From contig NZ_CP011412.1 in the NCBI RefSeq assembly GCF_001007875.1, positions 62,001-126,000 of the forward strand: a stretch of 64,000 nucleotides of DNA. Direction: 5' to 3'. This document shows, piece by piece, positions 1 through 64,000 of the stretch. The notes beneath the pieces are model-generated. The model made no database searches. It was not told where the DNA came from and saw only the letters and a list, made by a program, of their open reading frames with translations. Origin of the DNA: Sedimenticola thiotaurini (GTDB lineage: Bacteria > Pseudomonadota > Gammaproteobacteria > Chromatiales > Chromatiaceae). How positions within the stretch are numbered: the first letter of the stretch is position 1; every line of letters begins with the position of its first letter. The translations under genes and the position numbers were made by a program.

Positions 1-195
1 TACGTCTTTACCATGCAGCACCAGATTCGCAGCTGTCAGCAGCTGTCGCGCATGTACCAGGGTAAAGAAGGTAGTGCCAGTATGACGGATATTGAGGTGT
101 TTATCCGGGCATCCGCAAACGGCTATCCCATGAGTGTACCTGTAGCCGAGTACAACATGAATACTGACTACCTTGAGCGGGAATACAATCAATAG
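1..195 (+). CDS. C-terminal fragment of probable SoxA cytochrome subunit (5' truncated)
   Basis: The reading frame is open from base 1, so only about the last 64 residues are present. They contain an Arg-Ser-Cys motif followed by a helix reading EVFIRASANGYPM. This resembles the end of SoxA, where a cysteine (the persulfide heme ligand) precedes a conserved helix and an N-G-x-P turn. The next gene encodes SoxX, the partner of SoxA in the periplasmic SoxAX complex that loads thiosulfate onto SoxY. The call therefore rests on weak sequence resemblance plus position. Another periplasmic cytochrome tail remains possible, and the upstream heme motif would settle it. Confidence 0.5.
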   Translation, partial: YVFTMQHQIRSCQQLSRMYQGKEGSASMTDIEVFIRASANGYPMSVPVAEYNMNTDYLEREYNQ

Positions 196-289
196 AAAAA
201 CATAATCGATTGATCCTATCGCTTGAACCTTAATCCTGCGCAAGTCCGCTACCGGAGTTGTGTAAGACGAGTATTTCGGAGATTGAACA

Positions 290-817
290 ATGTCGAAAAA
301 AAGTTGTTTTCAATTATCAGTCAGCAACCTGTTAATGCAGGGGCTGGCCATAGTAATGCTGCTGGGGATTGGCGCTGTCGCCGCCGCAGCAGAGAAAGAG
401 CAGCGCCAGTGGGTGCCGGGGGAACCCTATCCCCCTGAACTGCTGGATCAGTATCCCTGCCACAGTTATGAACTGGAGTGCGGCCACCTTCCGCCGCCAC
501 CGGTTGAGACGGTGGAGTTTAATGATACAGAGCTGAACGGTGATGCTGCCCGTGGCGAAAAGATAGCCACCAACCTGCGTTGGGGTAACTGTGTTGCCTG
601 CCACAAGCTGCCGGGACATGAAGCCGGCAGCGGTACCGTGGGACCGAGCCTGGTGGACTATGCCGAGCGTTCGCTCCCTTACAGCTACACATTCCAGCGA
701 ATCTGGGATCCGCGTGTACTGAGTCCCGATGCACACATGCCGGTATTCGGACCGAACCGGGTTCTTACCAAGAGCGAGATCATTGATGTAATGACCTTCC
801 TCTACGCTAAAAAATAG
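290..817 (+). CDS. soxX: SoxX-type monoheme cytochrome c
   Basis: A 175-residue exported protein with a signal peptide of about 34 residues ending in an alanine run. The single heme site CVACH is at residues 101-105. Gly-Pro-Ser and a methionine in HMPVFG (Met150, likely axial ligand) follow, with a C-terminal EIIDVMTFL helix. This is the SoxX pattern: the small subunit of SoxAX, which oxidatively attaches thiosulfate to the SoxYZ carrier in the periplasm. An extension before the heme domain carries two more cysteines (57 and 64) that may form a disulfide. CGGAGA about 10 bases upstream serves as ribosome site. It is the last gene of its operon, because a terminator follows. Confidence 0.85.
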   Translation: MSKKSCFQLSVSNLLMQGLAIVMLLGIGAVAAAAEKEQRQWVPGEPYPPELLDQYPCHSYELECGHLPPPPVETVEFNDTELNGDAARGEKIATNLRWGNCVACHKLPGHEAGSGTVGPSLVDYAERSLPYSYTFQRIWDPRVLSPDAHMPVFGPNRVLTKSEIIDVMTFLYAKK

Positions 818-831
818 ATCCTCCGCGCTTG

Positions 832-880
832 GCGGCCTCATCCTCCTAGCCGAGTCCCCCCTCGGCGTGAGGCCGCATTT
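832..880 (+). terminator. Rho-independent terminator after soxX
   Basis: An outer stem gcggcctca/tgaggccgc encloses an inner stem gccgag/ctcggc, and a T run follows immediately. It lies 15 bases after the soxX stop codon. Confidence 0.85.
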
Positions 881-971
881 TTCCACCGATGGGGTATGTC
901 AGGTGGTTGAGCAGAGGCTGGTGTTTTTATCACGGGAGTAGTTGATTTCATCCAGAAGTGATTTTGCTGAA

Positions 972-1883
972 CTACTTCGTCCCACCGGACGGTGGCATCG
1001 ACTTTTGGAAACTGCTCACCTCTCCGGCGATTTCGGCGATCAGTTCTTCCAACATCAACTCCTTGTCGCCGTGATAAACAGCCTGGTAGTCAATGAATGG
1101 TAAAGGTGTGGTTGTTTTGAGAAGCAACAGTTTGTTGCTTTCAACCTCTTTCTGGTAGATATCTGCCGGCAGGGTGCTGATGCCCAATCCGTTCAGAGTG
1201 AGTGTGGCAATGGTCTGAAGATTATTACAAAAGCCAACGTCGCTGAAGTTGACATTGGCGTCATTGAACCAGCGTTTGATAATTTCATAGATATTGGATT
1301 TGGCTGGCAGCAGTATTACCGGCCATTGTGCAAGTTCTTTGGCACCCAACACCTGGTCCGGAATATTGAGTTTGGGGCTGGCCACCCAGGAGAAAGTGAC
1401 ACCCCCGAGGGGTATGGCGCGAACATTCGGTCTGGATATCGGGCTGGGTAGCAGGACGATGTCCAGTTTTCGTTTGTCGAACTTGGACCAGAGATTCCCG
1501 GTTAAATCCACATCGATCACGATGTTGACGTCCGGGTAGCGCCGGTTGACCTCGGCCACCAGGGTTGGCAACCAGGTCAGGGCAATCAGTTCAGCCACGC
1601 CGACCCGTACAACGCCGGTGATGGCTGTCAGGTTACCGACTGCTTTGCAGATGGTCTGCTCCATGCCGAGCATCTGTTCGGCCATGGGTATCAGTGCCCG
1701 TCCGCGATCATTCAGGATGGCCCGTCGTCCACTCCGTTTAAACAGTTTTACGCCCAGATGACTCTCCAGCTCCTTGACCCGCTGGGAGATGGTGGGCTGG
1801 GTGAGGTGCAGTTTTTCTGCCGCTGCTGCAAAGCTGCCGAGACGGGAGATCCAGACCACGGCTTCGAGATGACGTATGTTCAT
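972..1883 (-). CDS. LysR-family transcriptional regulator
   Basis: A 303-residue protein with the LysR N-terminal winged helix-turn-helix (residues 1-60, including LHLTQPTISQRVKELE) and a substrate-binding-like effector domain from about residue 90. Such regulators bind a small ligand and usually control a divergent gene. Here that is the acyl-CoA synthetase starting 137 bases away, so it probably responds to the acid or acyl-CoA handled by the locus that follows. The ATG at the right end starts directly with the conserved MNIRHLEAVVWI segment. The inducer cannot be read from sequence. Confidence 0.9.
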   Translation of the reverse strand: MNIRHLEAVVWISRLGSFAAAAEKLHLTQPTISQRVKELESHLGVKLFKRSGRRAILNDRGRALIPMAEQMLGMEQTICKAVGNLTAITGVVRVGVAELIALTWLPTLVAEVNRRYPDVNIVIDVDLTGNLWSKFDKRKLDIVLLPSPISRPNVRAIPLGGVTFSWVASPKLNIPDQVLGAKELAQWPVILLPAKSNIYEIIKRWFNDANVNFSDVGFCNNLQTIATLTLNGLGISTLPADIYQKEVESNKLLLLKTTTPLPFIDYQAVYHGDKELMLEELIAEIAGEVSSFQKSMPPSGGTK

Positions 1884-1908
1884 ATTGATAAGAATACACT
1901 ATTAAAAA

Positions 1909-1937
1909 ACATCGATAAATATCATTAGTACCGATGT
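1909..1937. promoter_or_regulatory. Possible LysR operator in the divergent promoter region
   Basis: An inverted repeat acatcg-N17-cgatgt lies in the AT-rich gap between the LysR gene and the acyl-CoA synthetase. Its size and position suit a LysR-type site, but the arms are only six bases. I treat it as a candidate. Confidence 0.35.
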
Positions 1938-2019
1938 ATGGTGATTGTTATGCTCCGTCGACATCAGGGTTGGTAGCAGAGCGATACCGTTATTAGACAG
2001 GCCATTTAGCGAGGAGCGT

Positions 2020-3741
2020 ATGTCGGCGAAGCCTATCCAAGAGAAAGAGATATATGTTAGCGGTGACGGTATGAATCCGGATGCCCTGAAAGCCTCAATC
2101 GGTGAGCCGGTTACCTACGAACGTGTCATCGAACATTTCCGGATTGACATTCCCGAATACTACAACATGGCAGGCGATACCGTGCTTCGTCAGGTGGAGG
2201 CCGGCAATGGCGAGGCGATTGCCCTGATTGCCGAACATGCCGACGGTCTGATCAACCGTTTCAGTTATGCAGAGCTTGCCGAACGTTCAGCGCGTCTTTC
2301 AAACCTGTTTCAGGAGTTGGGGGTTGGCCGGGGCACCGTCGTGGCCTGTTATCTTGGTGCGGGTCTCGAGGCTGCTCTGACCTATCTGGCGGTGTTTCGC
2401 CTGGGGGGGATCGTCGCCCCCCTTTCCCAGCTCTACGGCCCGGATACGGTTATCCATGCGCTGGTGGACTCGGGTGCAACCATACTGGTGAGCGAGTCTG
2501 ATCTGTGGGCACGCATTGCCGAGCAGCAGAATCGATGCCCGGATCTGGCCACCGTGGTGCTTACTGACCCGGACGGTCAGCAGGGTATTGTGGATTTCAA
2601 TCAGTATCAACGGTTTTCCAGCGATGCCCATCTGGAGTCAACCCGGGCCGTCGAGCCTGCACTGCTGCTCTATACCTCGGGCTCTACCGGTATGCCGAAA
2701 GGCATTCTGCACGCCCACCGGATACTGCGTGGTTATCTGGCTTCCGTATCGCTGTTCTATGAACTGGAGATGAACAGGCCCGGCGCTGTGCTTTGGACAC
2801 CCTCTGATTGGTCCTGGGTCGCGGGAATATTCAATGTCATGCTCACCGGTTGGTTTTTCGGCCAAACCGTTGTGGCTAGTCGCGCACGCTTTTCGGCGGA
2901 AGGGTCTTTTGAATTAATGGCCCGTCACGGTGTGACTCACTGTTTCCTGACACCCACCGCGTTAAAACGGATGGCGGCCATTGACGACCCCTACGGCCGA
3001 TGGCCGGATCTTGCCATTCGTTCAATCGGGACCGGTGGCGAACCCCTGCCCAGCGCTGTACTTGCCTGGGGAGATAAGGTGCTCAATGTGCCCATTAACG
3101 AATTCTACGGGCTGACAGAAGTTAATCACCTGATCGGTAACTGCCGTACTCTCTTTCCGGTTCGCCCCGGCTCCATGGGCAAGGCCTACCCGGGCCATGT
3201 GGTGGCGATTATCGACCAGGCAGGAGATCCGGTAGCGGATGGCGAGATGGGCGAGATAGCGGCCCGGGATGATGATCCGACCCTGTTTCTCGGTTATTGG
3301 AATCAGCTGGGCCGTACCGCTTCCATGCGGGTGGGGCGCTGGGTACGCACCGGTGATCTGGGGTATCGGGACAGTGATGGCTATTTCTGGTATCACGGCC
3401 GCAATGACGATCTGATCAAAAGCGCCGGGTATCGAATCGGCCCGGCGGAAGTGGAGGATGCACTGGTTGAACACCCGGCGATTGACGAGGCAGCCGTTGT
3501 GGGCAGCCCGGACCCGGACCGGGGACAGGTGGTGAAGGCATTCGTCCGGCTGGCGGCAGGTCATGCACCGAGTGCGGAGTTGGCGAGAGAGATTCAACTG
3601 CACGTCAAGCGTTGCCTGGCAGCCTACAAATATCCGCGAAAAATTGAATTTGTCAGTGATTTTCCACTGACAAGCACTGGCAAGATAAATCGAAAAGCAC
3701 TCCGCTTAAAAGAGTTAGCAGAGAATTCCAATTACAAGTAA
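2020..3741 (+). CDS. AMP-forming acyl-CoA synthetase (acetyl-CoA synthetase-like)
   Basis: A 573-residue ANL-superfamily enzyme that activates a carboxylic acid to its CoA thioester with ATP. Visible motifs are the P-loop YTSGSTGMPKG, the hinge region YHGRNDDLIKSAGYRIGP and the C-terminal catalytic lysine region TSTGKINRKALR. I chose the ATG at 2020 because GAGGAG precedes it by three bases. An in-frame ATG 75 bases upstream lacks such a site. Size and layout resemble medium-chain or acetyl-type synthetases, but the substrate is not evident. The TRAP transporter and thiolase-like pair that follow suggest it activates the imported acid. Confidence 0.88.
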   Translation: MSAKPIQEKEIYVSGDGMNPDALKASIGEPVTYERVIEHFRIDIPEYYNMAGDTVLRQVEAGNGEAIALIAEHADGLINRFSYAELAERSARLSNLFQELGVGRGTVVACYLGAGLEAALTYLAVFRLGGIVAPLSQLYGPDTVIHALVDSGATILVSESDLWARIAEQQNRCPDLATVVLTDPDGQQGIVDFNQYQRFSSDAHLESTRAVEPALLLYTSGSTGMPKGILHAHRILRGYLASVSLFYELEMNRPGAVLWTPSDWSWVAGIFNVMLTGWFFGQTVVASRARFSAEGSFELMARHGVTHCFLTPTALKRMAAIDDPYGRWPDLAIRSIGTGGEPLPSAVLAWGDKVLNVPINEFYGLTEVNHLIGNCRTLFPVRPGSMGKAYPGHVVAIIDQAGDPVADGEMGEIAARDDDPTLFLGYWNQLGRTASMRVGRWVRTGDLGYRDSDGYFWYHGRNDDLIKSAGYRIGPAEVEDALVEHPAIDEAAVVGSPDPDRGQVVKAFVRLAAGHAPSAELAREIQLHVKRCLAAYKYPRKIEFVSDFPLTSTGKINRKALRLKELAENSNYK

Positions 3742-3775
3742 AAAGGCTTATCTATTTGGATAGGAGGAGTAGTGT

Positions 3776-4792
3776 ATGAAACCCATGATAAAACAGTTGG
3801 CAGCCCTGGTGCTTGCAAGCGGTATGGTGACAGGTGCGCAGGCGGCGACCACGCTTAACCTCAATCACCAGTGGCCGGCGACCACCACCGGTTCACAGGT
3901 TGACCAATGGTTCGCTGACGAGATAGCCAAGCGAACCAACAACCAGGTGAAGATCCGGATTTTCTGGTCGGAAGGTCTCGGAAAAGCCAAAGAGGGTTTA
4001 TCGCTGCTCCAGAATGGTGCGATAGATATGGCGGCCATTTCACCCGCCTATTTTCCGGCGCAGCTGCCCTTTTTTAGTGCGCCCAACTCCATTCCGATGG
4101 CTATAGAAACGGTCGATCAGGCGAACACCCTGATGCAACGGTTGTTGAAAGAGGTTCCCGCCTATAGCGAAGAGGCGGAGGCAAACGGCGTCAGAGCACT
4201 GTTCTTTCATCATCTGAATCCCTACCTGTTGGTATCCCGGGAAAAGATCGTCTCCACCGACCAGGTAAACGGAAAGAAAGTGCGTACCTGGGGTGCCGAT
4301 ATGCCCCGCATGGTGCAGGCGGTTGGCGGTACGCCGGTGACCCTGATGCTGCCGGAGATTTATGAGAGCCTGAGCCGTGGGGTTGTGGATGCCGCCCCGT
4401 TTGCTGTGGACCTGGTGGTGAATTACAAAATCTTCGAGGTGGCAAAAAACATCAGTGAAATAACCCTGTGGGAGGGGCCTGCCTGGGGCATCTGGATCTC
4501 CAAATCGGCCTGGCAGAAACTGACCCCAGAGCAACAGAAGATTTTTGAACAAGTAGCCAACGAGGCAATGGAACGGGATCGCAATGCGGTGCTCGCCAAG
4601 GGAGCGGAGGCGCGCAAAACATTGATTGAAAAAGGGGTCCAGTTCCACGCCTTTCCGGAGTCAGAAAAGGCCAAGTGGCGTGCAGCGCTACCGGACTTCT
4701 TCAGTGATTGGATCAAGCGTATGGACGAGCAGGGTAAGGGTGACGGTGCCCGCCAGACTGTCCAGATCTGGAAGGAAGTGGTCGGCGAATAA
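3776..4792 (+). CDS. TRAP transporter substrate-binding protein (DctP family)
   Basis: A 338-residue periplasmic protein with a signal peptide cleaved near GAQA (residue 23). The sequence has the DctP-family pattern, including the conserved binding-arginine region (KVRTWGADMPRMVQAVGGTPVTLM) and YESLSRGVVDA. TRAP binding proteins capture organic acids and deliver them to the DctQM membrane pair encoded next. AGGAGG lies eight bases before the ATG. Its ligand is probably the carboxylate activated by the upstream synthetase; this is inferred from linkage. Confidence 0.92.
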   Translation: MKPMIKQLAALVLASGMVTGAQAATTLNLNHQWPATTTGSQVDQWFADEIAKRTNNQVKIRIFWSEGLGKAKEGLSLLQNGAIDMAAISPAYFPAQLPFFSAPNSIPMAIETVDQANTLMQRLLKEVPAYSEEAEANGVRALFFHHLNPYLLVSREKIVSTDQVNGKKVRTWGADMPRMVQAVGGTPVTLMLPEIYESLSRGVVDAAPFAVDLVVNYKIFEVAKNISEITLWEGPAWGIWISKSAWQKLTPEQQKIFEQVANEAMERDRNAVLAKGAEARKTLIEKGVQFHAFPESEKAKWRAALPDFFSDWIKRMDEQGKGDGARQTVQIWKEVVGE

Positions 4793-4868
4793 CGACCCGG
4801 CCGTTTGGGTCCCGTGACCATTCCGGTGGTCACGGGGCGTTCCAATCATTGATTCTCTGGAGGATGCC

Positions 4869-5405
4869 ATGGCTGATACATCCACCCAACCGCTGTGCCC
4901 GAAATTCGCACGGCTGCTAAGGACGTTCAATCGTTCCTTCGCTCTGTTATCCGGTGTGGCCCTGTTCATCATGATGTTGATCGGGGCTGCCGATGCAATC
5001 GGTACCAGTCTCTTTTCCACGCCCATTCCGGCTGCATTCGAAGCCACGGAAGCGTTGATGGTGACCTCCGTGTTTCTGGCGCTGGGACTCTCCCAGCAGC
5101 GGGGTGCGCACATCAGTGTGGAGGTGCTGATCGGTCTCACTCCCTCCATTGTGCAGCGTATCGCGGCTGCACTGGGAAGCCTGTTGAGTCTCGTTCTGTT
5201 CGGACTGATTGCCTGGTTCGGATCGGAGGCGGCCATCGAGAGCTTTACGGTTAACGAGTACTCCTCCGGCATTATCAATTTTCCGATCTGGCCGGCCAAG
5301 GCAGCACTGGCATTCGGCGCAATGCTGATGACAATCCAGTGTGCCTGGGATTTTGTGAACGAACTCCTGGGACGGCACCACACCACCTCCCAACCGAAAA
5401 TTTAG
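4869..5405 (+). CDS. TRAP transporter small permease (DctQ family)
   Basis: A 178-residue inner-membrane protein with four predicted hydrophobic segments, the usual size and topology of the DctQ subunit. It forms a membrane complex with DctM encoded nine bases downstream. A GGAGG sequence precedes the chosen ATG. Its place between binding protein and large permease is the classic P-Q-M order. Confidence 0.9.
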   Translation: MADTSTQPLCPKFARLLRTFNRSFALLSGVALFIMMLIGAADAIGTSLFSTPIPAAFEATEALMVTSVFLALGLSQQRGAHISVEVLIGLTPSIVQRIAAALGSLLSLVLFGLIAWFGSEAAIESFTVNEYSSGIINFPIWPAKAALAFGAMLMTIQCAWDFVNELLGRHHTTSQPKI

Positions 5406-5414
5406 GAGCCGGAT

Positions 5415-6731
5415 ATGGATCCTTTAACTATCGGTTATATCTGTGTTGCTGCGCTGTTCATTTTCCTGGCCCTCGGTGTGCCTGTTGGCGTGGCCATGGG
5501 GGTGCTGGGTGTGGCGGGCATGTATGTCGGCTTCGGGGAGGCGTTCGCGTTCGGTCAACTCCGCACATTACCGTTTTCAGTGGTCAATAATTACGCCTTT
5601 GCCGTGCTGCCGATGTTTGTCCTGATGGGTGTGCTGGCGGAGTCTTCGGGCATCACATCGCAACTGTTTCATGCCGGTGAGCTGTGGCTGCGTAACCGCA
5701 AGGGCGGGTTGTACCAGGCAGTGGTGGTGGGGTCGGCTATCTTTGCCGCCGTGTCCGGATCGACCATTGTCAATGCGGTGGTGTTCACCCGGCTGGCCTT
5801 CCCGCACATGATCCGTTTCGGTTACTCCCGCGCCCTGTCAATCGGTTCGATTGCAGCAGCGGGTAGTTTCGCCGCCATGATTCCGCCATCAATCACCATG
5901 GTGATCTACGCCATTATCACCGAACAGTCGGTCGGCAAACTGCTGATCGCCGGAGCCCTGCCGGGCATTCTCACTGCAGTGGTGTATCTGATGGGTATCA
6001 GCGTGATGGTTCGCATCCGACCTTCACTGGCCCCCGATATCAAAGAATTGTCGACCCGGGCCGAGAAGTGGTCTGCCTTATGGGGTGTGTCGCCGGTTGC
6101 CCTACTGATCGTGCTGGTGCTTGGGGGTATCTATTTCGGTTTCTTCCCCCCTTCGGCCGCCGGTGCCATTGGTGCTTTCGGCGCCTTCTGTATTGCGGTA
6201 ACCCGCAAGTGGGGACAGGGTAGCAAGTGGCTCACCTCGTCGTTGCGGGATGCCGCGTCGGTCAGCTGCATCATCTTCATTATTCTGATTGGTGGCTTGA
6301 TCTTCTCCCGGATGCTGGTGGTATCCGGGGTGATTGACGGGTTCGTCGAACTGGTCAATACGTTTGCCTATTCGCCGCTCCGGTTCATGATATTCATCTC
6401 GATCATGTACATCATCCTCGGCTGTTTCCTCGACACCACCTCGATGCTTGTGGTGACCCTGCCGTTTGTCTTTCCGGCTGTTCAGCAGCTGGATATCGAT
6501 CCGATCTGGTTCGGTATCGTGCTGGTTAAATTGATCGAGATATCGGTGATCACACCACCGGTAGGCATTAACCTGTTCGCCGTGCTCGGCTCGGTATCGG
6601 GCCAGGCGCAGTTTCAGGACGTGGTGAAAGGGGTGCTGCCGTTCCTGTTAATGGAGATCCTCGTGCTGTTGATGTTGATCGCCTTTCCGTCAATTGCCAC
6701 CTGGCTGCCCGAACAGATGATTGCGAGCTGA
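5415..6731 (+). CDS. TRAP transporter large permease (DctM family)
   Basis: A 438-residue, about twelve-segment membrane protein with DctM hallmarks such as GSAIFAAVSGSTIVNAV and AAAGSFAAMIPPSI, and a C-terminal TPPVGINLFAVLG motif. It catalyses sodium-driven uptake of the substrate captured by the binding protein. AGGAG lies eight bases upstream of the ATG. It is complete and of normal length. Confidence 0.93.
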   Translation: MDPLTIGYICVAALFIFLALGVPVGVAMGVLGVAGMYVGFGEAFAFGQLRTLPFSVVNNYAFAVLPMFVLMGVLAESSGITSQLFHAGELWLRNRKGGLYQAVVVGSAIFAAVSGSTIVNAVVFTRLAFPHMIRFGYSRALSIGSIAAAGSFAAMIPPSITMVIYAIITEQSVGKLLIAGALPGILTAVVYLMGISVMVRIRPSLAPDIKELSTRAEKWSALWGVSPVALLIVLVLGGIYFGFFPPSAAGAIGAFGAFCIAVTRKWGQGSKWLTSSLRDAASVSCIIFIILIGGLIFSRMLVVSGVIDGFVELVNTFAYSPLRFMIFISIMYIILGCFLDTTSMLVVTLPFVFPAVQQLDIDPIWFGIVLVKLIEISVITPPVGINLFAVLGSVSGQAQFQDVVKGVLPFLLMEILVLLMLIAFPSIATWLPEQMIAS

Positions 6732-6742
6732 GGAACGAGATT

Positions 6743-7927
6743 ATGAAATCCATGCCATTGGTTGTTGGCAGTGCGGTGGTGCCGTTCCGTCGTTACCGGG
6801 ACGGTAGCGGACCCCGAGACTGGGTGCGCACCGTAGCAGGGGAAGCGCTTAGCGATGCGGCGATCGACCCGGCCGATATCGATGCGGTGATTATCGCCTC
6901 GGAAACCGACTTTCTGTCGCTGCAACTGGTGCCGGCCCCCCTTCTCCTGGATGAGATAGGGCTTTCCGGTTGTGCGGTAAGCCGTGTGGAAACCGGTGGC
7001 GCCAGTGGTGGTAATGCACTGCGTTCCGGGGTTATGCACATCCTGTCGGGTTTTGCCCGCCGGGTATTGATTATCGGCTATGAACACGCCGCCAGCCATC
7101 TGGCCGGGGACGATGTGCGGCTGCTTTACGGGCTCTCTTTTGATGCCGAACTGGAGGGGTGGGCCGGCGCCACCGCCACCATGCTCTACGCCCTGTCCGT
7201 GCAGAACCACATGGTTCGCCACGGCACGACCTCCGAGCAGCTGGCGGCGGTTTCAGTGAAGAATCACTGGAATGCCTGTGATAACCCCTGGGCGCATAAA
7301 CCGATGACCATCACCGTCGATGACGTGCTGGCGTCCCCCATGGTCAGCACACCCTATCGAATGCTGGACTGCAGTCTGATCAGTGACGGTGCGGCAGCCC
7401 TGGTATTGGCCCATCCGGACGCGGCTCCCAAACAGACCGAGCGGCCGTCGGTGCGTGTCACCGGTAGTGGTTGCGCAACCGATACGGTGCGGCTTGGTGA
7501 TCGGGATCAGCCGGGCAGGTTCAGTGCCAAGGAGCGTTCGGCCCGCCAGGCGTATGCCATGGCCGGGGTCACCGATCCGCAACGGCAGATCGAGGTGGTC
7601 GAGTTGTACGACGCCTATACGGGCGCTGAACTGCAAGCTATTGAAGCGCTCGGACTGTCGCCCGCAGGAGAGGCGGCGGCCCGACTCTGCGATGGCGTAT
7701 TTGACCGGGATGGTGCCTTGCCGGTCAACCTCTCCGGCGGCCTGATCGGTCAGGGCGGGGCGCCCGGTGCGGTGGGGCTGGCCCAGGCGATTACTGTGAC
7801 CCGTCTCCTGGAGGGACGTTACTGGTCCGGTCTGCAGGCAGGTAGAAGTTATCGGCGCGGCGTGACCGATTGTCACGCCGGGGTCGCCACTGTCAACGTG
7901 ACCCATGTGTTTGAACGGGAGGATTGA
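6743..7927 (+). CDS. Thiolase-like (SCP2-type) protein lacking the usual catalytic Cys and His
   Basis: A 394-residue thiolase-fold protein. Where true thiolases have the nucleophile in a C-A-S-G motif, it reads GGASGG (residues 85-90). Where they have G-H-P it reads IGQGGAPGA. Conventional Claisen thiolysis is therefore unlikely. Thiolase-like proteins paired with a DUF35 protein, as here, include the steroid side-chain retro-aldolase Ltp2-ChsH2 and BbsAB of the benzylsuccinate pathway. A C-C cleaving aldolase or unusual thiolase for a CoA intermediate made by the upstream synthetase is the best guess. The downstream partner gene overlaps or abuts its stop, which suggests co-translation. Confidence 0.8.
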   Translation: MKSMPLVVGSAVVPFRRYRDGSGPRDWVRTVAGEALSDAAIDPADIDAVIIASETDFLSLQLVPAPLLLDEIGLSGCAVSRVETGGASGGNALRSGVMHILSGFARRVLIIGYEHAASHLAGDDVRLLYGLSFDAELEGWAGATATMLYALSVQNHMVRHGTTSEQLAAVSVKNHWNACDNPWAHKPMTITVDDVLASPMVSTPYRMLDCSLISDGAAALVLAHPDAAPKQTERPSVRVTGSGCATDTVRLGDRDQPGRFSAKERSARQAYAMAGVTDPQRQIEVVELYDAYTGAELQAIEALGLSPAGEAAARLCDGVFDRDGALPVNLSGGLIGQGGAPGAVGLAQAITVTRLLEGRYWSGLQAGRSYRRGVTDCHAGVATVNVTHVFERED

Positions 7928-7929
7928 AT

Positions 7930-8412
7930 ATGAGCCGTCTATACAAGCGGACAGCAGGGGAGAACAGTAGATTCCCATGGGACCAAAACGGTCTGATGCC
8001 GATCGATCTTTCGCTCTCCTACAGTCATGGGTTTGGTGGTTTCACTCCTTTTTTCGAGGCCCTAATGCAGGGCCGGCTGTTGGGTAGCCGCTGTCCGATC
8101 TGTGACGAAGTGTGTTTTCCTCCACGTATGCGCTGTTCGGTGCACCATGTAGAGACCGAACTGGCGGAGCTGACAGGTTTTGCCCGCCTGCTCTCCTGGA
8201 CCACGGGACCGGTGAAGTTACCACAGGCGAATGAGACGGCACTACTGACCTTCGGTCTGGTGCAGCTGGATGGAGCGATTAACAGCACCCTGGTGAGAAT
8301 CGATGGGGACGAGACCCAACTGGTCACCGGCGCGCTGCTTCGATTGCAGCGGCTGGATGAAAAAGCCGATCTATCCCATCCCATACAGGCACTGGTATTC
8401 GAGCGTCCATAA
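7930..8412 (+). CDS. DUF35 zinc-ribbon/OB-fold partner of the thiolase-like protein
   Basis: A 160-residue protein with an N-terminal rubredoxin-like zinc ribbon (CPIC followed by PPRMRCSVHH, so the fourth ligand may be His) and a C-terminal OB-fold. DUF35 proteins bind thiolase-like subunits and handle acyl-CoA in their complexes. The ATG at 7930 follows GGAGG by six bases. A TTG at 7924 overlapping the thiolase stop is less attractive. Linkage with the thiolase-like gene supports a heteromeric enzyme. Confidence 0.82.
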   Translation: MSRLYKRTAGENSRFPWDQNGLMPIDLSLSYSHGFGGFTPFFEALMQGRLLGSRCPICDEVCFPPRMRCSVHHVETELAELTGFARLLSWTTGPVKLPQANETALLTFGLVQLDGAINSTLVRIDGDETQLVTGALLRLQRLDEKADLSHPIQALVFERP

Positions 8413-8629
8413 ACAGATCCGGATGGGGTAACGGTTGGGGCTGGTTCCCTGTTGGTACCGCTTGGGGATGCCGGCAGAAGAGGCGACAAAAAACAGGCAA
8501 GTGCGCTCTGCTGAAAAATAGGCAGTGGGGTAAGACTGGAAAGAGTAGAGCGCTGTTTATAGAAAATAATTGATTGAAGAGATCCGTTTAGACAAAGACG
8601 GAACGGGTTTAACAAGGAGTACCTTAATT

Positions 8630-9727
8630 ATGTACGGTAAAAAAATTACCAATAAAAATAACAGTACCGGACAACGATTGCGATCTGTCGCTGGTCAATC
8701 CAGCAGCTATTTTTCAGATATGTCCAACGGCGCACTGGTGGATATGGCGTCCCATGTCGATACGGTTGGTCGTGATGAACCCAAACAGTGTCCGCTGGAA
8801 TTCATAAAAGGTAATTCACAACCGATACAAGAGATGCGGGCCTGGATTGAGAAGGTCCGGGATGTACAGGCAAATGTGTTGCTTTGCGGGGAGAGCGGTA
8901 CCGGTAAAGAGTTGGTGGCCCGTGCCATACATGCCGGGCAGGGGCCATTTGTTGCGATCAACATGGCAGCCATAGCGGATAACCTGGTTGATTCGGAGCT
9001 TTGCGGACACAAAGAGGGTGCGTTTACCGGCGCCGACGGGGACAGGATAGGGTTGCTGTTCGAGGCCAATGGCGGAACCCTGTTTCTGGATGAAATCAAT
9101 GCCATGTCCTTGCAGCTCCAGGCGAAACTGTTGCGTGTTATCGAGGAGCGTAAAATCCGTCCTGTGGGTTCCAACCGGGAGTTTGATGTCAACTTTCGTC
9201 TGGTCAGCGCAACCAATGAAGATCTGGAACAACTGGTCAATGAGGGCCGTTTCCGCCGGGATCTGTTTCACCGGCTGAAAGTGCTCAGTTACAAGTTGCC
9301 ACCGTTGCGGGCGCGTACCGCCGATGTCCCGCTACTGGCGAATGAGTTTCTGAGCTATTACACGTCCATCCATAACAGAGCCGCGCAGGGTTTTTCGGCA
9401 GAAGCCATCAGCTGGCTCTCCAGCAGAAAATGGCCGGGAAATGTCCGGGAGTTGGAAAATTTTATCGAGGAAGTGGTTGTACTGCTGCCCGCGGATACCC
9501 GGGAAATAACCCTGGATTATCTGCTTAATGTTCCGTCGGTTGCGGATTGCGCATCGACCCGGAATACCCGGATACGCGCCGGTGAGCCGGTTCCCCTCTC
9601 TGAGATGATCCAGCACCATATCCTCGGTGTCATGGATTACACAAAGGGCAATAAGGCCCAGGCGGCACGTATCCTCAAAATCGATTACAAGACACTGGTC
9701 AGAAAGCTGACGACGGAGGCCGACTGA
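8630..9727 (+). CDS. Sigma54-dependent AAA+ activator without a receiver domain
   Basis: A 365-residue enhancer-binding protein. It has Walker A GESGTGKE, the sigma54-contacting GAFTGA loop, Walker B GGTLFLDEI, an arginine-finger region and a C-terminal Fis-like helix-turn-helix (NKAQAARILKIDYKTLVRKL). The N-terminus before the AAA+ domain is only about 60 residues, with no recognisable receiver, GAF or PAS domain, so its control mode is unknown. AAGGAG ten bases before the ATG at 8630 decides the start over an upstream TTG. It probably regulates the acid-utilisation locus, yet I found no convincing -24/-12 promoter there. Confidence 0.85.
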   Translation: MYGKKITNKNNSTGQRLRSVAGQSSSYFSDMSNGALVDMASHVDTVGRDEPKQCPLEFIKGNSQPIQEMRAWIEKVRDVQANVLLCGESGTGKELVARAIHAGQGPFVAINMAAIADNLVDSELCGHKEGAFTGADGDRIGLLFEANGGTLFLDEINAMSLQLQAKLLRVIEERKIRPVGSNREFDVNFRLVSATNEDLEQLVNEGRFRRDLFHRLKVLSYKLPPLRARTADVPLLANEFLSYYTSIHNRAAQGFSAEAISWLSSRKWPGNVRELENFIEEVVVLLPADTREITLDYLLNVPSVADCASTRNTRIRAGEPVPLSEMIQHHILGVMDYTKGNKAQAARILKIDYKTLVRKLTTEAD

Positions 9728-9835
9728 TACCTCGGGTAAGTCTGTAACAGTGATCCGCGGCCAACAGTGCAGACGCAGCCTCTTCGCCAGCAGCTGCGCC
9801 ATTACCTTTTGCGGAAAACTGTAAACCGGGGCGCG

Positions 9836-9862
9836 GGTTAATCCCCCTGGAGGGGATTAACC
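9836..9862. terminator. Hairpin between convergent genes, probable bidirectional terminator
   Basis: A perfect 11-bp stem ggttaatcccc/ggggattaacc with a five-base loop lies between the ends of two convergent genes, eight bases past the minus-strand stop. No T run follows on either strand, so it may be a weak terminator or an mRNA-stabilising stem. Confidence 0.5.
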
Positions 9863-9869
9863 GGGTCGG

Positions 9870-10130
9870 CTAAATCATAGCGTGGTTTGAGACGAAGTGG
9901 TCGATCGCTTCGTGTACTTCGTGAGCCCGCCTGGTATCCCCCTTGCTTTCCACTTTTTCCAGATAGCTCTGTAAAAAGCCCACCATCTTTCTGCATTCGC
10001 TCGGGGTGTCGGCAAATTGTTGCACCGTTGCACAGACTTCAATCGGACTCATGCCGGCACCTCCGAGAAGGCCCAGGAGTTCGTCTTCGGACAGGTCGCA
10101 AAAATCTGCGCAGTCTTTCAAGGTAAGCAT
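9870..10130 (-). CDS. Small cysteine-containing protein of unknown function
   Basis: An 86-residue, probably cytosolic helical protein. I chose the ATG at 10130 because GGAGG lies seven bases before it. Longer starts upstream lack a ribosome site. Four cysteines occur as CADFC near the N-terminus, one in EVCATV and one in SECRKM, spaced so that a metal or redox site is conceivable. The motif LSEDELLGLLGGAGMSPIEV has no family I recognise. It stands alone between a sigma54 activator and an Lrp regulator, with a hairpin just after its stop. Confidence 0.7.
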   Translation of the reverse strand: MLTLKDCADFCDLSEDELLGLLGGAGMSPIEVCATVQQFADTPSECRKMVGFLQSYLEKVESKGDTRRAHEVHEAIDHFVSNHAMI

Positions 10131-10346
10131 GGTTTTATCCTCCATTGCTGGTTCGCGTGCACTGGTTTCGTGCGGTATCAATGGGTATGCACCAAGCCAG
10201 GGTGTCTGTTGTTATCGTTTGGTGTCCGGCAGATCACCTAACCCATTGATTGTGCATGCCTCCTCAAAACATCGGGCGAGGCTGGACAAAACTGCAGCAG
10301 TAATCAGGCCAGTCTTGGCTGGGAAGATGCGGTCAGGTAGGAAGGG

Positions 10347-10820
10347 CTACTGCGGAGTGCGGTTCCGCAGATCCGGCAGTTGATGATTTACCCGGGTATC
10401 GTAAATGATAGATGTCTCGATACGGGTGACACCGGGGCGATTGGTGAACTGGTCCAGGGCGAGGTTTTTAAGATGCCGGGTGTCGTGCACCACCACGTGG
10501 ATCACCAGGTCGTAACGGCCGGTGATCAGGTGTGCAGAGCGTACCTCGGGTATTTCCAGCATATCATCCATGAACCGGTCGACGGTGCTCCGCCCGTGTT
10601 TTGCCAGTTCGATCATGAACAGCGCTTCCAGCCCGATCCCCAGACTTGCCAGATCGACCTCCGCATGGGTGCCGGTCAACACCCCGTTCTCCCTCAGTCG
10701 CTTCATCCGCTCGTGCACGCTGGAGGGGGCCAGCCCCACCTCGGCGGCGATCTGCTTGTTGGAGAGCCGACCATTGTTCTGCAAAAGCCTGATTATTTCG
10801 ATGTCAATTCGGTCGAGCAT
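10347..10820 (-). CDS. Lrp/AsnC-family transcriptional regulator
   Basis: A 157-residue regulator with an N-terminal helix-turn-helix (IRLLQNNGRLSNKQIAAEVGLAPSSVHERMKRL begins the domain) and a C-terminal RAM ligand-binding domain with the conserved GRYDLVIHVVV strand. Members sense amino acids. It is divergent from a methionine gamma-lyase gene 205 bases away, so it is likely a local regulator of sulfur amino-acid breakdown. The gap between them is strongly AT-rich, as Lrp-binding regions often are. An ATG three bases further upstream is equally possible. Confidence 0.9.
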   Translation of the reverse strand: MLDRIDIEIIRLLQNNGRLSNKQIAAEVGLAPSSVHERMKRLRENGVLTGTHAEVDLASLGIGLEALFMIELAKHGRSTVDRFMDDMLEIPEVRSAHLITGRYDLVIHVVVHDTRHLKNLALDQFTNRPGVTRIETSIIYDTRVNHQLPDLRNRTPQ

Positions 10821-11024
10821 CATTTGGCCCCCTGTTTACCGAAAACTCTTTTATAGAAAATATTATCCAACGAGCAATATACTTATTAACTCAGTAATTA
10901 ACGAATTATATTAGTAAGATACCACATATAGAGGGTTGAGCGATCAAGGATAACGGTATTTCTGCCGGTGACTCTTTCCATCGTCCCGATTCGCGCTGTG
11001 GCACCCGAGGAGTAATGCAGACAT

Positions 11025-12221
11025 ATGAGCAGATCAACAGATGACAGACGGGGCTTCAGCACCCGGGCGATTCACCATGGTTACGATGCTTACGCGGGTG
11101 ATGGTGCCCTGAATCCGCCAGTCTACATGAGCTCAACCTACACCTTCCCCACCGTGGCTGACGGGAGTGCACGCTTCGCTGGCGAGCAGGTTGGATATGT
11201 TTATTCACGGGTCGGCAATCCGACCACGGCGCTGCTGGAGCAGCGCATTGCCGAGCTGGAAGGGGGGGAAGCGGCGCTGGTGACGGGCTCAGGTATGGGG
11301 GCCACGACCTCGTTACTCTGGACCCTGCTTAAGCCGGGTGACGAGGTGATCGCGGATAAGACGCTGTACGGTTGCACCTATGCCTATTTCAATCATGGAC
11401 TGGCCCGTTTCGGGGTCAAGATCACCCATATTGACCTAACCGAACCGGACAATCTGGCCCGGGCGATCAGTGAGAAGACCCGGCTGATCTTTTTCGAGAC
11501 ACCGGCCAATCCCAACATGCGGTTGGTGGATATAGCTGCGGTGGCGACTATCGCCCGATCCCATGATGCGAAAGTGGTGGTGGACAACACCTACTGCACC
11601 CCCTATCTGCAGCGACCGCTGGAGTTGGGGGCAGATTACGTAGTGCACTCCGCCACCAAGTACCTGGGCGGACACGGCGACCTGATTGCCGGCGCCATTG
11701 TCGGTCCGAAAGAGTCGCTGGACGAGGTCCGCTTCTACGGCCTCAAGGATATGACCGGGGCGGTGCTCTCGTCCCAGGACGCTTTCCTGGTCCTGCGCGG
11801 CCTGAAGACCCTGGCGCTGCGCATGGACCGGCATTGTCAGAATGCACAAGGGATCGCTGAGTTCATCGCAGACCATCCCAAGGTGGAGGTTTGCCACTTC
11901 CCGGGACTGGCGTCGTTCCCGCAGCGTGAGCTGGCCGAGCGCCAGATGAGCGCGCCGGGTGGCATGGTGGCCTTTGAGTTGAAAGGGGGATTGGAGGCCG
12001 GTTGCCGATTTATGAACGCGCTGCAATTGATCACCCGTGCGGTCAGCCTGGGTGATGCAGAGAGCCTGGCCCAGCATCCGGCCAGTATGACCCACTCGGT
12101 CTATACGCCGGAGGAGCGGGCTGCTCACCTGATCAACGAGGGGCTGGTACGACTATCGGCGGGGCTGGAGGATCTGGATGATCTGCTCGGGGATATCGAC
12201 CAAGCTTTGGCCAACGTCTGA
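11025..12221 (+). CDS. megL: Methionine gamma-lyase (PLP-dependent)
   Basis: A 398-residue enzyme of the Cys/Met-metabolism PLP family. The PLP lysine sits in HSATKYLGGHGD. The TLYGCTYAYFNHGL motif contains the cysteine (equivalent to Cys116 of Pseudomonas putida MGL) that favours methionine gamma-lyase over cystathionine lyases. The reaction splits methionine into methanethiol, 2-oxobutanoate and ammonia. The divergent Lrp-type regulator supports an amino-acid-responsive role. Full length, no frame damage. Cystathionine or homocysteine lyase activity cannot be excluded. Confidence 0.85.
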   Translation: MSRSTDDRRGFSTRAIHHGYDAYAGDGALNPPVYMSSTYTFPTVADGSARFAGEQVGYVYSRVGNPTTALLEQRIAELEGGEAALVTGSGMGATTSLLWTLLKPGDEVIADKTLYGCTYAYFNHGLARFGVKITHIDLTEPDNLARAISEKTRLIFFETPANPNMRLVDIAAVATIARSHDAKVVVDNTYCTPYLQRPLELGADYVVHSATKYLGGHGDLIAGAIVGPKESLDEVRFYGLKDMTGAVLSSQDAFLVLRGLKTLALRMDRHCQNAQGIAEFIADHPKVEVCHFPGLASFPQRELAERQMSAPGGMVAFELKGGLEAGCRFMNALQLITRAVSLGDAESLAQHPASMTHSVYTPEERAAHLINEGLVRLSAGLEDLDDLLGDIDQALANV

Positions 12222-12273
12222 TCCACATAGAGTTCAATTAGCCCACGCAGTCATCTTGTGGGGTGGTCGCCCT

Positions 12274-12296
12274 GTGGGCAGAAAAGAGCTGCCCAC
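12274..12296. terminator. Hairpin between convergent megL and selO
   Basis: A perfect 8-bp stem gtgggcag/ctgcccac with loop aaaagag lies in the 117-base gap between two convergent genes. It lacks a T run, so termination is plausible but not shown. Confidence 0.45.
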
Positions 12297-12338
12297 CCCC
12301 ACGGTTGGTGATGGGCTGCAGAGTGGGGAGCTGCCTGT

Positions 12339-13757
12339 TCAGGTCCCGCAAAAGGTGGCCAGCACCTGCTCGTTTTCAGCGGGTGGTTCCGCATAGTGCT
12401 CCAGCCCCGGGTGTTCATCGAACGGTGCCGACAGTACCTGGTGCAACTCATGGAAAGGACTCAGATCCCCCGCATAGGCGGCACGAATGATCCGCTCCAC
12501 CTGGTGATTGCGGGGGATGAAAAGGGGGTTGGCCGCGGCCATCAGAGCGGCTGCCTTTTCCCGACCGCCGGGTTGCCGGTCGATACGCTGTAACCAGCGG
12601 GCCTCGAACTCACCGAAGCAGGGGGTATCATCAGCGGCCAGCCTCGATGCAAGCTGGCGAAAGCTTCGGGTATAGTCCAACTGATTATCCTGCAACTGCT
12701 GTAGCCAGTCGGTCACCAGTTCCCGGTCTTCTCCGTTCGGTTGAGTGAGACCAAGTTTGCGGCTCATCAGCTGGAAATAGTGATCCTCGAAGCTGGCCTG
12801 GAATTGATCCAGTCGGGCCTCGTACTCCTGCCGCTCCCCGTCGATCAGCATCAGGCATTCGGCCAGTCGGGCCAGGTTCCAGTGCGCCATCTCTGCCTGA
12901 CGGCCATAGGCGTAGCGACCCTGATGGTCGATGGAGCTGAACACCTTGCCGATATGAAAGGTGTCCAGGAAAGCGCAGGGGCCGTAATCCAGGGTCTCGC
13001 CGGAGATGGCGCAGTTGTCGGTATTCATCACGCCGTGGATGAACCCGACCGCCATCCAGTGGGCCACCAGACGGGCCTGGGCGTCGACCACGGCGGCGTA
13101 GAAACTGCCGACCGGGTGCGCCTCTGTTGCGCTATCCGGATAGTGGCGCTGGATCGCATAATCAACCAGTGTGCGCAGGGCCGCGTTGTCGTGCCGCGCA
13201 GCAAACAGCTCGAAAGTGCCGACCCGGATATGGCTGCTGGCCACCCGGGTCAGCAGCCCGCCCGGTTCCATCCGGTCACGGAACACCGCTTCGCCGGTCG
13301 CCACCGCCGCCAGGGATCGGGTGGTGGGCACCCCCAGTCGATGCATCGCCTCGCTCACCAGGTATTCCCGGATCACCGGCCCCAGCGGCGACTTGCCGTC
13401 GCCGTTGCGCGAGAACGGGGTCTGCCCGGAGCCCTTCAGCTGGATATCGTAGCGCTGCCCATCCCCGGGGCTGATCGCCTCCGCCAGCAGGGCGGCCCGT
13501 CCATCGCCCAGTTGGGGCACGAAGTTTCCGAACTGATGCCCGGCGTAGGCCAGGGCGATGGTCCTGCCGCCGGGCAGGGGCTGGTTACCACCGAAGATCG
13601 CTGCCAGGCGCTCCCGATCCTGTGCCAGTTCATCCAGACCGAGCTGGCTGGCCAGTGGACCATTCCAGGCGAGCAGGCGGGGACTTGGGGACGGATCGGT
13701 TTGTACCGGTGCGTAGAAATGATCCGGTAGTTCGGCATAGCTGTTGCTGAGTTTCAT
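12339..13757 (-). CDS. selO: Protein adenylyltransferase SelO (YdiU)
   Basis: A 472-residue pseudokinase-fold enzyme that transfers AMP to protein Ser/Thr/Tyr residues in redox stress. Visible motifs are the nucleotide-site region QLKGSGQTPFSRNGDGKSPL and the metal-binding MNTDNCAISGETLDYGPCAF. The C-terminus ends TFCGT. The cysteine three residues from the end matches the position held by selenocysteine in animal SelO and by cysteine in bacterial homologues. I used the ATG at 13757, which gives the family-typical MKLSNSYAELP start, rather than one 42 bases upstream. Confidence 0.92.
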   Translation of the reverse strand: MKLSNSYAELPDHFYAPVQTDPSPSPRLLAWNGPLASQLGLDELAQDRERLAAIFGGNQPLPGGRTIALAYAGHQFGNFVPQLGDGRAALLAEAISPGDGQRYDIQLKGSGQTPFSRNGDGKSPLGPVIREYLVSEAMHRLGVPTTRSLAAVATGEAVFRDRMEPGGLLTRVASSHIRVGTFELFAARHDNAALRTLVDYAIQRHYPDSATEAHPVGSFYAAVVDAQARLVAHWMAVGFIHGVMNTDNCAISGETLDYGPCAFLDTFHIGKVFSSIDHQGRYAYGRQAEMAHWNLARLAECLMLIDGERQEYEARLDQFQASFEDHYFQLMSRKLGLTQPNGEDRELVTDWLQQLQDNQLDYTRSFRQLASRLAADDTPCFGEFEARWLQRIDRQPGGREKAAALMAAANPLFIPRNHQVERIIRAAYAGDLSPFHELHQVLSAPFDEHPGLEHYAEPPAENEQVLATFCGT

Positions 13758-14276
13758 AGTGGAAGTTTCGCACGGATCGGCCGGCGGATATCCGTTCAAA
13801 ATTCAGGGAGTTTTTTTTCGGGGGATAGTCCGGCGGTGCCGCTTGACCGTAGGGAAATATTTCCGGGGGATAGTGCGCCCGACCGAGTCTGACGGGGTAG
13901 TTTCGCAGGGGGGACACTGAAAGCATGCCCACCTGGAACGGTTGTCGGGGCGGTGATCCGTACCTGATCCCGGCGGAGTCGGACAGCTGATCGGAACATA
14001 AACTGCTAAAATTTTTCCAATAACCGAATTATGTTTAAAAAACAGCGCGGATTTGACGGTAATTTGGTTACATCTTGCTCTCCATCTGGAGAATAATGCC
14101 AGCCAATGTTTGCTTGCCTATTCCGCCAGCACGGGTGGGGCAAAACTAGGCTATAACGCACAGTGTGACATACACGGGGCCGGGTGGGTCGGAAGGGACC
14201 GGGCCCCGGGTCAGGGTGAGAACCAGTGGTTCGGAGCGAGTGGTTCCGAGCCCCAGCAGCAGGTGAGACTTCAACT
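13758..14276. other. Intergenic region of about 520 bases without a supported gene
   Basis: This divergent gap should carry the promoters for selO and for the D-amino-acid unit. The sequence cgggggatagt occurs twice in direct orientation (13819-13829 and 13864-13874), with a degenerate third copy near 13900. Around 14020-14045 the DNA is AT-rich. I see no convincing coding frame, RNA or terminator. Confidence 0.4.
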
Positions 14277-15281
14277 ATGCATATTCAGACCCCCTATCTG
14301 CTCTTCCTGGGTGATGCTGCGGACGCCCTGGCGGCCAAGGTGGCCCAGGGAATTTGTGACTGGCGGCCGGAACAGGCGATCGGCCAGTACCGGATGAGCG
14401 GCTGCCAGGCCGATCTCGGCCTGCCCGACCTCTCTTTGGAAGCGGCGGCCCGGGCCGGCGCCAGGACCCTGGTGATCGGCGTCGCCAACCGGGGTGGTGT
14501 GATCTCCGATGCCTGGGTCGAGGTGATGCTGGACGCCCTTGAGCAGGGCATGGATATTGCCGCTGGTCTGCACAACCAGCTGTCGGAAATCCCCGCCCTG
14601 GCGGAGAAGGCGGCCCGTCTGGGGCGCACCCTGTTTGATGTGCGCCACCCAACGACCCAGTTCCCGGTGGCAACCGGCGTGCGGCGCAGCGGCAAGCGGC
14701 TGCTGCCGGTGGGCACCGACTGCTCCTGTGGCAAGATGTACACCGCTCTGGCGATCGAGAAGGCGATGCGCCAGCGTGGCATGAAGGCCGATTTCCGTGC
14801 CACCGGCCAGACCGGGATTCTGGTGGCCGGTGGTGGCGTGCCGGTGGACGCGGTGGTGGCGGACTTCATCTCCGGTGCGGTGGAGACCCTGACACCGGAA
14901 AATGATCCCGATCACTGGGATATCGTCGAAGGGCAGGGCTCCCTGTTTCACGCCTCCTTCGCCGGTGTCACCACCGGCCTGATTCACGGCGCCCAACCGG
15001 ATGCCCTGGTGCTCTGTCACGAGCCGACCCGCACCCATATGCGTGGTCTGCCCGATTTTCCCCTGCCGGAACTGGGCGAGTGCATGGAGGCGAATCTGCG
15101 CACCGCCCGTCTGACCAACCCGGATGCCCGCTTCGTGGCTATTGCCGTGAACAGCTCCAAACTGTCACCGGCGGATGCCAAGGCCTACCTGGAGGAGACC
15201 GAGGCCCGTTACGGCCTGACTACGGTGGATCCGGTGCGCCAGGGCGTGGAGCGGATCGTGGATGAGCTGGCGCGGTGGTAA
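14277..15281 (+). CDS. dgcN: DUF1611 protein, DgcN-like N-acetyltransferase
   Basis: A 334-residue DUF1611 protein with a P-loop-like GTDCSCGKMYT motif near residue 145. DUF1611 proteins such as DgcN, found with DgcA in marine Proteobacteria, have been described as acetylating D-glutamate so that DgcA can racemise it. Here the next gene overlaps by seven bases and encodes the DgcA-type enzyme, which supports that pair. The ATG at 14277 follows GGTGAG. In-frame codons upstream have no conserved sequence. The exact reaction rests on homology. Confidence 0.78.
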   Translation: MHIQTPYLLFLGDAADALAAKVAQGICDWRPEQAIGQYRMSGCQADLGLPDLSLEAAARAGARTLVIGVANRGGVISDAWVEVMLDALEQGMDIAAGLHNQLSEIPALAEKAARLGRTLFDVRHPTTQFPVATGVRRSGKRLLPVGTDCSCGKMYTALAIEKAMRQRGMKADFRATGQTGILVAGGGVPVDAVVADFISGAVETLTPENDPDHWDIVEGQGSLFHASFAGVTTGLIHGAQPDALVLCHEPTRTHMRGLPDFPLPELGECMEANLRTARLTNPDARFVAIAVNSSKLSPADAKAYLEETEARYGLTTVDPVRQGVERIVDELARW

Positions 15282-16255
15282 GCCTGCACGTCAAGCGGGA
15301 GTCCTGGCCGATACGGGGCAGCTTTACCATCGCCCGTGGCAGCAAGACCCGGGCCGAGGTGGTGACGGTGGAGTTGCATGCGGGTGAGCAGCGGGGGCGG
15401 GGTGAGTGTGTTCCCTACGCCCGCTACGGCGAGAGTTGCGACAGCGTGATGGAGCAGATTCTGGACCTGCGGGACGACCTGGCCAATGGTCTGGACCGGC
15501 AGGGACTGCAACAGCGCCTGCCGCCCGGCGCCGCCCGTAACGCCCTGGACTGCGCGTTCTGGGACCTGGCGGCGAAGCAGGCCGGGCAGCGCGCCTGGGC
15601 ACTGGCCGGTGTTGCGACGATGACTCCCCAGGTGACCGCCTACACCCTGTCACTGGATAGCCCGGAAAAGATGCGTCAGGCGGCGCTGGCGAACGCCTGG
15701 CGGCCGTTGCTGAAACTGAAGCTGTCCGGCGCGGGTGACCTGGAGCGGGTTGCCGCGGTGCGTGCCGGGGCGCCCGATGCGCGCCTGATCGTGGATGCCA
15801 ACGAGGGCTGGACAGTCGAGCTCTACCAGCGCTTCGTCCCGGAGCTGCAGCGCCTGGGGGTGGAGATGATTGAACAGCCCCTGCCGGCGGGTGACGACGG
15901 GGTGCTGGCCGAATTGGAGCGACCCGTTCCGATCTGTGCTGACGAATCCTGCCACGACCGGGCGTCGCTGGCGACGCTGGTGGGTCGCTACGACATGGTC
16001 AATATCAAACTGGATAAGAGCGGTGGTCTGAGCGAGGCACTGGCGTTGCGCCAGGCCGCTGAGGCAGCGGGGATGCGGATCATGGTCGGCTGCATGCTGG
16101 CCACCTCCCTGGCCATGGCGCCGGCCCTGCTGGTGGCCCAGGGGGTGGCGGTGGTGGACCTGGATGGCCCGCTGTTGCTGGAGCGGGACCGTTCCCACGG
16201 GCTCGATTTCGCACAAGGTCTGATCCACCCGCCGGAGCCGGCCCTGTGGGGTTGA
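15275..16255 (+). CDS. dgcA: Enolase-superfamily epimerase, DgcA-like (L-Ala-D/L-Glu epimerase family)
   Basis: A 326-residue muconate-lactonising-subgroup enolase. It has the catalytic KLKLSG lysine pair region near residue 145, metal ligands in LIVDANEGW, EMIEQP and CADESCH, and a second lysine in VNIKLDKSGG. This set defines dipeptide epimerases and the DgcA N-acetyl-D-glutamate racemase. A GTG start overlapping the end of dgcN indicates translational coupling. Either a cell-wall-peptide epimerase or a D-glutamate racemising role is possible. The DUF1611 partner favours the latter. Confidence 0.82.
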   Translation: MVSLHVKRESWPIRGSFTIARGSKTRAEVVTVELHAGEQRGRGECVPYARYGESCDSVMEQILDLRDDLANGLDRQGLQQRLPPGAARNALDCAFWDLAAKQAGQRAWALAGVATMTPQVTAYTLSLDSPEKMRQAALANAWRPLLKLKLSGAGDLERVAAVRAGAPDARLIVDANEGWTVELYQRFVPELQRLGVEMIEQPLPAGDDGVLAELERPVPICADESCHDRASLATLVGRYDMVNIKLDKSGGLSEALALRQAAEAAGMRIMVGCMLATSLAMAPALLVAQGVAVVDLDGPLLLERDRSHGLDFAQGLIHPPEPALWG

Positions 16256-16293
16256 CCGCCAATACTTCAATTTAGCGCTAGTGAGGATAAGTC

Positions 16294-17151
16294 ATGAGTC
16301 GAATCGTCTATGTGAATGGGGCCTACCTACCGGAAGAGGAGGCTAAGGTATCGGTATTCGATCGCGGCTTCCTGTTTGCCGATGGCGTCTACGAGGTCTC
16401 TTCGGTACTGCATGGCAGGCTGGTGGACAATGCCGGCCACCTGGCCCGTCTGCACCGTTCGCTGGCGGAACTGGAGATGGCGGCGCCGGCCAGCGATGCG
16501 GAGATCGAGGCGATCCAGAAGGCGCTGATCGAGCGCAACGACGTGCAGCAGGGACTGGTCTACCTGCAGGTGACCCGGGGCGTGGCCGATCGGGATTTTG
16601 CCTATCCGGAGGGGGTCCAGCCCACCCTGGTGATGTTCACCCAGTCGAAAAATCTGTTGCAGAATCCCCAGGCGGAACGGGGTATCCGGGTGATCACCAC
16701 CGAGGACATCCGCTGGAAGCGGCGCGATATCAAGACCGTCGGTCTGCTGGCACCAAGCATGGCGAAGATGATCGCGAAACGGGCCGGGGCGGATGACGCC
16801 TGGCTGGTGGAAGCGGGCAAGGTGACCGAAGGGAGTTCCAACAACGCCTATATCGTTACCCGGGACGGTACCCTGGTGACCCGCCAGCTGGGTAACGAGA
16901 TCCTCGCCGGGATTACCCGCAAGGCGGTGCTGGAGCTGGCCCGTACCAGCGACCTGAAGATCCAGGAGCGCCCGTTCACCGTGCCGGAGGCGCTGGATGC
17001 GGCCGAGGCCTTTATCAGCTCCGCCACCACCTTCGTGATGCCGGTGGTGGGCATCGACGGTCAACCGGTGGGTGACGGTCGACCCGGTCCGGTCAGCCGG
17101 CGTCTGCGGGAGCTCTACATCAGTATGGCACTGCAGGAGATTGGCGAGTGA
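16294..17151 (+). CDS. dat: D-amino-acid transaminase (class IV)
   Basis: A 285-residue class-IV PLP aminotransferase. It opens with the family pattern [22 protein letters not shown], has the PLP lysine in [12 protein letters not shown] and carries the [11 protein letters not shown] phosphate-binding segment, all close to Bacillus-type D-alanine transaminase. It interconverts D-amino acids and D-glutamate or 2-oxo acids in the cytosol. It follows dgcA after 38 bases, forming a D-amino-acid unit. Its 3' end overlaps the convergent ureG gene by 32 bases. Confidence 0.85.
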
Positions 17152-17791
17152 TCTGCTGTGGCTGGGGGGTCAACATCCCGGCATGTTCGATAAAGCCGAT
17201 GATCTCATCCAGACCCTGACCGGTTTTCATATTGGTGAAGACGAAGGGTTTCTGCTTGCGCATCTTCAGGGTGTCCTCCTCCATCACCTGGAGTGATGCC
17301 CCCACATAGGGAGCCAGGTCGATCTTGTTGATAATCAGCAGGTCGGAGCGGGTGATGCCGGGGCCGCCTTTGCGGGGCATCTTCTCCCCTTCGGCCACGT
17401 CCAGCACGTAGATGGTGAGGTCGGCCAGTTCGGGACTGAAGGTGGCGCTCAGGTTGTCGCCGCCGCTTTCAATGAAGATCACATCCAGGTCCGGGAAACG
17501 GTTGCTCAGGTCTTCAACCGCCGCCAGGTTCATGGAGGCGTCTTCCCGGATGGCGGTATGGGGACAACCACCGGTCTCCACGCCGATGATTCTATCCGCC
17601 TCCAGGGTTTCGCTCTCGATCAGGATGCGGGCGTCCTCCTGGGTGTAGATGTCGTTGGTGACCACGGCAAGCTGATACCGGTCACGCAGTGCCTTGCAGA
17701 GTACTTCCAGCAGTGCGGTCTTGCCGGAGCCCACCGGGCCACCGACTCCAATGCGAAGCGGGGATGGATTATTCATGTCTGGTTCTCTCAT
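17120..17791 (-). CDS. ureG: Urease accessory GTPase UreG
   Basis: A 223-residue SIMIBI GTPase with Walker A GPVGSGKT, the metal-binding [11 protein letters not shown] motif (Cys-Pro-His) and a [10 protein letters not shown] guanine motif. It delivers nickel to apo-urease in the UreDFG complex. The first ATG overlaps the ureF stop as ATGA, and a second ATG at 17776 gives the more usual [10 protein letters not shown] start. It ends the urt-ure operon and overlaps the convergent transaminase gene. Confidence 0.95.
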
Positions 17792-18486
17792 GATCGATAG
17801 ATTCGGGTGTATTGGGTTTCATGCAGACTGCTGGCAATGGCCTGGGCGGTGCAGGAGGCACCGATCTGCGCATCGTCCACGTCCAGCCCGATGCGGACGA
17901 TCTCCGGTACCCGGAGGGTCAATGAAGCGATGATCCGCTGGCCGGCGGTCTGGCCCAGGGGGATGATCTTGACTCCGGCCAGGGTCATGCTCTCCAGCCA
18001 GCCCCACAGGTAACCGGCGGCCGCCGCTTTTAACGGTATCTGCCAATGCTGTGCCGCCTGGGCAAAACCGGCCAGTTGGCACTGCCTGAACAGGGGCAGG
18101 TTCTCCTGACTGACCGGAATGCCCAGTTCCGGCAGCAGGGATGCCATGGCTCGGCCCCGGTTGCGCTCTTCCAGGCGTAACTCGGCGGTTTCGCGGCTGG
18201 CCACCAGGTAGTGACTCCAGTAGGTCAGCGCCTCTGCGTCTTTCGTGGCTGCAGCCTGGTAGAGCCGGGCGAGAACCGGTAGTTCCAGATAGGCCATGCT
18301 GCTCTCCATCAGGCTTTCGATCCACCTCTTCAGGGTCTGTTCATCAGCGACCCAGCCACACTCCGTGGCCCACTCCAATCCCTGGGAGTAGGTGAAGGCG
18401 CCCACCGGCAGGGAGGGACTGACCAGTTGCAGCAGGCGCAGCGGGGCGAGGGAGTCGTTAGTGGTGATGGGCATGCTGATGTCCAT
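17788..18486 (-). CDS. ureF: Urease accessory protein UreF
   Basis: A 232-residue helical protein with UreF signatures [23 protein letters not shown] and YLWGWLESM. It acts as an activator in the UreDFG assembly that carboxylates and nickel-loads the urease active site. I chose the ATG at 18486, which gives a family-typical length. It overlaps the histidine-rich end of ureE by 29 bases. Another ATG at 18474 is possible, and neither has a strong ribosome site, so coupling to ureE is likely. Confidence 0.92.
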
Positions 18487-18928
18487 GGCTGTGTGCTTGC
18501 GCCGCACTGCCGCCGTAGGCCCCCGGCTCCGGTTCGAAGGGGGCGTCGGCATGGGTTACCGTAAAGCCGAGGCCGCGCAGCATCTTATCCAGGACGTGGT
18601 CATGGGGGTAACTGATACAGGTTGGTTCGATCTGGATCGAGACATGGCGATTACCCAGGTGATAGCAGGCCCTGGCCAGCAGATGGGGGTCGTGGCTGGT
18701 GACCTGGGAGAGCGATTCATTGGCCGCCCGGATCTGCACGCTGTAACCTTCCTCGGTGCAGAGCAGGTCGCCATCCTTCAGAGTGGTTCCCCGGTTGAGA
18801 AACAGCCCGGCCTCCAGGCCGTTATCAAGCACCACCCGCAGGCGGCTTCTGATCCGCTGATGCAGTGGCAGGGTGAGGGTGGTATCAATGTGGTCCACCT
18901 GTTCGGTTTTGATGGTCAGTCTGATCAT
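18458..18928 (-). CDS. ureE: Urease nickel chaperone UreE
   Basis: A 156-residue protein with the UreE peptide-binding and metal-binding domains (ACYHLGNRHVSIQIE contains the bridging His). The C-terminal tail [11 protein letters not shown] is rich in histidine and binds extra nickel. It supplies nickel to UreG. It lies 14 bases after ureC and overlaps ureF. Confidence 0.95.
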   Translation of the reverse strand: MIRLTIKTEQVDHIDTTLTLPLHQRIRSRLRVVLDNGLEAGLFLNRGTTLKDGDLLCTEEGYSVQIRAANESLSQVTSHDPHLLARACYHLGNRHVSIQIEPTCISYPHDHVLDKMLRGLGFTVTHADAPFEPEPGAYGGSAAQAHSHGHQHAHHH

Positions 18929-18942
18929 GGTTCTGCCAAGCC

Positions 18943-20646
18943 TTAAAAGAGGAAAAATTTCTGCGCCATGGGCAGTACGGTTGCCGGTTCGCAGGTCAGC
19001 AGTTGGCCATCCGCCTTCACCTGGTAGGTCTGGGGATCGACCTCGATCACCGGTTGGTAATCGTTCAGCCGCATGTCGGCCTTGCTCACCTGGCGGCAGT
19101 CACGCACCACACCGATCATGGATTTCAGTGCCAGTGCGCCCGCCACATCCGCCTCGAAACCGGCCTGGGAGAGGAAGGTCATACGGGTGGCGTGGCGGGC
19201 CGAACCCAGTGCACCGAACATGGTGCGATAGTGCACCGGCTGGGGGGTCGGGATCGATGCGTTGGGATCACCCATGGGGGCGGCGGCAATCATGCCACCC
19301 TTGATGATCAGGCTCGGCTTGGTACCGAAGAATGCGGGTTTCCACAGCACCAGGTCGGCCAGCTTGCCCACTTCCACGGAACCCACTTCATGGGCGATCC
19401 CGTGGGTGATGGCCGGGTTGATGGTGTACTTGGCGATATAGCGCTTTACCCGCAGGTTGTCGTGCTGTGCCGGGTCACCCGCCAGGCTGCCCCGCTGCAC
19501 CTTCATCTTGTGGGCGGTCTGCCAGGTGCGGGTGATCACCTCGCCGACGCGTCCCATGGCCTGGGAATCGGAGGCGATCATGGAGAAGGCACCCAGGTCA
19601 TGCAGAATATCCTCGGCGGCGATGGTTTCACGGCGTATGCGTGACTCGGCAAAGGCCACGTCTTCGGCGATGTTGGGATCGAGATGGTGACAGACCATCA
19701 GCATGTCCAGGTGTTCATCCACCGTGTTGACTGTGTAGGGCCGGGTCGGGTTGGTGGAGGAGGGCAGAACATTGGACTGCCCGCACGCCTTGATGATGTC
19801 CGGGGCATGGCCACCACCGGCGCCCTCGGTATGGTAGGTGTGAATGGTGCGCCCCTTCATGGCGTTCAGGGTGTGCTCCACAAAGCCGGATTCGTTCAGG
19901 GTATCGGTATGGATGGCCACCTGTACATCGAAGGCATCGGCCACGGAAAGGCAGTTGTCGATGGCGGCCGGGGTGGTACCCCAGTCCTCATGCAGCTTGA
20001 GACCGATGGCCCCGGCGCTGACCTGCTCTTCCAATGCCTGGGGCAGGCTGGCGTTGCCCTTGCCGAGATAACCCAGGTTCATGGGCAGTGCCTCGGCCGC
20101 CTCCAGCATCCGGTGTATGTGCCAGGGGCCCGGTGTACAGGTGGTGGCGTTGGTACCGGTGGCGGGGCCGGTTCCACCACCCAGCATGGTGGTGATGCCG
20201 GACATCAGCGCTTCGTCCACCTGCTGGGGGCAGATGAAATGGATATGGGAGTCGATCCCGCCGGCGGTGAGGATGCTCCCTTCACCGGCGATCGCTTCGG
20301 TAGCCGGGCCGATGATGATATTGACCCCCGGTTGTACGTCGGGATTGCCGGCCTTGCCGATGGCCGCGATACGTCCGTTCTTGATCCCCACGTCCGCCTT
20401 GACGATACCCCAGTGGTCGACGATCAGGGCGTTGGTGATCACCGTATCCACCACCTCCTGGCTGGGTCGCTGACTCTGGCCCATACCGTCCCGGATCACC
20501 TTGCCACCGCCGAATTTCACCTCGTCGCCATAGATGGTGTGGTCCTGTTCCACCTGGATCAACAGCTCGGTATCACCCAGTCTGACCCGGTCGCCGGTGG
20601 TGGGGCCGTACATCTCCGCGTAGGCCTGGTTGCTTATCTTAGCCAT
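18943..20646 (-). CDS. ureC: Urease alpha subunit UreC
   Basis: A 567-residue catalytic subunit hydrolysing urea to ammonia and carbamate. The carbamylated nickel-bridging lysine is in [11 protein letters not shown]. Nickel-ligand histidines appear in SHIHFICP and in [10 protein letters not shown]. The mobile-flap motif MVCHHLD with its active-site Cys-His is intact. Length and motifs are those of an active enzyme. Its start abuts the end of the fused ureAB gene, sharing one base. Confidence 0.98.
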
Positions 20647-21281
20647 CAGTCCAGATCCCCCATAACCTCTCCGTTGAAACCAAACACCTTTCGCTCACCG
20701 GCATAGGCCACCAGGGTCACCTCCCGGGTCTGGCCCGGTTCAAAGCGGACTGCGGTACCGGCGGCAATGTCGAGGCGAAAGCCCATCGCCTGGTCACGAT
20801 CAAACTGCAGGGCCGGGTTGGTCTCGGCAAAGTGGTAGTGGGAGCCAACCTGAATGGGGCGGTCTCCGGTATTGGCCACCGAGAGTGTCACAGTCTCCCG
20901 TCCCGCATTGAGGGTGCGCTCACCGGAAGCGGCAATCACCTCTCCCGGGATCGGTCCGCCCGCTGGCGCGCTGGCGGAGGGCAGAATGGGTTCATGCACC
21001 GTGACCAGCTTGGTACCGTCCGGAAAGGTGGCCTCCACCTGGACATCGTGGATCATCTCGGCCACTCCATCCATCACATCATCACCGGTCAGCAGGGTGC
21101 GGCCATAATCCATCAGTTCGGCCACGCTCTTGCCCTCCCGGGCACCCTCCAGAATGGCCGCGCTGATATAGGCGGTCGCTTCCGGGTAGTTGAGTTTCAG
21201 CCCTTTCGCCATGCGTCGTTCGGCAAGCAGGCCGGCGGTAAAGAGCAGCAGTTTGTCTTTTTCTCTTGGGGTGAGTTCCAT
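20646..21281 (-). CDS. ureAB: Fused urease gamma-beta subunit (UreAB)
   Basis: A 211-residue fusion. Residues 1-100 are the gamma subunit (opening [20 protein letters not shown], ending VHEPIL). Residues about 108-211 are the beta subunit ([10 protein letters not shown] to [11 protein letters not shown]). Most Proteobacteria encode these separately. Fusions are known, for example in Helicobacter and some other lineages. The linker is a short Ala/Pro-rich stretch. The reading frame shows no sign of frameshift, so this is a genuine single polypeptide. Confidence 0.95.
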
Positions 21282-21298
21282 GGGATGCTCCTACGGGA

Positions 21299-22144
21299 TT
21301 AGGTGTTCCAGATGCGCGGTTCACTGGGTGGCCGATTGACCACCACGGGCCTGAGAATTTTCCAGATCTCAATAAAGAGTCGCCGGGCCGTTTCGGTTGA
21401 GTCGCCCAGGTAACGGGCGATAAACAGATCGTCCACCAGGGTGAGGCCGATGGCGTGCTGATCCCGGAGTGGAATGGTTGCGCGCAGTTTTTCCAGCAGA
21501 CTCCGCTCTGCCAGCGTTGCATAGAGGGTGCCCAGCACCGGCTGGTTGCGCAGTCCGGCGGCCGCCGCCAGCGCCTGTTCAGTGTCGATCAGCTGCCGTT
21601 CGTGCAGCAGGGGGAGACCGTCACGGAACAGGTGACAGGCAAAGCTGGCACTGCCGTGATTGAACTGCTCATCCACCACCGGGCGTCCCAGGCAGTTGAT
21701 CTCCCAGCCGATAAAGCGGGCATCGCCGTGCAGATCGACCCGGGTGGCCAGTTCGGCCCGGGCGCCGGGGAAGATGATATTCTCCTGGGGCAGCCACTCC
21801 AGGCAGCCCCCTTCCACGGTTATCTGCTGTTGCTGGCGGGCCATGGGGCCGACAGAGCGGTAGAACTTGGTGGCGCCCGGTGTGGTGATCAGGGCCGCTG
21901 CCTGTTCCGCCACGTGGATATTAATATTCAGCTGATCACCGCCGGCCACACCACCGGGGGGATGGAGCAGATAGACGTGGCAGAGATCACCCTCCGGATA
22001 AAAGCTGCGCTGAACCGCCAGCGGACCCTGGCGGGTGCGTTCCGCCAACACCGTCCGCCCCGGTCGGCGTTGAAAACCGAGCTGCAGCCTGGCGTACCAA
22101 CCTGCCTCGTGCTGTTCGGCCAGGGAGGACATCTTCAGCCGCAT
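21299..22144 (-). CDS. ureD: Urease accessory protein UreD
   Basis: A 281-residue scaffold protein that binds apo-urease and recruits UreF and UreG. Recognisable segments are LHPPGGVAGGD, TTPGATKFYRS and WLPQENIIFPGA. AGGAG directly abuts the ATG at 22144. The ATG 12 bases later may be the true start. It links the transporter genes upstream to the urease structural genes downstream on the same strand. Confidence 0.93.
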   Translation of the reverse strand: MRLKMSSLAEQHEAGWYARLQLGFQRRPGRTVLAERTRQGPLAVQRSFYPEGDLCHVYLLHPPGGVAGGDQLNINIHVAEQAAALITTPGATKFYRSVGPMARQQQQITVEGGCLEWLPQENIIFPGARAELATRVDLHGDARFIGWEINCLGRPVVDEQFNHGSASFACHLFRDGLPLLHERQLIDTEQALAAAAGLRNQPVLGTLYATLAERSLLEKLRATIPLRDQHAIGLTLVDDLFIARYLGDSTETARRLFIEIWKILRPVVVNRPPSEPRIWNT

Positions 22145-22236
22145 CTCCTGTGGCAGCGGATGGCCACGACGCTACGCCGGGGCATGGCGGTGGTGGGTCG
22201 GGTGTGCGGTAACTGCATGATGATTTTCCCTCTGTC

Positions 22237-22941
22237 TTAAACCGTCAGGTATTGACGAATCAGCTCGTCATCCAACTGCCCCATCTCGCCCGCGGCCACG
22301 TGGCGACCCCGGTCCAGAATGCAGAAGCGATCCGCCACCTTGCGGGCGAACGGGAGCTTCTGCTCCACCAGCAGCACGGTCAGTCCGATCTCACGATTGA
22401 GGCGCAGGATGATGTCACCGATCTCCTGCACAATATTGGGCTGGATACCCTCGGTCGGTTCATCCAGGATCAGCAGCTTGGGGTCGAGCACCAGGGCGCG
22501 ACCGATCACCAGTTGTTGCTGCTGTCCACCGGACAGGTCCCCCCCTTTGCGACCCAGCATCTCCTTGAGTACCGGGAACAGTTCGAAGATGAACGGCGGG
22601 ATCTGTTTTGCCTTGTCCTTTCGGGCCGGCAATCCAATGCGCAGGTTCTCCTCCACGGTGAGCATGGGGAAGGTCTGGCGACCCTGGGGAACGTAGCCGA
22701 TTCCCAGGGGGGCGCGCCGCTCGGCGATCTGTTTGTTGAGGTTGTTTCCGGCAAAGCGGATCTCCCCCGATCTGATGGGCAGCAGCCCCATCACACACTG
22801 CAGCAGGGTGGTCTTGCCCACGCCGTTACGTCCCATCAGGCAGGTGCAGGTGCCTTCCGGCACCTGCAGGTCCAGATCCCACAGGGTGTGGGACTGGCCA
22901 TAGTATTGATTGAGTTGTTCTATCTGCAGCATCTCATTCAC
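22237..22941 (-). CDS. urtE: Urea ABC transporter ATPase UrtE
   Basis: A 234-residue ATPase of the branched-chain LivF-like class with Walker A GRNGVGKT, signature LSGGQQQQL and Walker B LLILDEPTEGIQP. It powers uptake of urea with UrtD. It overlaps urtD by eight bases. The order A-B-C-D-E upstream of urease is diagnostic. Confidence 0.95.
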   Translation of the reverse strand: MNEMLQIEQLNQYYGQSHTLWDLDLQVPEGTCTCLMGRNGVGKTTLLQCVMGLLPIRSGEIRFAGNNLNKQIAERRAPLGIGYVPQGRQTFPMLTVEENLRIGLPARKDKAKQIPPFIFELFPVLKEMLGRKGGDLSGGQQQQLVIGRALVLDPKLLILDEPTEGIQPNIVQEIGDIILRLNREIGLTVLLVEQKLPFARKVADRFCILDRGRHVAAGEMGQLDDELIRQYLTV

Positions 22942-23764
22942 CTAAATAGACCTCGACCACGCGGGGGTCATTTTGCACTTCGTCCATGCTGCCCTCCGCC
23001 AGCACACTGCCCTGGTGCAGTACGGTCACCTTGCGGGCAATGGAACGGACAAAGTCCATGTCGTGCTCCACCACCACCACCGTGTGCTGTCCGGCCAGGG
23101 AGGTGAGCAGCTCGGCGGTGCGATCCATCTCCTGATGGGTCATGCCGGCCACCGGCTCATCCACCAGCAGCAGTTTGGGGTTCTGCATCAGCAGCATGCC
23201 GATCTCCAGCCACTGCTTCTGGCCGTGGGAGAGGGATCCGGCGAGTTGCCTGGCCTCTGCCTGCAGGCCGATGATCTCCAGCACCTCGTCGATAAAGTCG
23301 CGCTGTTCAGCACTGAGTCTGGCGGTCAGGATCGCCCAGACCCGTTTGTCTCCGGCCATGGAGAGTTCCAGGTTCTCGAACACGCTGTGATACTCGAAGA
23401 CGGTCGGTTTCTGGAACTTGCGGCCGATGCCGACCTGGGATATCTCCGGTTCGCTCAGGTGCAGCAGGTCGATGTTCTGGCCGAAATAGGCGCTGCCCCG
23501 GTCGGGTCGGGTTTTACCGGTGATGATGTCCATCATGGTGGTTTTGCCCGCACCGTTGGGACCGATAATGCAGCGCAACTCGCCTGCTTCGATATAGAGA
23601 TTGAGATCGTTGATCGCCTTGAAACCATCGAAGCTGACCGAGATATCCTCCAGGTAAAGGATGTTCCCATGGCTGATGTCCACCTCCAGACCGCGGGTCT
23701 GCAGCATGAAGTCAAACACCCGGTCGGGACGCATGGTTTCGCGCAGGTTATCCAGTGCATTCAT
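22934..23764 (-). CDS. urtD: Urea ABC transporter ATPase UrtD
   Basis: A 276-residue LivG-like ATPase. Walker A is GPNGAGKT, the signature LSHGQKQWLEIG is the variant typical of UrtD, and Walker B is LLLVDEPVAGM. A 30-residue N-terminal extension precedes the ABC domain. It overlaps urtC by four bases (ATGA). Confidence 0.95.
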   Translation of the reverse strand: MNALDNLRETMRPDRVFDFMLQTRGLEVDISHGNILYLEDISVSFDGFKAINDLNLYIEAGELRCIIGPNGAGKTTMMDIITGKTRPDRGSAYFGQNIDLLHLSEPEISQVGIGRKFQKPTVFEYHSVFENLELSMAGDKRVWAILTARLSAEQRDFIDEVLEIIGLQAEARQLAGSLSHGQKQWLEIGMLLMQNPKLLLVDEPVAGMTHQEMDRTAELLTSLAGQHTVVVVEHDMDFVRSIARKVTVLHQGSVLAEGSMDEVQNDPRVVEVYLGE

Positions 23765-24852
23765 GATTCAGCCCCTTTCCTGTTCTTCAGCAGACCGATC
23801 ACCCCCTTGGGCAGGAAGAGGGTCACCAGGACAAACAGCGAGCCCAGGGCAAACAGCCATACTTCCGGCAGCGCGGCGGTGAAGTAGGATTTGCCATAGT
23901 TGACCATCAGGGCGCCGGCGGCGGCGCCAAACAGGGTGGCCCGTCCACCCACCGCCACCCAGATGACGATCTCGATGGAGTTGAGCGGTGAGAACTCGCC
24001 CGGATTGATAATGCCCACCTGGGGTACATAGAGCGCCCCGGCGATACCGGCCAGCACCGCCGAGAAGGTGAAGATGGCCAGCTTGACATGCTCCACCTTG
24101 TAGCCGACGAAACGGGTACGATCCTCGGCGTCCCGGATAGCCACTGCCACCCGGCCAAGGCGTGAGCTAACCACGGCACGGCAGGCGATATAACCGGCAC
24201 CCAACGCCAGCACTGTCACAAGGTATAGCACAATACGGGTGCTATCCTCCTGCAGACTGAAGCCCAGAATGTCCTTGAAGTCGGTCAGCCCGTTGTTGCC
24301 GCCAAAGCCCATCTCGTTGCGGAAAAAAGCCAGCATCAGAGCATAGGTGAGCGCCTGGGTGATGATGGAGAGATAGACCCCGGTAACCCTGGAGCGGAAC
24401 GCCAGCCAGCCGAATACGAAGGCGAGCAGACCCGGTGCAAGCATCACCATCAGCATGGCAAACCAGAACATGTCGAAGCCGTACCAGAACCAGGGCAGGC
24501 TGTCCCAGTTCAGAAACACCATGAAGTCCGGCAGAACCGGGTCGCCATAAACGCCCCGTTCACCGATCTGGCGCATCAGGTACATACCCATGGCGTAGCC
24601 GCCGAGGGCGAAGAAGGCGCCGTGTCCGAGGCTGAGGATGCCCAGGTAACCCCAGGCCAGGTCCACCGCGATGGCCAGCAGCGCGAAGGAGAGATACTTG
24701 CCCAGCAGGGTGATGGTGTAGGTGCTGACATGCAGCGGGCTGCTCTCCGGCACCAACAGGTTCAGCAGGGGGGCCAACACCGCCGCCAGCAGAAGCAGGG
24801 AGAGGAACACCTGTCCGCCGCGATCGTTTTTCAGAAGATTGACAATACCCAT
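23761..24852 (-). CDS. urtC: Urea ABC transporter permease UrtC
   Basis: A 363-residue LivM-like permease with about ten membrane segments and the motif LGHGAFFALGGYAMGMYLM. It forms the membrane channel with UrtB. It begins three bases after urtB ends and carries the LivM-type EAA-like cytoplasmic loop around AEDRTRFVGY. Confidence 0.95.
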   Translation of the reverse strand: MGIVNLLKNDRGGQVFLSLLLLAAVLAPLLNLLVPESSPLHVSTYTITLLGKYLSFALLAIAVDLAWGYLGILSLGHGAFFALGGYAMGMYLMRQIGERGVYGDPVLPDFMVFLNWDSLPWFWYGFDMFWFAMLMVMLAPGLLAFVFGWLAFRSRVTGVYLSIITQALTYALMLAFFRNEMGFGGNNGLTDFKDILGFSLQEDSTRIVLYLVTVLALGAGYIACRAVVSSRLGRVAVAIRDAEDRTRFVGYKVEHVKLAIFTFSAVLAGIAGALYVPQVGIINPGEFSPLNSIEIVIWVAVGGRATLFGAAAGALMVNYGKSYFTAALPEVWLFALGSLFVLVTLFLPKGVIGLLKNRKGAES

Positions 24853-24855
24853 GGA

Positions 24856-26475
24856 TCAACCCTCCGCTGCACGGCCTTTCTGGGGGAAGAGTCCCCGGGG
24901 CCGTTTCTGGATAAAGAGAATGATGAATACCAGCACCAGGATTTTGGCCAGCACCGCACCGGACCAGGGTTCCAGGAATTTGTTGGCGACTCCCAGGCTC
25001 ATGCCACTGACCAGGGTGCCCCAGAGATTGCCGACACCGCCGAACACCACCACCATGAAGCTGTCGATGATGTAGGACTGCCCCAGGTTCGGGCCTACGT
25101 TGGTGAGCTGGCTCAGGGCCACCCCGGCTACCCCGGCAATGCCGGAGCCGAGTCCAAAGGTCATGGCATCCACCCACTCGGAGCGTACCCCCATGGCCCG
25201 GGCCATGGCGCGATTCTGGGAGACGGCCCGCACCTGCAGCCCGAGGGTGGTTTTCTTGAGCACCATGAACAGGGCCGCGAACACCAGCAGGCAGAAGAGG
25301 ATGATGTAGAGCCGGTTCAGGGTGAGTGACAGGGCGCTGTTGATCTCCCAGGTGCCGCTCATCCAGGCCGGTGTCTCGACGGAGCGGTTCAGGGGCGAGA
25401 AGATGGAGCGCACGGTCTGCTGCAGGATCAGGCTGATACCGAAGGTGGCCAGCAGGGTCTCCAGGGAGCGGCCATAGAGAAAGCGGATTACGCCCCGTTC
25501 TATGGCTACGCCCACCAGGCCGGAGACGATAAAGGCAGCCGGTATGGCAACCAGTACCGAGATGCCGATCTGATCGGGCAGCAGCAGCTGGATCACGTAG
25601 GTGGTATAGGCGCCGATCATGATCAGCTCACCGTGGGCCATATTGATGACCCCCATGACGCCAAAGGTGATGGCCAGGCCGATGGCCGCGAGTACCAGCA
25701 CCGAGCCGAGACTGAGACCGAAAAAGATGTTCTCAATGACGCTGTAGATCTGCAGCCGGAAATCGATCTTGTTCAGGGCCTGTTGGATGGTGGCGGCAAA
25801 CTCCCGGTCTTCGGTTGTCTGTTGCAGTTTGATCAGGCCGTTTCTTACTGCCGGATGGATGCTGCCCGCCAGTGCGTCCACCGCAGCCATGCGTTCACTC
25901 TTGTCCTCGGAGACCAGGTGACCCAGGGCGATCACGATCTCCATCGCTTCGCGCACATCCGGGTCCTGCTCCTGACTGAGCAGGGGTTCGATGCGGCGCG
26001 CATTTTCACTGTCGGGGTGATCGATCAGCTGGTTGACCGCCTGGAGCCGTTTGTCCGCATCGGGACTGTGCAGGTCCATCACCGCCAGGGCGCTGCGGAT
26101 CTGGCTGCGCAGACTGTTGTTCACCGCGATCTTCTTCACCTTCCTTTTACCGACAACGCCGAGTTCTGTTCCGGTAAGCGGGTCGCTGATCAGATAGCCT
26201 TTATCCTGTTTGCTGACGATGACGATACGTTTATCTTTCTTGACGTAATAGAGTTGACCGTCGAGCAGGGTGTTCAGCAGTGTCAGGGCCGATTTGCCGG
26301 CATCCTCGGCCAACAGTGATACGGCCCGGGACTTGTCGTCGAAACTGCCCGATTTAAGCAGTTCGGTCGCCTGGTTCAGCAGGTTATCAGGAGCGGCTGG
26401 GGCCGCCACTGCTGGCTGCAGTGCCACCAGGCATAGCGTCAGCAGCAACCAGTGAGTTAGCCGTGTCATATGCAT
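24856..26475 (-). CDS. urtB: Urea ABC transporter permease UrtB with N-terminal periplasmic domain
   Basis: A 539-residue permease. A signal-like segment (to about residue 24) is followed by about 210 residues of helical-repeat-like periplasmic sequence, and then a LivH-like membrane domain with INMAHGELIMIGAYTTYV. This extended N-terminus is normal for UrtB. A terminator hairpin separates it from urtA, so it is probably expressed at lower level than the binding protein. Confidence 0.94.
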   Translation of the reverse strand: MHMTRLTHWLLLTLCLVALQPAVAAPAAPDNLLNQATELLKSGSFDDKSRAVSLLAEDAGKSALTLLNTLLDGQLYYVKKDKRIVIVSKQDKGYLISDPLTGTELGVVGKRKVKKIAVNNSLRSQIRSALAVMDLHSPDADKRLQAVNQLIDHPDSENARRIEPLLSQEQDPDVREAMEIVIALGHLVSEDKSERMAAVDALAGSIHPAVRNGLIKLQQTTEDREFAATIQQALNKIDFRLQIYSVIENIFFGLSLGSVLVLAAIGLAITFGVMGVINMAHGELIMIGAYTTYVIQLLLPDQIGISVLVAIPAAFIVSGLVGVAIERGVIRFLYGRSLETLLATFGISLILQQTVRSIFSPLNRSVETPAWMSGTWEINSALSLTLNRLYIILFCLLVFAALFMVLKKTTLGLQVRAVSQNRAMARAMGVRSEWVDAMTFGLGSGIAGVAGVALSQLTNVGPNLGQSYIIDSFMVVVFGGVGNLWGTLVSGMSLGVANKFLEPWSGAVLAKILVLVFIILFIQKRPRGLFPQKGRAAEG

Positions 26476-26547
26476 AGCTGTGTGACCAGTAAACTAAAAC
26501 GTGTCTGATCAATCCGGAACGGAGTGAAGGACACGTCCTCGTTGGTT

Positions 26548-26575
26548 AAAAAATGCCGGCCCGGCAGGGCCGGCT
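26548..26575 (-). terminator. Terminator/attenuator between urtA and urtB
   Basis: On the minus strand the 8-bp stem gccggccc/gggccggc with a four-base loop is followed by six T residues. It lies 46 bases after the urtA stop and upstream of urtB. Partial termination would yield excess binding protein. Confidence 0.85.
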
Positions 26576-26620
26576 TAAATTGCTTGCTAACAAGCAGGAG
26601 GTCATTTGTTGAAAGTCGGT

Positions 26621-27910
26621 TTACTCGTAGTTCTGGCCTGAGCACTTGGCCGTTTTTACGTTGTAGTTACCGCAGCTCAAGGGGGCTCTCCAGTCGGAGA
26701 TGATGTCCTTGGAGCCGGGCAGGAAATCGGACCAGGCGTCGCCGGCTACCAGGCCGGATGTTTTCCAGACCACATCAAACTGACCGTCGTCCTGGATCTC
26801 GCCGATCAGGACCGGTTTAGTGATATGGTGGTTCGGCATCATGGCGGAGACACCGCCGGTCAGGTTGGGTACGGTGACGCCGATAATGGCTTCCTGGACG
26901 GCGTCGGAATCGGTGGTGCCGGCCTTTTCAACCGCTTTCACCCACATGTTGAAACCGATGTAATGGGCCTCCATGGGATCGTTGGTGACCCGGTCCTCGT
27001 TTTTGATGAATGTCTGCCACTTCTCGATAAAGGCGTCGTTGGAGGGGGCATCCACACTCATGAAGTAGTTCCAGGCGGCCAGGTGACCCACCAGGGGTTT
27101 GGTGTCGATGCCGGAGAGCTCCTCTTCTCCCACGGAGAAGGCCACTACCGGGATGTCCTCGGCCGAGATGCCCTGGTTGCCCAGCTCCTTGTAGAACGGT
27201 ACGTTGGCGTCGCCGTTAATGGTGGAGACCACCGCGGTTTTGGCGCCGGTGGAACCGAACTTCTTGATTTCAGAGATGATCGACTGCCAGTCGGAGTGAC
27301 CGAACGGGGTGTAGTTGATCATGATGTCGTCGTCCGCCACACCCTTGGATTTCAGATAGGCCTCCAGGATCTTGTTGGTGGTGCGGGGATAGACATAGTC
27401 GGTGCCGGCCAGCACCCAACGTTTCACACCCACTTCGTTCATCAGGTAATCGACCGCCGGGATGGCCTGTTGGTTGGGTGCCGCACCGGTATAGAACACA
27501 TTCTTGGAGGACTCTTCCGCCTCGTACTGCACCGGATAGAACAGCAATCCGTTCAGCTCCTCAACCACCGGCAACACCGATTTACGTGATACCGAGGTCC
27601 AGTTGCCGAAAATGGCGGCGACCTGATGTTTGCTGATCAGCTCACGGGCCTTCTCGGCAAACAGAGGCCAGTTGGAGGCGGGATCCACCACCACCGGCTC
27701 GAGCTGCTTGCCCAGCAGTCCGCCTTTTTTGTTCTGCTCTTCAATCAGCATGAGCATGGTGTCCTTCAGCGTGGTCTCACTGATCGCCATGGTTCCGGAC
27801 AGGGAGTGCAGGATACCGACCTTGATAGTGTCGGCGGCCTGGGCGTTACCGAGGCAGGCGGCAGCCACGGCAAGAGACAGCACGAGGTTTTTTACGGGAC
27901 GCTTGTTCAT
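26621..27910 (-). CDS. urtA: Urea ABC transporter substrate-binding protein UrtA
   Basis: A 429-residue periplasmic protein with a signal peptide ending at AQAAD. It has the UrtA signature ILHSLSGTMAISETTLKD and GNWTSVSRKSVLPV. It captures urea for UrtBCDE. It is the first gene of an 11-gene urt-ure operon. The upstream gap holds an NtrC-like site (28086-28102), consistent with nitrogen control of scavenging. Confidence 0.96.
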   Translation of the reverse strand: MNKRPVKNLVLSLAVAAACLGNAQAADTIKVGILHSLSGTMAISETTLKDTMLMLIEEQNKKGGLLGKQLEPVVVDPASNWPLFAEKARELISKHQVAAIFGNWTSVSRKSVLPVVEELNGLLFYPVQYEAEESSKNVFYTGAAPNQQAIPAVDYLMNEVGVKRWVLAGTDYVYPRTTNKILEAYLKSKGVADDDIMINYTPFGHSDWQSIISEIKKFGSTGAKTAVVSTINGDANVPFYKELGNQGISAEDIPVVAFSVGEEELSGIDTKPLVGHLAAWNYFMSVDAPSNDAFIEKWQTFIKNEDRVTNDPMEAHYIGFNMWVKAVEKAGTTDSDAVQEAIIGVTVPNLTGGVSAMMPNHHITKPVLIGEIQDDGQFDVVWKTSGLVAGDAWSDFLPGSKDIISDWRAPLSCGNYNVKTAKCSGQNYE

Positions 27911-27935
27911 ATAGGTGTTGCTCCTGTTTAAGGTT

Positions 27936-27951
27936 TGGCACTGGAATTGCT
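27936..27951 (+). promoter_or_regulatory. Sigma54-type -24/-12 element reading toward the sensor kinase
   Basis: TGGCACTGGAATTGCT matches the consensus TGGCAC-N5-TTGCT with the exact ten-base GG-to-GC spacing. It reads rightward, so it would serve the sensor-kinase gene with a leader of about 200 bases, not urtA. Chance occurrence cannot be excluded. Confidence 0.5.
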
Positions 27952-28033
27952 ATCACCTGAGTGACGTTTTTTACGTGCTGCCAGTATTGCGCGGCTAATT
28001 CCCGATAACTATTCGGCGAAGGACCCATAGGGG

Positions 28034-28049
28034 TACGTCAAATGACGTA
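28034..28049. promoter_or_regulatory. Palindrome TACGTCA-AA-TGACGTA, candidate regulator site
   Basis: Seven-base perfect arms separated by AA lie between urtA and the sensor kinase. A TGACGT half-site recurs at 27962-27967. The LuxR-type response regulator encoded nearby is a natural candidate to bind here. That link is inferred. Confidence 0.45.
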
Positions 28050-28085
28050 TAACCGGCAGACTGCCGAGCCTGAAGGGCGCCGGTC

Positions 28086-28102
28086 TGCACCGGAATGGTG
28101 CG
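28086..28102. promoter_or_regulatory. NtrC-type enhancer site
   Basis: TGCACCGGAATGGTGCG departs from the NtrC dyad TGCACC-N4-TGGTGCA only at the last base. It lies 176 bases upstream of the urtA start, a usual enhancer distance, which suggests control of urea uptake by nitrogen limitation. Confidence 0.6.
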
Positions 28103-28166
28103 TGATAGCGGGTGTTGGGCGTGGCATGCACGTTCATGGGGCAGGGGTGGCAGATATGTTTGGATT

Positions 28167-31100
28167 ATGGCGATGGATCAACGGGTAGTTCCCACCAAGC
28201 GACGTTACAACCAGTGGGTTGCCAACGAAACGATGGAGGATTTTGCTCTCCGCTATATCGCTTCGCGGGCGCGCAAGTGGTCTGATGTGCGGATTGCCAA
28301 CACCGCGCTGGGCATTGTGGCCTTTCTGGCCCTGGAGGCGATCGGGGGCGCGATCACCCTGCAGTACGGTTTCGTCAATTCCGCCTGGGCCATCCTGGTG
28401 GTCTGCGTGCTGATCTTTTTATGTGGCCTGCCCATCTGCTACCACGCGGCCAAGTCGGGGCTGGATGTGGATCTGCTCACCCGCGGGGCCGGCTTCGGCT
28501 ATATCGGATCCACCGTATCGTCGCTGATTTACGCCTCGTTCACATTTATATTCTTTGCCCTGGAAGCGTCCATCATGTCCATGGCGCTGCAGCTGCTGTT
28601 CGATATTCCCCTGGCCTGGGCCTATGTGATCAGTGCCTTGCTGGTTATTCCCCTGGTGACCCACGGCATCACACGCATCAGCCGTTTCCAGCTCTGGACC
28701 CAACCGATCTGGATCGTGCTTCAGGTGGCACCGCTGGTGTTCATCATCTACCACCATACCGATGCGGTACTGACCTGGAGCCAGTTCGCCGCTGTGGACG
28801 GGCAGGCCGGCGAGTCGTTTGATCTGCTGCTTTTTGGGGCGGCGGCAGCGGTGATCTTTCCACTGATGGCACAGAATGCCGAGCAGGTGGACTATCTGCG
28901 CTTTCTGCCCAAGGAGGAGGCCAACTCCGGAAAGTGGTGGCTGGCGCTGACCCTGTCCGGCCCCGGCTGGAGTCTGTTCGGTCTGATCAAACTGTTCGCC
29001 GGCTCTTTCCTGGCGGTGCTGGCCTACCGGCAGGGGGTGGCGCTGGAGCTGGCGGATGATCCCACCCACATGTACCTGGTGGCGTTCAGCTATATCACCC
29101 ACAACCCGGAACTGGCACTGGTGCTGGTGTCCGCCTTCGTGATTATTTCCCAGTTAAAGATCAATGTGACCAACGCCTACGCCGGTTCACTGGCGTGGTC
29201 GAACTTTTTCTCCCGGGTCACCCACAACCATCCGGGGCGCATTGTCTGGCTGTTTTTCAACGTGGCGATCGCCTTGCTTCTGATGGAACTGGGTCTGTAT
29301 CACGCCTTTGAGACCATCCTGATCATCTTCTCGCCCCTGGTGTTGGCCTGGGTCGGTTCCCTGGTGGCGGATCTGGCGATCAACCGGCCACTCGGTCTGC
29401 GACCCCCGGAGATTGAGTTCAAACGGGGCCATCTCTATGACATTAATCCGGTCGGGGTCGGCTCCATGCTGATCGCATCGACCCTGGGCATCGCCGGCCA
29501 ACTGGAGCTGCTGGGTCCGACCTTCAAGGCGTTGTCACCCTTTGTGGCGCTGTTCACCCCCTTCATTACGGCGCCCCTGATTGCCTGGGCGACCGGTGGA
29601 CGTTACTACCTGGCAAGACCGAATGAGCTGCTGGGAACCCGGGAAGAGCTGGTCTGCTCGATTTGCGAAAACAGCTTTGAACCGGAAGATATGAGCAGCT
29701 GTCCGGCCTGCCGGGGTCCCATCTGTTCCCTCTGCTGCGCCCTGGATTCCAGTTGCCAGGATCGCTGTCGGCCGGATGCCCACATGGGGGTACAGACGTT
29801 TAATCTGTTGAGCCGGTGGTTACCGGATGTCTGGGTGGAGCGACTGCACTCCACGGTGGGGCATTTTCTGGTGATATTGCTGGTCACGGCGACCCTGATT
29901 GCGGGGCTGTTTACCCTGGTCTACTTCTCCCTGGATTACAGCTCGGTTCAGGCCGCTGTCCTGGTGGGCAATGCCCTGTTCAAGACCTTTTTTCTGCTGA
30001 TTATCGTGGCGGGCGTGCTGATCTGGCTCTACGTGCTGGCACAAAACAGCAAGCGGAACGCCCTGGATGAGTCGCAGCAGCGGACCGAACTGCTCAGCCA
30101 GGAGGTGGAGGCCCACGACAAGACCTATAAAAAACTGCAGGACGCCAAGGAGGCGGCGGTGGCGGCCAACCAGGCCAAGAGTCGCTATCTCTCGGGGGTA
30201 AGCCATGAGCTGCGCACACCCTTGAATACCATTCTCGGATATGCCCAGTTGCTGGAGGCAGACGACAAGCTGCCGGACCGCAACAAACGGGCGGCAGCGG
30301 TCATTCAGCGGGGCGGGGAGCATCTGGCCGACGTCATCGAGGGGCTGCTGGAGATCTCCAAGATCGAGGCACGCCGCCTGGATCTGCACCGTGATCAGGT
30401 CAACCTGCGCTCCCTGATCCAGCAGTTGGTGGAGATGTTTGATATTCAGGCGCGGGCGAAAAATCTCGCTTTCCAATATCGCTGTGAGAGCGACCTGCCG
30501 GACTATATCCTGGCGGATGAAAAACGGCTGCGCCAGATTCTGATGAACCTGCTCTCCAATGCGGTGAAGTTCACCCGTGAGGGTCAGGTGTCGCTGCAGG
30601 TCAGTTATCGTAACGAAGTGGCCAGGTTCATTGTCAGTGATACCGGTGTGGGGATAAAAGCGGAACACCTGGACAATATTTTCAACCCATTTGAGCGCGT
30701 CCGGGACGAACAGACCCAGTTTGTCAGTGGCACCGGGCTCGGCCTGACCATATCGCGCCTGCTTACCAACCTGATGGGCGGGGACCTGGATCTGCAGAGT
30801 GAATATGGCCAGGGAACCGTGTTCACCCTGTCACTCATGCTGCCGGTGATACATGCCCCCAAGGCGCTGGCGGTGCCGTCGAAACGGATCCGGGGGTATG
30901 GGGGTCAACGCAAGCGAGTACTGGTGGTGGATGATGAGCCGAGTCATCGGGCATTGATCGGGGACTTCCTGACCCCCCTGGGGTTTGAGGTGCTGGAAGC
31001 CTATAACGCCGAATTTGCCCTGCAGATGGCGGCGCAAAAAAACTTTGACCTGTACCTGCTGGATGTCCATATGCCGATCACCGACGGCTGGACGCTGGCT

Positions 31101-31535
31101 GCCCGGTTACGGGAGATGCAAGTCCAGGCCCCCATCTTCATGCTGTCCGGTAACGCCATTGAGGATCACCGGGCCGAGATGGTCAGTGACCTGCATGATG
31201 AATACCTGATCAAGCCGGTACGCCTGGAGACACTGCTGGAGAAGATGGAGAAGTGCATGCATATCGACTGGCTGCATGATGAACCGGCGAGCGTCGGGCG
31301 GGAGAGCGCCAAGCGGTCGCCACCGGTGGCCAACAAGTTACCATCCAACACGGATATTGAAGGCCTGATCTCGATGGCCAAGATCGGTTATCTGAACGGC
31401 ATATTGGAGAAACTGGATGCTATGGAAAAAGCCAATATCGATTCTGAATTTCTACAGTACCTGAAGTCCCGGGCCGAACTGTGTGACTTTGACGGCATGA
31501 CCCAGGCGATCAAGGGGTTGAGTTATGGCGCTTGA
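28167..31535 (+). CDS. Hybrid histidine kinase with NCS1-permease-like sensor, Cys-rich insert and receiver
   Basis: An 1122-residue membrane kinase. Residues about 15-480 form a many-segment domain resembling NCS1 (purine/cytosine/hydantoin) permeases. Residues 497-534 hold nine cysteines in CSIC, CPAC, CSLCC and CQDRC clusters, probably a zinc or redox site. Two further TM segments and a coiled coil follow. The HisKA box SHELRTPLN has the phospho-histidine near residue 680, then come ATPase motifs DTGVGI and GTGLGL, and a receiver with Asp near 966. The design parallels CbrA and CrbS, which use an SSS-family domain. Position beside urea genes suggests it senses urea or a ureide. The ATG at 28167 is chosen because upstream codons look non-coding. 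It overlaps the next gene by 11 bases. Confidence 0.85.
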   Translation: MAMDQRVVPTKRRYNQWVANETMEDFALRYIASRARKWSDVRIANTALGIVAFLALEAIGGAITLQYGFVNSAWAILVVCVLIFLCGLPICYHAAKSGLDVDLLTRGAGFGYIGSTVSSLIYASFTFIFFALEASIMSMALQLLFDIPLAWAYVISALLVIPLVTHGITRISRFQLWTQPIWIVLQVAPLVFIIYHHTDAVLTWSQFAAVDGQAGESFDLLLFGAAAAVIFPLMAQNAEQVDYLRFLPKEEANSGKWWLALTLSGPGWSLFGLIKLFAGSFLAVLAYRQGVALELADDPTHMYLVAFSYITHNPELALVLVSAFVIISQLKINVTNAYAGSLAWSNFFSRVTHNHPGRIVWLFFNVAIALLLMELGLYHAFETILIIFSPLVLAWVGSLVADLAINRPLGLRPPEIEFKRGHLYDINPVGVGSMLIASTLGIAGQLELLGPTFKALSPFVALFTPFITAPLIAWATGGRYYLARPNELLGTREELVCSICENSFEPEDMSSCPACRGPICSLCCALDSSCQDRCRPDAHMGVQTFNLLSRWLPDVWVERLHSTVGHFLVILLVTATLIAGLFTLVYFSLDYSSVQAAVLVGNALFKTFFLLIIVAGVLIWLYVLAQNSKRNALDESQQRTELLSQEVEAHDKTYKKLQDAKEAAVAANQAKSRYLSGVSHELRTPLNTILGYAQLLEADDKLPDRNKRAAAVIQRGGEHLADVIEGLLEISKIEARRLDLHRDQVNLRSLIQQLVEMFDIQARAKNLAFQYRCESDLPDYILADEKRLRQILMNLLSNAVKFTREGQVSLQVSYRNEVARFIVSDTGVGIKAEHLDNIFNPFERVRDEQTQFVSGTGLGLTISRLLTNLMGGDLDLQSEYGQGTVFTLSLMLPVIHAPKALAVPSKRIRGYGGQRKRVLVVDDEPSHRALIGDFLTPLGFEVLEAYNAEFALQMAAQKNFDLYLLDVHMPITDGWTLAARLREMQVQAPIFMLSGNAIEDHRAEMVSDLHDEYLIKPVRLETLLEKMEKCMHIDWLHDEPASVGRESAKRSPPVANKLPSNTDIEGLISMAKIGYLNGILEKLDAMEKANIDSEFLQYLKSRAELCDFDGMTQAIKGLSYGA

Positions 31536-32430
31536 TAACAGTAATCCGATTGTACTGGTGGTGGATGACTCACCAGACTCCCTGGGCATGATCAACAGTG
31601 CGCTCAACCAGGCGGGGTATACCGTGCTGGTGGCACTCAATGGCCAGCAGGCGCTGGATATTGTGGCGCAGATCAAACCGGACGTGGTACTGATGGATGC
31701 CGTGATGCCGGTGATGGATGGGTATGCGTGCTGCAAGCAGATGCGTCAATCCCTGCCCCTGCTGCCGGTGATCTTCATGACCGGTTTGACCGAGGTGGAG
31801 CATATTGTGCGGGCCTTTGAACACGGTGGTAACGACTACATCACCAAGCCGATCAAGCCGGAAGAGCTGCTGGCCCGTATCCGGACACACGTCAACAGCG
31901 CTAACATGATTGAGAATGCCCGGGCGGCACTGGATGTGGCGAAACAGTTCGTGCTGGCGGTCAACAGCGCCGGGGAGAGCTTGTGGGCCACACCGGAAAC
32001 CCGCGAACTGCTGAACGGAAACGGGATCGATTACCGGGATAACAGCAGTCCCTTCAGCGCCGCCTTGAAAGCCTGGATCACCGGTGATGAGATCAAGCAT
32101 GATCTGGTGGTGCAGACCTCCGGGAAGCCCCTGACGATCCGTTATTTCAAGGCCGTTGACAGTGATGAACATCTGCTGCGTATCGTCGGCCATGACCTGC
32201 TGATGGATGCGGATCTGTTGGGGAACGCTCTGCCCATCACCCGGCGCGAGGCGGAGGTGCTGCTGTGGGTGGCCCATGGGAAAACCAATCGGGAAATCGG
32301 TGAACTGCTTTCACTCAGTCCCCGCACCGTCAACAAGCACCTGGAACAGATCTATCCCAAGCTCCAGGTGGATAACCGTTCCGGAGCCACCTCCATTGCC
32401 ATCCAGGCATTGCTGGGGCTGCCGGTCTAG
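31525..32430 (+). CDS. Response regulator with LuxR-type DNA-binding domain
   Basis: A 301-residue regulator. It has an N-terminal receiver (VVDDSPDS, phospho-Asp in VVLMDAVMPVMDGY, Lys in YITKPIKPEEL), a central region of about 80 residues of unknown fold, and a C-terminal LuxR helix-turn-helix (ITRREAEVLLWVAHGKTNREIG, LSPRTVNKHLEQIYPKL). It overlaps the sensor-kinase gene and must be its partner. The output is probably the urt-ure region or its own operon. Its stop shares four bases with the convergent MerR gene. Confidence 0.92.
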   Translation: MALDNSNPIVLVVDDSPDSLGMINSALNQAGYTVLVALNGQQALDIVAQIKPDVVLMDAVMPVMDGYACCKQMRQSLPLLPVIFMTGLTEVEHIVRAFEHGGNDYITKPIKPEELLARIRTHVNSANMIENARAALDVAKQFVLAVNSAGESLWATPETRELLNGNGIDYRDNSSPFSAALKAWITGDEIKHDLVVQTSGKPLTIRYFKAVDSDEHLLRIVGHDLLMDADLLGNALPITRREAEVLLWVAHGKTNREIGELLSLSPRTVNKHLEQIYPKLQVDNRSGATSIAIQALLGLPV

Positions 32431-32891
32431 GCAGACCGGTGCGGGGGCGGCGGTTTGCGGTCGGAGACCGGCTCGTCCGGCCGGCTGAACTGATGATTGG
32501 ATAGTGCCTCGATAATGCGGCAGTCCGCCACCTTGTTGCCGCTGCACTGGTTGAGCATCCGCTTCAGCTCCCTGCCCATACTCTGTAACCGCTCAATCCG
32601 GGATTCCACCTCCAGCAGGTGGCGGCGTGCGATCTGATCCACAGTTGCACAGGGTTGGCCGGGATCGTCGCTCAGGGCCAGGATCTCCTTGATCTGCTCC
32701 AGGGAGAAGCCCAGTTCACGGCTGTGACGGATAAATCCCAGCCGATCCAGGTGAGCCTGACGATAGATGCGCTGGTTGCCCGGGGTCCGTTCCGGTGCGG
32801 GCAGCAGACCGATCTGCTCATAGTAACGGATAGTCTGTACTTTGCTGTTGCTGATTCTGGCCATCTGTCCGATGGAATAACGCACATTCAC
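32427..32891 (-). CDS. MerR-family metal-responsive regulator (ZntR/CadR/PbrR type)
   Basis: A 154-residue regulator with the MerR helix-turn-helix (YSIGQMARISNSKVQTIRYYEQIGLLP) and a dimer coiled coil. A Cys near residue 80 and the metal loop CSGNKVADC follow the Cys79/Cys115/Cys124 pattern of ZntR, CadR and PbrR. It would sense Zn, Cd or Pb and activate the divergent efflux gene by untwisting its 19-base-spacer promoter, which is present at 32905-32935. Confidence 0.9.
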   Translation of the reverse strand: MNVRYSIGQMARISNSKVQTIRYYEQIGLLPAPERTPGNQRIYRQAHLDRLGFIRHSRELGFSLEQIKEILALSDDPGQPCATVDQIARRHLLEVESRIERLQSMGRELKRMLNQCSGNKVADCRIIEALSNHQFSRPDEPVSDRKPPPPHRSA

Positions 32892-32904
32892 CGCAAATCA
32901 CCCC

Positions 32905-32935
32905 TTGAAGCTACAGTCGCTGTAGGTAGTAAGGT
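32905..32935 (+). promoter_or_regulatory. MerR-type promoter with 19-base spacer and operator dyad
   Basis: The -35 TTGAAG (32905-32910) and -10 TAAGGT (32930-32935) are separated by 19 bases containing the dyad ctacag-tcg-ctgtag. This is the classic over-spaced MerR-activated promoter, and it points at the cation transporter. Confidence 0.88.
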
Positions 32936-32975
32936 TAGGACATGGTTCATGAAATTGATACCCGGGAGAAGCGGA

Positions 32976-33647
32976 ATGGCGGGTTGTAATTGTGGTAACA
33001 ATCTGGAATTTGATGGTTTGTCGGTGGCGTATAAACGGATTCTGTGGATCGTTATTGCCATCAATGCAGTGATGTTCGTGGTGGAGGTGGGTGCCAGTCT
33101 GGCGTCCGGTTCCATGGCGTTACGGGCCGATGCGCTGGATTTTCTCGGTGACAGCCTGACCTATGGCATTACCCTCATGGCCATCGGTCACTCGATTCGC
33201 TGGCGGGCCTCGGCGGCCCTGTTCAAAGGGGTGACCCTGGCGCTCATGGGCTTGTGGGTATTGGGCGCCACGCTGTACCGGGTTTTCATTCTCGGCATTC
33301 CCAACGAAGCCATCATGGGCTCGGTGGCGCTGATGGCCTTCGCGGCCAATGCCACCAGTGTACTGTTGCTGCTCCGCTACCGGAACGGTGATGCCAATGT
33401 GCGGTCGGTCTGGCTCTGCAGCCGTAACGACGCGATCAGCAACCTGGCGGTCATGCTGGCTGCGGTGGTGGTTTACTACACCCAGACCCGTTGGCCGGAT
33501 CTGCTGGTGGCAGCGGCGATGGCGGGACTGTTTCTGCACTCATCCACCCTGATTATCCGGCAGGCGAGACAGGAAATTCAGGCGGATCGGATCGGCCGCA
33601 AGGAGTGCGTTGTGGTGGCAAGCAGGCCGGAACGTCAATTGCCCTGA
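32976..33647 (+). CDS. Cation diffusion facilitator family transporter
   Basis: A 223-residue inner-membrane protein with about five or six TM segments. It has paired CDF metal-site segments (SMALRADALDFLGDSLTYG and CSRNDAISNLAV), with no long cytoplasmic C-terminal domain. Its N-terminus CNCGN may bind metal. It should export Zn or Cd under the control of the divergent MerR protein. GGGAGA is six bases before the ATG at 32976. An in-frame ATG at 32949 is an alternative. Confidence 0.85.
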   Translation: MAGCNCGNNLEFDGLSVAYKRILWIVIAINAVMFVVEVGASLASGSMALRADALDFLGDSLTYGITLMAIGHSIRWRASAALFKGVTLALMGLWVLGATLYRVFILGIPNEAIMGSVALMAFAANATSVLLLLRYRNGDANVRSVWLCSRNDAISNLAVMLAAVVVYYTQTRWPDLLVAAAMAGLFLHSSTLIIRQARQEIQADRIGRKECVVVASRPERQLP

Positions 33648-33965
33648 AACGTCGCTGAAAATAACCCATTTGCCGTAACCGAGTGCCCATCAACGGTATG
33701 CAGCCGGGTGAGGTTTCCGTCTATCCCACTGCGACAGGCTGGAGTCATCAGGCAAATGTCTGATATGGTTGTACGTTAAGGAGTGCTCCCCTGACGGGTC
33801 ATTGTCTACCAACTAAAATCAAACAGACTGGCCCGCACTTAAACTCAAAACAAGAATTTACCGCCCGGGTCCCCGGCAACGTCATCGGTTTGCTACGGGA
33901 CAGCTGGCTCCGGACACAGGGTGCATCGACTCCACGCATTGAATTAATCCGGCAGGAGGTGGATT
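33648..33965. other. Intergenic region of 318 bases
   Basis: It separates the metal-efflux gene from the signalling cascade and should hold the promoter of the latter. A short inverted repeat atcag-N8-ctgat occurs near 33750. I see no gene, RNA or clear promoter. Confidence 0.4.
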
Positions 33966-34790
33966 TTGAGGGAGAAATACGGCTGGCTGGCGCTGTTACT
34001 GAGCCTGTTGTTACCCGGTGCGCTCCCGGCTGCCACCCCGGAACCGGGGCACCTCCGTTTTGGTGTCCTGCCGCTGCAGAGTCCGACCAAACTGGCGGGT
34101 ATGTTTCTGCCCCTGACCGGTTACCTGGAGCAACAGCTGGACCATCCGGTTCAGTTCGTCACCAGCGGCAGCTTCAATACCTTCATGGAGAAGGTGTCCC
34201 GGCGGGAATATGACATCATCTATCTCAACCCCATGCTCTACAGCCGCGCCCGCCAATACGGTTACCGGGTGATTGCCAAGGTAGCTTCCGAGCCCTTTAC
34301 CGGTATTCTGGTGGTGCGCCGGGATGGGCCGATCCAGTCTCTGTCGGCTGAGTCACTGCCGGCGGGACTGCGGATCGGTTTCCCGGATCCGGGAGCCTAT
34401 GCGGCGACAGTGATGGTGCGGGAGTATCTGCGTTCGATCGGGATCGACGTGGATCGGCAACTGCAGGTGCAGTATTTCGGTTCCCAGGACTCGGCTATCC
34501 TGGCGCTGCATAACGGTCTGGTGGATGTGACCGGGACCTGGCGTCCGTCTCTGCGCTCCATGCCCCGGGCGGTCCGGGATGACCTGCGGATTATTGCCGA
34601 GACACCACCCCAGCCGCAGATGCCTATCGCCGTGCGGGATGACCTGCCCGCCGATCAGATTGAACGACTCTCCCGGGCGCTGACCGGGCTGGCCGGCAGT
34701 GAGCAGGGCCAGGCAATTGTGCGGCGTCTGGGGTTCAAGCGGGGCTTCGAGGCCGCGCGGGATGAGGAGTACCGTGAGGTGAGCCGGTAA
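33966..34790 (+). CDS. PhnD-like periplasmic substrate-binding protein of a signalling operon
   Basis: A 274-residue exported protein with a signal peptide ending near PAAT (residue 22). The fold pattern is that of phosphate/phosphonate PhnD-type binding proteins (LRFGVLPLQSPTKLAGMF, YDIIYLNPMLYSRA). No ABC transporter genes accompany it. The kinase gene starts inside its stop codon (TAATG), so it probably presents a ligand to the kinase. The TTG start follows AGGAGG by six bases. The ligand is unknown. The sulfur genes downstream suggest a sulfur oxyanion. Confidence 0.85.
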   Translation: MREKYGWLALLLSLLLPGALPAATPEPGHLRFGVLPLQSPTKLAGMFLPLTGYLEQQLDHPVQFVTSGSFNTFMEKVSRREYDIIYLNPMLYSRARQYGYRVIAKVASEPFTGILVVRRDGPIQSLSAESLPAGLRIGFPDPGAYAATVMVREYLRSIGIDVDRQLQVQYFGSQDSAILALHNGLVDVTGTWRPSLRSMPRAVRDDLRIIAETPPQPQMPIAVRDDLPADQIERLSRALTGLAGSEQGQAIVRRLGFKRGFEAARDEEYREVSR

Positions 34791-36250
34791 TGGATGCCCC
34801 CCTGTTTTCCGCTGCATCGGTTCGACGTCGGCAGCGCCGCTGGATTCCGCGACCGTTTTATACCCTGCGTGTGCGTCTGATTATCTCCGTGGCACTGGTG
34901 CATGTGGTGTTGATGGGGCTGTTCACCTGGGAGGCGGTGGAGCGTCAGTCCCATGAACTGCGCCTGGAGATGGTCAATCAGGGGCGCTCCCTGGCCAGTA
35001 TGATGGTGGTGGCTTCCACCAACGCCCTGCTGGCGGAGGATCTGGCCTCGCTGGCGGAGGTGACCCGCCGGGTCGGGGTGCGGGAGGACGTTGCCTACGG
35101 TGAGGTGGTGGATATGCGCGGCTTCGTCCTGGCCAGTACCCGGGAGGGACGGGTGGGTCGGATGGTGGGGCCGATGATTGAACGGAATGACCGGTTCCCC
35201 CTGGCCGCCGATGACCGGGTGCTGGATCTGCGGGAGGATGTCCTGATCGGAAAGGATCGGGTCGGTTTTGTTTTGTTGGGGCTGTCCACCATCAATCTGG
35301 ACAACGCCCTGGTGGATACCCGCAATCGGGGTATTCAGTATATTTTGCTGGCACTGGTGATCGGCAGTGTGGCGGCCTGGTTACTCTCCCTGGCTGTGAC
35401 CCGGAATCTGCGTGACCTGACCCAGGCAGCGAAAAAGATCGGTGCTGGGGATCTGAACGTCCGGGTCAATGTGCCTGGCCAGGATGAGACCGGCACCCTG
35501 GCGCGGGCGTTCAACCTGATGGCGGCCTCCCTGCAACGCAGTTCCCGGCAGATGGAACAGGAACATCGCAAGCGCACCGAGGCGGAACGCCTGGCCTGTG
35601 TTGGTGAGATGGCGGCCTCCATCGCCCACGAAATACGCAACCCGATGGTGGCGTTGATCAACTCGGTGAAACTGCTGGAAGACAGCCAGCTGCCCGCCGG
35701 GGATCGGGCGGCGGTGGTGGATATTGTCAATACCGAGTCCAGTCGTCTGCAACGCATCCTGGACGACTTCCTGATGTTCTCCCGCCTGCCGATGCCAAAG
35801 CTGGAATCGGGCGACCTGAAAACCCTGGTGGAGCAGACCATCGGTTTGATCGGCCAGGATCCGCGCTACGGGGAGGGGGTCCAATTCGAGTGCCGCTACG
35901 AGGCGGATAACCACTGCCGCTTCGATTCCGACCTGATGCGCCAGGTGCTGCTCAATCTGATCATGAATGCTATCCAGGCAATCAACGGGGAGGGGAAGCT
36001 GATTATCCGTCTGCAACGGGAACAGGATCACCTCAACGTCAGTATCGTGGATAGCGGCCGGGGAATTCCGGAGGATATGGTGTCGGAAGTGACCAAGCCC
36101 TTTTTTACCAGCCGAAAGGATGGAACCGGCCTGGGTCTGCCGGTGGTGCAACGCATCCTGGCGCAGCACGGGACGGCACTCAGCATCACCAGCCTGGAGG
36201 GGTACGGCACTGAAATGGCGTTTGACCTGGAAGTAACGAGCGATGAGTAA
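34790..36250 (+). CDS. Membrane sensor histidine kinase (HAMP, NtrB-like core)
   Basis: A 486-residue kinase. TM1 lies near residues 30-50 and a periplasmic sensor domain near 50-178. TM2 and HAMP (to about 255) follow, then the HisKA box SIAHEIRNPMVALINS and ATPase motifs NLIMNAIQAI, DSGRGIP and GTGLGLPVV. It is co-translated with the PhnD-like protein before it and overlaps the response regulator after it by eight bases. The three form a ligand-binding, phosphorylation and sigma54-activation cascade. Confidence 0.93.
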   Translation: MDAPLFSAASVRRRQRRWIPRPFYTLRVRLIISVALVHVVLMGLFTWEAVERQSHELRLEMVNQGRSLASMMVVASTNALLAEDLASLAEVTRRVGVREDVAYGEVVDMRGFVLASTREGRVGRMVGPMIERNDRFPLAADDRVLDLREDVLIGKDRVGFVLLGLSTINLDNALVDTRNRGIQYILLALVIGSVAAWLLSLAVTRNLRDLTQAAKKIGAGDLNVRVNVPGQDETGTLARAFNLMAASLQRSSRQMEQEHRKRTEAERLACVGEMAASIAHEIRNPMVALINSVKLLEDSQLPAGDRAAVVDIVNTESSRLQRILDDFLMFSRLPMPKLESGDLKTLVEQTIGLIGQDPRYGEGVQFECRYEADNHCRFDSDLMRQVLLNLIMNAIQAINGEGKLIIRLQREQDHLNVSIVDSGRGIPEDMVSEVTKPFFTSRKDGTGLGLPVVQRILAQHGTALSITSLEGYGTEMAFDLEVTSDE

Positions 36251-37580
36251 TGTACTGATTGTGGATGATGAGTTTTCCATCCGTAAGACCGTCAGCCTGC
36301 TGTTAAAAGGGGAGGGCTTTGTCCCTTTTGAGGCGGCCGGTATCGATGAGGCGTTGGGCTATTTCGAGACCCAATCGATCGACCTGGTAATCACCGATCT
36401 GCGCCTGGGGATGGAGAGCGGTATCGATCTGTTGGCAAAGTTACAGGATCGCGGTCTGGCCACGGAAAGCATTGTCATGACGGCGTTCGGCACGATTGAG
36501 AGCGCGGTGGAGGCGATGCGCCTGGGCGCCTATGACTACCTGACCAAACCGATCAACCCGGATGAGTTGATGCTGCGGGTCCGCAAGGTGTTGGAGCGCC
36601 GCGCCCTGCGGGAAGAGGTGAAACGGTTGCGCATGGTGCTGGATGGCCGCGAGCAGATGCGTTCCATCGTGGCCGCCAGCGCCGCCATGCAGCAGGTGCT
36701 GGACGTGGTGGCGCGTATTCAGGATCGGGACATCCCGGTGCTGATTACCGGTGAGACCGGTACCGGCAAGGAGGTGATCGCCCAGGCCTTGCACAGCAGC
36801 AGTGCCCGGGCGGACAAGCCCTTCGTGCCGATCAACTGCTGTACCCTGCCTGAAGATCTGCTCGATTCCGAGCTGTTCGGGCATGTGCAGGGCGCTTTTA
36901 CCGGTGCCGGCGGCAGCCGGGAGGGGCTGTTCCAGCAGGCCGACGGCGGCACCCTGTTTCTGGACGAAGTGGGGGATGTGAGCCCCCGTCTGCAGGCCAA
37001 GCTGCTGCGGGCCCTGCAGGAGGGTGAGGTGCGGCCGGTGGGTGGCAACAACATTGTCAATGTGGATGTCCGGGTGGTGGCGGCGACCAACCGGGATCTG
37101 GAGGAGATGGCCGACAGGGGGGAGTTTCGGAGCGACCTGCTGTTTCGTCTCAACGTGTTGCCGATTCACCTGCCGCCCCTGCGGGAGCGGCGCGATGACA
37201 TCCTGCCGCTGGCCTGGCATTTCATCCACCAGCTGCATGAGCGCCTGGGGCGGGATGACCTGGGTCTCTCCACGGCGGCCCAGGAGAAGTTGCAGCAGTA
37301 TGACTGGCCCGGCAATGTGCGCCAGCTGGAGAATGTTATCGAGCGCAGTTTTGCCCTCTTTCCCGGGCCGGTGCTGGATGCTCACCAAATTATCATCTCC
37401 ACGCCCGGTAAGGGTGCGGCCAGTGAAGTGCGCGACGAGACCACCCTCACCATCGCCGAACTGGAGGCGCGTCATATCCGGGCGGTGCTGGAAGCGAACA
37501 ACCACAACCAGGTGGCGGCAGCCCGTGTATTGGGGATCAGCCGTTCCACCCTGAGACGCAAAATGAGTCAGATGGGGTGA
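36243..37580 (+). CDS. NtrC-family sigma54 response regulator
   Basis: A 445-residue regulator with a receiver (IVDDEFS, Asp in LVITDLRL, Lys in YLTKPI) and a AAA+ domain with GETGTGKE, the GAFTGA loop and GGTLFLDEVGD. A Fis-type helix-turn-helix (NNHNQVAAARVLGISRSTLRRKM) ends it. It activates RNA polymerase with sigma54. A sigma54 promoter begins 100 bases after its stop and leads into the sulfur-relay genes, the obvious target. Confidence 0.95.
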   Translation: MSNVLIVDDEFSIRKTVSLLLKGEGFVPFEAAGIDEALGYFETQSIDLVITDLRLGMESGIDLLAKLQDRGLATESIVMTAFGTIESAVEAMRLGAYDYLTKPINPDELMLRVRKVLERRALREEVKRLRMVLDGREQMRSIVAASAAMQQVLDVVARIQDRDIPVLITGETGTGKEVIAQALHSSSARADKPFVPINCCTLPEDLLDSELFGHVQGAFTGAGGSREGLFQQADGGTLFLDEVGDVSPRLQAKLLRALQEGEVRPVGGNNIVNVDVRVVAATNRDLEEMADRGEFRSDLLFRLNVLPIHLPPLRERRDDILPLAWHFIHQLHERLGRDDLGLSTAAQEKLQQYDWPGNVRQLENVIERSFALFPGPVLDAHQIIISTPGKGAASEVRDETTLTIAELEARHIRAVLEANNHNQVAAARVLGISRSTLRRKMSQMG

Positions 37581-37647
37581 TTCATTTTGCTACAGCCCCT
37601 GTTCAAAACAGATCAGAATCAGTATTTCATGAACTGTTTAACTTATT

Positions 37648-37675
37648 GTAAATAAAAAGAAAAATTTTTATTTAC
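37648..37675. repeat. 11-bp AT-rich inverted repeat upstream of the sigma54 promoter
   Basis: gtaaataaaaa and tttttatttac are perfect arms around a six-base loop. It may be an IHF/regulator site or a weak terminator of the regulator gene. It is closer to the -24 element than usual enhancers. Confidence 0.55.
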
Positions 37676-37679
37676 CGGT

Positions 37680-37695
37680 TGGCATCCGGTTTGCA
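37680..37695 (+). promoter_or_regulatory. Sigma54 promoter of the sulfur-relay operon
   Basis: TGGCATCCGGTTTGCA has GG and GC ten bases apart and matches TGGCAY-N5-TTGCA. The expected start site is near 37706, 30 bases before the first gene. The NtrC-type regulator encoded just upstream supports function. Confidence 0.8.
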
Positions 37696-37735
37696 CTTCT
37701 CCAGCTACAACAATAAATTGGCATTTGGAGGGTGC

Positions 37736-38227
37736 ATGGATTTTTTTAAAAAGACGTATGACCCGGTGATCTCCCTGGCGATCATCTCGGTTCTGAATAT
37801 CTTCCTGTTTCTCACGGTCGGTGCCTGGACCGTGGGTGGTGGTGAGACCATGATGACCGGGCTCATCGCCGAGTTTTTCCTGGGCGAGGAGCTGGCCCGC
37901 ATCCCGTTCTGGGATCTGGTATTCCAGCCCGACGCCGGTTACTGGAAAATCTACATCAGCCTCGGCATGCTGTTCGGGGCCCTGGTGGGTGCGCTGCTCA
38001 GCAAGGAGTTCTACTGGCGCGTGCCCAAACATCTTTCCGAGTGGGTCATGATTACCATCGGCGGTCTGTTGATGGGTATCGGTATCCGACTCGCTTTTGT
38101 CTGCAATGTGAGCACCTTTTTTGGATTGACCCCGCAAATGAACCTGGGTGGTTATCTGTCGATTACCGGCATCATTGCCGGTGCCTGGGTCGGTTCACTC
38201 ATCTATAAGAAAGTTCTGGAGGGTTGA
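37736..38227 (+). CDS. YeeE/YedE-family sulfur transporter, first half
   Basis: A 163-residue membrane protein with about four TM segments. It contains the conserved GIGIRLAFVCNVSTFFG motif, whose cysteine in YeeE/TsuA proteins contacts thiosulfate during transport. Full YeeE proteins are single chains of about 350 residues. Here the two halves are separate genes. GGAGG lies four bases before the ATG at 37736. First gene after the sigma54 promoter. Confidence 0.88.
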   Translation: MDFFKKTYDPVISLAIISVLNIFLFLTVGAWTVGGGETMMTGLIAEFFLGEELARIPFWDLVFQPDAGYWKIYISLGMLFGALVGALLSKEFYWRVPKHLSEWVMITIGGLLMGIGIRLAFVCNVSTFFGLTPQMNLGGYLSITGIIAGAWVGSLIYKKVLEG

Positions 38228-38228
38228 T

Positions 38229-38873
38229 ATGTCGGTTGTCGGTCAATGTCTTGCCGCCTTTATCTTCGGCTCGGCGGTGGGTTTCCTGGTACAGCGTTCC
38301 CGTTTCTGCAACACGGCCGCACTGCGTGATGCCATGCTGTTCAAGACCTATCGCAATACCAAGGCGCTGCTGGTCACCATGATGATCCTGACGGTGGGAT
38401 TCACCACCTTCATGACCTTCGGTGACGGCTATCCGTTACAGTTTGATGTGGGTATCAACCAGATCATCGGGCTGTTCCTGTTCGGTATTGGTATGGTGCT
38501 GGCCGGAGCCTGTACCGTCTCCACCTGGGTCAAGGCGGGTGAAGGTAATGTGGGGGCCATCTGGGCGCTGCTGTTCACCTTTATCGGTATGTTCCTGTTC
38601 TCGCTGGTCTGGTCTTTCACCTACTGGCCGCCGGCCTCAGCCACCATGTCCGGTGAACCCAACCTGGCCGGGCTGCAGTTCGGTTTTGCCAATGCGGCCA
38701 CCCTGCAGGAGGAGACCGGTATTCCGGCACTCTTCTTCGGTCTGATCCAGACCGCGGTGCTCTACGCCATCTACCAGGCGATCCTGCGCAAGGAGCGGAG
38801 TATTGCCGCACAGCGTGCCCCGGCCAGCCAGCCGGCGGTAACAACCCAATCACCATTAGAAAGCAAATCCTGA
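38229..38873 (+). CDS. YeeE/YedE-family sulfur transporter, second half
   Basis: A 214-residue membrane protein with five or six TM segments and two cysteine motifs, QRSRFCNTAALRD and GACTVSTWVKAGEG, that complete the YeeE pattern. It starts one base after the first half stops, with GGAGG overlapping the end of that gene. Together they probably move thiosulfate or another sulfur species across the inner membrane. Confidence 0.88.
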   Translation: MSVVGQCLAAFIFGSAVGFLVQRSRFCNTAALRDAMLFKTYRNTKALLVTMMILTVGFTTFMTFGDGYPLQFDVGINQIIGLFLFGIGMVLAGACTVSTWVKAGEGNVGAIWALLFTFIGMFLFSLVWSFTYWPPASATMSGEPNLAGLQFGFANAATLQEETGIPALFFGLIQTAVLYAIYQAILRKERSIAAQRAPASQPAVTTQSPLESKS

Positions 38874-38898
38874 ATTGCACTCCAGAGGAGGAGAAAAC

Positions 38899-39210
38899 AT
38901 GGCACTTTTCGGACGCAAGAAAAAACAACCGGCAGAAGCCGCAGGTCCCACCGGCGAAGTGACGCTGGAAGATGGCAGCACCTATCCGGTCAATCAGATC
39001 GTGGACTGTATCGGCGACTCCTGCCCCCGTCCCCAGTTGATGACCAAGAAGGCGCTCTCCAACGCGGCGTCGGGCGATGTAATCGAGGTGCGGATTGACA
39101 ATCCCACTTCGATGGAAGCGATCCCGCCCATGATGCCGGAACTGGGCAGTACACACCTGGGCACGGTCAAAGACGACCGTTACTGGCGTGTCATCGTCCG
39201 TCGACAGTAG
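38899..39210 (+). CDS. TusA-family sulfur carrier protein
   Basis: A 103-residue protein with the TusA motif DCIGDSCPRPQLMTKKAL, whose cysteine carries persulfide. A basic and Ala-rich extension of about 30 residues (FGRKKKQ) precedes the fold and may bind membrane or a partner. TusA proteins relay sulfur in the cytoplasm. Linkage with YeeE is a known association. AGGAGG precedes the ATG. Confidence 0.9.
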   Translation: MALFGRKKKQPAEAAGPTGEVTLEDGSTYPVNQIVDCIGDSCPRPQLMTKKALSNAASGDVIEVRIDNPTSMEAIPPMMPELGSTHLGTVKDDRYWRVIVRRQ

Positions 39211-39219
39211 GGTGGGCTT

Positions 39220-39429
39220 ATGAGCAAAGGTTATATCCTGATGCTGACACTCTCCCTGGCGGTGACGGGTGTCTCGGTCGCTTCACTCGGCTATATCATC
39301 TCGGCCCAGCCGGACTATCTCCATTCCGATCGTGACGGGGTGCCGTTCTACACCCCCAAGGTGATCAACCCGGAAGGGGGCGAGCCATTGAGTATGGGCG
39401 AGCTGATTCGCCACTTTAAGGGAGAGTGA
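39220..39429 (+). CDS. Small single-TM protein of the sulfur operon (69 residues)
   Basis: I do not recognise a family. Residues 5-29 form one TM helix. The short exported part ends with EPLSMGELIRHFKGE. This end resembles that of the 88-residue protein two genes on (IPVFELVDYYLENPP), which suggests two related mini-proteins. It has no cysteine. It sits nine bases after the TusA gene. Confidence 0.75.
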   Translation: MSKGYILMLTLSLAVTGVSVASLGYIISAQPDYLHSDRDGVPFYTPKVINPEGGEPLSMGELIRHFKGE

Positions 39430-39430
39430 T

Positions 39431-39523
39431 ATGGAGCTGAGTCTGCAAACCTGGATTCAACTGGGCATGTTCGTACTGGCGATGGCCGTGCTTTATATCA
39501 GCATGACCAGCGATTCAACCTGA
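39431..39523 (+). CDS. Very small membrane peptide (30 residues)
   Basis: The ATG follows GGAGAG by four bases, one base after the previous stop. The peptide is MELSLQTWIQLGMF plus one TM helix and a short polar tail. The next gene has its own GGAGAG 12 bases later. It resembles CcoQ-like or assembly micropeptides in design, but no homology is claimed. Confidence 0.6.
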   Translation: MELSLQTWIQLGMFVLAMAVLYISMTSDST

Positions 39524-39535
39524 GGAGAGTGCAAG

Positions 39536-39802
39536 ATGCGCCGTGAAATAGTGATTTTCAACCTGCTCAGCCTGCTGGTTACTCTGGGTATCAGTGCACT
39601 GCTTTTCGGTAGTGCCTCGGTGCCGGACGAGAAGCGCCTTGCCGCCAGTGAGCCACAGCCGGTGGAGGCTTTCGAGGATGTGGATCTGGGGCCCGATTAT
39701 GGTGAGATACCGGTATTCGAACTGGTGGATTACTATCTGGAAAATCCGCCGGTAAAGTCCGCGACAGCGGCGCCGGTGCAGCGCCATTTTGGTGGCTGCT
39801 AG
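39536..39802 (+). CDS. Small single-TM protein ending in Gly-Gly-Cys
   Basis: An 88-residue protein with a TM helix at residues 7-27, an acidic exported segment, the IPVFELVDYYLENPP motif and a flexible end RHFGGC. The terminal cysteine is the only one. A Cys on a Gly-rich C-terminal arm recalls SoxY (GGCGG), where it carries sulfur covalently. It is followed without a gap by a rhodanese-like gene. A membrane-tethered sulfur carrier is proposed, not shown. Confidence 0.75.
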   Translation: MRREIVIFNLLSLLVTLGISALLFGSASVPDEKRLAASEPQPVEAFEDVDLGPDYGEIPVFELVDYYLENPPVKSATAAPVQRHFGGC

Positions 39803-40639
39803 GTGGTGATCCGGTTCGCCACGCTCTGTTGCCTGGGCCTGGTGGCGTTATCGCTGCAGGCGGCCGAAACCGGGTTACGGTTTATCGACCGGTTGCCCGG
39901 GGACGACAGCTGGCGGATGCTGGACACCCGGCCCCACAGTCAGTGTGAAAAACGCACGATCAAGGGGGGGCGCTGCCTGGCCGCCAGCGATCTGCTCGGC
40001 CACAGCGGTCGTCTGCCAAGCCTGCGGGACATTGTCTGGTTACTCGGCACCCTGGGGCTGAAAGGTGATGAGACCGTGGTCGTGGCGGGCCAAACGGGAG
40101 CCGCTAGAGACTTTATTGCCGGTCTGCTCTATCTGGCCGGGCAGAAGCAGGTGCTGGTGCTGCAACCACCCTTGAGTCGGGTGATGTCCGGTACAACCGT
40201 GCCACTTGACATGGGTCGGACCCGCAGCATGAGCCGTGAGCAACACTACGTGGCGCGCCCACGGGATCACCTGATCGTGCTGCGTCGTGAACTGCAGCGA
40301 CGTCTGGTGCAACAGGAAGTCCTGCGTCTGCTGGATGTACGCAGCCAGGCCGAGTACTGGGGCGAACAGATACGCGGCTGGCGGGGCGGTCACATCCCGG
40401 GGGCGGAGTTTGTCGCCTCTCTGGATGTGCTGTCACTCCGGCCGACACAGGCCGGTGTAAGTACAGTGATCTATGGCCATGGGCCGTTTGAGTCGATCGC
40501 CGCCTTCGCCCGCTTACAGGGGCAGTGGAGTGGACCTGTACAGGTGTTGATCGAAGGCTGGCGTGCCTGGTCGGCGGACGCCACTCTGCCGGTCGATGCG
40601 GAAACTTATAACGATAACAAGACGCTGATCGATTCCTGA
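39803..40639 (+). CDS. Exported tandem rhodanese-like protein lacking catalytic cysteines
   Basis: A 278-residue protein with a signal peptide ending LQAAE and two rhodanese-like domains (VVVAGQTGAARDFIAGLL and LRLLDVRSQAEYWGEQIRGW with HIPGAEF). At the positions of the rhodanese cysteine loop it has AGQTGAAR and YGHGPFES, so neither domain can form the usual persulfide. It probably binds rather than transfers sulfur, or positions the Gly-Gly-Cys protein. The GTG start directly follows the previous stop. Confidence 0.78.
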   Translation: MVIRFATLCCLGLVALSLQAAETGLRFIDRLPGDDSWRMLDTRPHSQCEKRTIKGGRCLAASDLLGHSGRLPSLRDIVWLLGTLGLKGDETVVVAGQTGAARDFIAGLLYLAGQKQVLVLQPPLSRVMSGTTVPLDMGRTRSMSREQHYVARPRDHLIVLRRELQRRLVQQEVLRLLDVRSQAEYWGEQIRGWRGGHIPGAEFVASLDVLSLRPTQAGVSTVIYGHGPFESIAAFARLQGQWSGPVQVLIEGWRAWSADATLPVDAETYNDNKTLIDS

Positions 40640-40692
40640 TCACCGGAACGTCAGTAGTCTATAGAAACGCCTTCGGGCTAAGGGAGGTATGT

Positions 40693-40983
40693 GTGAATCT
40701 GCTGTTTATTGTATCCACGCCGGGTGCCGGGCGCTTGCTGAAGTCGCTGGCGGCGGCCTGTAAGCGCAAGGGCACCCGATGGAGCTGTTTCTTTACCAAC
40801 GACGGGGTAAGTATTCTGGCCGAACCCGGGATGGAGGATCTGTCCTGTTGCGCGCAACGGGTGGTGGTCTGCGAGCACTCCTGGGCCCGTTTCATGGGGG
40901 ATAAGCCCTGCCCGGTAGAGCTGGGCAGCCAGACCCAGAACAGCATCATGGTCGGTGAAGCCGATCGGATTGTGAGTCTGTAG
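40693..40983 (+). CDS. Small DsrE-like protein A
   Basis: A 96-residue cytosolic protein beginning with a beta-strand/helix MNLLFIVSTPGAGRLLKSLAAACKRKG style segment as in DsrE-fold proteins, with CFFTNDGV and a possible active cysteine in VVVCEHSW. It ends ADRIVSL. Shorter than DsrE (about 130). GTG start with GGGAGG five bases before. The first of three similar small genes. Confidence 0.65.
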   Translation: MNLLFIVSTPGAGRLLKSLAAACKRKGTRWSCFFTNDGVSILAEPGMEDLSCCAQRVVVCEHSWARFMGDKPCPVELGSQTQNSIMVGEADRIVSL

Positions 40984-40993
40984 GGGAGGAGCT

Positions 40994-41266
40994 ATGGCAA
41001 ATAAAAATCTGGTTGTACTGGCGCGGCGGGATCACGCGGAAGCGATGCGTGTGGCGGCCGGCCTGACCATCGCCGGCCACGGGGTTCGTCTGATCTTCAT
41101 GACCGGTCCGGTGGAAGAGACGCCTGAAAACATGGAGCAGGCGGAGACGCTGGAGCTGTGTGATATCGAGCCGGAGACCACGGTTCGTGGCGAAGAACTG
41201 CCCTATATGGATAGTGCCGCTCTGTCGCTGGCTCTGCTCCAGGCGGACAGTGTGATCAATCTTTAA
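40994..41266 (+). CDS. Small DsrE/DsrF-like protein B
   Basis: A 90-residue protein with the pattern KNLVVLARRDHAEAMRVAAG and GHGVRLIFMTG expected of a DsrE/F fold. It has one cysteine (LELCDIE) and ends ADSVINL, like its neighbours. GGGAGGAG precedes the ATG. It may form a complex with the genes on either side, as DsrE, DsrF and DsrH do. Confidence 0.65.
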   Translation: MANKNLVVLARRDHAEAMRVAAGLTIAGHGVRLIFMTGPVEETPENMEQAETLELCDIEPETTVRGEELPYMDSAALSLALLQADSVINL

Positions 41267-41281
41267 GGGACCCGTATAACA

Positions 41282-41467
41282 ATGAATATAGCCGTATTAA
41301 AAACCGGTCTGTTCCCCGACAGTGAAACCGTCGAAGAGGGGATCGACCACCTATTATCGCGTTGCAACCTGTATCAGTATGATGCAACACGTGACGATCT
41401 CTCGGACAGTGACTGGGATCAGATCCTTGATGAGATTCTGGATGCTGAACGTCTGATCGTGCTCTAA
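41282..41467 (+). CDS. Small acidic protein C, DsrH/TusB-like by position
   Basis: A 61-residue acidic protein with one cysteine (LLSRCNLYQYD) and the same closing pattern as its neighbours (AERLIVL). It is shorter than TusB or DsrH, so the family call is tentative. It is the third member of a row of three with spacings of 10 to 15 bases. Confidence 0.55.
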   Translation: MNIAVLKTGLFPDSETVEEGIDHLLSRCNLYQYDATRDDLSDSDWDQILDEILDAERLIVL

Positions 41468-41486
41468 AAACAACAGGAGGATGGAT

Positions 41487-42410
41487 ATGAAAATAATCAA
41501 CAAGATCGGCAGTGGATTGGCGTTACTGGGTTTCTGTTCGATAGCCTGGGGCGCAACGCCACTGGTTGATGCGAACTGGGTAAAAGAAAATAGCTGTAAT
41601 CCGGATGTACGGGTGCTGGATATACGCAACAAGCTGGATGGCGGATCCAAAACAACCTACATGCGGGGACATATTCCCTGTGCGATTCACACCGACTACG
41701 CCAAGGATGGTTGGCGCATTACGGTCAATAAAGTGCCCGGCCTGCTACCCCCGGTGGATAAGCTGGAAAAACTGATCGGTGGCCTGGGTGTGGATAATCA
41801 GACCCATGTGGTGATTTATCACGCCGGTAAAAACGCCCTGGATCTTGGCAGCGCCACCCGGGTCTACTGGACTTTCAAGGTGCTGGGTCATGATAATGTC
41901 TCTATTCTCGATGGTGGTTTTGCCGCTTACACCGCAGACAAGAAAAACCCGCTGGAGAAGGGCAACAAAAAGGCTGAACCAAAAACTTTCAAGGCGACCC
42001 TGAACGAATCGGTGCTGGCGACCAAAGAGGATGTTAAGGCAGCCATCGACAGCGGCGTGACCCTGATTGATAACCGGCCGAACCATCAATACCTGGGTAT
42101 CAACAGGCATCCCAAGGCGACCCGTAATGGCACCATACCGCAGTCCAAAAATCTGCCGGAGAGCTGGCTGACCGTAAATGGCGGGGGTAAATTCCGCGAT
42201 ACGGCGTCGTTGAAAAAGCTCTACCAGGTTGCAGATGTCTCCCCTGAGGGTGATACGATCAACTTCTGCAATACCGGTCACTGGGCATCCCTGGGCTGGT
42301 TTGTCGGCAGCGAACTGCTGGGTAACAAGCAATCCCGTCTCTATGATGGCTCCATGGTAGAGTGGACAGTGGATAGCGCACTGCCGATGAGTGAGCAAGT
42401 CAAGCTCTGA
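41487..42410 (+). CDS. Exported tandem-domain sulfurtransferase (rhodanese) with active cysteine
   Basis: A 307-residue periplasmic rhodanese with a signal peptide ending AWGAT. The N-terminal domain has HAGKNALD in place of a cysteine loop. The C-terminal domain has the active loop FCNTGHWAS. Domain arrangement matches thiosulfate/mercaptopyruvate sulfurtransferases. It should form a persulfide in the periplasm and could load the Gly-Gly-Cys protein. The start at 41487 gives AGGAGG a six-base spacing. The ATG at 41481 abuts it. Confidence 0.88.
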   Translation: MKIINKIGSGLALLGFCSIAWGATPLVDANWVKENSCNPDVRVLDIRNKLDGGSKTTYMRGHIPCAIHTDYAKDGWRITVNKVPGLLPPVDKLEKLIGGLGVDNQTHVVIYHAGKNALDLGSATRVYWTFKVLGHDNVSILDGGFAAYTADKKNPLEKGNKKAEPKTFKATLNESVLATKEDVKAAIDSGVTLIDNRPNHQYLGINRHPKATRNGTIPQSKNLPESWLTVNGGGKFRDTASLKKLYQVADVSPEGDTINFCNTGHWASLGWFVGSELLGNKQSRLYDGSMVEWTVDSALPMSEQVKL

Positions 42411-43039
42411 TGAGCCGGTTTTTAATCGGATTGGTGGCCGGAATCGCCCTGTTGATTCCGGCCACCGTTATTTCAGCTGGCGAACAGCAGCGCCGCTTCA
42501 CGGTGGAACTGGCCCTGCTCGCGGGTGACAGTCGCCTGTTGCAGGAAGAGAGCCTGTCTGTCGAAAAACGCCGCTGGATCGAGGGACGCATCACCAGCGC
42601 CTTGAATGTATTACCGTTATTGGCGAGACAGTTTCTGGAAGAGTCCGGGCTGACGGATAACAGCCTGTTGGAGCGGCTGGGTGGTCTGCAGCAGCAGAGA
42701 CCGGGCTCTGTCGCGCTGCTGACGGCGGCCCGTGAATTGAGTCAACAGTTTCCCATCCCCTTTCCCGTCGATTTTCAGCAGCCGCTGGGCGTCTCCGCCG
42801 AGTCAGAGATTAAAACGGTTTACCAGCAGTTGTGTCTTGGTTGTCACATAACATCGGCCCCCGAGTCGTCCGTTGTGATAGGCAACTTCGGCAGTTTCGC
42901 CCGCTCCATGCCGGATAGTGAATGGCTGGCCCGTCTGCTGGGAGGGCTGCGGGGTGATGCCTATACCGGTTATGAAAATCCCTTCAGCGATGCGGAGATC
43001 GCTGCCCTGTTTCGCTATACCCGGGACGAACTTCCCTGA
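42410..43039 (+). CDS. Exported monoheme cytochrome c-like protein
   Basis: A 209-residue protein with a signal peptide ending VISAG. An uncharacterised helical region of about 110 residues follows, then a C-terminal cytochrome domain with one CLGCH heme site and a possible methionine ligand in ARSMPDSEW. It starts inside the stop of the rhodanese gene (TGATG). It would take electrons from periplasmic sulfur oxidation. Last gene of the operon. Confidence 0.82.
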   Translation: MSRFLIGLVAGIALLIPATVISAGEQQRRFTVELALLAGDSRLLQEESLSVEKRRWIEGRITSALNVLPLLARQFLEESGLTDNSLLERLGGLQQQRPGSVALLTAARELSQQFPIPFPVDFQQPLGVSAESEIKTVYQQLCLGCHITSAPESSVVIGNFGSFARSMPDSEWLARLLGGLRGDAYTGYENPFSDAEIAALFRYTRDELP

Positions 43040-43448
43040 CCGGTGATATAGACTCCTTTGCTGTTCCCAGTTCAACTGTTGGTCTTTCGGATCACTGATA
43101 GATTGATCTGATCCGGTAACGGCTGGTTTCAACCACCGGGTTTGCCCCCGTTCGGTGAAAGCATTCCTGATAGATGCGCACTCCTGGGTCCAACTTATCC
43201 AATGACTGTTGTTCCTGCATTGAACTCGCCGGAATGAATAAAAACGCTGCACGCTGATAGCCTAGGAATCCATATCGGGTAAAAATCGTCAGTATTTTTT
43301 ACAGTGGGTGATTTTAATGACTGAGTGAGCTTTTTAACTTATTGATTAATAAGGGTATGTGTGGGGTTGGCACGACTAGTGCTTTATGTCGATTACGAAA
43401 ACACGCTGACCAATTTTAATGCTCAGGTTAGAGCAAGGGAGTTACGAG
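43040..43448. other. Intergenic region of 409 bases with inverted repeat and sigma54 promoter
   Basis: An inverted repeat cggatca-N14-tgatccg spans 43088-43115 after the cytochrome stop, possibly a terminator stem. The stretch from about 43290 is AT-rich and leads to a sigma54-type promoter at 43367-43383. I find no gene. Confidence 0.5.
43367..43383 (+). promoter_or_regulatory. Sigma54-type promoter of the PEP-CTERM gene
   Basis: TTGGCACGACTAGTGCT has a perfect TTGGCACG -24 box and a GTGC -12 box, with ten bases between GG and GC. It lies 66 bases before the start codon. PEP-CTERM genes in other bacteria are known to be under PrsK/PrsR and sigma54. Confidence 0.72.
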
Positions 43449-44216
43449 ATGAAAAAACTGAAAAAACTGTGGGGTGCGCTGGCGGCTTTGCCCCTTCTGT
43501 TTGGGGCAACCCAGGTGTCGGCGGTTCCAGTGGATTTGGAACTGTCCCTGGTGATCGATGTATCCGGTAGTGTCAGCACGAGTGAATACAATCTGATGAT
43601 GGACGGGTATGCTAACGCCTTCCGCGATGCCACCATCCAGAACAATATCCTCAGTACCGCCAATGGCGATCTGGGGCAGATCGCGGTGAATGTGGTCTTC
43701 TTTGCTTCAAATTTCTACACAACCGCATTGGATACTTTTACCCTGCTGGACTCAGCGGCAGCGATTAATACTTTTGCCGATACCCTGGATAACTTCGCTC
43801 GTCCCGGGGGTGGTGGAACCGACATCTTTGATGGTGTTAATGCTGCGACAGCTCTGCTGACTGCTGATAACGGCTTTGAAAGCACCAACCTGATTATGGA
43901 TGTCTCCGGTGACGGCACCTCCACTGCATTCTTTACTCAGGCCGCCCGGGATGCGGCAGAAGCGGCAGGTATCACCATCAACGGTATCACCATTGGTAGT
44001 CAGGGTATCAATGATTTCTACATCGCTAATGTGATTACCAGTGATGGTTTTGCGCTTCACGCGACCGATTTTGATGATTTCTCCAACGGTATCAAAACCA
44101 AACTGGTGGTTGAAACCAGTGGTGGCGATACGTCCGTACCTGCACCGGCAACCCTGTTGCTGATGGGCGCCGGTCTGTTGGGCTTCAGCGCTACTCGGCG
44201 CCGCAAAGCCAGCTGA
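43449..44216 (+). CDS. PEP-CTERM-anchored DUF1194/von Willebrand A-like exported protein
   Basis: A 255-residue protein with a signal peptide ending VSAVP and a VWA-type domain whose metal site reads DVSGSVS. A sorting tail VPAPATLLLMGAGLLGFSATRRR follows. This tail is recognised by exosortase for processing and surface or matrix delivery. The MIDAS motif suggests ion-dependent adhesion. AGGGAG lies seven bases before the ATG at 43449. Exosortase genes are not in this window. Confidence 0.88.
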   Translation: MKKLKKLWGALAALPLLFGATQVSAVPVDLELSLVIDVSGSVSTSEYNLMMDGYANAFRDATIQNNILSTANGDLGQIAVNVVFFASNFYTTALDTFTLLDSAAAINTFADTLDNFARPGGGGTDIFDGVNAATALLTADNGFESTNLIMDVSGDGTSTAFFTQAARDAAEAAGITINGITIGSQGINDFYIANVITSDGFALHATDFDDFSNGIKTKLVVETSGGDTSVPAPATLLLMGAGLLGFSATRRRKAS

Positions 44217-44242
44217 ACCAACTCAACAACCCGTAGTCCAAA

Positions 44243-44267
44243 AGCCCCGCATAGCGGGGCTTTTTTT
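44243..44267 (+). terminator. Rho-independent terminator after the PEP-CTERM gene
   Basis: A gccccgc/gcggggc stem with a three-base loop is followed by seven T residues, 27 bases after the stop. Confidence 0.93.
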
Positions 44268-44412
44268 GTGCCGGATAAGATGATTCATATCCCGGATAAG
44301 AGAGTAAGCTACGGGCACATTGCCCGGGGGGCTGAGACCCTGCTACATTCTTGAAAATATTTGTGATTATCCCTATCTCCCGGGTGTTGTTAATTTACGG
44401 AGTCCTGACCTG

Positions 44413-45291
44413 ATGAAGCGAATAGTCCTGTTTCTGGCCACCAACCTGGCAGTCCTTGCGGTGCTCTCTGTTACTCTGCGCCTGCTGGGCGTGGAACGCA
44501 TTCTCGATGAGCAGGGGGTGGGGCTGGACATGAACTCCCTGATTATCTTTGCTGCGGTACTGGGCTTTGGTGGTTCGCTGATTTCCCTCTTTATCTCCAA
44601 ATGGACCGCCAAGCGGATGATGGGACTGCGGGTGATCGAAACGCCTGCAACCGCAGTGGAGCAGTGGCTGATCAATACGGTCCAGCGACAGGCCGAGCAG
44701 GCCGGGATCGGCATGCCGGAAGTGGCGATCTACGAAGGGGCAGAGATGAATGCCTTTGCCACCGGCTGGAATCGCAATGACTCCCTGGTGGCGGTGAGCA
44801 GCGGACTGCTGCAACAGATGGATCGGGCCGAGGTGGAGGCGGTGCTGGGCCACGAGATCAGTCACGTGGCGAATGGCGACATGGTGACCCTGGCCTTGAT
44901 CCAGGGCGTGGTAAACACCTTCGTTATTGTGCTCTCCCGGGTGGTGGGGCACCTGGTGGATCGGGTGGTATTCAAGACCGAGCGGGGACATGGCCCGGCT
45001 TTCTGGATCACCACCATCGTGGCTGAACTGGTGTTGGGTATCCTGGCCAGTATTATCGTCATGTGGTTCTCCCGTCAGCGGGAGTACCGGGCCGATGCGG
45101 GGGGTGCCAAACTGGCCGGTCGCACCAGTATGATCAATGCCCTGGCCAAACTGGGTGGTGTGCAGCAGACGGAAGGTTTACCGGACCAACTGGCCGCCTT
45201 CGGGATCGCCGGCGGCAAAGGGTTAAGTGACCTGTTCAGGACCCATCCCCGCATTGAGGACCGCATCGCCCGCCTTCGGGAACAGGGTTAA
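44413..45291 (+). CDS. htpX: Membrane zinc metalloprotease HtpX
   Basis: A 292-residue M48 protease with two N-terminal TM helices, the zinc motif [10 protein letters not shown] and a second pair of TM segments, followed by [12 protein letters not shown]. It degrades misfolded inner-membrane proteins. It is of normal length, and the ATG at 44413 gives the family-typical [14 protein letters not shown] start. A lipoprotein gene follows. Confidence 0.96.
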
Positions 45292-45309
45292 CAGCTGAAC
45301 AGGCACCCC

Positions 45310-46026
45310 ATGAGTTCAGTCAGAATACCAGTCATCCTGCTGATCGCGCTGCTGTTGAGCGGCTGTATGACGGTGGCGGAAAAAGAGGCGATCGAGGCAC
45401 TGCCCATGTATGGCCAGCCGGAGCTGGTCCGCAGCGATTATCTGAAGAGTCAGGATGATGCCTTTATCCGGCAGATAAACTACCGCTACCGGGGAGATCT
45501 GGCACGGGCCAGCCGGGAGTGGAGCGGTCAGGCGCTGGATATCCTGAGACTGGGTGATCCGGACAGTGCCATGCGCCGGCTGAACCGGGCCTGGCTGCTG
45601 GATAAGCAGAACTACCAGGTCTATTGGGGATTTGCCCAGGTGCTGGTGATCCGCGATGAGCTTTCAGAGGCGGCGGAACATCTTGAGCGGGCGTTGGAAC
45701 TGGTCGATGACCCCTACCAGGAACCGGCGCTGCTGACCGATATGGGAACGGTTTATTCGCTGTTGGGTACGGAAGCGGAAGCACTTCAGACGGGGCAGGG
45801 GCAGGCGCTGTTTGAACAGGCCAATGCCCGATTCTCGGCGGCCGTGGTGTTGGATGGGACTTACCTACCGGTCTGGCAACGCTGGGCCAGGTCACTTTAC
45901 CGGCAGGGTGATTACCGGGCTGCATGGGAGAAGGTTGCCCAGGCACGCCAAAGGGGGGCGCGGGATCTCTCCAGCCGGTTTCTGCAGGAGCTGTCCGCCC
46001 GCATGCCCGACCCATCCGGTGACTGA
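45310..46026 (+). CDS. TPR-like lipoprotein
   Basis: A 238-residue protein with a lipobox LLLSGC (Cys at residue 19). Helical repeats resembling TPR units follow (DSAMRRLNRAWLLDKQNYQVYW, LSEAAEHLERALELVDDP). It probably sits at the inner face of the outer membrane and binds partners. Nineteen bases separate it from htpX, so joint transcription is likely. Function unknown. Confidence 0.8.
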   Translation: MSSVRIPVILLIALLLSGCMTVAEKEAIEALPMYGQPELVRSDYLKSQDDAFIRQINYRYRGDLARASREWSGQALDILRLGDPDSAMRRLNRAWLLDKQNYQVYWGFAQVLVIRDELSEAAEHLERALELVDDPYQEPALLTDMGTVYSLLGTEAEALQTGQGQALFEQANARFSAAVVLDGTYLPVWQRWARSLYRQGDYRAAWEKVAQARQRGARDLSSRFLQELSARMPDPSGD

Positions 46027-46035
46027 CACTAACCG

Positions 46036-46800
46036 TTAATCGAGTGCGGCGTATAACGCCTCGTACTCCCGGGTCAGCTTGTGTTTCGGGTCGAAATGGA
46101 TCATCGGCCGGGCATTCTGGTGGGACTCCCGGATGCGGATGGAGGGTGACAGGTAGGTGTCGAGGATCGGCAGGCCCTCTTCAACCAGCTCATTGACCAG
46201 TGCCTGGGGCAGTCGGGCCCGGGACTGGAACTGGTTGACGATAATGCCTTCGATCACCAGCTGATCATTGTGGTCTTCCTGGATCTCCCGCACGTTACCG
46301 AGCAGGGTGTAGAGGGCTTGCCGGGAGAAGTCGTCACAATCAAACGGGATCAGGCAGGCTTTTGCCGCGATCAGTGCGGAGCGGGTGTAGAAGTTGAGTG
46401 CCGGGGGGGTGTCGATGTAGATTTCATCAAAACCTTCCAGGGTCTCCAGGGCATCGCGCAGCTTGAACATCTTGTAGCGTGACTCCAGCTTCCCCTGCTG
46501 GTCTTCCAGTTCCGGGTGTGCCGGCATCAGGTGGAGATTCTCGAAAGGCGTATCGTGGATATAGGCATCCGGGCCTTTTGGTTTGAAGCTGTAGGAGAGA
46601 ATCTCCTTGAAAAAATCCACCAGGGTGTGATCCAGTTCAGCGGGATTGGTGCCGAGCAGGTAACGGGTCGAATTGCCCTGGGGATCCAGGTCGATCACCA
46701 GTGTGCGTTTGCCCCGGGCGGCGCTGATCGCGGCCAGGTTACAGGTGATGGTGGACTTGCCAACGCCTCCCTTCTGATTGAATACCACTCGACGCATCAT
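46036..46800 (-). CDS. Orphan ParA-family ATPase
   Basis: A 254-residue MinD/ParA ATPase with the deviant Walker A NQKGGVGKST, the DLDPQGNS box and YIDTPPALN. No parB or obvious partition site is adjacent, so it is not a standard chromosome or plasmid partition pair. Such orphans position protein cargos. It converges on the lipoprotein gene. Start could be 46800 or 46797. Confidence 0.88.
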   Translation of the reverse strand: MMRRVVFNQKGGVGKSTITCNLAAISAARGKRTLVIDLDPQGNSTRYLLGTNPAELDHTLVDFFKEILSYSFKPKGPDAYIHDTPFENLHLMPAHPELEDQQGKLESRYKMFKLRDALETLEGFDEIYIDTPPALNFYTRSALIAAKACLIPFDCDDFSRQALYTLLGNVREIQEDHNDQLVIEGIIVNQFQSRARLPQALVNELVEEGLPILDTYLSPSIRIRESHQNARPMIHFDPKHKLTREYEALYAALD

Positions 46801-47036
46801 AGTCGCTCCCAGCGAACGGTTTGATTGATGCTGGAGAGTGTATCGCTCTTGATTGTGCGCTGCAACAAAAGGCCGTCAATTGGGGGAGGAGAGACGTTTG
46901 GGCACAAATGGAGACCCATAGGGCCATTGGTTTCGCTATCCTATTTGCTGCCAATCTGGAAATATAAATCTCCCTCGGGTGCAGTAGTTAAATTCGCATC
47001 CGGTTGCGAGTCGTCATAGCTAAACTGGGGATCTGT

Positions 47037-47396
47037 ATGGAGCCGGGAATAGGTAGGCAGGTGAACAACTATCAACGTATCTGGCGCACTGTACTGGCCA
47101 TACCGGCGGGCCGGGTGGCCAGCTATGGCCAGATTGCCGATCTGGCGGGTCTGCCGGGGCGTGCCCGACTGGTGGGGCGGGCCCTGGGCCAGGTGCCTGA
47201 AACCATGAGTGTCCCCTGGTACCGGGTGCTGCGCAGCGACGGCCGGATCGCCTTCCCGGCCGGTTCACCCCAGGCCGAACGACAGAAAGGGCATCTGCAG
47301 GAGGAGGGGGTGATCGTGTTGAATAACCGGGTCAGGCTGAAAGCGTTCGGTTGGCAACCGGATCTGGCGGAGCTGTTGATGCGCCTGGAGTTCTGA
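47037..47396 (+). CDS. Alkyltransferase-like protein (ATL) lacking the alkyl-acceptor cysteine
   Basis: A 119-residue DNA-binding domain of the O6-alkylguanine-DNA alkyltransferase family (RVASYGQIADLAGLPGRARLVGRAL). The active PCHR motif is replaced by PWYR. Such ATL proteins bind alkylated guanine and recruit nucleotide-excision repair rather than removing the group. The ATG at 47037 is preceded by GGGGAT. A GTG at 47061 would also give a full domain. Confidence 0.88.
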   Translation: MEPGIGRQVNNYQRIWRTVLAIPAGRVASYGQIADLAGLPGRARLVGRALGQVPETMSVPWYRVLRSDGRIAFPAGSPQAERQKGHLQEEGVIVLNNRVRLKAFGWQPDLAELLMRLEF

Positions 47397-47523
47397 GCAC
47401 TACGGCATCGCGCTGGGCGGCTGGTCTGACTGGTGCTGGAGATTGATTCTCTCCTGGTGGATTTGACCTGGCGGTTTGCTGTACCATGGTGGGCATGTGG
47501 GCGGATACTCCGCCCTGATCGAA

Positions 47524-49578
<2,055 letters not shown>

Positions 49579-49587
49579 GACGCGGCG

Positions 49588-49785
49588 ATGTATATTTTTG
49601 TGAATGATGAAGAGACCCGGATTGAACCTGACACAACCCTGGAGGCGCTGCTGACCGGCCTGACCGGCGGCCGCAATGTGGCGGTGGCGGTGAACGACAC
49701 CGTGATCCGCCAGGACGAGTGGCCCGGCTACCGGCTGCAGGAGCAGGACCGGGTATTGATCATCGCGCCGGTCCAGGGCGGTTGA
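49588..49785 (+). CDS. thiS: Thiamine sulfur carrier ThiS
   Basis: A 65-residue ubiquitin-fold protein ending in VQGG. The terminal Gly-Gly is adenylated and thiocarboxylated to donate sulfur to the thiazole ring. It begins nine bases after thiC. Confidence 0.95.
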   Translation: MYIFVNDEETRIEPDTTLEALLTGLTGGRNVAVAVNDTVIRQDEWPGYRLQEQDRVLIIAPVQGG

Positions 49786-49827
49786 ACAGTGTGCAGATTT
49801 CTCCGTCATTCAAGGAGCGGGTAAAAC

Positions 49828-50607
49828 ATGAATAGTGATCCATTGAAAATTGCCGAACACCTTTTCGGCTCGCGGCTGTTTCTCGGTACGGGCAAGTTCG
49901 GCTCCAATCAACTGATGCACGATGCGGTGGTCGCCTCCGGCAGCGAACTGGTGACAGTGGCGCTGCGTCGGGTGCGGCTGCAGGAGCAGGAGGACGAGGT
50001 GGTCTCCCATCTGCAGATTCCCGGCGTCAATCTGCTGCCCAACACCTCGGGAGTGCGCACCGCCAAGGAGGCGGTACTGGCGGCACAGTTGGCCCGGGAG
50101 GCGCTGCAGACCAACCTGCTGAAGCTGGAGATCCATCCCGACCCCCGTTATCTGCTGCCGGATCCCATCGAGACTCTGGCGGCAACGGAAATCCTGGTTA
50201 AGGAGGGTTTTGTGGTGCTGCCCTATATCAACGCCGACCCGGTGTTGTGCAAGCGGTTAGAGGATGTGGGGGCCGCGGCGGTGATGCCGTTGGGCGCGCC
50301 CATCGGTACCAACCAGGGGCTGCAGACCCGCGCCATGCTGGAGATCATTATCGAGCAGAGTGGCGTGCCGGTGGTGGTGGATGCCGGTATCGGTGCACCC
50401 TCCCAGGCGGCCGAGGCGATGGAGATGGGGGCCGATGCGGTACTGGTGAATACTGCCATAGCGGTGGCGGGTGATCCGGTGGTGATGGCCGAGGCGTTCC
50501 GCATGGCCACGCAATGCGGACGCATGGCCTATCAGGCCAGACTGGGTAATGTCAGCAAGGCCGCCGAGGCGAGCAGCCCGTTGACCGCCTTCCTGGCCCA
50601 GGAGTAG
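49828..50607 (+). CDS. thiG: Thiazole synthase ThiG
   Basis: A 259-residue TIM-barrel enzyme forming the thiazole phosphate from deoxyxylulose phosphate, dehydroglycine and ThiS-COSH. Motifs [10 protein letters not shown] (catalytic Lys), [13 protein letters not shown] and [21 protein letters not shown] are clear. It has a good AAGGAG site and normal length. Confidence 0.97.
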
Positions 50608-50635
50608 CCGTTGGTACTGTTCTGCCTCTGCATCT

Positions 50636-50650
50636 CCGGTCTCCGACCGG
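50636..50650. other. Intercistronic hairpin between thiG and thiH
   Basis: CCGGTC-TCC-GACCGG is a tight stem without a T run in the 105-base gap. It may affect mRNA processing or relative expression. Confidence 0.4.
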
Positions 50651-50712
50651 TGGGCAGTACAGATATTTCGCACACTTGTTAAGTGTCCGTTTAAGGGCAC
50701 TGGGACCATGTC

Positions 50713-51825
50713 ATGAGTTTTTTATCGGTTTTTGAACAGCACACCTGGGAAGGGATGGCAGAACGGATTAACGGCAAGCAGGCCGCCGATGTGGAGCGGG
50801 CGCTGGACAAGCCGGGTAAACGGGATCTGGATGATTTCTGCGCCCTGATCTCTCCGGCGGCCACCCCCTACCTGGAGCGCATGGCACAGCTGAGCTACCG
50901 ACTGACCCGCAAACGCTTCGGCAACACCACCCAGCTCTATATTCCGATGTACCTCTCCAACGAGTGCCACAACATCTGCACCTATTGCGGTTTCAGCGTG
51001 GATAACAAGCTGAAGCGCCGTACCCTGACCCGGGAACAGGTGCTGCAGGAGGTGGAGGCGATCAAGGCGCACCGCTTTGAGCATCTGCTGATGGTGACCG
51101 GTGAGGCCCACCGCACGGTGGGCGTGGACTACCTGGAGCAGGCGCTGGAGTGGGTGCGGCCCCATTTCTCCAGTCTGTCACTGGAGGTGCAGGCGCTGGA
51201 TCAGGCCGATTATGAGCGGTTGATCAAAAAGGGGCTCGACAGCGTGCTGCTGTACCAGGAGACCTATCACCGGGATAACTACCGCCAGTACCATCCGAAA
51301 GGCAAGAAACGCAACTTTGAATACCGCCTGGAGACGCCGGATCGGCTCGGCCGAGCCGGTATCCATCGTATCGGTCTGGGTGCCCTGCTGGGGCTGGAGG
51401 ATTGGCGTACCGATGCCGCCTTCGTGGCCCTGCACCTGGGTTATCTGGAGCGTCGCTACTGGCAGACCAAGTACTCCATCTCGCTGCCGCGCCTGCGCCC
51501 GGCCGAGGGGGTGCAATCACCCAACGTGGTGGTGACGGATCGGGATTTTGTGCAGATGATCTGTGCCTACCGGATCTATAGTGAAAACGTGGAGATCTCC
51601 CTCTCCACCCGGGAGCGCCCCGAGTTCCGCGATCACCTGCTGAAACTGGGTATCACCTCCATGAGCGCCGGTTCCAAGACCGAGCCGGGTGGCTATGCCA
51701 TTGAGGAGGAGGCGCTGGAGCAGTTTGAGATCAGTGACGATCGCAGTGTCGACGAAGTGGTGGCGATGATTCGTCGCCAGGGGTTCGATCCGGTGTGGAA
51801 GGACTGGGATTCGGTACTGGGTTGA
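50713..51825 (+). CDS. thiH: Tyrosine lyase ThiH (dehydroglycine synthase)
   Basis: A 370-residue radical-SAM enzyme with the cluster motif CHNICTYCGF. It cleaves tyrosine to p-cresol and dehydroglycine, which ThiG uses. Use of ThiH rather than the oxygen-dependent ThiO suits low-oxygen life. Later motifs include RIGLGALLGLEDWRTDA. It ends the thiamine operon. Confidence 0.97.
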   Translation: MSFLSVFEQHTWEGMAERINGKQAADVERALDKPGKRDLDDFCALISPAATPYLERMAQLSYRLTRKRFGNTTQLYIPMYLSNECHNICTYCGFSVDNKLKRRTLTREQVLQEVEAIKAHRFEHLLMVTGEAHRTVGVDYLEQALEWVRPHFSSLSLEVQALDQADYERLIKKGLDSVLLYQETYHRDNYRQYHPKGKKRNFEYRLETPDRLGRAGIHRIGLGALLGLEDWRTDAAFVALHLGYLERRYWQTKYSISLPRLRPAEGVQSPNVVVTDRDFVQMICAYRIYSENVEISLSTRERPEFRDHLLKLGITSMSAGSKTEPGGYAIEEEALEQFEISDDRSVDEVVAMIRRQGFDPVWKDWDSVLG

Positions 51826-51855
51826 CCGGGCTGCTGAGTCGTCCCCTTCGCCCGG

Positions 51856-53067
51856 TCAGAAATAGCGCTCCAGGGTGAGTTGTAGATGGTCATCCCGGCG
51901 TATCGCCGACAGCGGATCGTTTGGTTCATCACCGGAAAACAGCCGCAGATCGAGACTGGCTTTCCAGGCGTTGCCGATCCGGCGGCTGGCCTCCAGCTGT
52001 AGGATGTGGCTGTGGAAGTCCAGGTCATAACCGATACCCGCCAGCAACTCGCTGCTGGCGGCGTCATTCAGGGCGATACGGGCGCCGAAATAGAGGTCGT
52101 TCTGGGCCAGGCTGGTGGAGCGGGTGCCCCGTTCGTCCCAGCCATACTCCAGTAGCAGACCCAGGTCGGTGTTGCTGTCGGCGATGCCGTACAGGGTATA
52201 TTCAAAACCGCCCTGCAGCGCCCAGAAGCTCTCCTGCTGACCATCCCGCCAGCGCATCTCCAGTTTCCACAGCCAGTCATCCAGGGTCGCCTGCAGATCC
52301 ATGCCCAGCTGGTTGATCTGCTCATAATAGGGTGTCAGCACCAGGTTGCCGTTGCCGTCTGTGCCGGGCACCAGACGGGGCTCCCGGTTGGTGCCGCGAA
52401 ACCAGTGCAGACCAATATCATAATCACCCAGAGTGTGGCTCCAGCGGGCCGCCAGATCGAGATGGTTGTCACCGGCCGCCGATTCGTAAGCGGCCTGGCT
52501 GCTGTCCACCACCAGGCCGCTTCGCAGACGTCCGTCCAGCCCGGCAAAGGTGCGTTCACGGAATCCGGGCAGGGCGAACAGATCCAGGATGCCCCAGCGC
52601 CTGACCAGGGAGAGGTGGATCATCGGCTGGCCCAGTTTATCCTCGCCGTCGATGTCCTCGACCCCATCGGTCTGGTTGATGGTATCCACCAGGTGCTGGA
52701 ACTCGGTGACGCCCCAGAACACCTTGCCGATGCCGCTGTGCAGTTCCCAGTCATCCCCGACGTGGCTCCAGGTGAGTTGGCGGATGTCGGCATGGCTGCG
52801 CTCCGGGTCATGTTGGTCCCAGCGCAGGTAGGGGATGAACTCCACATAGTCCCGGTCCTGGTTCCAGGCGTAATAGAACTGCGGTTCAAAAAAGCCTGAC
52901 AGGTTGGCGGCGTCGTACTGCCCGGTGAATTGGGGGCTGTGGGGAAACAGGCGCAGTTCCGCTCCCACCTTGCCGCTGATCGCCAGATCATTATCCGCGC
53001 CGGCAAGTGCCGGCAGCAGAAACAGCAACAGGGGCAGCCAGTTTTTGGTCAGGCATTGCGGCTGCAT
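51856..53067 (-). CDS. Outer-membrane beta-barrel-like protein of an RND/LolA-like operon
   Basis: A 403-residue exported protein with a signal peptide ending AGAD. It is rich in alternating aromatic/hydrophobic strands and ends with phenylalanine (LTLERYF), a beta-barrel signature. I do not recognise a named family beyond DUF1302-like barrels. It follows a LolA-like gene by one base, so it is probably the outer-membrane part of the same export system. Confidence 0.75.
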   Translation of the reverse strand: MQPQCLTKNWLPLLLFLLPALAGADNDLAISGKVGAELRLFPHSPQFTGQYDAANLSGFFEPQFYYAWNQDRDYVEFIPYLRWDQHDPERSHADIRQLTWSHVGDDWELHSGIGKVFWGVTEFQHLVDTINQTDGVEDIDGEDKLGQPMIHLSLVRRWGILDLFALPGFRERTFAGLDGRLRSGLVVDSSQAAYESAAGDNHLDLAARWSHTLGDYDIGLHWFRGTNREPRLVPGTDGNGNLVLTPYYEQINQLGMDLQATLDDWLWKLEMRWRDGQQESFWALQGGFEYTLYGIADSNTDLGLLLEYGWDERGTRSTSLAQNDLYFGARIALNDAASSELLAGIGYDLDFHSHILQLEASRRIGNAWKASLDLRLFSGDEPNDPLSAIRRDDHLQLTLERYF

Positions 53068-53068
53068 C

Positions 53069-53851
53069 TCAGCGGGCCCGCTTCAGGCTGTTCCTGTTGA
53101 AGTCCGACTCATCCAGGCCGGTGCCGAATCGGTAGTTGGTCCAGCGCAGTTCGGTGCTTTTGCCGGTCTGGTGATTGATCATGTCCATGCGATCCGGACG
53201 CCAGTATCGATTCATATACTGTTGATAGCCGCTGTAGCTGAGGCTCTTCAGCAGGCTGTTCTTGCGGTCGTAGAACTCCACCCGCAGATTCCGGTACTCC
53301 GCCTGGTCCAGCCAGACCACGCGACGGGTGTAACCGGAGTGCTTATCCACCGGGAACTGTTCCACCACAAAACAGGCCTGATTGTCCAGCACCTCATCCC
53401 GGAGATATTTGTAGCTGTACTTTTCGATCTCGAACGAGCTGAGATCTTCATAGGCGAATTCGGAACCCATGAATGGTCCCGATTTGTTGCGCGAGGAGAT
53501 ATGTTTGACCCGTTTCAGCGCCGGCAGATAGAGCCACTGTTCATCGGCCTCGAGGGCGTGTGAAAAGCTCAGAAAGGCGGTGCCCTTCACATCCAGAGGC
53601 TGGTCGAAAACGGTCAGGCTCTTGTCGCCATCGTTCTCCTGTTCCAGCGACTGCATACGCAGCTCACGCAGGCTCTGCTCACCCTGGCGGTTGCGCAGAA
53701 TCATCTGCATATCGGCCTGCATGTCGCCCCAGCCGGTGTCCCGGGCAATACTCTCGGCCGCGATGGCGTGGCCTTTCTGTTCCGCGCTCTCGGCATACAG
53801 CAGGGTGTGGACGCCAAGCAGGGCCAGTATCAGGCATATTCTAGGTGACAT
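53069..53851 (-). CDS. LolA-like outer-membrane lipoprotein-sorting protein
   Basis: A 260-residue periplasmic protein with a signal peptide ending LYAES. It has LolA-like beta strands (LFLSFSHALEADEQWLYLPA, MGSEFAYEDLSS) and is related to the lipoprotein-sorting domain often found beside RND/MMPL proteins. It probably ferries a hydrophobic molecule between membranes. The ATG at 53851 overlaps the end of the RND gene by 11 bases. Confidence 0.82.
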   Translation of the reverse strand: MSPRICLILALLGVHTLLYAESAEQKGHAIAAESIARDTGWGDMQADMQMILRNRQGEQSLRELRMQSLEQENDGDKSLTVFDQPLDVKGTAFLSFSHALEADEQWLYLPALKRVKHISSRNKSGPFMGSEFAYEDLSSFEIEKYSYKYLRDEVLDNQACFVVEQFPVDKHSGYTRRVVWLDQAEYRNLRVEFYDRKNSLLKSLSYSGYQQYMNRYWRPDRMDMINHQTGKSTELRWTNYRFGTGLDESDFNRNSLKRAR

Positions 53852-56162
53852 GGGTGTTCTCTCTCTCTTTGTCGGTGCCATGGGTTGAGTGGTGATCCAG
53901 CAGCATCAGCAGCGGCGGCAGGAACAGGAAATCGATGGCGAGCGCGATCAGGATGGTCAGCGCCGTTAACAGTCCCATATCGGCATTCACTTTGAAGCTG
54001 GACTGGGCCAGCACCAGAAAGCCTCCCACCAGCACCAGGGTGGTGATCCAGAGGGCCCGACCCACGCTACTGAAAGCATAGCGTACCGCCGCGTGGGCAT
54101 CGGCATTACGTTCCCGGCGGGCGCGCAGATACTTGCTCAGGAAGTGAACCGTGTCGTCCACCACGATGCCGAGGGTCATGCCGGCCACCACGGACAGCGC
54201 CAGACCCACCTGGCCGTTGATGAAATACCAGGCACCGAAGCCCACGGCGGCCGGGGTCAGATTGGGCAGCAGACTGATCAGGCCAAACTTGAGGGAGCGC
54301 AGGGCCACACCCAGCAACAGGGAGATCAGGATCAACGCAAGAGTGACGCCCAACAGCATGCTGCGGATGTTGCGTTGGCTGATATGGGCGAACATCAGGG
54401 CCGGGCTGGCGATGGTTGCCGTATAGTCCGGGGCGTGGCTCGCCAGCCAGTCCCGAACGCGCTGCTCCAGCTGAATCTGCTCGTTGGAGGTCATGTTGTT
54501 GAAGGTGGCCACCAGCCGGGTGGAGGATTTATCCACGTTGAGCTGGTTATTCAGGTCCAGTCCATAGGGCAGGGACATCTCGTACAGCAGCAGATATTGG
54601 GCGGCCAGTTCCCGGCTGTCCGGCAGCCGATACCAGTCATCCCGATCCCCATGCATGTTACGGCTGAGTCGCTTGAGGGTGTCACTCAGGGTGTTGACAT
54701 GATCGGTTTCCGGCTGATCCCGCAACCACTGGCTCAGTTGATCCAGTTTCTGCAGAAATACCGGGTCATTGATACCGCCGGATGTGCCGCTGTCCAGGGA
54801 GATCTCCATGGTGGCCATACCGGAGATGTTCTCCTGCATGAAATCGGTGGCCTGCCGGAACGGCACCGTGGTATCGAAATATTTAACGAAATCATCATTG
54901 AGCCGGTTTTGTGGCAGAAACAGCATGAAGGCGATCATGATCAGGGAGGTGACCGGCAACAGCCAGCGGCGGTTGTGCACAACGAAGTCGGCAAAGTGCA
55001 TCATCAGGTCACCGCGCGCCTTGTGCGGTTTCACTTTCAGGGGCAGCAGTGCCAGCAGTGCCGGAAACAGGGTGACGGAGAAGAGGAACGCCAGCATGAC
55101 GCCGATGGCCACCAGGTTGCCCAGATCCCGGAACGGCGGGGAGTCGGAGAAGTTCATGCTCAGGAAGCCGATGGCGGTGGTGATGCTGGTGAGAAAGATC
55201 GGCTGATAATTGATCCGCAGGCTGTCCAGGATGGCCTGGCGCTTTTCAACCCCGTTGCGCATCTCGTAGAACAGGGTGGTCAGTATATGGATGCAGTCGG
55301 CTACCGCCAGGGTCAGGATCATGGTGGGTGCGCTGGCGGATGGTGCGGTCAGGTAGAAGCCGGTCCAGCCGGCGATCCCCATGGTGACGGCGATACTGAA
55401 CAGAACCACCAGCAGGGTGGAGAGGGTGCCGGTGATGGTGCGTAGCAGCAGGCCGATGGTCAGCGCCACGATCAGGAACATCAGTGGCACCAGGGTGGTA
55501 CTGTCCGCCAGGGAGGCCTCGGCAAAGCTGTTGTTCATCATCACCATGCCGGAGAGATGGACGGTTACGCCCGGGTTTCGGGCCAGGAACTGGTCACGCA
55601 GCTCCCGTACCTTGGTGGCGACCTGGGGGATCTCCTCTACCGGGTTGACGCCCGGCAGCTGCACGGTGGTGTTGACGATGGTTACATGGCCATCGGGGGA
55701 GATCAGCTTGTTCCTGAGCAGGGGTTCATTGATGGCGATGCGCCTGGCCCGCTCCAGCGCGGCCTGGTCCATCGCCAGCGGTTCCAGGGCCAGATCCTCG
55801 ACGATCAGGTCATCCCCGTCCGCATAGCTGTACTGGTAGTTGGTGATGGAGTCGACCCGGGTGGAGAAGGGGATCTGCCAGCTCTCTTCAGTGAGCGCCC
55901 GAATCGCCTCCAGCCGCTCCCTGGTAAAGATCCGGCCATCCTGCGGGGCGATGATAAAAGCGACATTATCGCTCTTGTTGTAGATCTTCTGGATCGACTC
56001 GTAGGCGTTCAGTTGCGGATTGTCCGAGCCGAAGAATACCCGGTAGTCACTTTCAAAAACCAACAGACGGGCGCCATAGGTCGCCGTCACGACCAGCAGA
56101 AGCGTCAGCAGTATGACCAGGATCGGGTGCTTGATAATCCAGGCTGTCAACTTCTGGTGCAT
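53841..56162 (-). CDS. RND/MMPL-family exporter
   Basis: A 773-residue exporter with two repeats of one TM, a large periplasmic loop and five TM helices. Each repeat has RND-type motifs (SAPTMILTLAVADCIHIL, AGMTLGIVVDDTVHFLSKYL). Members export hydrophobic compounds such as lipids or hopanoids. The TetR gene upstream and the LolA-like and barrel genes downstream form one operon. Confidence 0.9.
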   Translation of the reverse strand: MHQKLTAWIIKHPILVILLTLLLVVTATYGARLLVFESDYRVFFGSDNPQLNAYESIQKIYNKSDNVAFIIAPQDGRIFTRERLEAIRALTEESWQIPFSTRVDSITNYQYSYADGDDLIVEDLALEPLAMDQAALERARRIAINEPLLRNKLISPDGHVTIVNTTVQLPGVNPVEEIPQVATKVRELRDQFLARNPGVTVHLSGMVMMNNSFAEASLADSTTLVPLMFLIVALTIGLLLRTITGTLSTLLVVLFSIAVTMGIAGWTGFYLTAPSASAPTMILTLAVADCIHILTTLFYEMRNGVEKRQAILDSLRINYQPIFLTSITTAIGFLSMNFSDSPPFRDLGNLVAIGVMLAFLFSVTLFPALLALLPLKVKPHKARGDLMMHFADFVVHNRRWLLPVTSLIMIAFMLFLPQNRLNDDFVKYFDTTVPFRQATDFMQENISGMATMEISLDSGTSGGINDPVFLQKLDQLSQWLRDQPETDHVNTLSDTLKRLSRNMHGDRDDWYRLPDSRELAAQYLLLYEMSLPYGLDLNNQLNVDKSSTRLVATFNNMTSNEQIQLEQRVRDWLASHAPDYTATIASPALMFAHISQRNIRSMLLGVTLALILISLLLGVALRSLKFGLISLLPNLTPAAVGFGAWYFINGQVGLALSVVAGMTLGIVVDDTVHFLSKYLRARRERNADAHAAVRYAFSSVGRALWITTLVLVGGFLVLAQSSFKVNADMGLLTALTILIALAIDFLFLPPLLMLLDHHSTHGTDKERENTHVT

Positions 56163-56201
56163 ACGCTCTCTCTCCTAAATCGGTGCACCTGCATGTGGCA
56201 A

Positions 56202-57026
56202 TTACGTTATTACGGGCGGTTTGGTCACAGGAACTGGCCGGTGCTCTGCACAGGCTTTCGCTGGTGACGGGTTATCTGTTGACACTGTTGCGGTCTGTTG
56301 GCTGATCAGGGCGGATTCCCGGGGGAATATCTCCGTCTCAATGCGCCGCAGGGTTGCTTCATAATCCTGCTCGCTGCTTAATGCACGCCACTGCAGACCG
56401 TCCAACAACAGGTTGGCGTGACTGAAAACCTCGTTGCGGATATCCAGTTCAAACCGGCCACCGCAACTGCTTTTATTGTTGATCAGCAGGGTTATGGTGC
56501 CGAAACAGCTGGCCCAGTTGCAGAACACCACCTGGCGCCGACCCATCCGGGGCGGTAGGACCAGGTCGCCGTTGTCGATCGCTTCTGTCACCAGCTCAAA
56601 TGCCGGTCCCATGAGCAGCTTCTCCAGCTGGTAGTGGGTGTTGAGCCGCTGCTCGGAAGTCCGCTCAATCTGGCTGGTGGTTTTGGCCGAAATGATCAGG
56701 GCGTACTGGATGGGATCGAGCAGCGCGTGCAGCAGATAGGCGTAGTGGGTGGCCAGCAGTCGCTCCCGGGTGGTGCCCTGAAACCTTATTGCGCGGGTAA
56801 ACTTCTCCGCCAGGCGCTCCATGCCGGCGTTGCAGATGGCGGTTAACAGATCTTCGCGGCTGCAGAAATGGTTGTAGACGGTTCCTTTTGAATAGGGTAC
56901 CCGCTCCACCACTTTGTCCATTGTGAGACCCGCGGCACCCTCACGCGCCATAATCTTCAGGGCGGTTCTGATCAGCTCCTGTTCACGGGCCAGCAGCTTT
57001 TCTCTCTTGGCGCTTGCTTGGCTCAT
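56202..57026 (-). CDS. TetR-family repressor of the export operon
   Basis: A 274-residue regulator, longer than typical TetR proteins (about 200). The helix-turn-helix is GLTMDKVVERVPYSKGTVYNHF. The C-terminal extension of about 70 residues is polar. It is the first gene of its operon, and a 19-base palindrome overlaps its promoter, so it probably represses itself and the exporter until a hydrophobic ligand binds. Confidence 0.9.
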   Translation of the reverse strand: MSQASAKREKLLAREQELIRTALKIMAREGAAGLTMDKVVERVPYSKGTVYNHFCSREDLLTAICNAGMERLAEKFTRAIRFQGTTRERLLATHYAYLLHALLDPIQYALIISAKTTSQIERTSEQRLNTHYQLEKLLMGPAFELVTEAIDNGDLVLPPRMGRRQVVFCNWASCFGTITLLINNKSSCGGRFELDIRNEVFSHANLLLDGLQWRALSSEQDYEATLRRIETEIFPRESALISQQTATVSTDNPSPAKACAEHRPVPVTKPPVIT

Positions 57027-57054
57027 GGTTCAGGGACCCGGGATTTGTGGCTGG

Positions 57055-57073
57055 AATTGACGATTCGTCAATT
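57055..57073. promoter_or_regulatory. TetR operator, perfect 19-base palindrome
   Basis: aattgacga-t-tcgtcaatt is a perfect nine-base-arm palindrome, 28 bases upstream of the TetR start codon and just downstream of the predicted transcription start. Confidence 0.82.
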
Positions 57074-57084
57074 ATGAAGCGCTG

Positions 57085-57112
57085 ATTCTAGACCCCTGCA
57101 CAGTACTGTCAA
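57085..57112 (-). promoter_or_regulatory. Sigma70 promoter of the TetR-RND operon
   Basis: On the minus strand TTGACA and TAGAAT are separated by 16 bases. The predicted start near 57078 lies beside the operator palindrome. Confidence 0.75.
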
Positions 57113-57184
57113 CAACGGCTGCTCAGGACGTGAAGCGTGTCCGCAAAATCCGGGTAGTGGGGGAGCGCTGCTTGGTGGGTGTGT

Positions 57185-58378
57185 TCAGGATTCCACCGCC
57201 AGGCGGGAGAAGCGGTGCTCATAGCCGGCTTTCGGTGCATCCGGGATCAGCAGGGAGAGCAGCAGTGAAATCAGTGCCATGGCTGCTCCCAGGTAGAAAA
57301 CCAGTGCGGGGGAGGCGAGCCAGAGCAGGCCGAAGCTGGCCGGTATCACCACAGCGGCTATGTGGTTGATAGAGAAGCTGACGCCGGCAGTGGATGCAAT
57401 ATCCTCCGGTGCGGCGATCTTCTGGAAGTAGGTCTTCAGGGCAATGGCCATGGCGAAGAAGAGATGATCCAGTACATAGAGGCCGGCCGCCAGCCCGGCC
57501 TGTTCCACCAGGGCGTAGCCACTGAACACCAGGATCAGACCGGTATACTCGATCAGCAGGGCGTTGCGTTCACCAATGCGACCCACCAGGCGACCGATAC
57601 GCCGGGCAAACAGCACGTTCATAGCAGCATTAAGCAGGAACAGCATGGCGATATCGCTGACCGAGTAGCCGAACTTCTCCACCATCAGGAAACCGGCGAA
57701 CACCACGAAAATCTGCCGGCGCGCACCGGACATGAAAGTGAGGGCGTAGTAGAGCCAGTAGCGACGTCGCAACACCATATGCTTGTGCTGTTCAGTACCC
57801 TGGGGGAAGAGCGGAAAGGCTCTCCAGGCAACCAGGGCAATTAACACAGTGATACCACCGGTGAGCAGGTAGAGCCACTGATAGTCCAGTTGCAGCAGGT
57901 CGCTGCCGAGCCAGATCAGTCCGAAAGTAAGAATCGCCGCCATGGAGCCGGTGGCGATCAGGCGCCCCAGGGTTTCAGCGGAGGTTTGCTTGTCGATCCA
58001 TTGCAGGGCCAGTGATGTCTGCAGGGTTTCGTAATAGTGAAAACCGATCGACATGATCACGGTGGTGAGATAGAGCCCCAGTACCGATGGGAAAAAACCG
58101 GTCAATGCGGTACCGATACCTAACAGCAGCAGGGCGACATAGGCCAGGGTCTGCTCCCGGAACAGCAGCAGCAGAAAAATAACACCGAAGGCAAGGAAGC
58201 CGGGAATCTCACGCAGGCTCTGCAGGACACCCATCTCCTTGCCGGTGAAGGCAGCCATCTCGATGGCGAAGTTGTTCAGCAGGGCCTGCCAGGCAGCGAA
58301 ACTGATCGGCACAGCGGCCGCCATCAGCATCAGCAGGATTTCCGGGCGTTGCCAGGAGTGGGTGATTCGGGTGTTCAT
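57185..58378 (-). CDS. MFS transporter
   Basis: A 397-residue 12-TM major facilitator protein (for example GFLAFGVIFLLLLFREQT and HHLF-type segments). I chose the ATG at 58378. A TTG 18 bases upstream is possible. It is divergent from an AraC regulator 72 bases away, an arrangement like yeaN/nimT with nimR in Escherichia coli, although this transporter is not shown to be orthologous. Substrate unknown. Confidence 0.85.
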   Translation of the reverse strand: MNTRITHSWQRPEILLMLMAAAVPISFAAWQALLNNFAIEMAAFTGKEMGVLQSLREIPGFLAFGVIFLLLLFREQTLAYVALLLLGIGTALTGFFPSVLGLYLTTVIMSIGFHYYETLQTSLALQWIDKQTSAETLGRLIATGSMAAILTFGLIWLGSDLLQLDYQWLYLLTGGITVLIALVAWRAFPLFPQGTEQHKHMVLRRRYWLYYALTFMSGARRQIFVVFAGFLMVEKFGYSVSDIAMLFLLNAAMNVLFARRIGRLVGRIGERNALLIEYTGLILVFSGYALVEQAGLAAGLYVLDHLFFAMAIALKTYFQKIAAPEDIASTAGVSFSINHIAAVVIPASFGLLWLASPALVFYLGAAMALISLLLSLLIPDAPKAGYEHRFSRLAVES

Positions 58379-58450
58379 GGGCTGATTGTCGCTCAATTGG
58401 CGGTGGCGTGTTACAGTTAAAAAGACATTATTTATCGAAAAGCTGCCAAA

Positions 58451-59224
58451 ATGTCTCCTCCGGCTACCAGTCAGATATTAAATCCTGATCTTCCCGTTGT
58501 ATCGGTCGCCTTTGATCTGGAGCGGGAACAGCGCGCGCCCCATACCCATCTGCGGGCCCAGCTGCTCTATTCTGTTGAAGGCGTGATGCGGGTAATGACG
58601 GCGCTGGGGACCTGGATGGTCCCGTCGAGTCAGGCGGTGTGGATTCCCTCCATGATGGAGCATCAGGTGATTGCCACGGAAGCGATCTCGATTCGCTCCA
58701 TCTATGTGGATCCCGCCTGGAGCAGTGAACTGCCCAATGATTGTTGTGTCATCGCCCTGAGTCCGTTGCTGCGGGAATTGATTCTGCGCGCGGTCAGGAT
58801 CGGCAATGACTATCCGCCGGAGGGCCCGGAGCGTCGTCTGATGGAGGTGATCATGGATGAGTTGCGCCAGATGCGGCGGGCACCCTTTTATCTCCCCATG
58901 TCCGGCCATCCGAAAGTGCGGAAAGTGATCGATGCCCTGGTTGAACAGCCGGCCGATCCGGGCAAAATCGAGGATTGGGCCAAACGGGTCGGTAGCAGTT
59001 CCCGCACCCTGTCCCGTCTGTTCGTCCGGGAGACCGGCATGAGTTTCGGTGCCTGGCGCCGGCGCCTGCGCTTGATGGAGGCGATAGAGCGACTCGGGCA
59101 GGGGGAGTCGGTGACCCGGGTCGCCCTGGAACTGGGTTACCAGAGCAGCAGCGCTTTTACCGCCATGTTCAGGAGTGAACTGGGGGTCTCACCGAAACGC
59201 TACAGCCGACAGGATCGGGCCTGA
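58451..59224 (+). CDS. AraC-family regulator with cupin domain (NimR-like)
   Basis: A 257-residue regulator with an N-terminal cupin ligand domain (PHTHLRAQLLYSVEGVMRV) and a C-terminal AraC DNA-binding domain (MSFGAWRRRLRLMEAIERL, GYQSSSAFTAMFRSELG). It probably controls the divergent MFS gene in response to its substrate or a toxic compound. Confidence 0.88.
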   Translation: MSPPATSQILNPDLPVVSVAFDLEREQRAPHTHLRAQLLYSVEGVMRVMTALGTWMVPSSQAVWIPSMMEHQVIATEAISIRSIYVDPAWSSELPNDCCVIALSPLLRELILRAVRIGNDYPPEGPERRLMEVIMDELRQMRRAPFYLPMSGHPKVRKVIDALVEQPADPGKIEDWAKRVGSSSRTLSRLFVRETGMSFGAWRRRLRLMEAIERLGQGESVTRVALELGYQSSSAFTAMFRSELGVSPKRYSRQDRA

Positions 59225-59257
59225 AGCGTCAACTGGTGATCCGATCTGCCTGGCTGT

Positions 59258-60808
59258 TCAGCCCGCCTCTTCCCCGGCCGGTTGGGGACAACGATGGGTG
59301 ATGTGGGTGCTGCCGTCACTCTCTTCCACTTCGATCTGAACATTGAACCCCCACAGCCGGTGCAGATGTTTGATCACCTCGTCCGTGGAGTCTGACAGGG
59401 GGCGGTTACGGTCTTTGTAATAGCGCAGTGTCAGGGTCCGGTCACCCTGGTGATCCACGTTGTAGACCTGGATATTGGGTTCCCGGTTACTCAGGTTGTA
59501 TTGGGCACTCAGTTTCTCCCGCACCGCCCGGTAACCCGCCTCATCGTGAATGGCAGAGATCATCAGGTTCTCCTCCTGATCATCATCCAGTACCGAGAAG
59601 AGTCTGAATTCACGAATCAAGCGCGGCGAGAGGTACTGTCCGATGAAACTCTCATCCTTGAAATTGCGCATGGCGAAATCGAGGGTCTCGCGCCAGTCCG
59701 TGTTGGCAATATCCGGGAACCACTGGAGATCCTCTTCGGTCGGGTTTTCACAGATATTGCGGATGTCCATCATCATTTTGAAACCGAGGGCGTAGGGGTT
59801 GATGCCCGAGTAGTAGGGGCTGTCGAAATCGGGCTGGGCGATGACATTGGTGTGGGTGTGCATGAACTCCAGCATGGCGGCGTCATTGATCAACCCTTCG
59901 TCGTACATATGGTTCAGGATCGTGTAGTGCCAGAAACAGGCCCACCCCTCGTTCATCACCTGGGTCTGGCGTTGCGGGTAGAAGTATTGGGCGATCTTGC
60001 GCACGATGCGGATGATCTCCCGCTGCCACGGTTTCAGCAGGGGGGCGTTCTTCTCCAGAAAGTAGAGAATGTTCTCCTGCGGCTCCGGAGGAATGCGCTT
60101 GACCTGGCTCTCCTGCTCCTGTGGCTCATGGATATTCAGTTGACGCCACAGTTCGTTGACGTGGTGTTGCAGAATCCGTTCCCGGTCCGACTGTACGTGG
60201 GGCTCATCCTCCAGGGTTTCACCGGCCCGACGTTTGTAACGGTCCACCCCAAAATTCATCAGGGCGTGACAGGAGTCGAGAATCTCCTCAACCTCCTGGA
60301 TGCCGTATTTCTCTTCACACTCGGCGATGTAGTTTTTGGCGAAGATCAGATAGTCGATAATGGCTTCGGCGTCGGTCCAGATCTTAAACAGATAGTTGCC
60401 CTTGAAAAAGCTGTTATGGCCATAGGCGGCATGGGCTATCACCAGCGCCTGCATGGTCAGGGTGTTCTCCTCCATCAGGTAGGCGATGCAGGGATTGGAG
60501 TTGATGACAATTTCGTAAGCCAGATTCATCTGGCCCCGTTTGTAATTTTTCTCTGTAATGACAAACTGCTTGCCGAAGCTCCAGTGGTTATAGCCGATTG
60601 GCATGCCGACTGAGGCGTAGGCGTCCATCATCTGCTCACTGGAGATCAGTTCCAGTTGTACCGGATAGCAGTCCAGCTGATAGATATCCTTGGCGATCCG
60701 TTCGATCTCCCGGTTGTACTTTTCGATCAGGTCGAAAGTCCAGTCCGAGTCGGTGGATATCACCTGGCGTTTCTCTTCTGTCCGCTGCTTGTTACCGGAC
60801 CTGCTCAT
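59258..60808 (-). CDS. SpoVR-family protein (YcgB)
   Basis: A 516-residue cytosolic protein of the SpoVR/YcgB family (YNHWSFGKQFVITEKNY, NEGWACFWHYTILNHMYD, HAAYGHNSFFKGNY). It is part of the conserved prkA-DUF444-spoVR trio linked to stress and stationary-phase responses. The ATG overlaps the DUF444 stop by four bases. Biochemical role unknown. Confidence 0.93.
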   Translation of the reverse strand: MSRSGNKQRTEEKRQVISTDSDWTFDLIEKYNREIERIAKDIYQLDCYPVQLELISSEQMMDAYASVGMPIGYNHWSFGKQFVITEKNYKRGQMNLAYEIVINSNPCIAYLMEENTLTMQALVIAHAAYGHNSFFKGNYLFKIWTDAEAIIDYLIFAKNYIAECEEKYGIQEVEEILDSCHALMNFGVDRYKRRAGETLEDEPHVQSDRERILQHHVNELWRQLNIHEPQEQESQVKRIPPEPQENILYFLEKNAPLLKPWQREIIRIVRKIAQYFYPQRQTQVMNEGWACFWHYTILNHMYDEGLINDAAMLEFMHTHTNVIAQPDFDSPYYSGINPYALGFKMMMDIRNICENPTEEDLQWFPDIANTDWRETLDFAMRNFKDESFIGQYLSPRLIREFRLFSVLDDDQEENLMISAIHDEAGYRAVREKLSAQYNLSNREPNIQVYNVDHQGDRTLTLRYYKDRNRPLSDSTDEVIKHLHRLWGFNVQIEVEESDGSTHITHRCPQPAGEEAG

Positions 60809-62070
60809 GCCTCTTGCCTTTTAAAGAGTTCATGGAATACCGGATAGATCTCGCCCGTGTCCCTGATCTGTTTCATGGAGAAGGTATCGAACATGGCTGC
60901 GACCTTTTCATACTCACGCCACAAACCCTGATGCTCCTGGTTGTGGATCTCCACATAGGCGTAATATTGCAGATAGGGCATGATGGAATCGATCATCAGG
61001 TTACGGCAGGTGGCGCTGTCGTCTTCCCAGTTGTCGCCGTCGCTGGCCTGGGCGGCATAGATATTCCAGTCTTCGGTTGGATAGCGCTCCCGGATGATGT
61101 CGCGCATCAGTTTCAGTGCGCTGGAGACGATGGTGCCACCGGTCTCCCGGGAGTAGAAGAACTCTTCCTCATCCACCTCCTTGGCAGAGGTGTGGTGGCG
61201 GATGAACACTACCTCGGTCTTTTCATAGCTGCGGCTGAGAAACAGGTAGAGCAGGATGAAAAAGCGTTTGGCGATATCCTTGGTGGCCTGACTCATGGAG
61301 CCGGACACATCCATGATGCAGAACATAACCGCCTGGGTGATCGGCTTCGGTTGCGGAATAAACTGGTTGAATTTCAGGTCGTAGGTATCGATAAAGGGAA
61401 TGGCGTTGATGCGGGAGCGCAGCAGTGCCAGTTCTTCGCGCAGCTCCTTTATCTTCTCCTCATTATGGGGCTTTTTTTCGAGTTCCTGTTCGAGCAGCTG
61501 TTCAAGCTCACGACACCGTTTACTGTAGGGGGAGGCGATAGCCAGTTTACGGCCCTTGGCGCGTCGCATGGTGCGTAACAGGTTCAGGTTGGAGGCGACG
61601 CCGGTGTTGGAAAAGCCGGCCCTGACCATCGCTTTGGCCGATTGTGCCACAACTTTGGTTTTTACCAGATTGGGCAACGCCAGCTCTTCAAACAACAGAT
61701 CGAGATACTCCTCTTTGGAGATATCAAAACCGAAATCATCTTCGCCTTCTCCAGAGTTGGATGCCTGACTGCCGCCGCCACCCTGACCCGACTGATCCGG
61801 ACGCTTGATCTGGTCGCCCTGACTGAACTGCTTGTTGCCGGGGTGCACCTGTTCATGGGAGCCCCCCTGGCCGTGATGGATGATCGGCTCCGTTACATCC
61901 CGGGCGGGGATATTGATCTTTTCGCCAGACTGGGTATCAGTGATCGATCTCTTGCTGATCGCGTCTGATACAGACTTTCGAATCTGCTGCTTGTACCTCC
62001 GCATCAGCCGCTGGCGGTTAACGGCACTCTTGTTGCGTCCGTCAAGTCTTCGGTCAATGATCATGGCCAT
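60805..62070 (-). CDS. DUF444 protein with VWA-type domain (YeaH)
   Basis: A 421-residue protein with a disordered Gly/Ser/Gln-rich segment near residues 70-110 and a C-terminal VWA-like fold with the MIDAS motif DVSGSMS. It is the middle gene of the trio and probably scaffolds the kinase PrkA and SpoVR. Confidence 0.93.
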   Translation of the reverse strand: MAMIIDRRLDGRNKSAVNRQRLMRRYKQQIRKSVSDAISKRSITDTQSGEKINIPARDVTEPIIHHGQGGSHEQVHPGNKQFSQGDQIKRPDQSGQGGGGSQASNSGEGEDDFGFDISKEEYLDLLFEELALPNLVKTKVVAQSAKAMVRAGFSNTGVASNLNLLRTMRRAKGRKLAIASPYSKRCRELEQLLEQELEKKPHNEEKIKELREELALLRSRINAIPFIDTYDLKFNQFIPQPKPITQAVMFCIMDVSGSMSQATKDIAKRFFILLYLFLSRSYEKTEVVFIRHHTSAKEVDEEEFFYSRETGGTIVSSALKLMRDIIRERYPTEDWNIYAAQASDGDNWEDDSATCRNLMIDSIMPYLQYYAYVEIHNQEHQGLWREYEKVAAMFDTFSMKQIRDTGEIYPVFHELFKRQEA

Positions 62071-62127
62071 GGCGTACTTCCTTACTGTGAGACTCTACCT
62101 GTTGATCGCTTATCACCTCGCTTAAGC

Positions 62128-64000
62128 TCAGTTCGATTTACGTACCCGCAGGTACCACTCGGATAGCAGTCGGACCTGCTTTCTGGTGTAACCCTTGGTC
62201 ATCATACGGCTGATGAAATCTTCATGCTTCTGCTGATCTTCGGTTGACGCCTTGGCATTGAAGCTGATGACCGGCAACAGCTCTTCGGTATTGGAGAACA
62301 TCTTCTTTTCAATCACCGTGCGCAGTTTTTCATAGCTGGTCCAGTTCGGATTCTTGCCGTTGTTGTTGGCTCTGGCCCGGAGGACAAAATTGACGATCTC
62401 GTTGCGGAAGTCCTTGGGATTGGAGATGCCGGCCGGTTTCTCGATCTTCTCCAGCTCCTCGTTCAGCGCAGCCCGATTGAGGAATTCGCCGGTGTCGGGA
62501 TCGCGGAACTCCTGGTCCTGCAGCCAGTAGTCCACGTAGGTGACATAACGGTCGAAGATGTTCTGGCCATACTCGGAGTAGCTCTCCAGGTAGGAGGTCT
62601 GGATCTCCTTGCCGATGAATTTAATATACTCCGGTACCAGGTAGCCCTTGATGTACTCCAGGTAACGTTCCTGCAACTCCGGCGGGAACTGCTCCTGCAT
62701 GATCTGCTGTTCCAGCACGTAGAGCAGATGTACCGGGTTGGCGGCGATCTCGGTGTTGTCAAAATTGAACACCTTGGAGAGGATCTTGTAGGAGAACCGG
62801 GTGCTGAGGCCATTCATCCCTTCATTGACGCCGGCGTAGTCCTTGTACTCCATCAGGCTCTTGGCCTTCGGATCGGTGTCCTTCAGGTTCTCGCCGTCGT
62901 AGACCCGCATCTTGCTCCAGATGTTGGAGTTCTCCGGCTCTTTCAGTCGTGTCAGTACGGCGAACTGGGCCATCATCTTCAGGGTGTCCGGCGCACAGGG
63001 GGCGTTGGCCAGGCTGGAGTTGGAAATCAGTTTTTTATAAATCTCGATCTCTTCCGTAACCCGCAGACAATAGGGCACCTTGACAATATTGACCCGGTCG
63101 AGGAATGCCTCGTTGTTTTTGTTGTTGCGGAAGCTCTGCCACTCCGACTCGTTGGAGTGAGCCAGAATGATGCCTTCGAAGGGTATGGCGGAGATCCCTT
63201 CGGTACCCTTGTAGTTCCCCTCCTGGGTTGCGGTGAGGAGGGGATGCAGTACCTTGATAGGAGCCTTGAACATCTCCACGAACTCCAGCAAGCCCTGGTT
63301 TGCCTGACAGAGTCCGCCGGAGAAGCTGTAGCAGTCCGGATCGTCCTGGGAAAACTCGTCCAGTTTGCGGATGTCCACCTTGCCGGTCAGGCTGGAGATA
63401 TCCTGATTGTTTTCATCGCCTGGTTCGGTTTTGGCAATCGCAGTCTGGCTGAGCCGGCTGGGCCAGAGCTTGACCACCTTGAACTTGGAGATGTCCCCGC
63501 CGTATTCACGCAGTCGCTTGACTGCCCAGGGACTGGGAATATGTTCCAGGTAGCGACGTGGAATACCGTATCGCTCCAGGATCAGCTCCCCATCCTCGTC
63601 CGGATCGAATAGGCCCAGTGGGCTCTCATTAACCGGAGAACCTTTTAATGCATAAAAGGGTACTTTCTCCATCAGGTATTTGAGTTGTTCGGCAAGGGAC
63701 GACTTGCCGCCACCCACTGGGCCTAACAGGTACAGGATCTGTTTTTTCTCTTCCAGACCCTGGGCTGCGTGACGCAGGAATGACACCACAGATTCTATGG
63801 CATCTTCCATTCCGTAAAATCCACTGAAGCTGGGATAGGTTTTGATGACCTTGTTGGAGAAGATGCGACTCAGGCGTGGATCCTTGCTGGTATCAACCAG
63901 TTCCGGGTCGCCGATGGCAATGAGCAGACGTTCGGCGGCGGATGCATAGGCCGATTTGTCCTCCTTGCAAAGATCCAGATAGGCTTCGATGGATAATTCA
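62128..64000 (-). CDS. prkA: PrkA serine protein kinase (YeaG), 5' end cut by the window
   Basis: The frame stays open to the window edge, so roughly the first 18 residues are missing. The first visible residues (ELSIEAYLDLCKED) match the family start. A AAA+ P-loop GPVGGGKSSL, the FYALKGSPVNESPLGLFDP segment and a C-terminal kinase-like domain are complete. PrkA phosphorylates targets under nutrient stress. It heads the operon followed by DUF444 and SpoVR genes. Confidence 0.93.
   Translation of the reverse strand, partial: ELSIEAYLDLCKEDKSAYASAAERLLIAIGDPELVDTSKDPRLSRIFSNKVIKTYPSFSGFYGMEDAIESVVSFLRHAAQGLEEKKQILYLLGPVGGGKSSLAEQLKYLMEKVPFYALKGSPVNESPLGLFDPDEDGELILERYGIPRRYLEHIPSPWAVKRLREYGGDISKFKVVKLWPSRLSQTAIAKTEPGDENNQDISSLTGKVDIRKLDEFSQDDPDCYSFSGGLCQANQGLLEFVEMFKAPIKVLHPLLTATQEGNYKGTEGISAIPFEGIILAHSNESEWQSFRNNKNNEAFLDRVNIVKVPYCLRVTEEIEIYKKLISNSSLANAPCAPDTLKMMAQFAVLTRLKEPENSNIWSKMRVYDGENLKDTDPKAKSLMEYKDYAGVNEGMNGLSTRFSYKILSKVFNFDNTEIAANPVHLLYVLEQQIMQEQFPPELQERYLEYIKGYLVPEYIKFIGKEIQTSYLESYSEYGQNIFDRYVTYVDYWLQDQEFRDPDTGEFLNRAALNEELEKIEKPAGISNPKDFRNEIVNFVLRARANNNGKNPNWTSYEKLRTVIEKKMFSNTEELLPVISFNAKASTEDQQKHEDFISRMMTKGYTRKQVRLLSEWYLRVRKSN

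Follow-up and report, generated by a model that had tools for sequence, protein, structure and literature searches.

A conserved twelve-gene operon of Sedimenticola thiotaurini as a probable import-and-relay line for sulfane sulfur

Twelve successive ORFs of Sedimenticola thiotaurini (37736-43039, + strand) probably encode an inducible line that imports sulfane sulfur and relays it to sulfur oxidation in the cytoplasm. Positions are those of the window, the whole 64,000-nucleotide stretch of DNA that was analysed. A sequence-only reading had described eleven consecutive genes here; they are indeed consecutive, but the ORFs number twelve.

Gene content and conservation

37736..38227, +, YeeE/YedE C-terminal half, PmpA-like, 163 aa (PF04143, model 172-310)
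38229..38873, +, YeeE/YedE N-terminal half, PmpB-like, 214 aa (PF04143, model 1-161)
38899..39210, +, TusA-family sulfur carrier with an N-terminal extension, 103 aa (PF01206, E 8e-18)
39220..39429, +, p69, single-TM protein without known family, 69 aa
39431..39523, +, p30, single-TM peptide, 30 aa
39536..39802, +, p88, single-TM protein with C-terminus Gly-Gly-Cys, 88 aa
39803..40639, +, pRhd, tandem pseudo-rhodanese, 278 aa, probably exported to judge by its N-terminus (PF00581, E 1e-12)
40693..40983, +, E96, mini DsrE by predicted fold, with C60, 96 aa
40994..41266, +, F90, alpha/beta partner (predicted fold) at the DsrF position, 90 aa
41282..41467, +, H61, partner at the DsrH position, 61 aa
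41481..42410, +, Rhd309, two-domain thiosulfate/mercaptopyruvate-type sulfurtransferase, probably exported, 309 aa (PF00581, E 2e-22)
42410..43039, +, cytc, mono-haem c-type cytochrome (CxxCH), probably exported, 209 aa

With F90 as the query, 114 relatives were found, and the best 80 form the comparison set; their loci are of alpha-, beta- and gammaproteobacterial origin. The genomes reached through these loci are mostly MAGs of unstated completeness. Gene order is maintained in 79 of the 80 loci. The complete twelve-gene set is present in 52, and 12 of the remaining loci lie near a contig end. One ORF of L060 matched both p69 and p30, so this locus is not among the complete ones, and the unsplit YeeE of L083 was counted under both YeeE halves. 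The small genes, on whose presence in other genomes the sequence-only reading had staked its idea, are conserved: p69 in 68/80 loci (L060 included), p30 in 72/80 (71 as a separate ORF), p88 in 74/80 (including a 27-aa fragment in L085) and H61 in 80/80, as is F90, the query itself. In all 72 loci with p30, it ends at most 700 nt ahead of the end of p88.

Most nucleotide differences fall on codon position 3 in p69 and E96 (compared with two relatives) and in p88, F90 and H61 (compared with one relative, L011). For p30, position-3 changes make up 11 of 17 against L013, which is clear, and 8 of 17 against L011, which is not. Conserved gene order together with this codon-position bias rules out that the small ORFs occur by chance.

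Genera carrying the operon include Thiobacillus, Sulfuritalea, Magnetovibrio, Thiorhodococcus and Sedimenticola; S. thiotaurini itself is a sulfur oxidiser of salt marsh. In the locus tree, alpha-, beta- and gammaproteobacterial labels are intermixed in places. Since the tree has a midpoint root only and the outlier L083 forms a very long branch, we do not claim horizontal transfer from this mixing.

The mini DsrE unit and published clusters

E96, F90 and H61 had been read as three mini DsrE-like proteins, a description that fits E96 by its predicted fold. Its AlphaFold2 model has a pLDDT of 94.7, and the top three Foldseek matches are one TusBCD chain and two DsrE-family proteins, with E-values of at least 0.006. 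C60 is invariant (78/78) and a candidate active site; in the predicted model it stands at a strand end ahead of a helix, at a position that by eye is equivalent to the Cys of VVCVAAAQRRG in the canonical DsrE of the host. F90 has a predicted alpha/beta fold (AlphaFold2 pLDDT 95.9), and its fold search gave no DsrE match among the 50 listed of 1832. H61 has no family match, no meaningful sequence match in PDB and no independent support as a DsrE-like protein; PDB sequence searches with all three proteins returned nothing informative. Two points here count against the import-and-relay reading: there is no fold support for F90 as DsrF or for H61 as DsrH, and no E96 fold match has an E-value below 0.006.

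The only TIGR03012 (DsrE) match in the host genome lies outside the operon, at C1:3741296; E96 is not a match. The canonical (type I) DsrEFH shares with the mini unit the predicted DsrE-like fold, the Cys position and the arrangement as three adjoining genes. However, the mini proteins have 96, 90 and 61 aa against 137, 129 and 102 aa for the canonical ORFs, which occupy a separate locus of the same genome, and E96 is 15-27% identical to canonical DsrE in a forced alignment.

It had also been stated that no named pathway has this set of genes. For the full set of twelve this agrees with the literature searches, in which no description was found among the papers listed. The YeeE-TusA-DsrE core, on the other hand, is published as YTD or yeeE-tusA-dsrEFH type II (PMC13293266, PMC12998232). 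As in the YTD/type II clusters of cable bacteria and sulfur disproportionators, genes for a YeeE-family transporter, for TusA, for a DsrE bearing a single active Cys and for a pair of small partner proteins lie side by side. The DsrE subunit has the predicted DsrE fold and one conserved Cys, a likeness to type II that is drawn from these features rather than from a sequence alignment. Type II models carry a match threshold of 80 bits, and type II shows synteny with yeeE/yedE and tusA (PMC13293266). In place of a single full-length YeeE/YedE, however, two half genes are found here, and therefore the operon was not classed as a plain YTD cluster. What extends beyond the published core is the split transporter, the three small membrane proteins p69, p30 and p88, the pseudo-rhodanese, the rhodanese and the cytochrome c. 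The operon further differs from YTD in its PhnD-kinase-NtrC control and in that most hosts tested also have a canonical DsrE.

The operon might still be a plain YTD cluster in split-transporter form, serving sulfur disproportionation or the Dsr pathway, with the additional genes of minor importance. Core and context are alike, and in the relatives L083 and L114 (genome G018) YeeE is unsplit and accompanied by TusA, E, F and H, with p88, pRhd, Rhd309 and cytc all missing; L115 (G086) is similar, but its locus starts within yeeE. Type II mostly accompanies reductive dsrAB. Its subtype 1 is also reported in Pseudomonadota (21% of the subtype), there more often with oxidative dsrAB (PMC13293266), and therefore the mini E-F-H may be counted within type II already. 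Complete YTD was found only in Desulfobacterota and Nitrospirota (2026, PMC12998232); Pseudomonadota apparently lie outside that survey, so it provides no evidence against a plain cluster. Nevertheless, conservation is about as strict for the additional genes as for the core, and these genes are not named for type II in the accessible text of PMC13293266. We consider the plain-cluster explanation unlikely.

Regulation and genomic context

Upstream of the operon are the following features:

33966..34790, +, X, PhnD-type periplasmic binding protein, likely oxyanion sensor (PF12974, E 8e-52)
34790..36250, +, S, membrane histidine kinase (HAMP, HisKA, HATPase_c)
36243..37580, +, R, NtrC-type response regulator (Response_reg; Sigma54_activat, E 7e-69; HTH_8)
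37680..37695, +, sigma-54 promoter element TGGCATCCGGTTTGCA, from sequence and relatives

The PhnD-type protein, the kinase, the NtrC-type regulator and a -24/-12 site are thus all present together at the operon. X is kept upstream together with S and R in L011 and L013, and the X-S-R trio adjoins the operon in 18 of the 80 loci, upstream in 16 and downstream in 2. In 16 of 17 loci with an NtrC-type regulator immediately upstream, the sigma-54 site scores at least 10 of 12 (the remaining locus scores 9); shuffled windows reached this threshold, which was chosen after the scores were known, in 31 of 1340 cases. The operon had been called sigma-54-driven, and this is supported for the present lineage, but other lineages have a different adjacent regulator. 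In 44 of 67 loci no NtrC-type regulator is seen nearby, which counts against the import-and-relay reading. Among 621 clustered flank ORFs, an RHH_4 ribbon-helix-helix protein is encoded close upstream on the opposite strand in 8 loci, none of them within the 18 X-S-R loci, which suggests that control varies by lineage. A LuxR-type regulator occurs 1.5-2 kb upstream in 7 loci of one lineage. The remaining flank families present in at least 6 loci are more distant or limited to related loci. AioXSR-type oxyanion sensing uses the same trio of binding protein, kinase and response regulator; unlike AioXSR, the trio here adjoins sulfur genes, and the comparison concerns the gene trio.

Possession of its own sensor system would also suit a sulfur-signalling or detoxification module that clears excess reactive sulfur and does not feed respiration, and SoxT1B in Hyphomicrobium has a signalling role (PMC11582611). 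However, an operon of twelve genes, among them a cytochrome and a DsrE unit, is more than a signal would need, and it contains no persulfide dioxygenase gene, which makes such a function very improbable.

Genes for sulfur oxidation accompany the operon. Matches to dsrA above the cut-off (TIGR02064, with reductive and oxidative types pooled) are present in 46 of 50 operon genomes; for comparison, 3568 reductive and 2452 oxidative dsrAB genomes were reported among 202,601 (PMC13293266). Among 26 operon genomes, soxB was found in 25 and soxC in only 3. Since soxB is common and soxC rare, sulfane sulfur would stay bound to the Sox carrier in most hosts. Several observations weigh against the import-and-relay reading. 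In the order of the host, the F90 gene is present in 13 of 210 genomes and dsrA above the cut-off in 180 of the same 210, so the operon is accessory, and 23 of 26 operon genomes have a canonical DsrE already. In addition, the MAGs G123, G126 and G131 carry the operon although Rhd309 is missing from their loci and neither dsrA nor DsrE exceeds the cut-off; their close relatives G113, G117 and G118 do have dsrA.

Sulfur carriers and the proposed route

The split YeeE/YedE halves and the TusA-like carrier of the sequence-only reading are borne out by PF04143 (Sulf_transp, E 4e-21 and 2e-24) and PF01206 matches. The halves stand in reverse order, the C-half gene first and the N-half gene second. 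C27 (68/68) and C95 (69/69) of the N-half and C123 (67/67) of the C-half align with the three Cys of TsuA, the solved thiosulfate transporter, the N-half aligning to 6leo and C123 to the third TsuA cysteine (chains 8j4c/6leo). C42 of TusA is invariant as well (70/70). YeeE proteins divided into two halves have been described as PmpA/PmpB (PMC11582611), for example in Serratia. Here too, separate genes for the N- and C-halves of PF04143 bear the transport Cys, and the two half-size proteins are expected to pair. PmpA and PmpB of that report have one conserved Cys each, whereas the N-half here has in addition the first TsuA cysteine, C27, and, unlike PmpA/PmpB, the genes are part of a twelve-gene operon. 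The SoxT1A importer of Hyphomicrobium, likewise of the YeeE family, brings in sulfane sulfur that is oxidised in the cytoplasm, and a gene for a small TM protein lies close to it, but SoxT1A is full-length and works with an sHdr system (PMC11582611).

Assimilatory thiosulfate uptake of the TsuA/TsuB kind would fit the conserved transporter Cys and the weak TsuA/TsuB model matches. These fall far below the NCBIfam cut-offs (YeeE halves 26-65 bits against 400 and 645 for TsuA; TusA 19.5 bits against 147.5 for TsuB), and the rhodaneses, the cytochrome, the DsrE unit and the sox/dsr co-occurrence indicate energy metabolism; we give this explanation very little credence. The handling of selenium or tellurium oxyanions, YedE/YedF- and ExtH-like, would fit the NCBIfam matches to selenium YedE/FdhT (the top ones of the YeeE halves), YedF (TusA) and ExtH (Rhd309), all below cut-off, and the selenate respiration of the host strain (PMC4472907). 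We consider it still less probable, given that 26 of all 27 genomes tested have soxB and 24 canonical DsrE, and that several hosts belong to named sulfur-oxidiser genera. With every match below its cut-off, neither a selenium nor an assimilatory TsuA system was retained as the main function.

Of the three small membrane proteins, p69 has no Pfam match at E<=1 and none in NCBIfam, the sole Pfam match of p30 is below cut-off, and p88 has no family above cut-off in either database. D28 of p30 is conserved in 68 of 71 cases. The final residues of p88, G87 and C88, are kept in 74/74, and beyond residue 27 there is a single Cys in 73 of 75 sequences. We propose that p88 is a tethered sulfur carrier. 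Charge counts by the positive-inside rule on p69, p30 and p88 did not decide the membrane side of the p88 and p69 tails. SoxY has a Gly-rich C-terminal Cys motif. Like this swinging-arm carrier, p88 would bear sulfur on a Cys at a Gly-rich C-terminus; p88 is, however, a small membrane-anchored protein, and the likeness is one of analogy, not of claimed homology. The accessible text of PMC11237559 mentions the swinging arm, and the SoxY C-terminal motif was not found in it.

The tandem rhodanese pRhd had been called cysteine-less. This was dismissed, because C48 (75/75) and C58 (76/76) are invariant; what is missing, in both domains, is the catalytic-loop Cys of two-domain sulfurtransferases (TST/MST). 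Rhd309 has two rhodanese domains, with a predicted catalytic C263 in the second (66/66), and matches the rhodanese structure 1rhd (E 2e-28). Its C39/C67 pair is complete in 27 sequences and absent in 39, with no single Cys in any. For the cytochrome c, the CxxCH motif is kept in 76/76, but the Pfam match to Cytochrome_CBB3 (E 0.006) is below cut-off.

In the import-and-relay reading, the PhnD-type sensor, the kinase and the NtrC-like regulator would detect a sulfur oxyanion, for example thiosulfate or tetrathionate, and open the sigma-54 promoter. Rhd309, if exported, would load itself with periplasmic sulfane sulfur and pass it to the C-terminal Cys of membrane-tethered p88, with pRhd as a docking scaffold; cytc may accept electrons if the reduced form (HS-) is loaded. 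The two YeeE halves would move the sulfur across the membrane via their three conserved Cys, with the p69 and p30 helices as possible subunits. TusA would receive it and pass it to C60 of E96, which with F90 and H61 may deliver it to DsrC and reverse DsrAB. The sequence-only reading is supported in part: its sulfur-relay idea is backed by co-conservation, by the invariant Cys of the carriers and the transporter, and by the frequent presence of soxB and dsrA, but seldom of soxC, in the same genomes. There is published precedent for two steps: DsrEFH type II accepts sulfur from TusA and passes it to DsrC in vitro (PMC13293266), and YeeE-like SoxT brings in sulfur for oxidation (PMC11582611).

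More tentatively, the two YeeE halves, p69, p30, p88, pRhd, Rhd309 and cytc may together make up a single machine for sulfane-sulfur translocation, of a kind not described before. The charged rhodanese would load p88 as a single-cysteine, membrane-tethered arm, the catalytically dead rhodanese would dock p88 onto the channel of the split YeeE and its two tiny helical subunits, and the cytochrome c would couple loading to respiration. If true, this would explain how sulfur passes from the periplasm to the cytoplasm in some bacteria with truncated Sox and reverse Dsr. Cytoplasmic sulfur import in sulfur oxidisers has been called poorly understood, in the context of Hyphomicrobium and the sHdr system (PMC11582611). 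The operon is a complete, regulated candidate for such import, and since each carrier has an invariant Cys, the route is directly testable. Its three small membrane proteins, none of which reaches the cut-off of a family, are a further addition, and in one of these the C-terminal Cys is invariant.

The operon and its conservation

Sedimenticola thiotaurini SIP-G1 is a salt-marsh gammaproteobacterium that oxidises sulfur (PMC4472907). Its sulfur-relay operon has the following features in the window:

37736-43039, + strand: operon of twelve close-packed genes (sequence reading of 37200-43400 and ORF list)
37680-37695: -24/-12 element, 40 bases 5' of the first start codon (sequence)
Upstream of the operon: PhnD-type binding protein, histidine kinase and NtrC-type regulator (X-S-R)

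The sequence-only reading had counted eleven consecutive genes; there are twelve. Pfam matches support both transporter halves, TusA and both rhodanese-type proteins. The 69-, 88- and 90-residue proteins have no Pfam match at E<=1, the 30- and 61-residue proteins have nothing better than weak matches below the cut-off, and the 96-residue protein matches Pfam DsrE at E 0.03, also below it. Directly after the operon (43446-44216) lies a gene for a DUF1194/von Willebrand A domain protein with a PEP-CTERM signal (E 2.5e-6).

Of 96 genomes sampled from the family, 7 (the home genome included) encode the 88-residue protein (p88), which was suggested earlier as a query for a co-conserved gene set. 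It does lead to such a set: the six other genomes carry the same genes in the same order within contig reach, two of their loci being cut by contig ends. In the cut locus L016 the 30-residue gene was missed by BLAST, yet the profile detects it in the copy L079. A scan of the genome collection with an alignment of the 90-residue protein returned 114 relatives, the best 80 of which were kept for the gene and residue counts. Named hosts among these 80 include Thiobacillus, Sulfuriferula, Sulfuritalea, Thiorhodococcus, Magnetovibrio, Maritimibacter, Rhodobium, Acidiferrobacter and others.

Presence of each gene, in operon order, among the best 80 of 114 loci. The single unsplit YeeE gene of L083 is entered under both halves, and one ORF of L060 under both p69 and p30.
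YeeE C-half: 68
YeeE N-half: 69
TusA: 70
p69 (69 residues, single-TM): 68
p30 (30 residues, single-TM): 72
p88 (88 residues, single-TM): 74
pRhd (tandem pseudo-rhodanese): 77
E96 (DsrE position): 79
F90 (DsrF position): 80 (query)
H61 (DsrH position): 80
Rhd309 (exported rhodanese): 66
cytc (c-type cytochrome): 78

The gene order is the same in 79 of these 80 loci, the exception being L051, where the rhodanese comes after the cytochrome. The complete set is present in 52 loci (53 if L060 is counted). Of the 27 incomplete loci, L060 not among them, 12 are flagged for their closeness to a contig end, Rhd309 alone is missing from 11 and p69 alone from 3; the last, L083, is a different cluster. 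Since order and presence are kept across loci, the lack of conservation of the small genes that would speak against a relay operon is not observed. Two labels deserve mention. The operon proteins of L042, labelled Rhizobium sp., fall very near those of the Thiobacillus loci L036 and L040 in the tree, and its source is possibly a mislabelled MAG. The five operon proteins compared between L069 and L071 are identical, although these MAGs are labelled Thiobacillus and Rhodocyclaceae, respectively, which reflects either a label conflict or recent transfer.

Regulation

Sixty-seven loci with upstream sequence, including the window, were scored against the sigma-54 consensus (maximum 12). Where the response regulator lies directly upstream (17 loci), the score is at least 10 in 16 and 9 in the remaining one. 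Scores of at least 10 were also found in 4 of the 6 loci with a regulator elsewhere in the locus and in 11 of the 44 with no regulator seen; shuffled windows score 10 or more in 31 of 1340 cases. The sigma-54 control claimed by the sequence-only reading is therefore probably correct, judging from the loci with an adjacent regulator. A sigma-54-like site (TGGCCCG-N4-TTGCT) is present in L061, L066 and L075, from MAGs of the Acidiferrobacter branch.

X-S-R is found upstream in L011 and L013 and was not seen in the available stretches of L014 (2.2 kb upstream) and L015. Some sensors of tetrathionate and thiosulfate have, or are proposed to have, PhnD-like sensor domains (PMC5408782), and arsenic oxyanions are sensed by a periplasmic binding protein encoded with regulator genes (PMC5908839). 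Eight loci without X-S-R (L038, L043, L044, L055, L076, L086, L092 and L094) carry a divergent ribbon-helix-helix gene (RHH_4) close upstream, for example at 5068-5442 (-) in L044 (E 1e-19). This gene is likely an alternative regulator there.

Conserved cysteines, predicted folds and relation to known systems

Residues were counted across the same 80 loci, with gapped rows excluded from the denominators. The cysteines of the YeeE N-half (C27, 68/68; C95, 69/69) and C-half (C123, 67/67) align with the cysteines of TsuA, a thiosulfate transporter of solved structure. TusA keeps C42 (70/70), the cytochrome its CxxCH (76/76), and p88 ends every time in C88 (74/74), preceded by Gly. Rhd309 keeps C263 (66/66); its two further cysteines are both present in 27 sequences, both absent in 39 and never single, as expected for a disulfide in an exported protein. 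The description of pRhd as cysteine-less holds for its catalytic loops, neither of which contains Cys apart from one sequence with Cys at position 224, but not for the whole protein, which keeps C48 (75/75) and C58 (76/76). E96 has C60 in 78/78 and C73 in 73/79, and the cysteines of F90 (11/80) and H61 (7/80) show no conservation across loci.

The three PDB structures that the E96 model (pLDDT 94.7, 45 aligned sequences) matches best are 2d1p, which is a TusBCD chain, and the DsrE-family proteins 3pnx and 2qs7. Fourth and fifth are 8uja, a designed cage, and 2pd2, a conserved hypothetical protein as long as E96, which we take to be DsrE-like. TM-scores of the best matches are 0.63-0.78 (by query length) with E-values of 0.006-0.02; none of the 1344 matches reached 0.001. 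In the model C60 sits at a strand end, with a helix next, which by eye is the position of the canonical DsrE Cys. The F90 model (pLDDT 95.9) matched generic alpha/beta proteins, with no DsrE among the 50 listed of 1832. Thus, the earlier term "mini DsrE-like" would suit E96 by its predicted fold and finds no such match among those listed for F90.

The YeeE-TusA-DsrE core of the operon is the published YTD cluster, also called yeeE-tusA-dsrEFH type II and further described in PMC9751629, PMC8780430, PMC13047784 and PMC12998232. According to PMC13293266, TusA to DsrE to DsrC sulfur transfer is proven in vitro with cable-bacterium proteins; type II occurs for the most part with reductive dsrAB, and its subtype 1 occurs also in Pseudomonadota, there more often with oxidative dsrAB. 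The mini E-F-H of the operon may belong to subtype 1. Split YeeE halves are known under the names PmpA/PmpB, and the YeeE-like SoxT imports sulfur for oxidation (PMC11582611). Unlike the operon, L083 and L114 combine TusA and the same mini E-F-H with a YeeE that is not split, and they lack p88, pRhd, the rhodanese and the cytochrome; L115 is similar but cut. These three loci bridge the YTD and twelve-gene forms. In L083 (8687-9472) and L115 (3366-4151), a putative radical-SAM-type protein lies immediately 5' of the E gene of the gammaproteobacterial YTD-like cluster, and universal-stress-like and glycosyltransferase-like proteins, as judged from sequence, follow H. The view that no named pathway has this set thus fails for the core, yet no description of the full set was found among the open-access papers listed or read. 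The operon is a known core in a strongly extended variant.

Dsr and Sox context and a proposed role

Among 52 genomes searched for dsrA (8 of the family and 44 from the 80 loci), 48 have it over cut-off. For the operon genomes the count is 46 of 50, with G095 (no operon found) and G135 (source of L083) left out and some operons missing Rhd309 or p69. Those below cut-off are G050, whose match is a 378-bit fragment where a contig ends, and the MAGs G123, G126 and G131, which have neither dsrA nor canonical DsrE over cut-off. Their loci (L061, L066 and L075) keep the operon, with Rhd309 missing. In these MAGs the operon may feed another cytoplasmic pathway, or the MAGs may be incomplete. Two or three dsrA are listed in 14 of the 52 genomes, three in G105 and G108 (Thiobacillus records L036 and L040); the home genome has two over cut-off (G000:C1:2273167-2274369 and C1:3738877-3740082). 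Directly after dsrAB at C1:3.74 Mb it carries canonical DsrE and, judged from sequence, DsrF-, DsrH- and DsrC-like genes, so that the E-F-H of the operon is a second, much shorter set.

Of 27 dsrA-searched genomes tested for further genes, 24 have canonical DsrE, 26 soxB and 4 soxC over cut-off (23, 25 and 3 of 26 without G135). With soxB present and soxC absent in most of these 26 hosts, sulfane sulfur should stay on the Sox carrier. The best-supported role proposed for the operon is import of periplasmic sulfane sulfur and its relay to Dsr, to which it would contribute a transporter and a redox partner, along with a donor that is exported and acceptors in the cytoplasm. For p88, the Cys at the end of a tethered tail suggests a swinging arm; charge counts do not decide its membrane side, and it may therefore work on the cytoplasmic side instead. 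The role of the cytochrome in the relay is the least certain step.

Of 210 genomes of the home order, 13 have the 90-residue gene and 180 have dsrA over cut-off, and therefore the operon is an optional add-on. It is real, conserved, regulated and for the most part uncharacterised.
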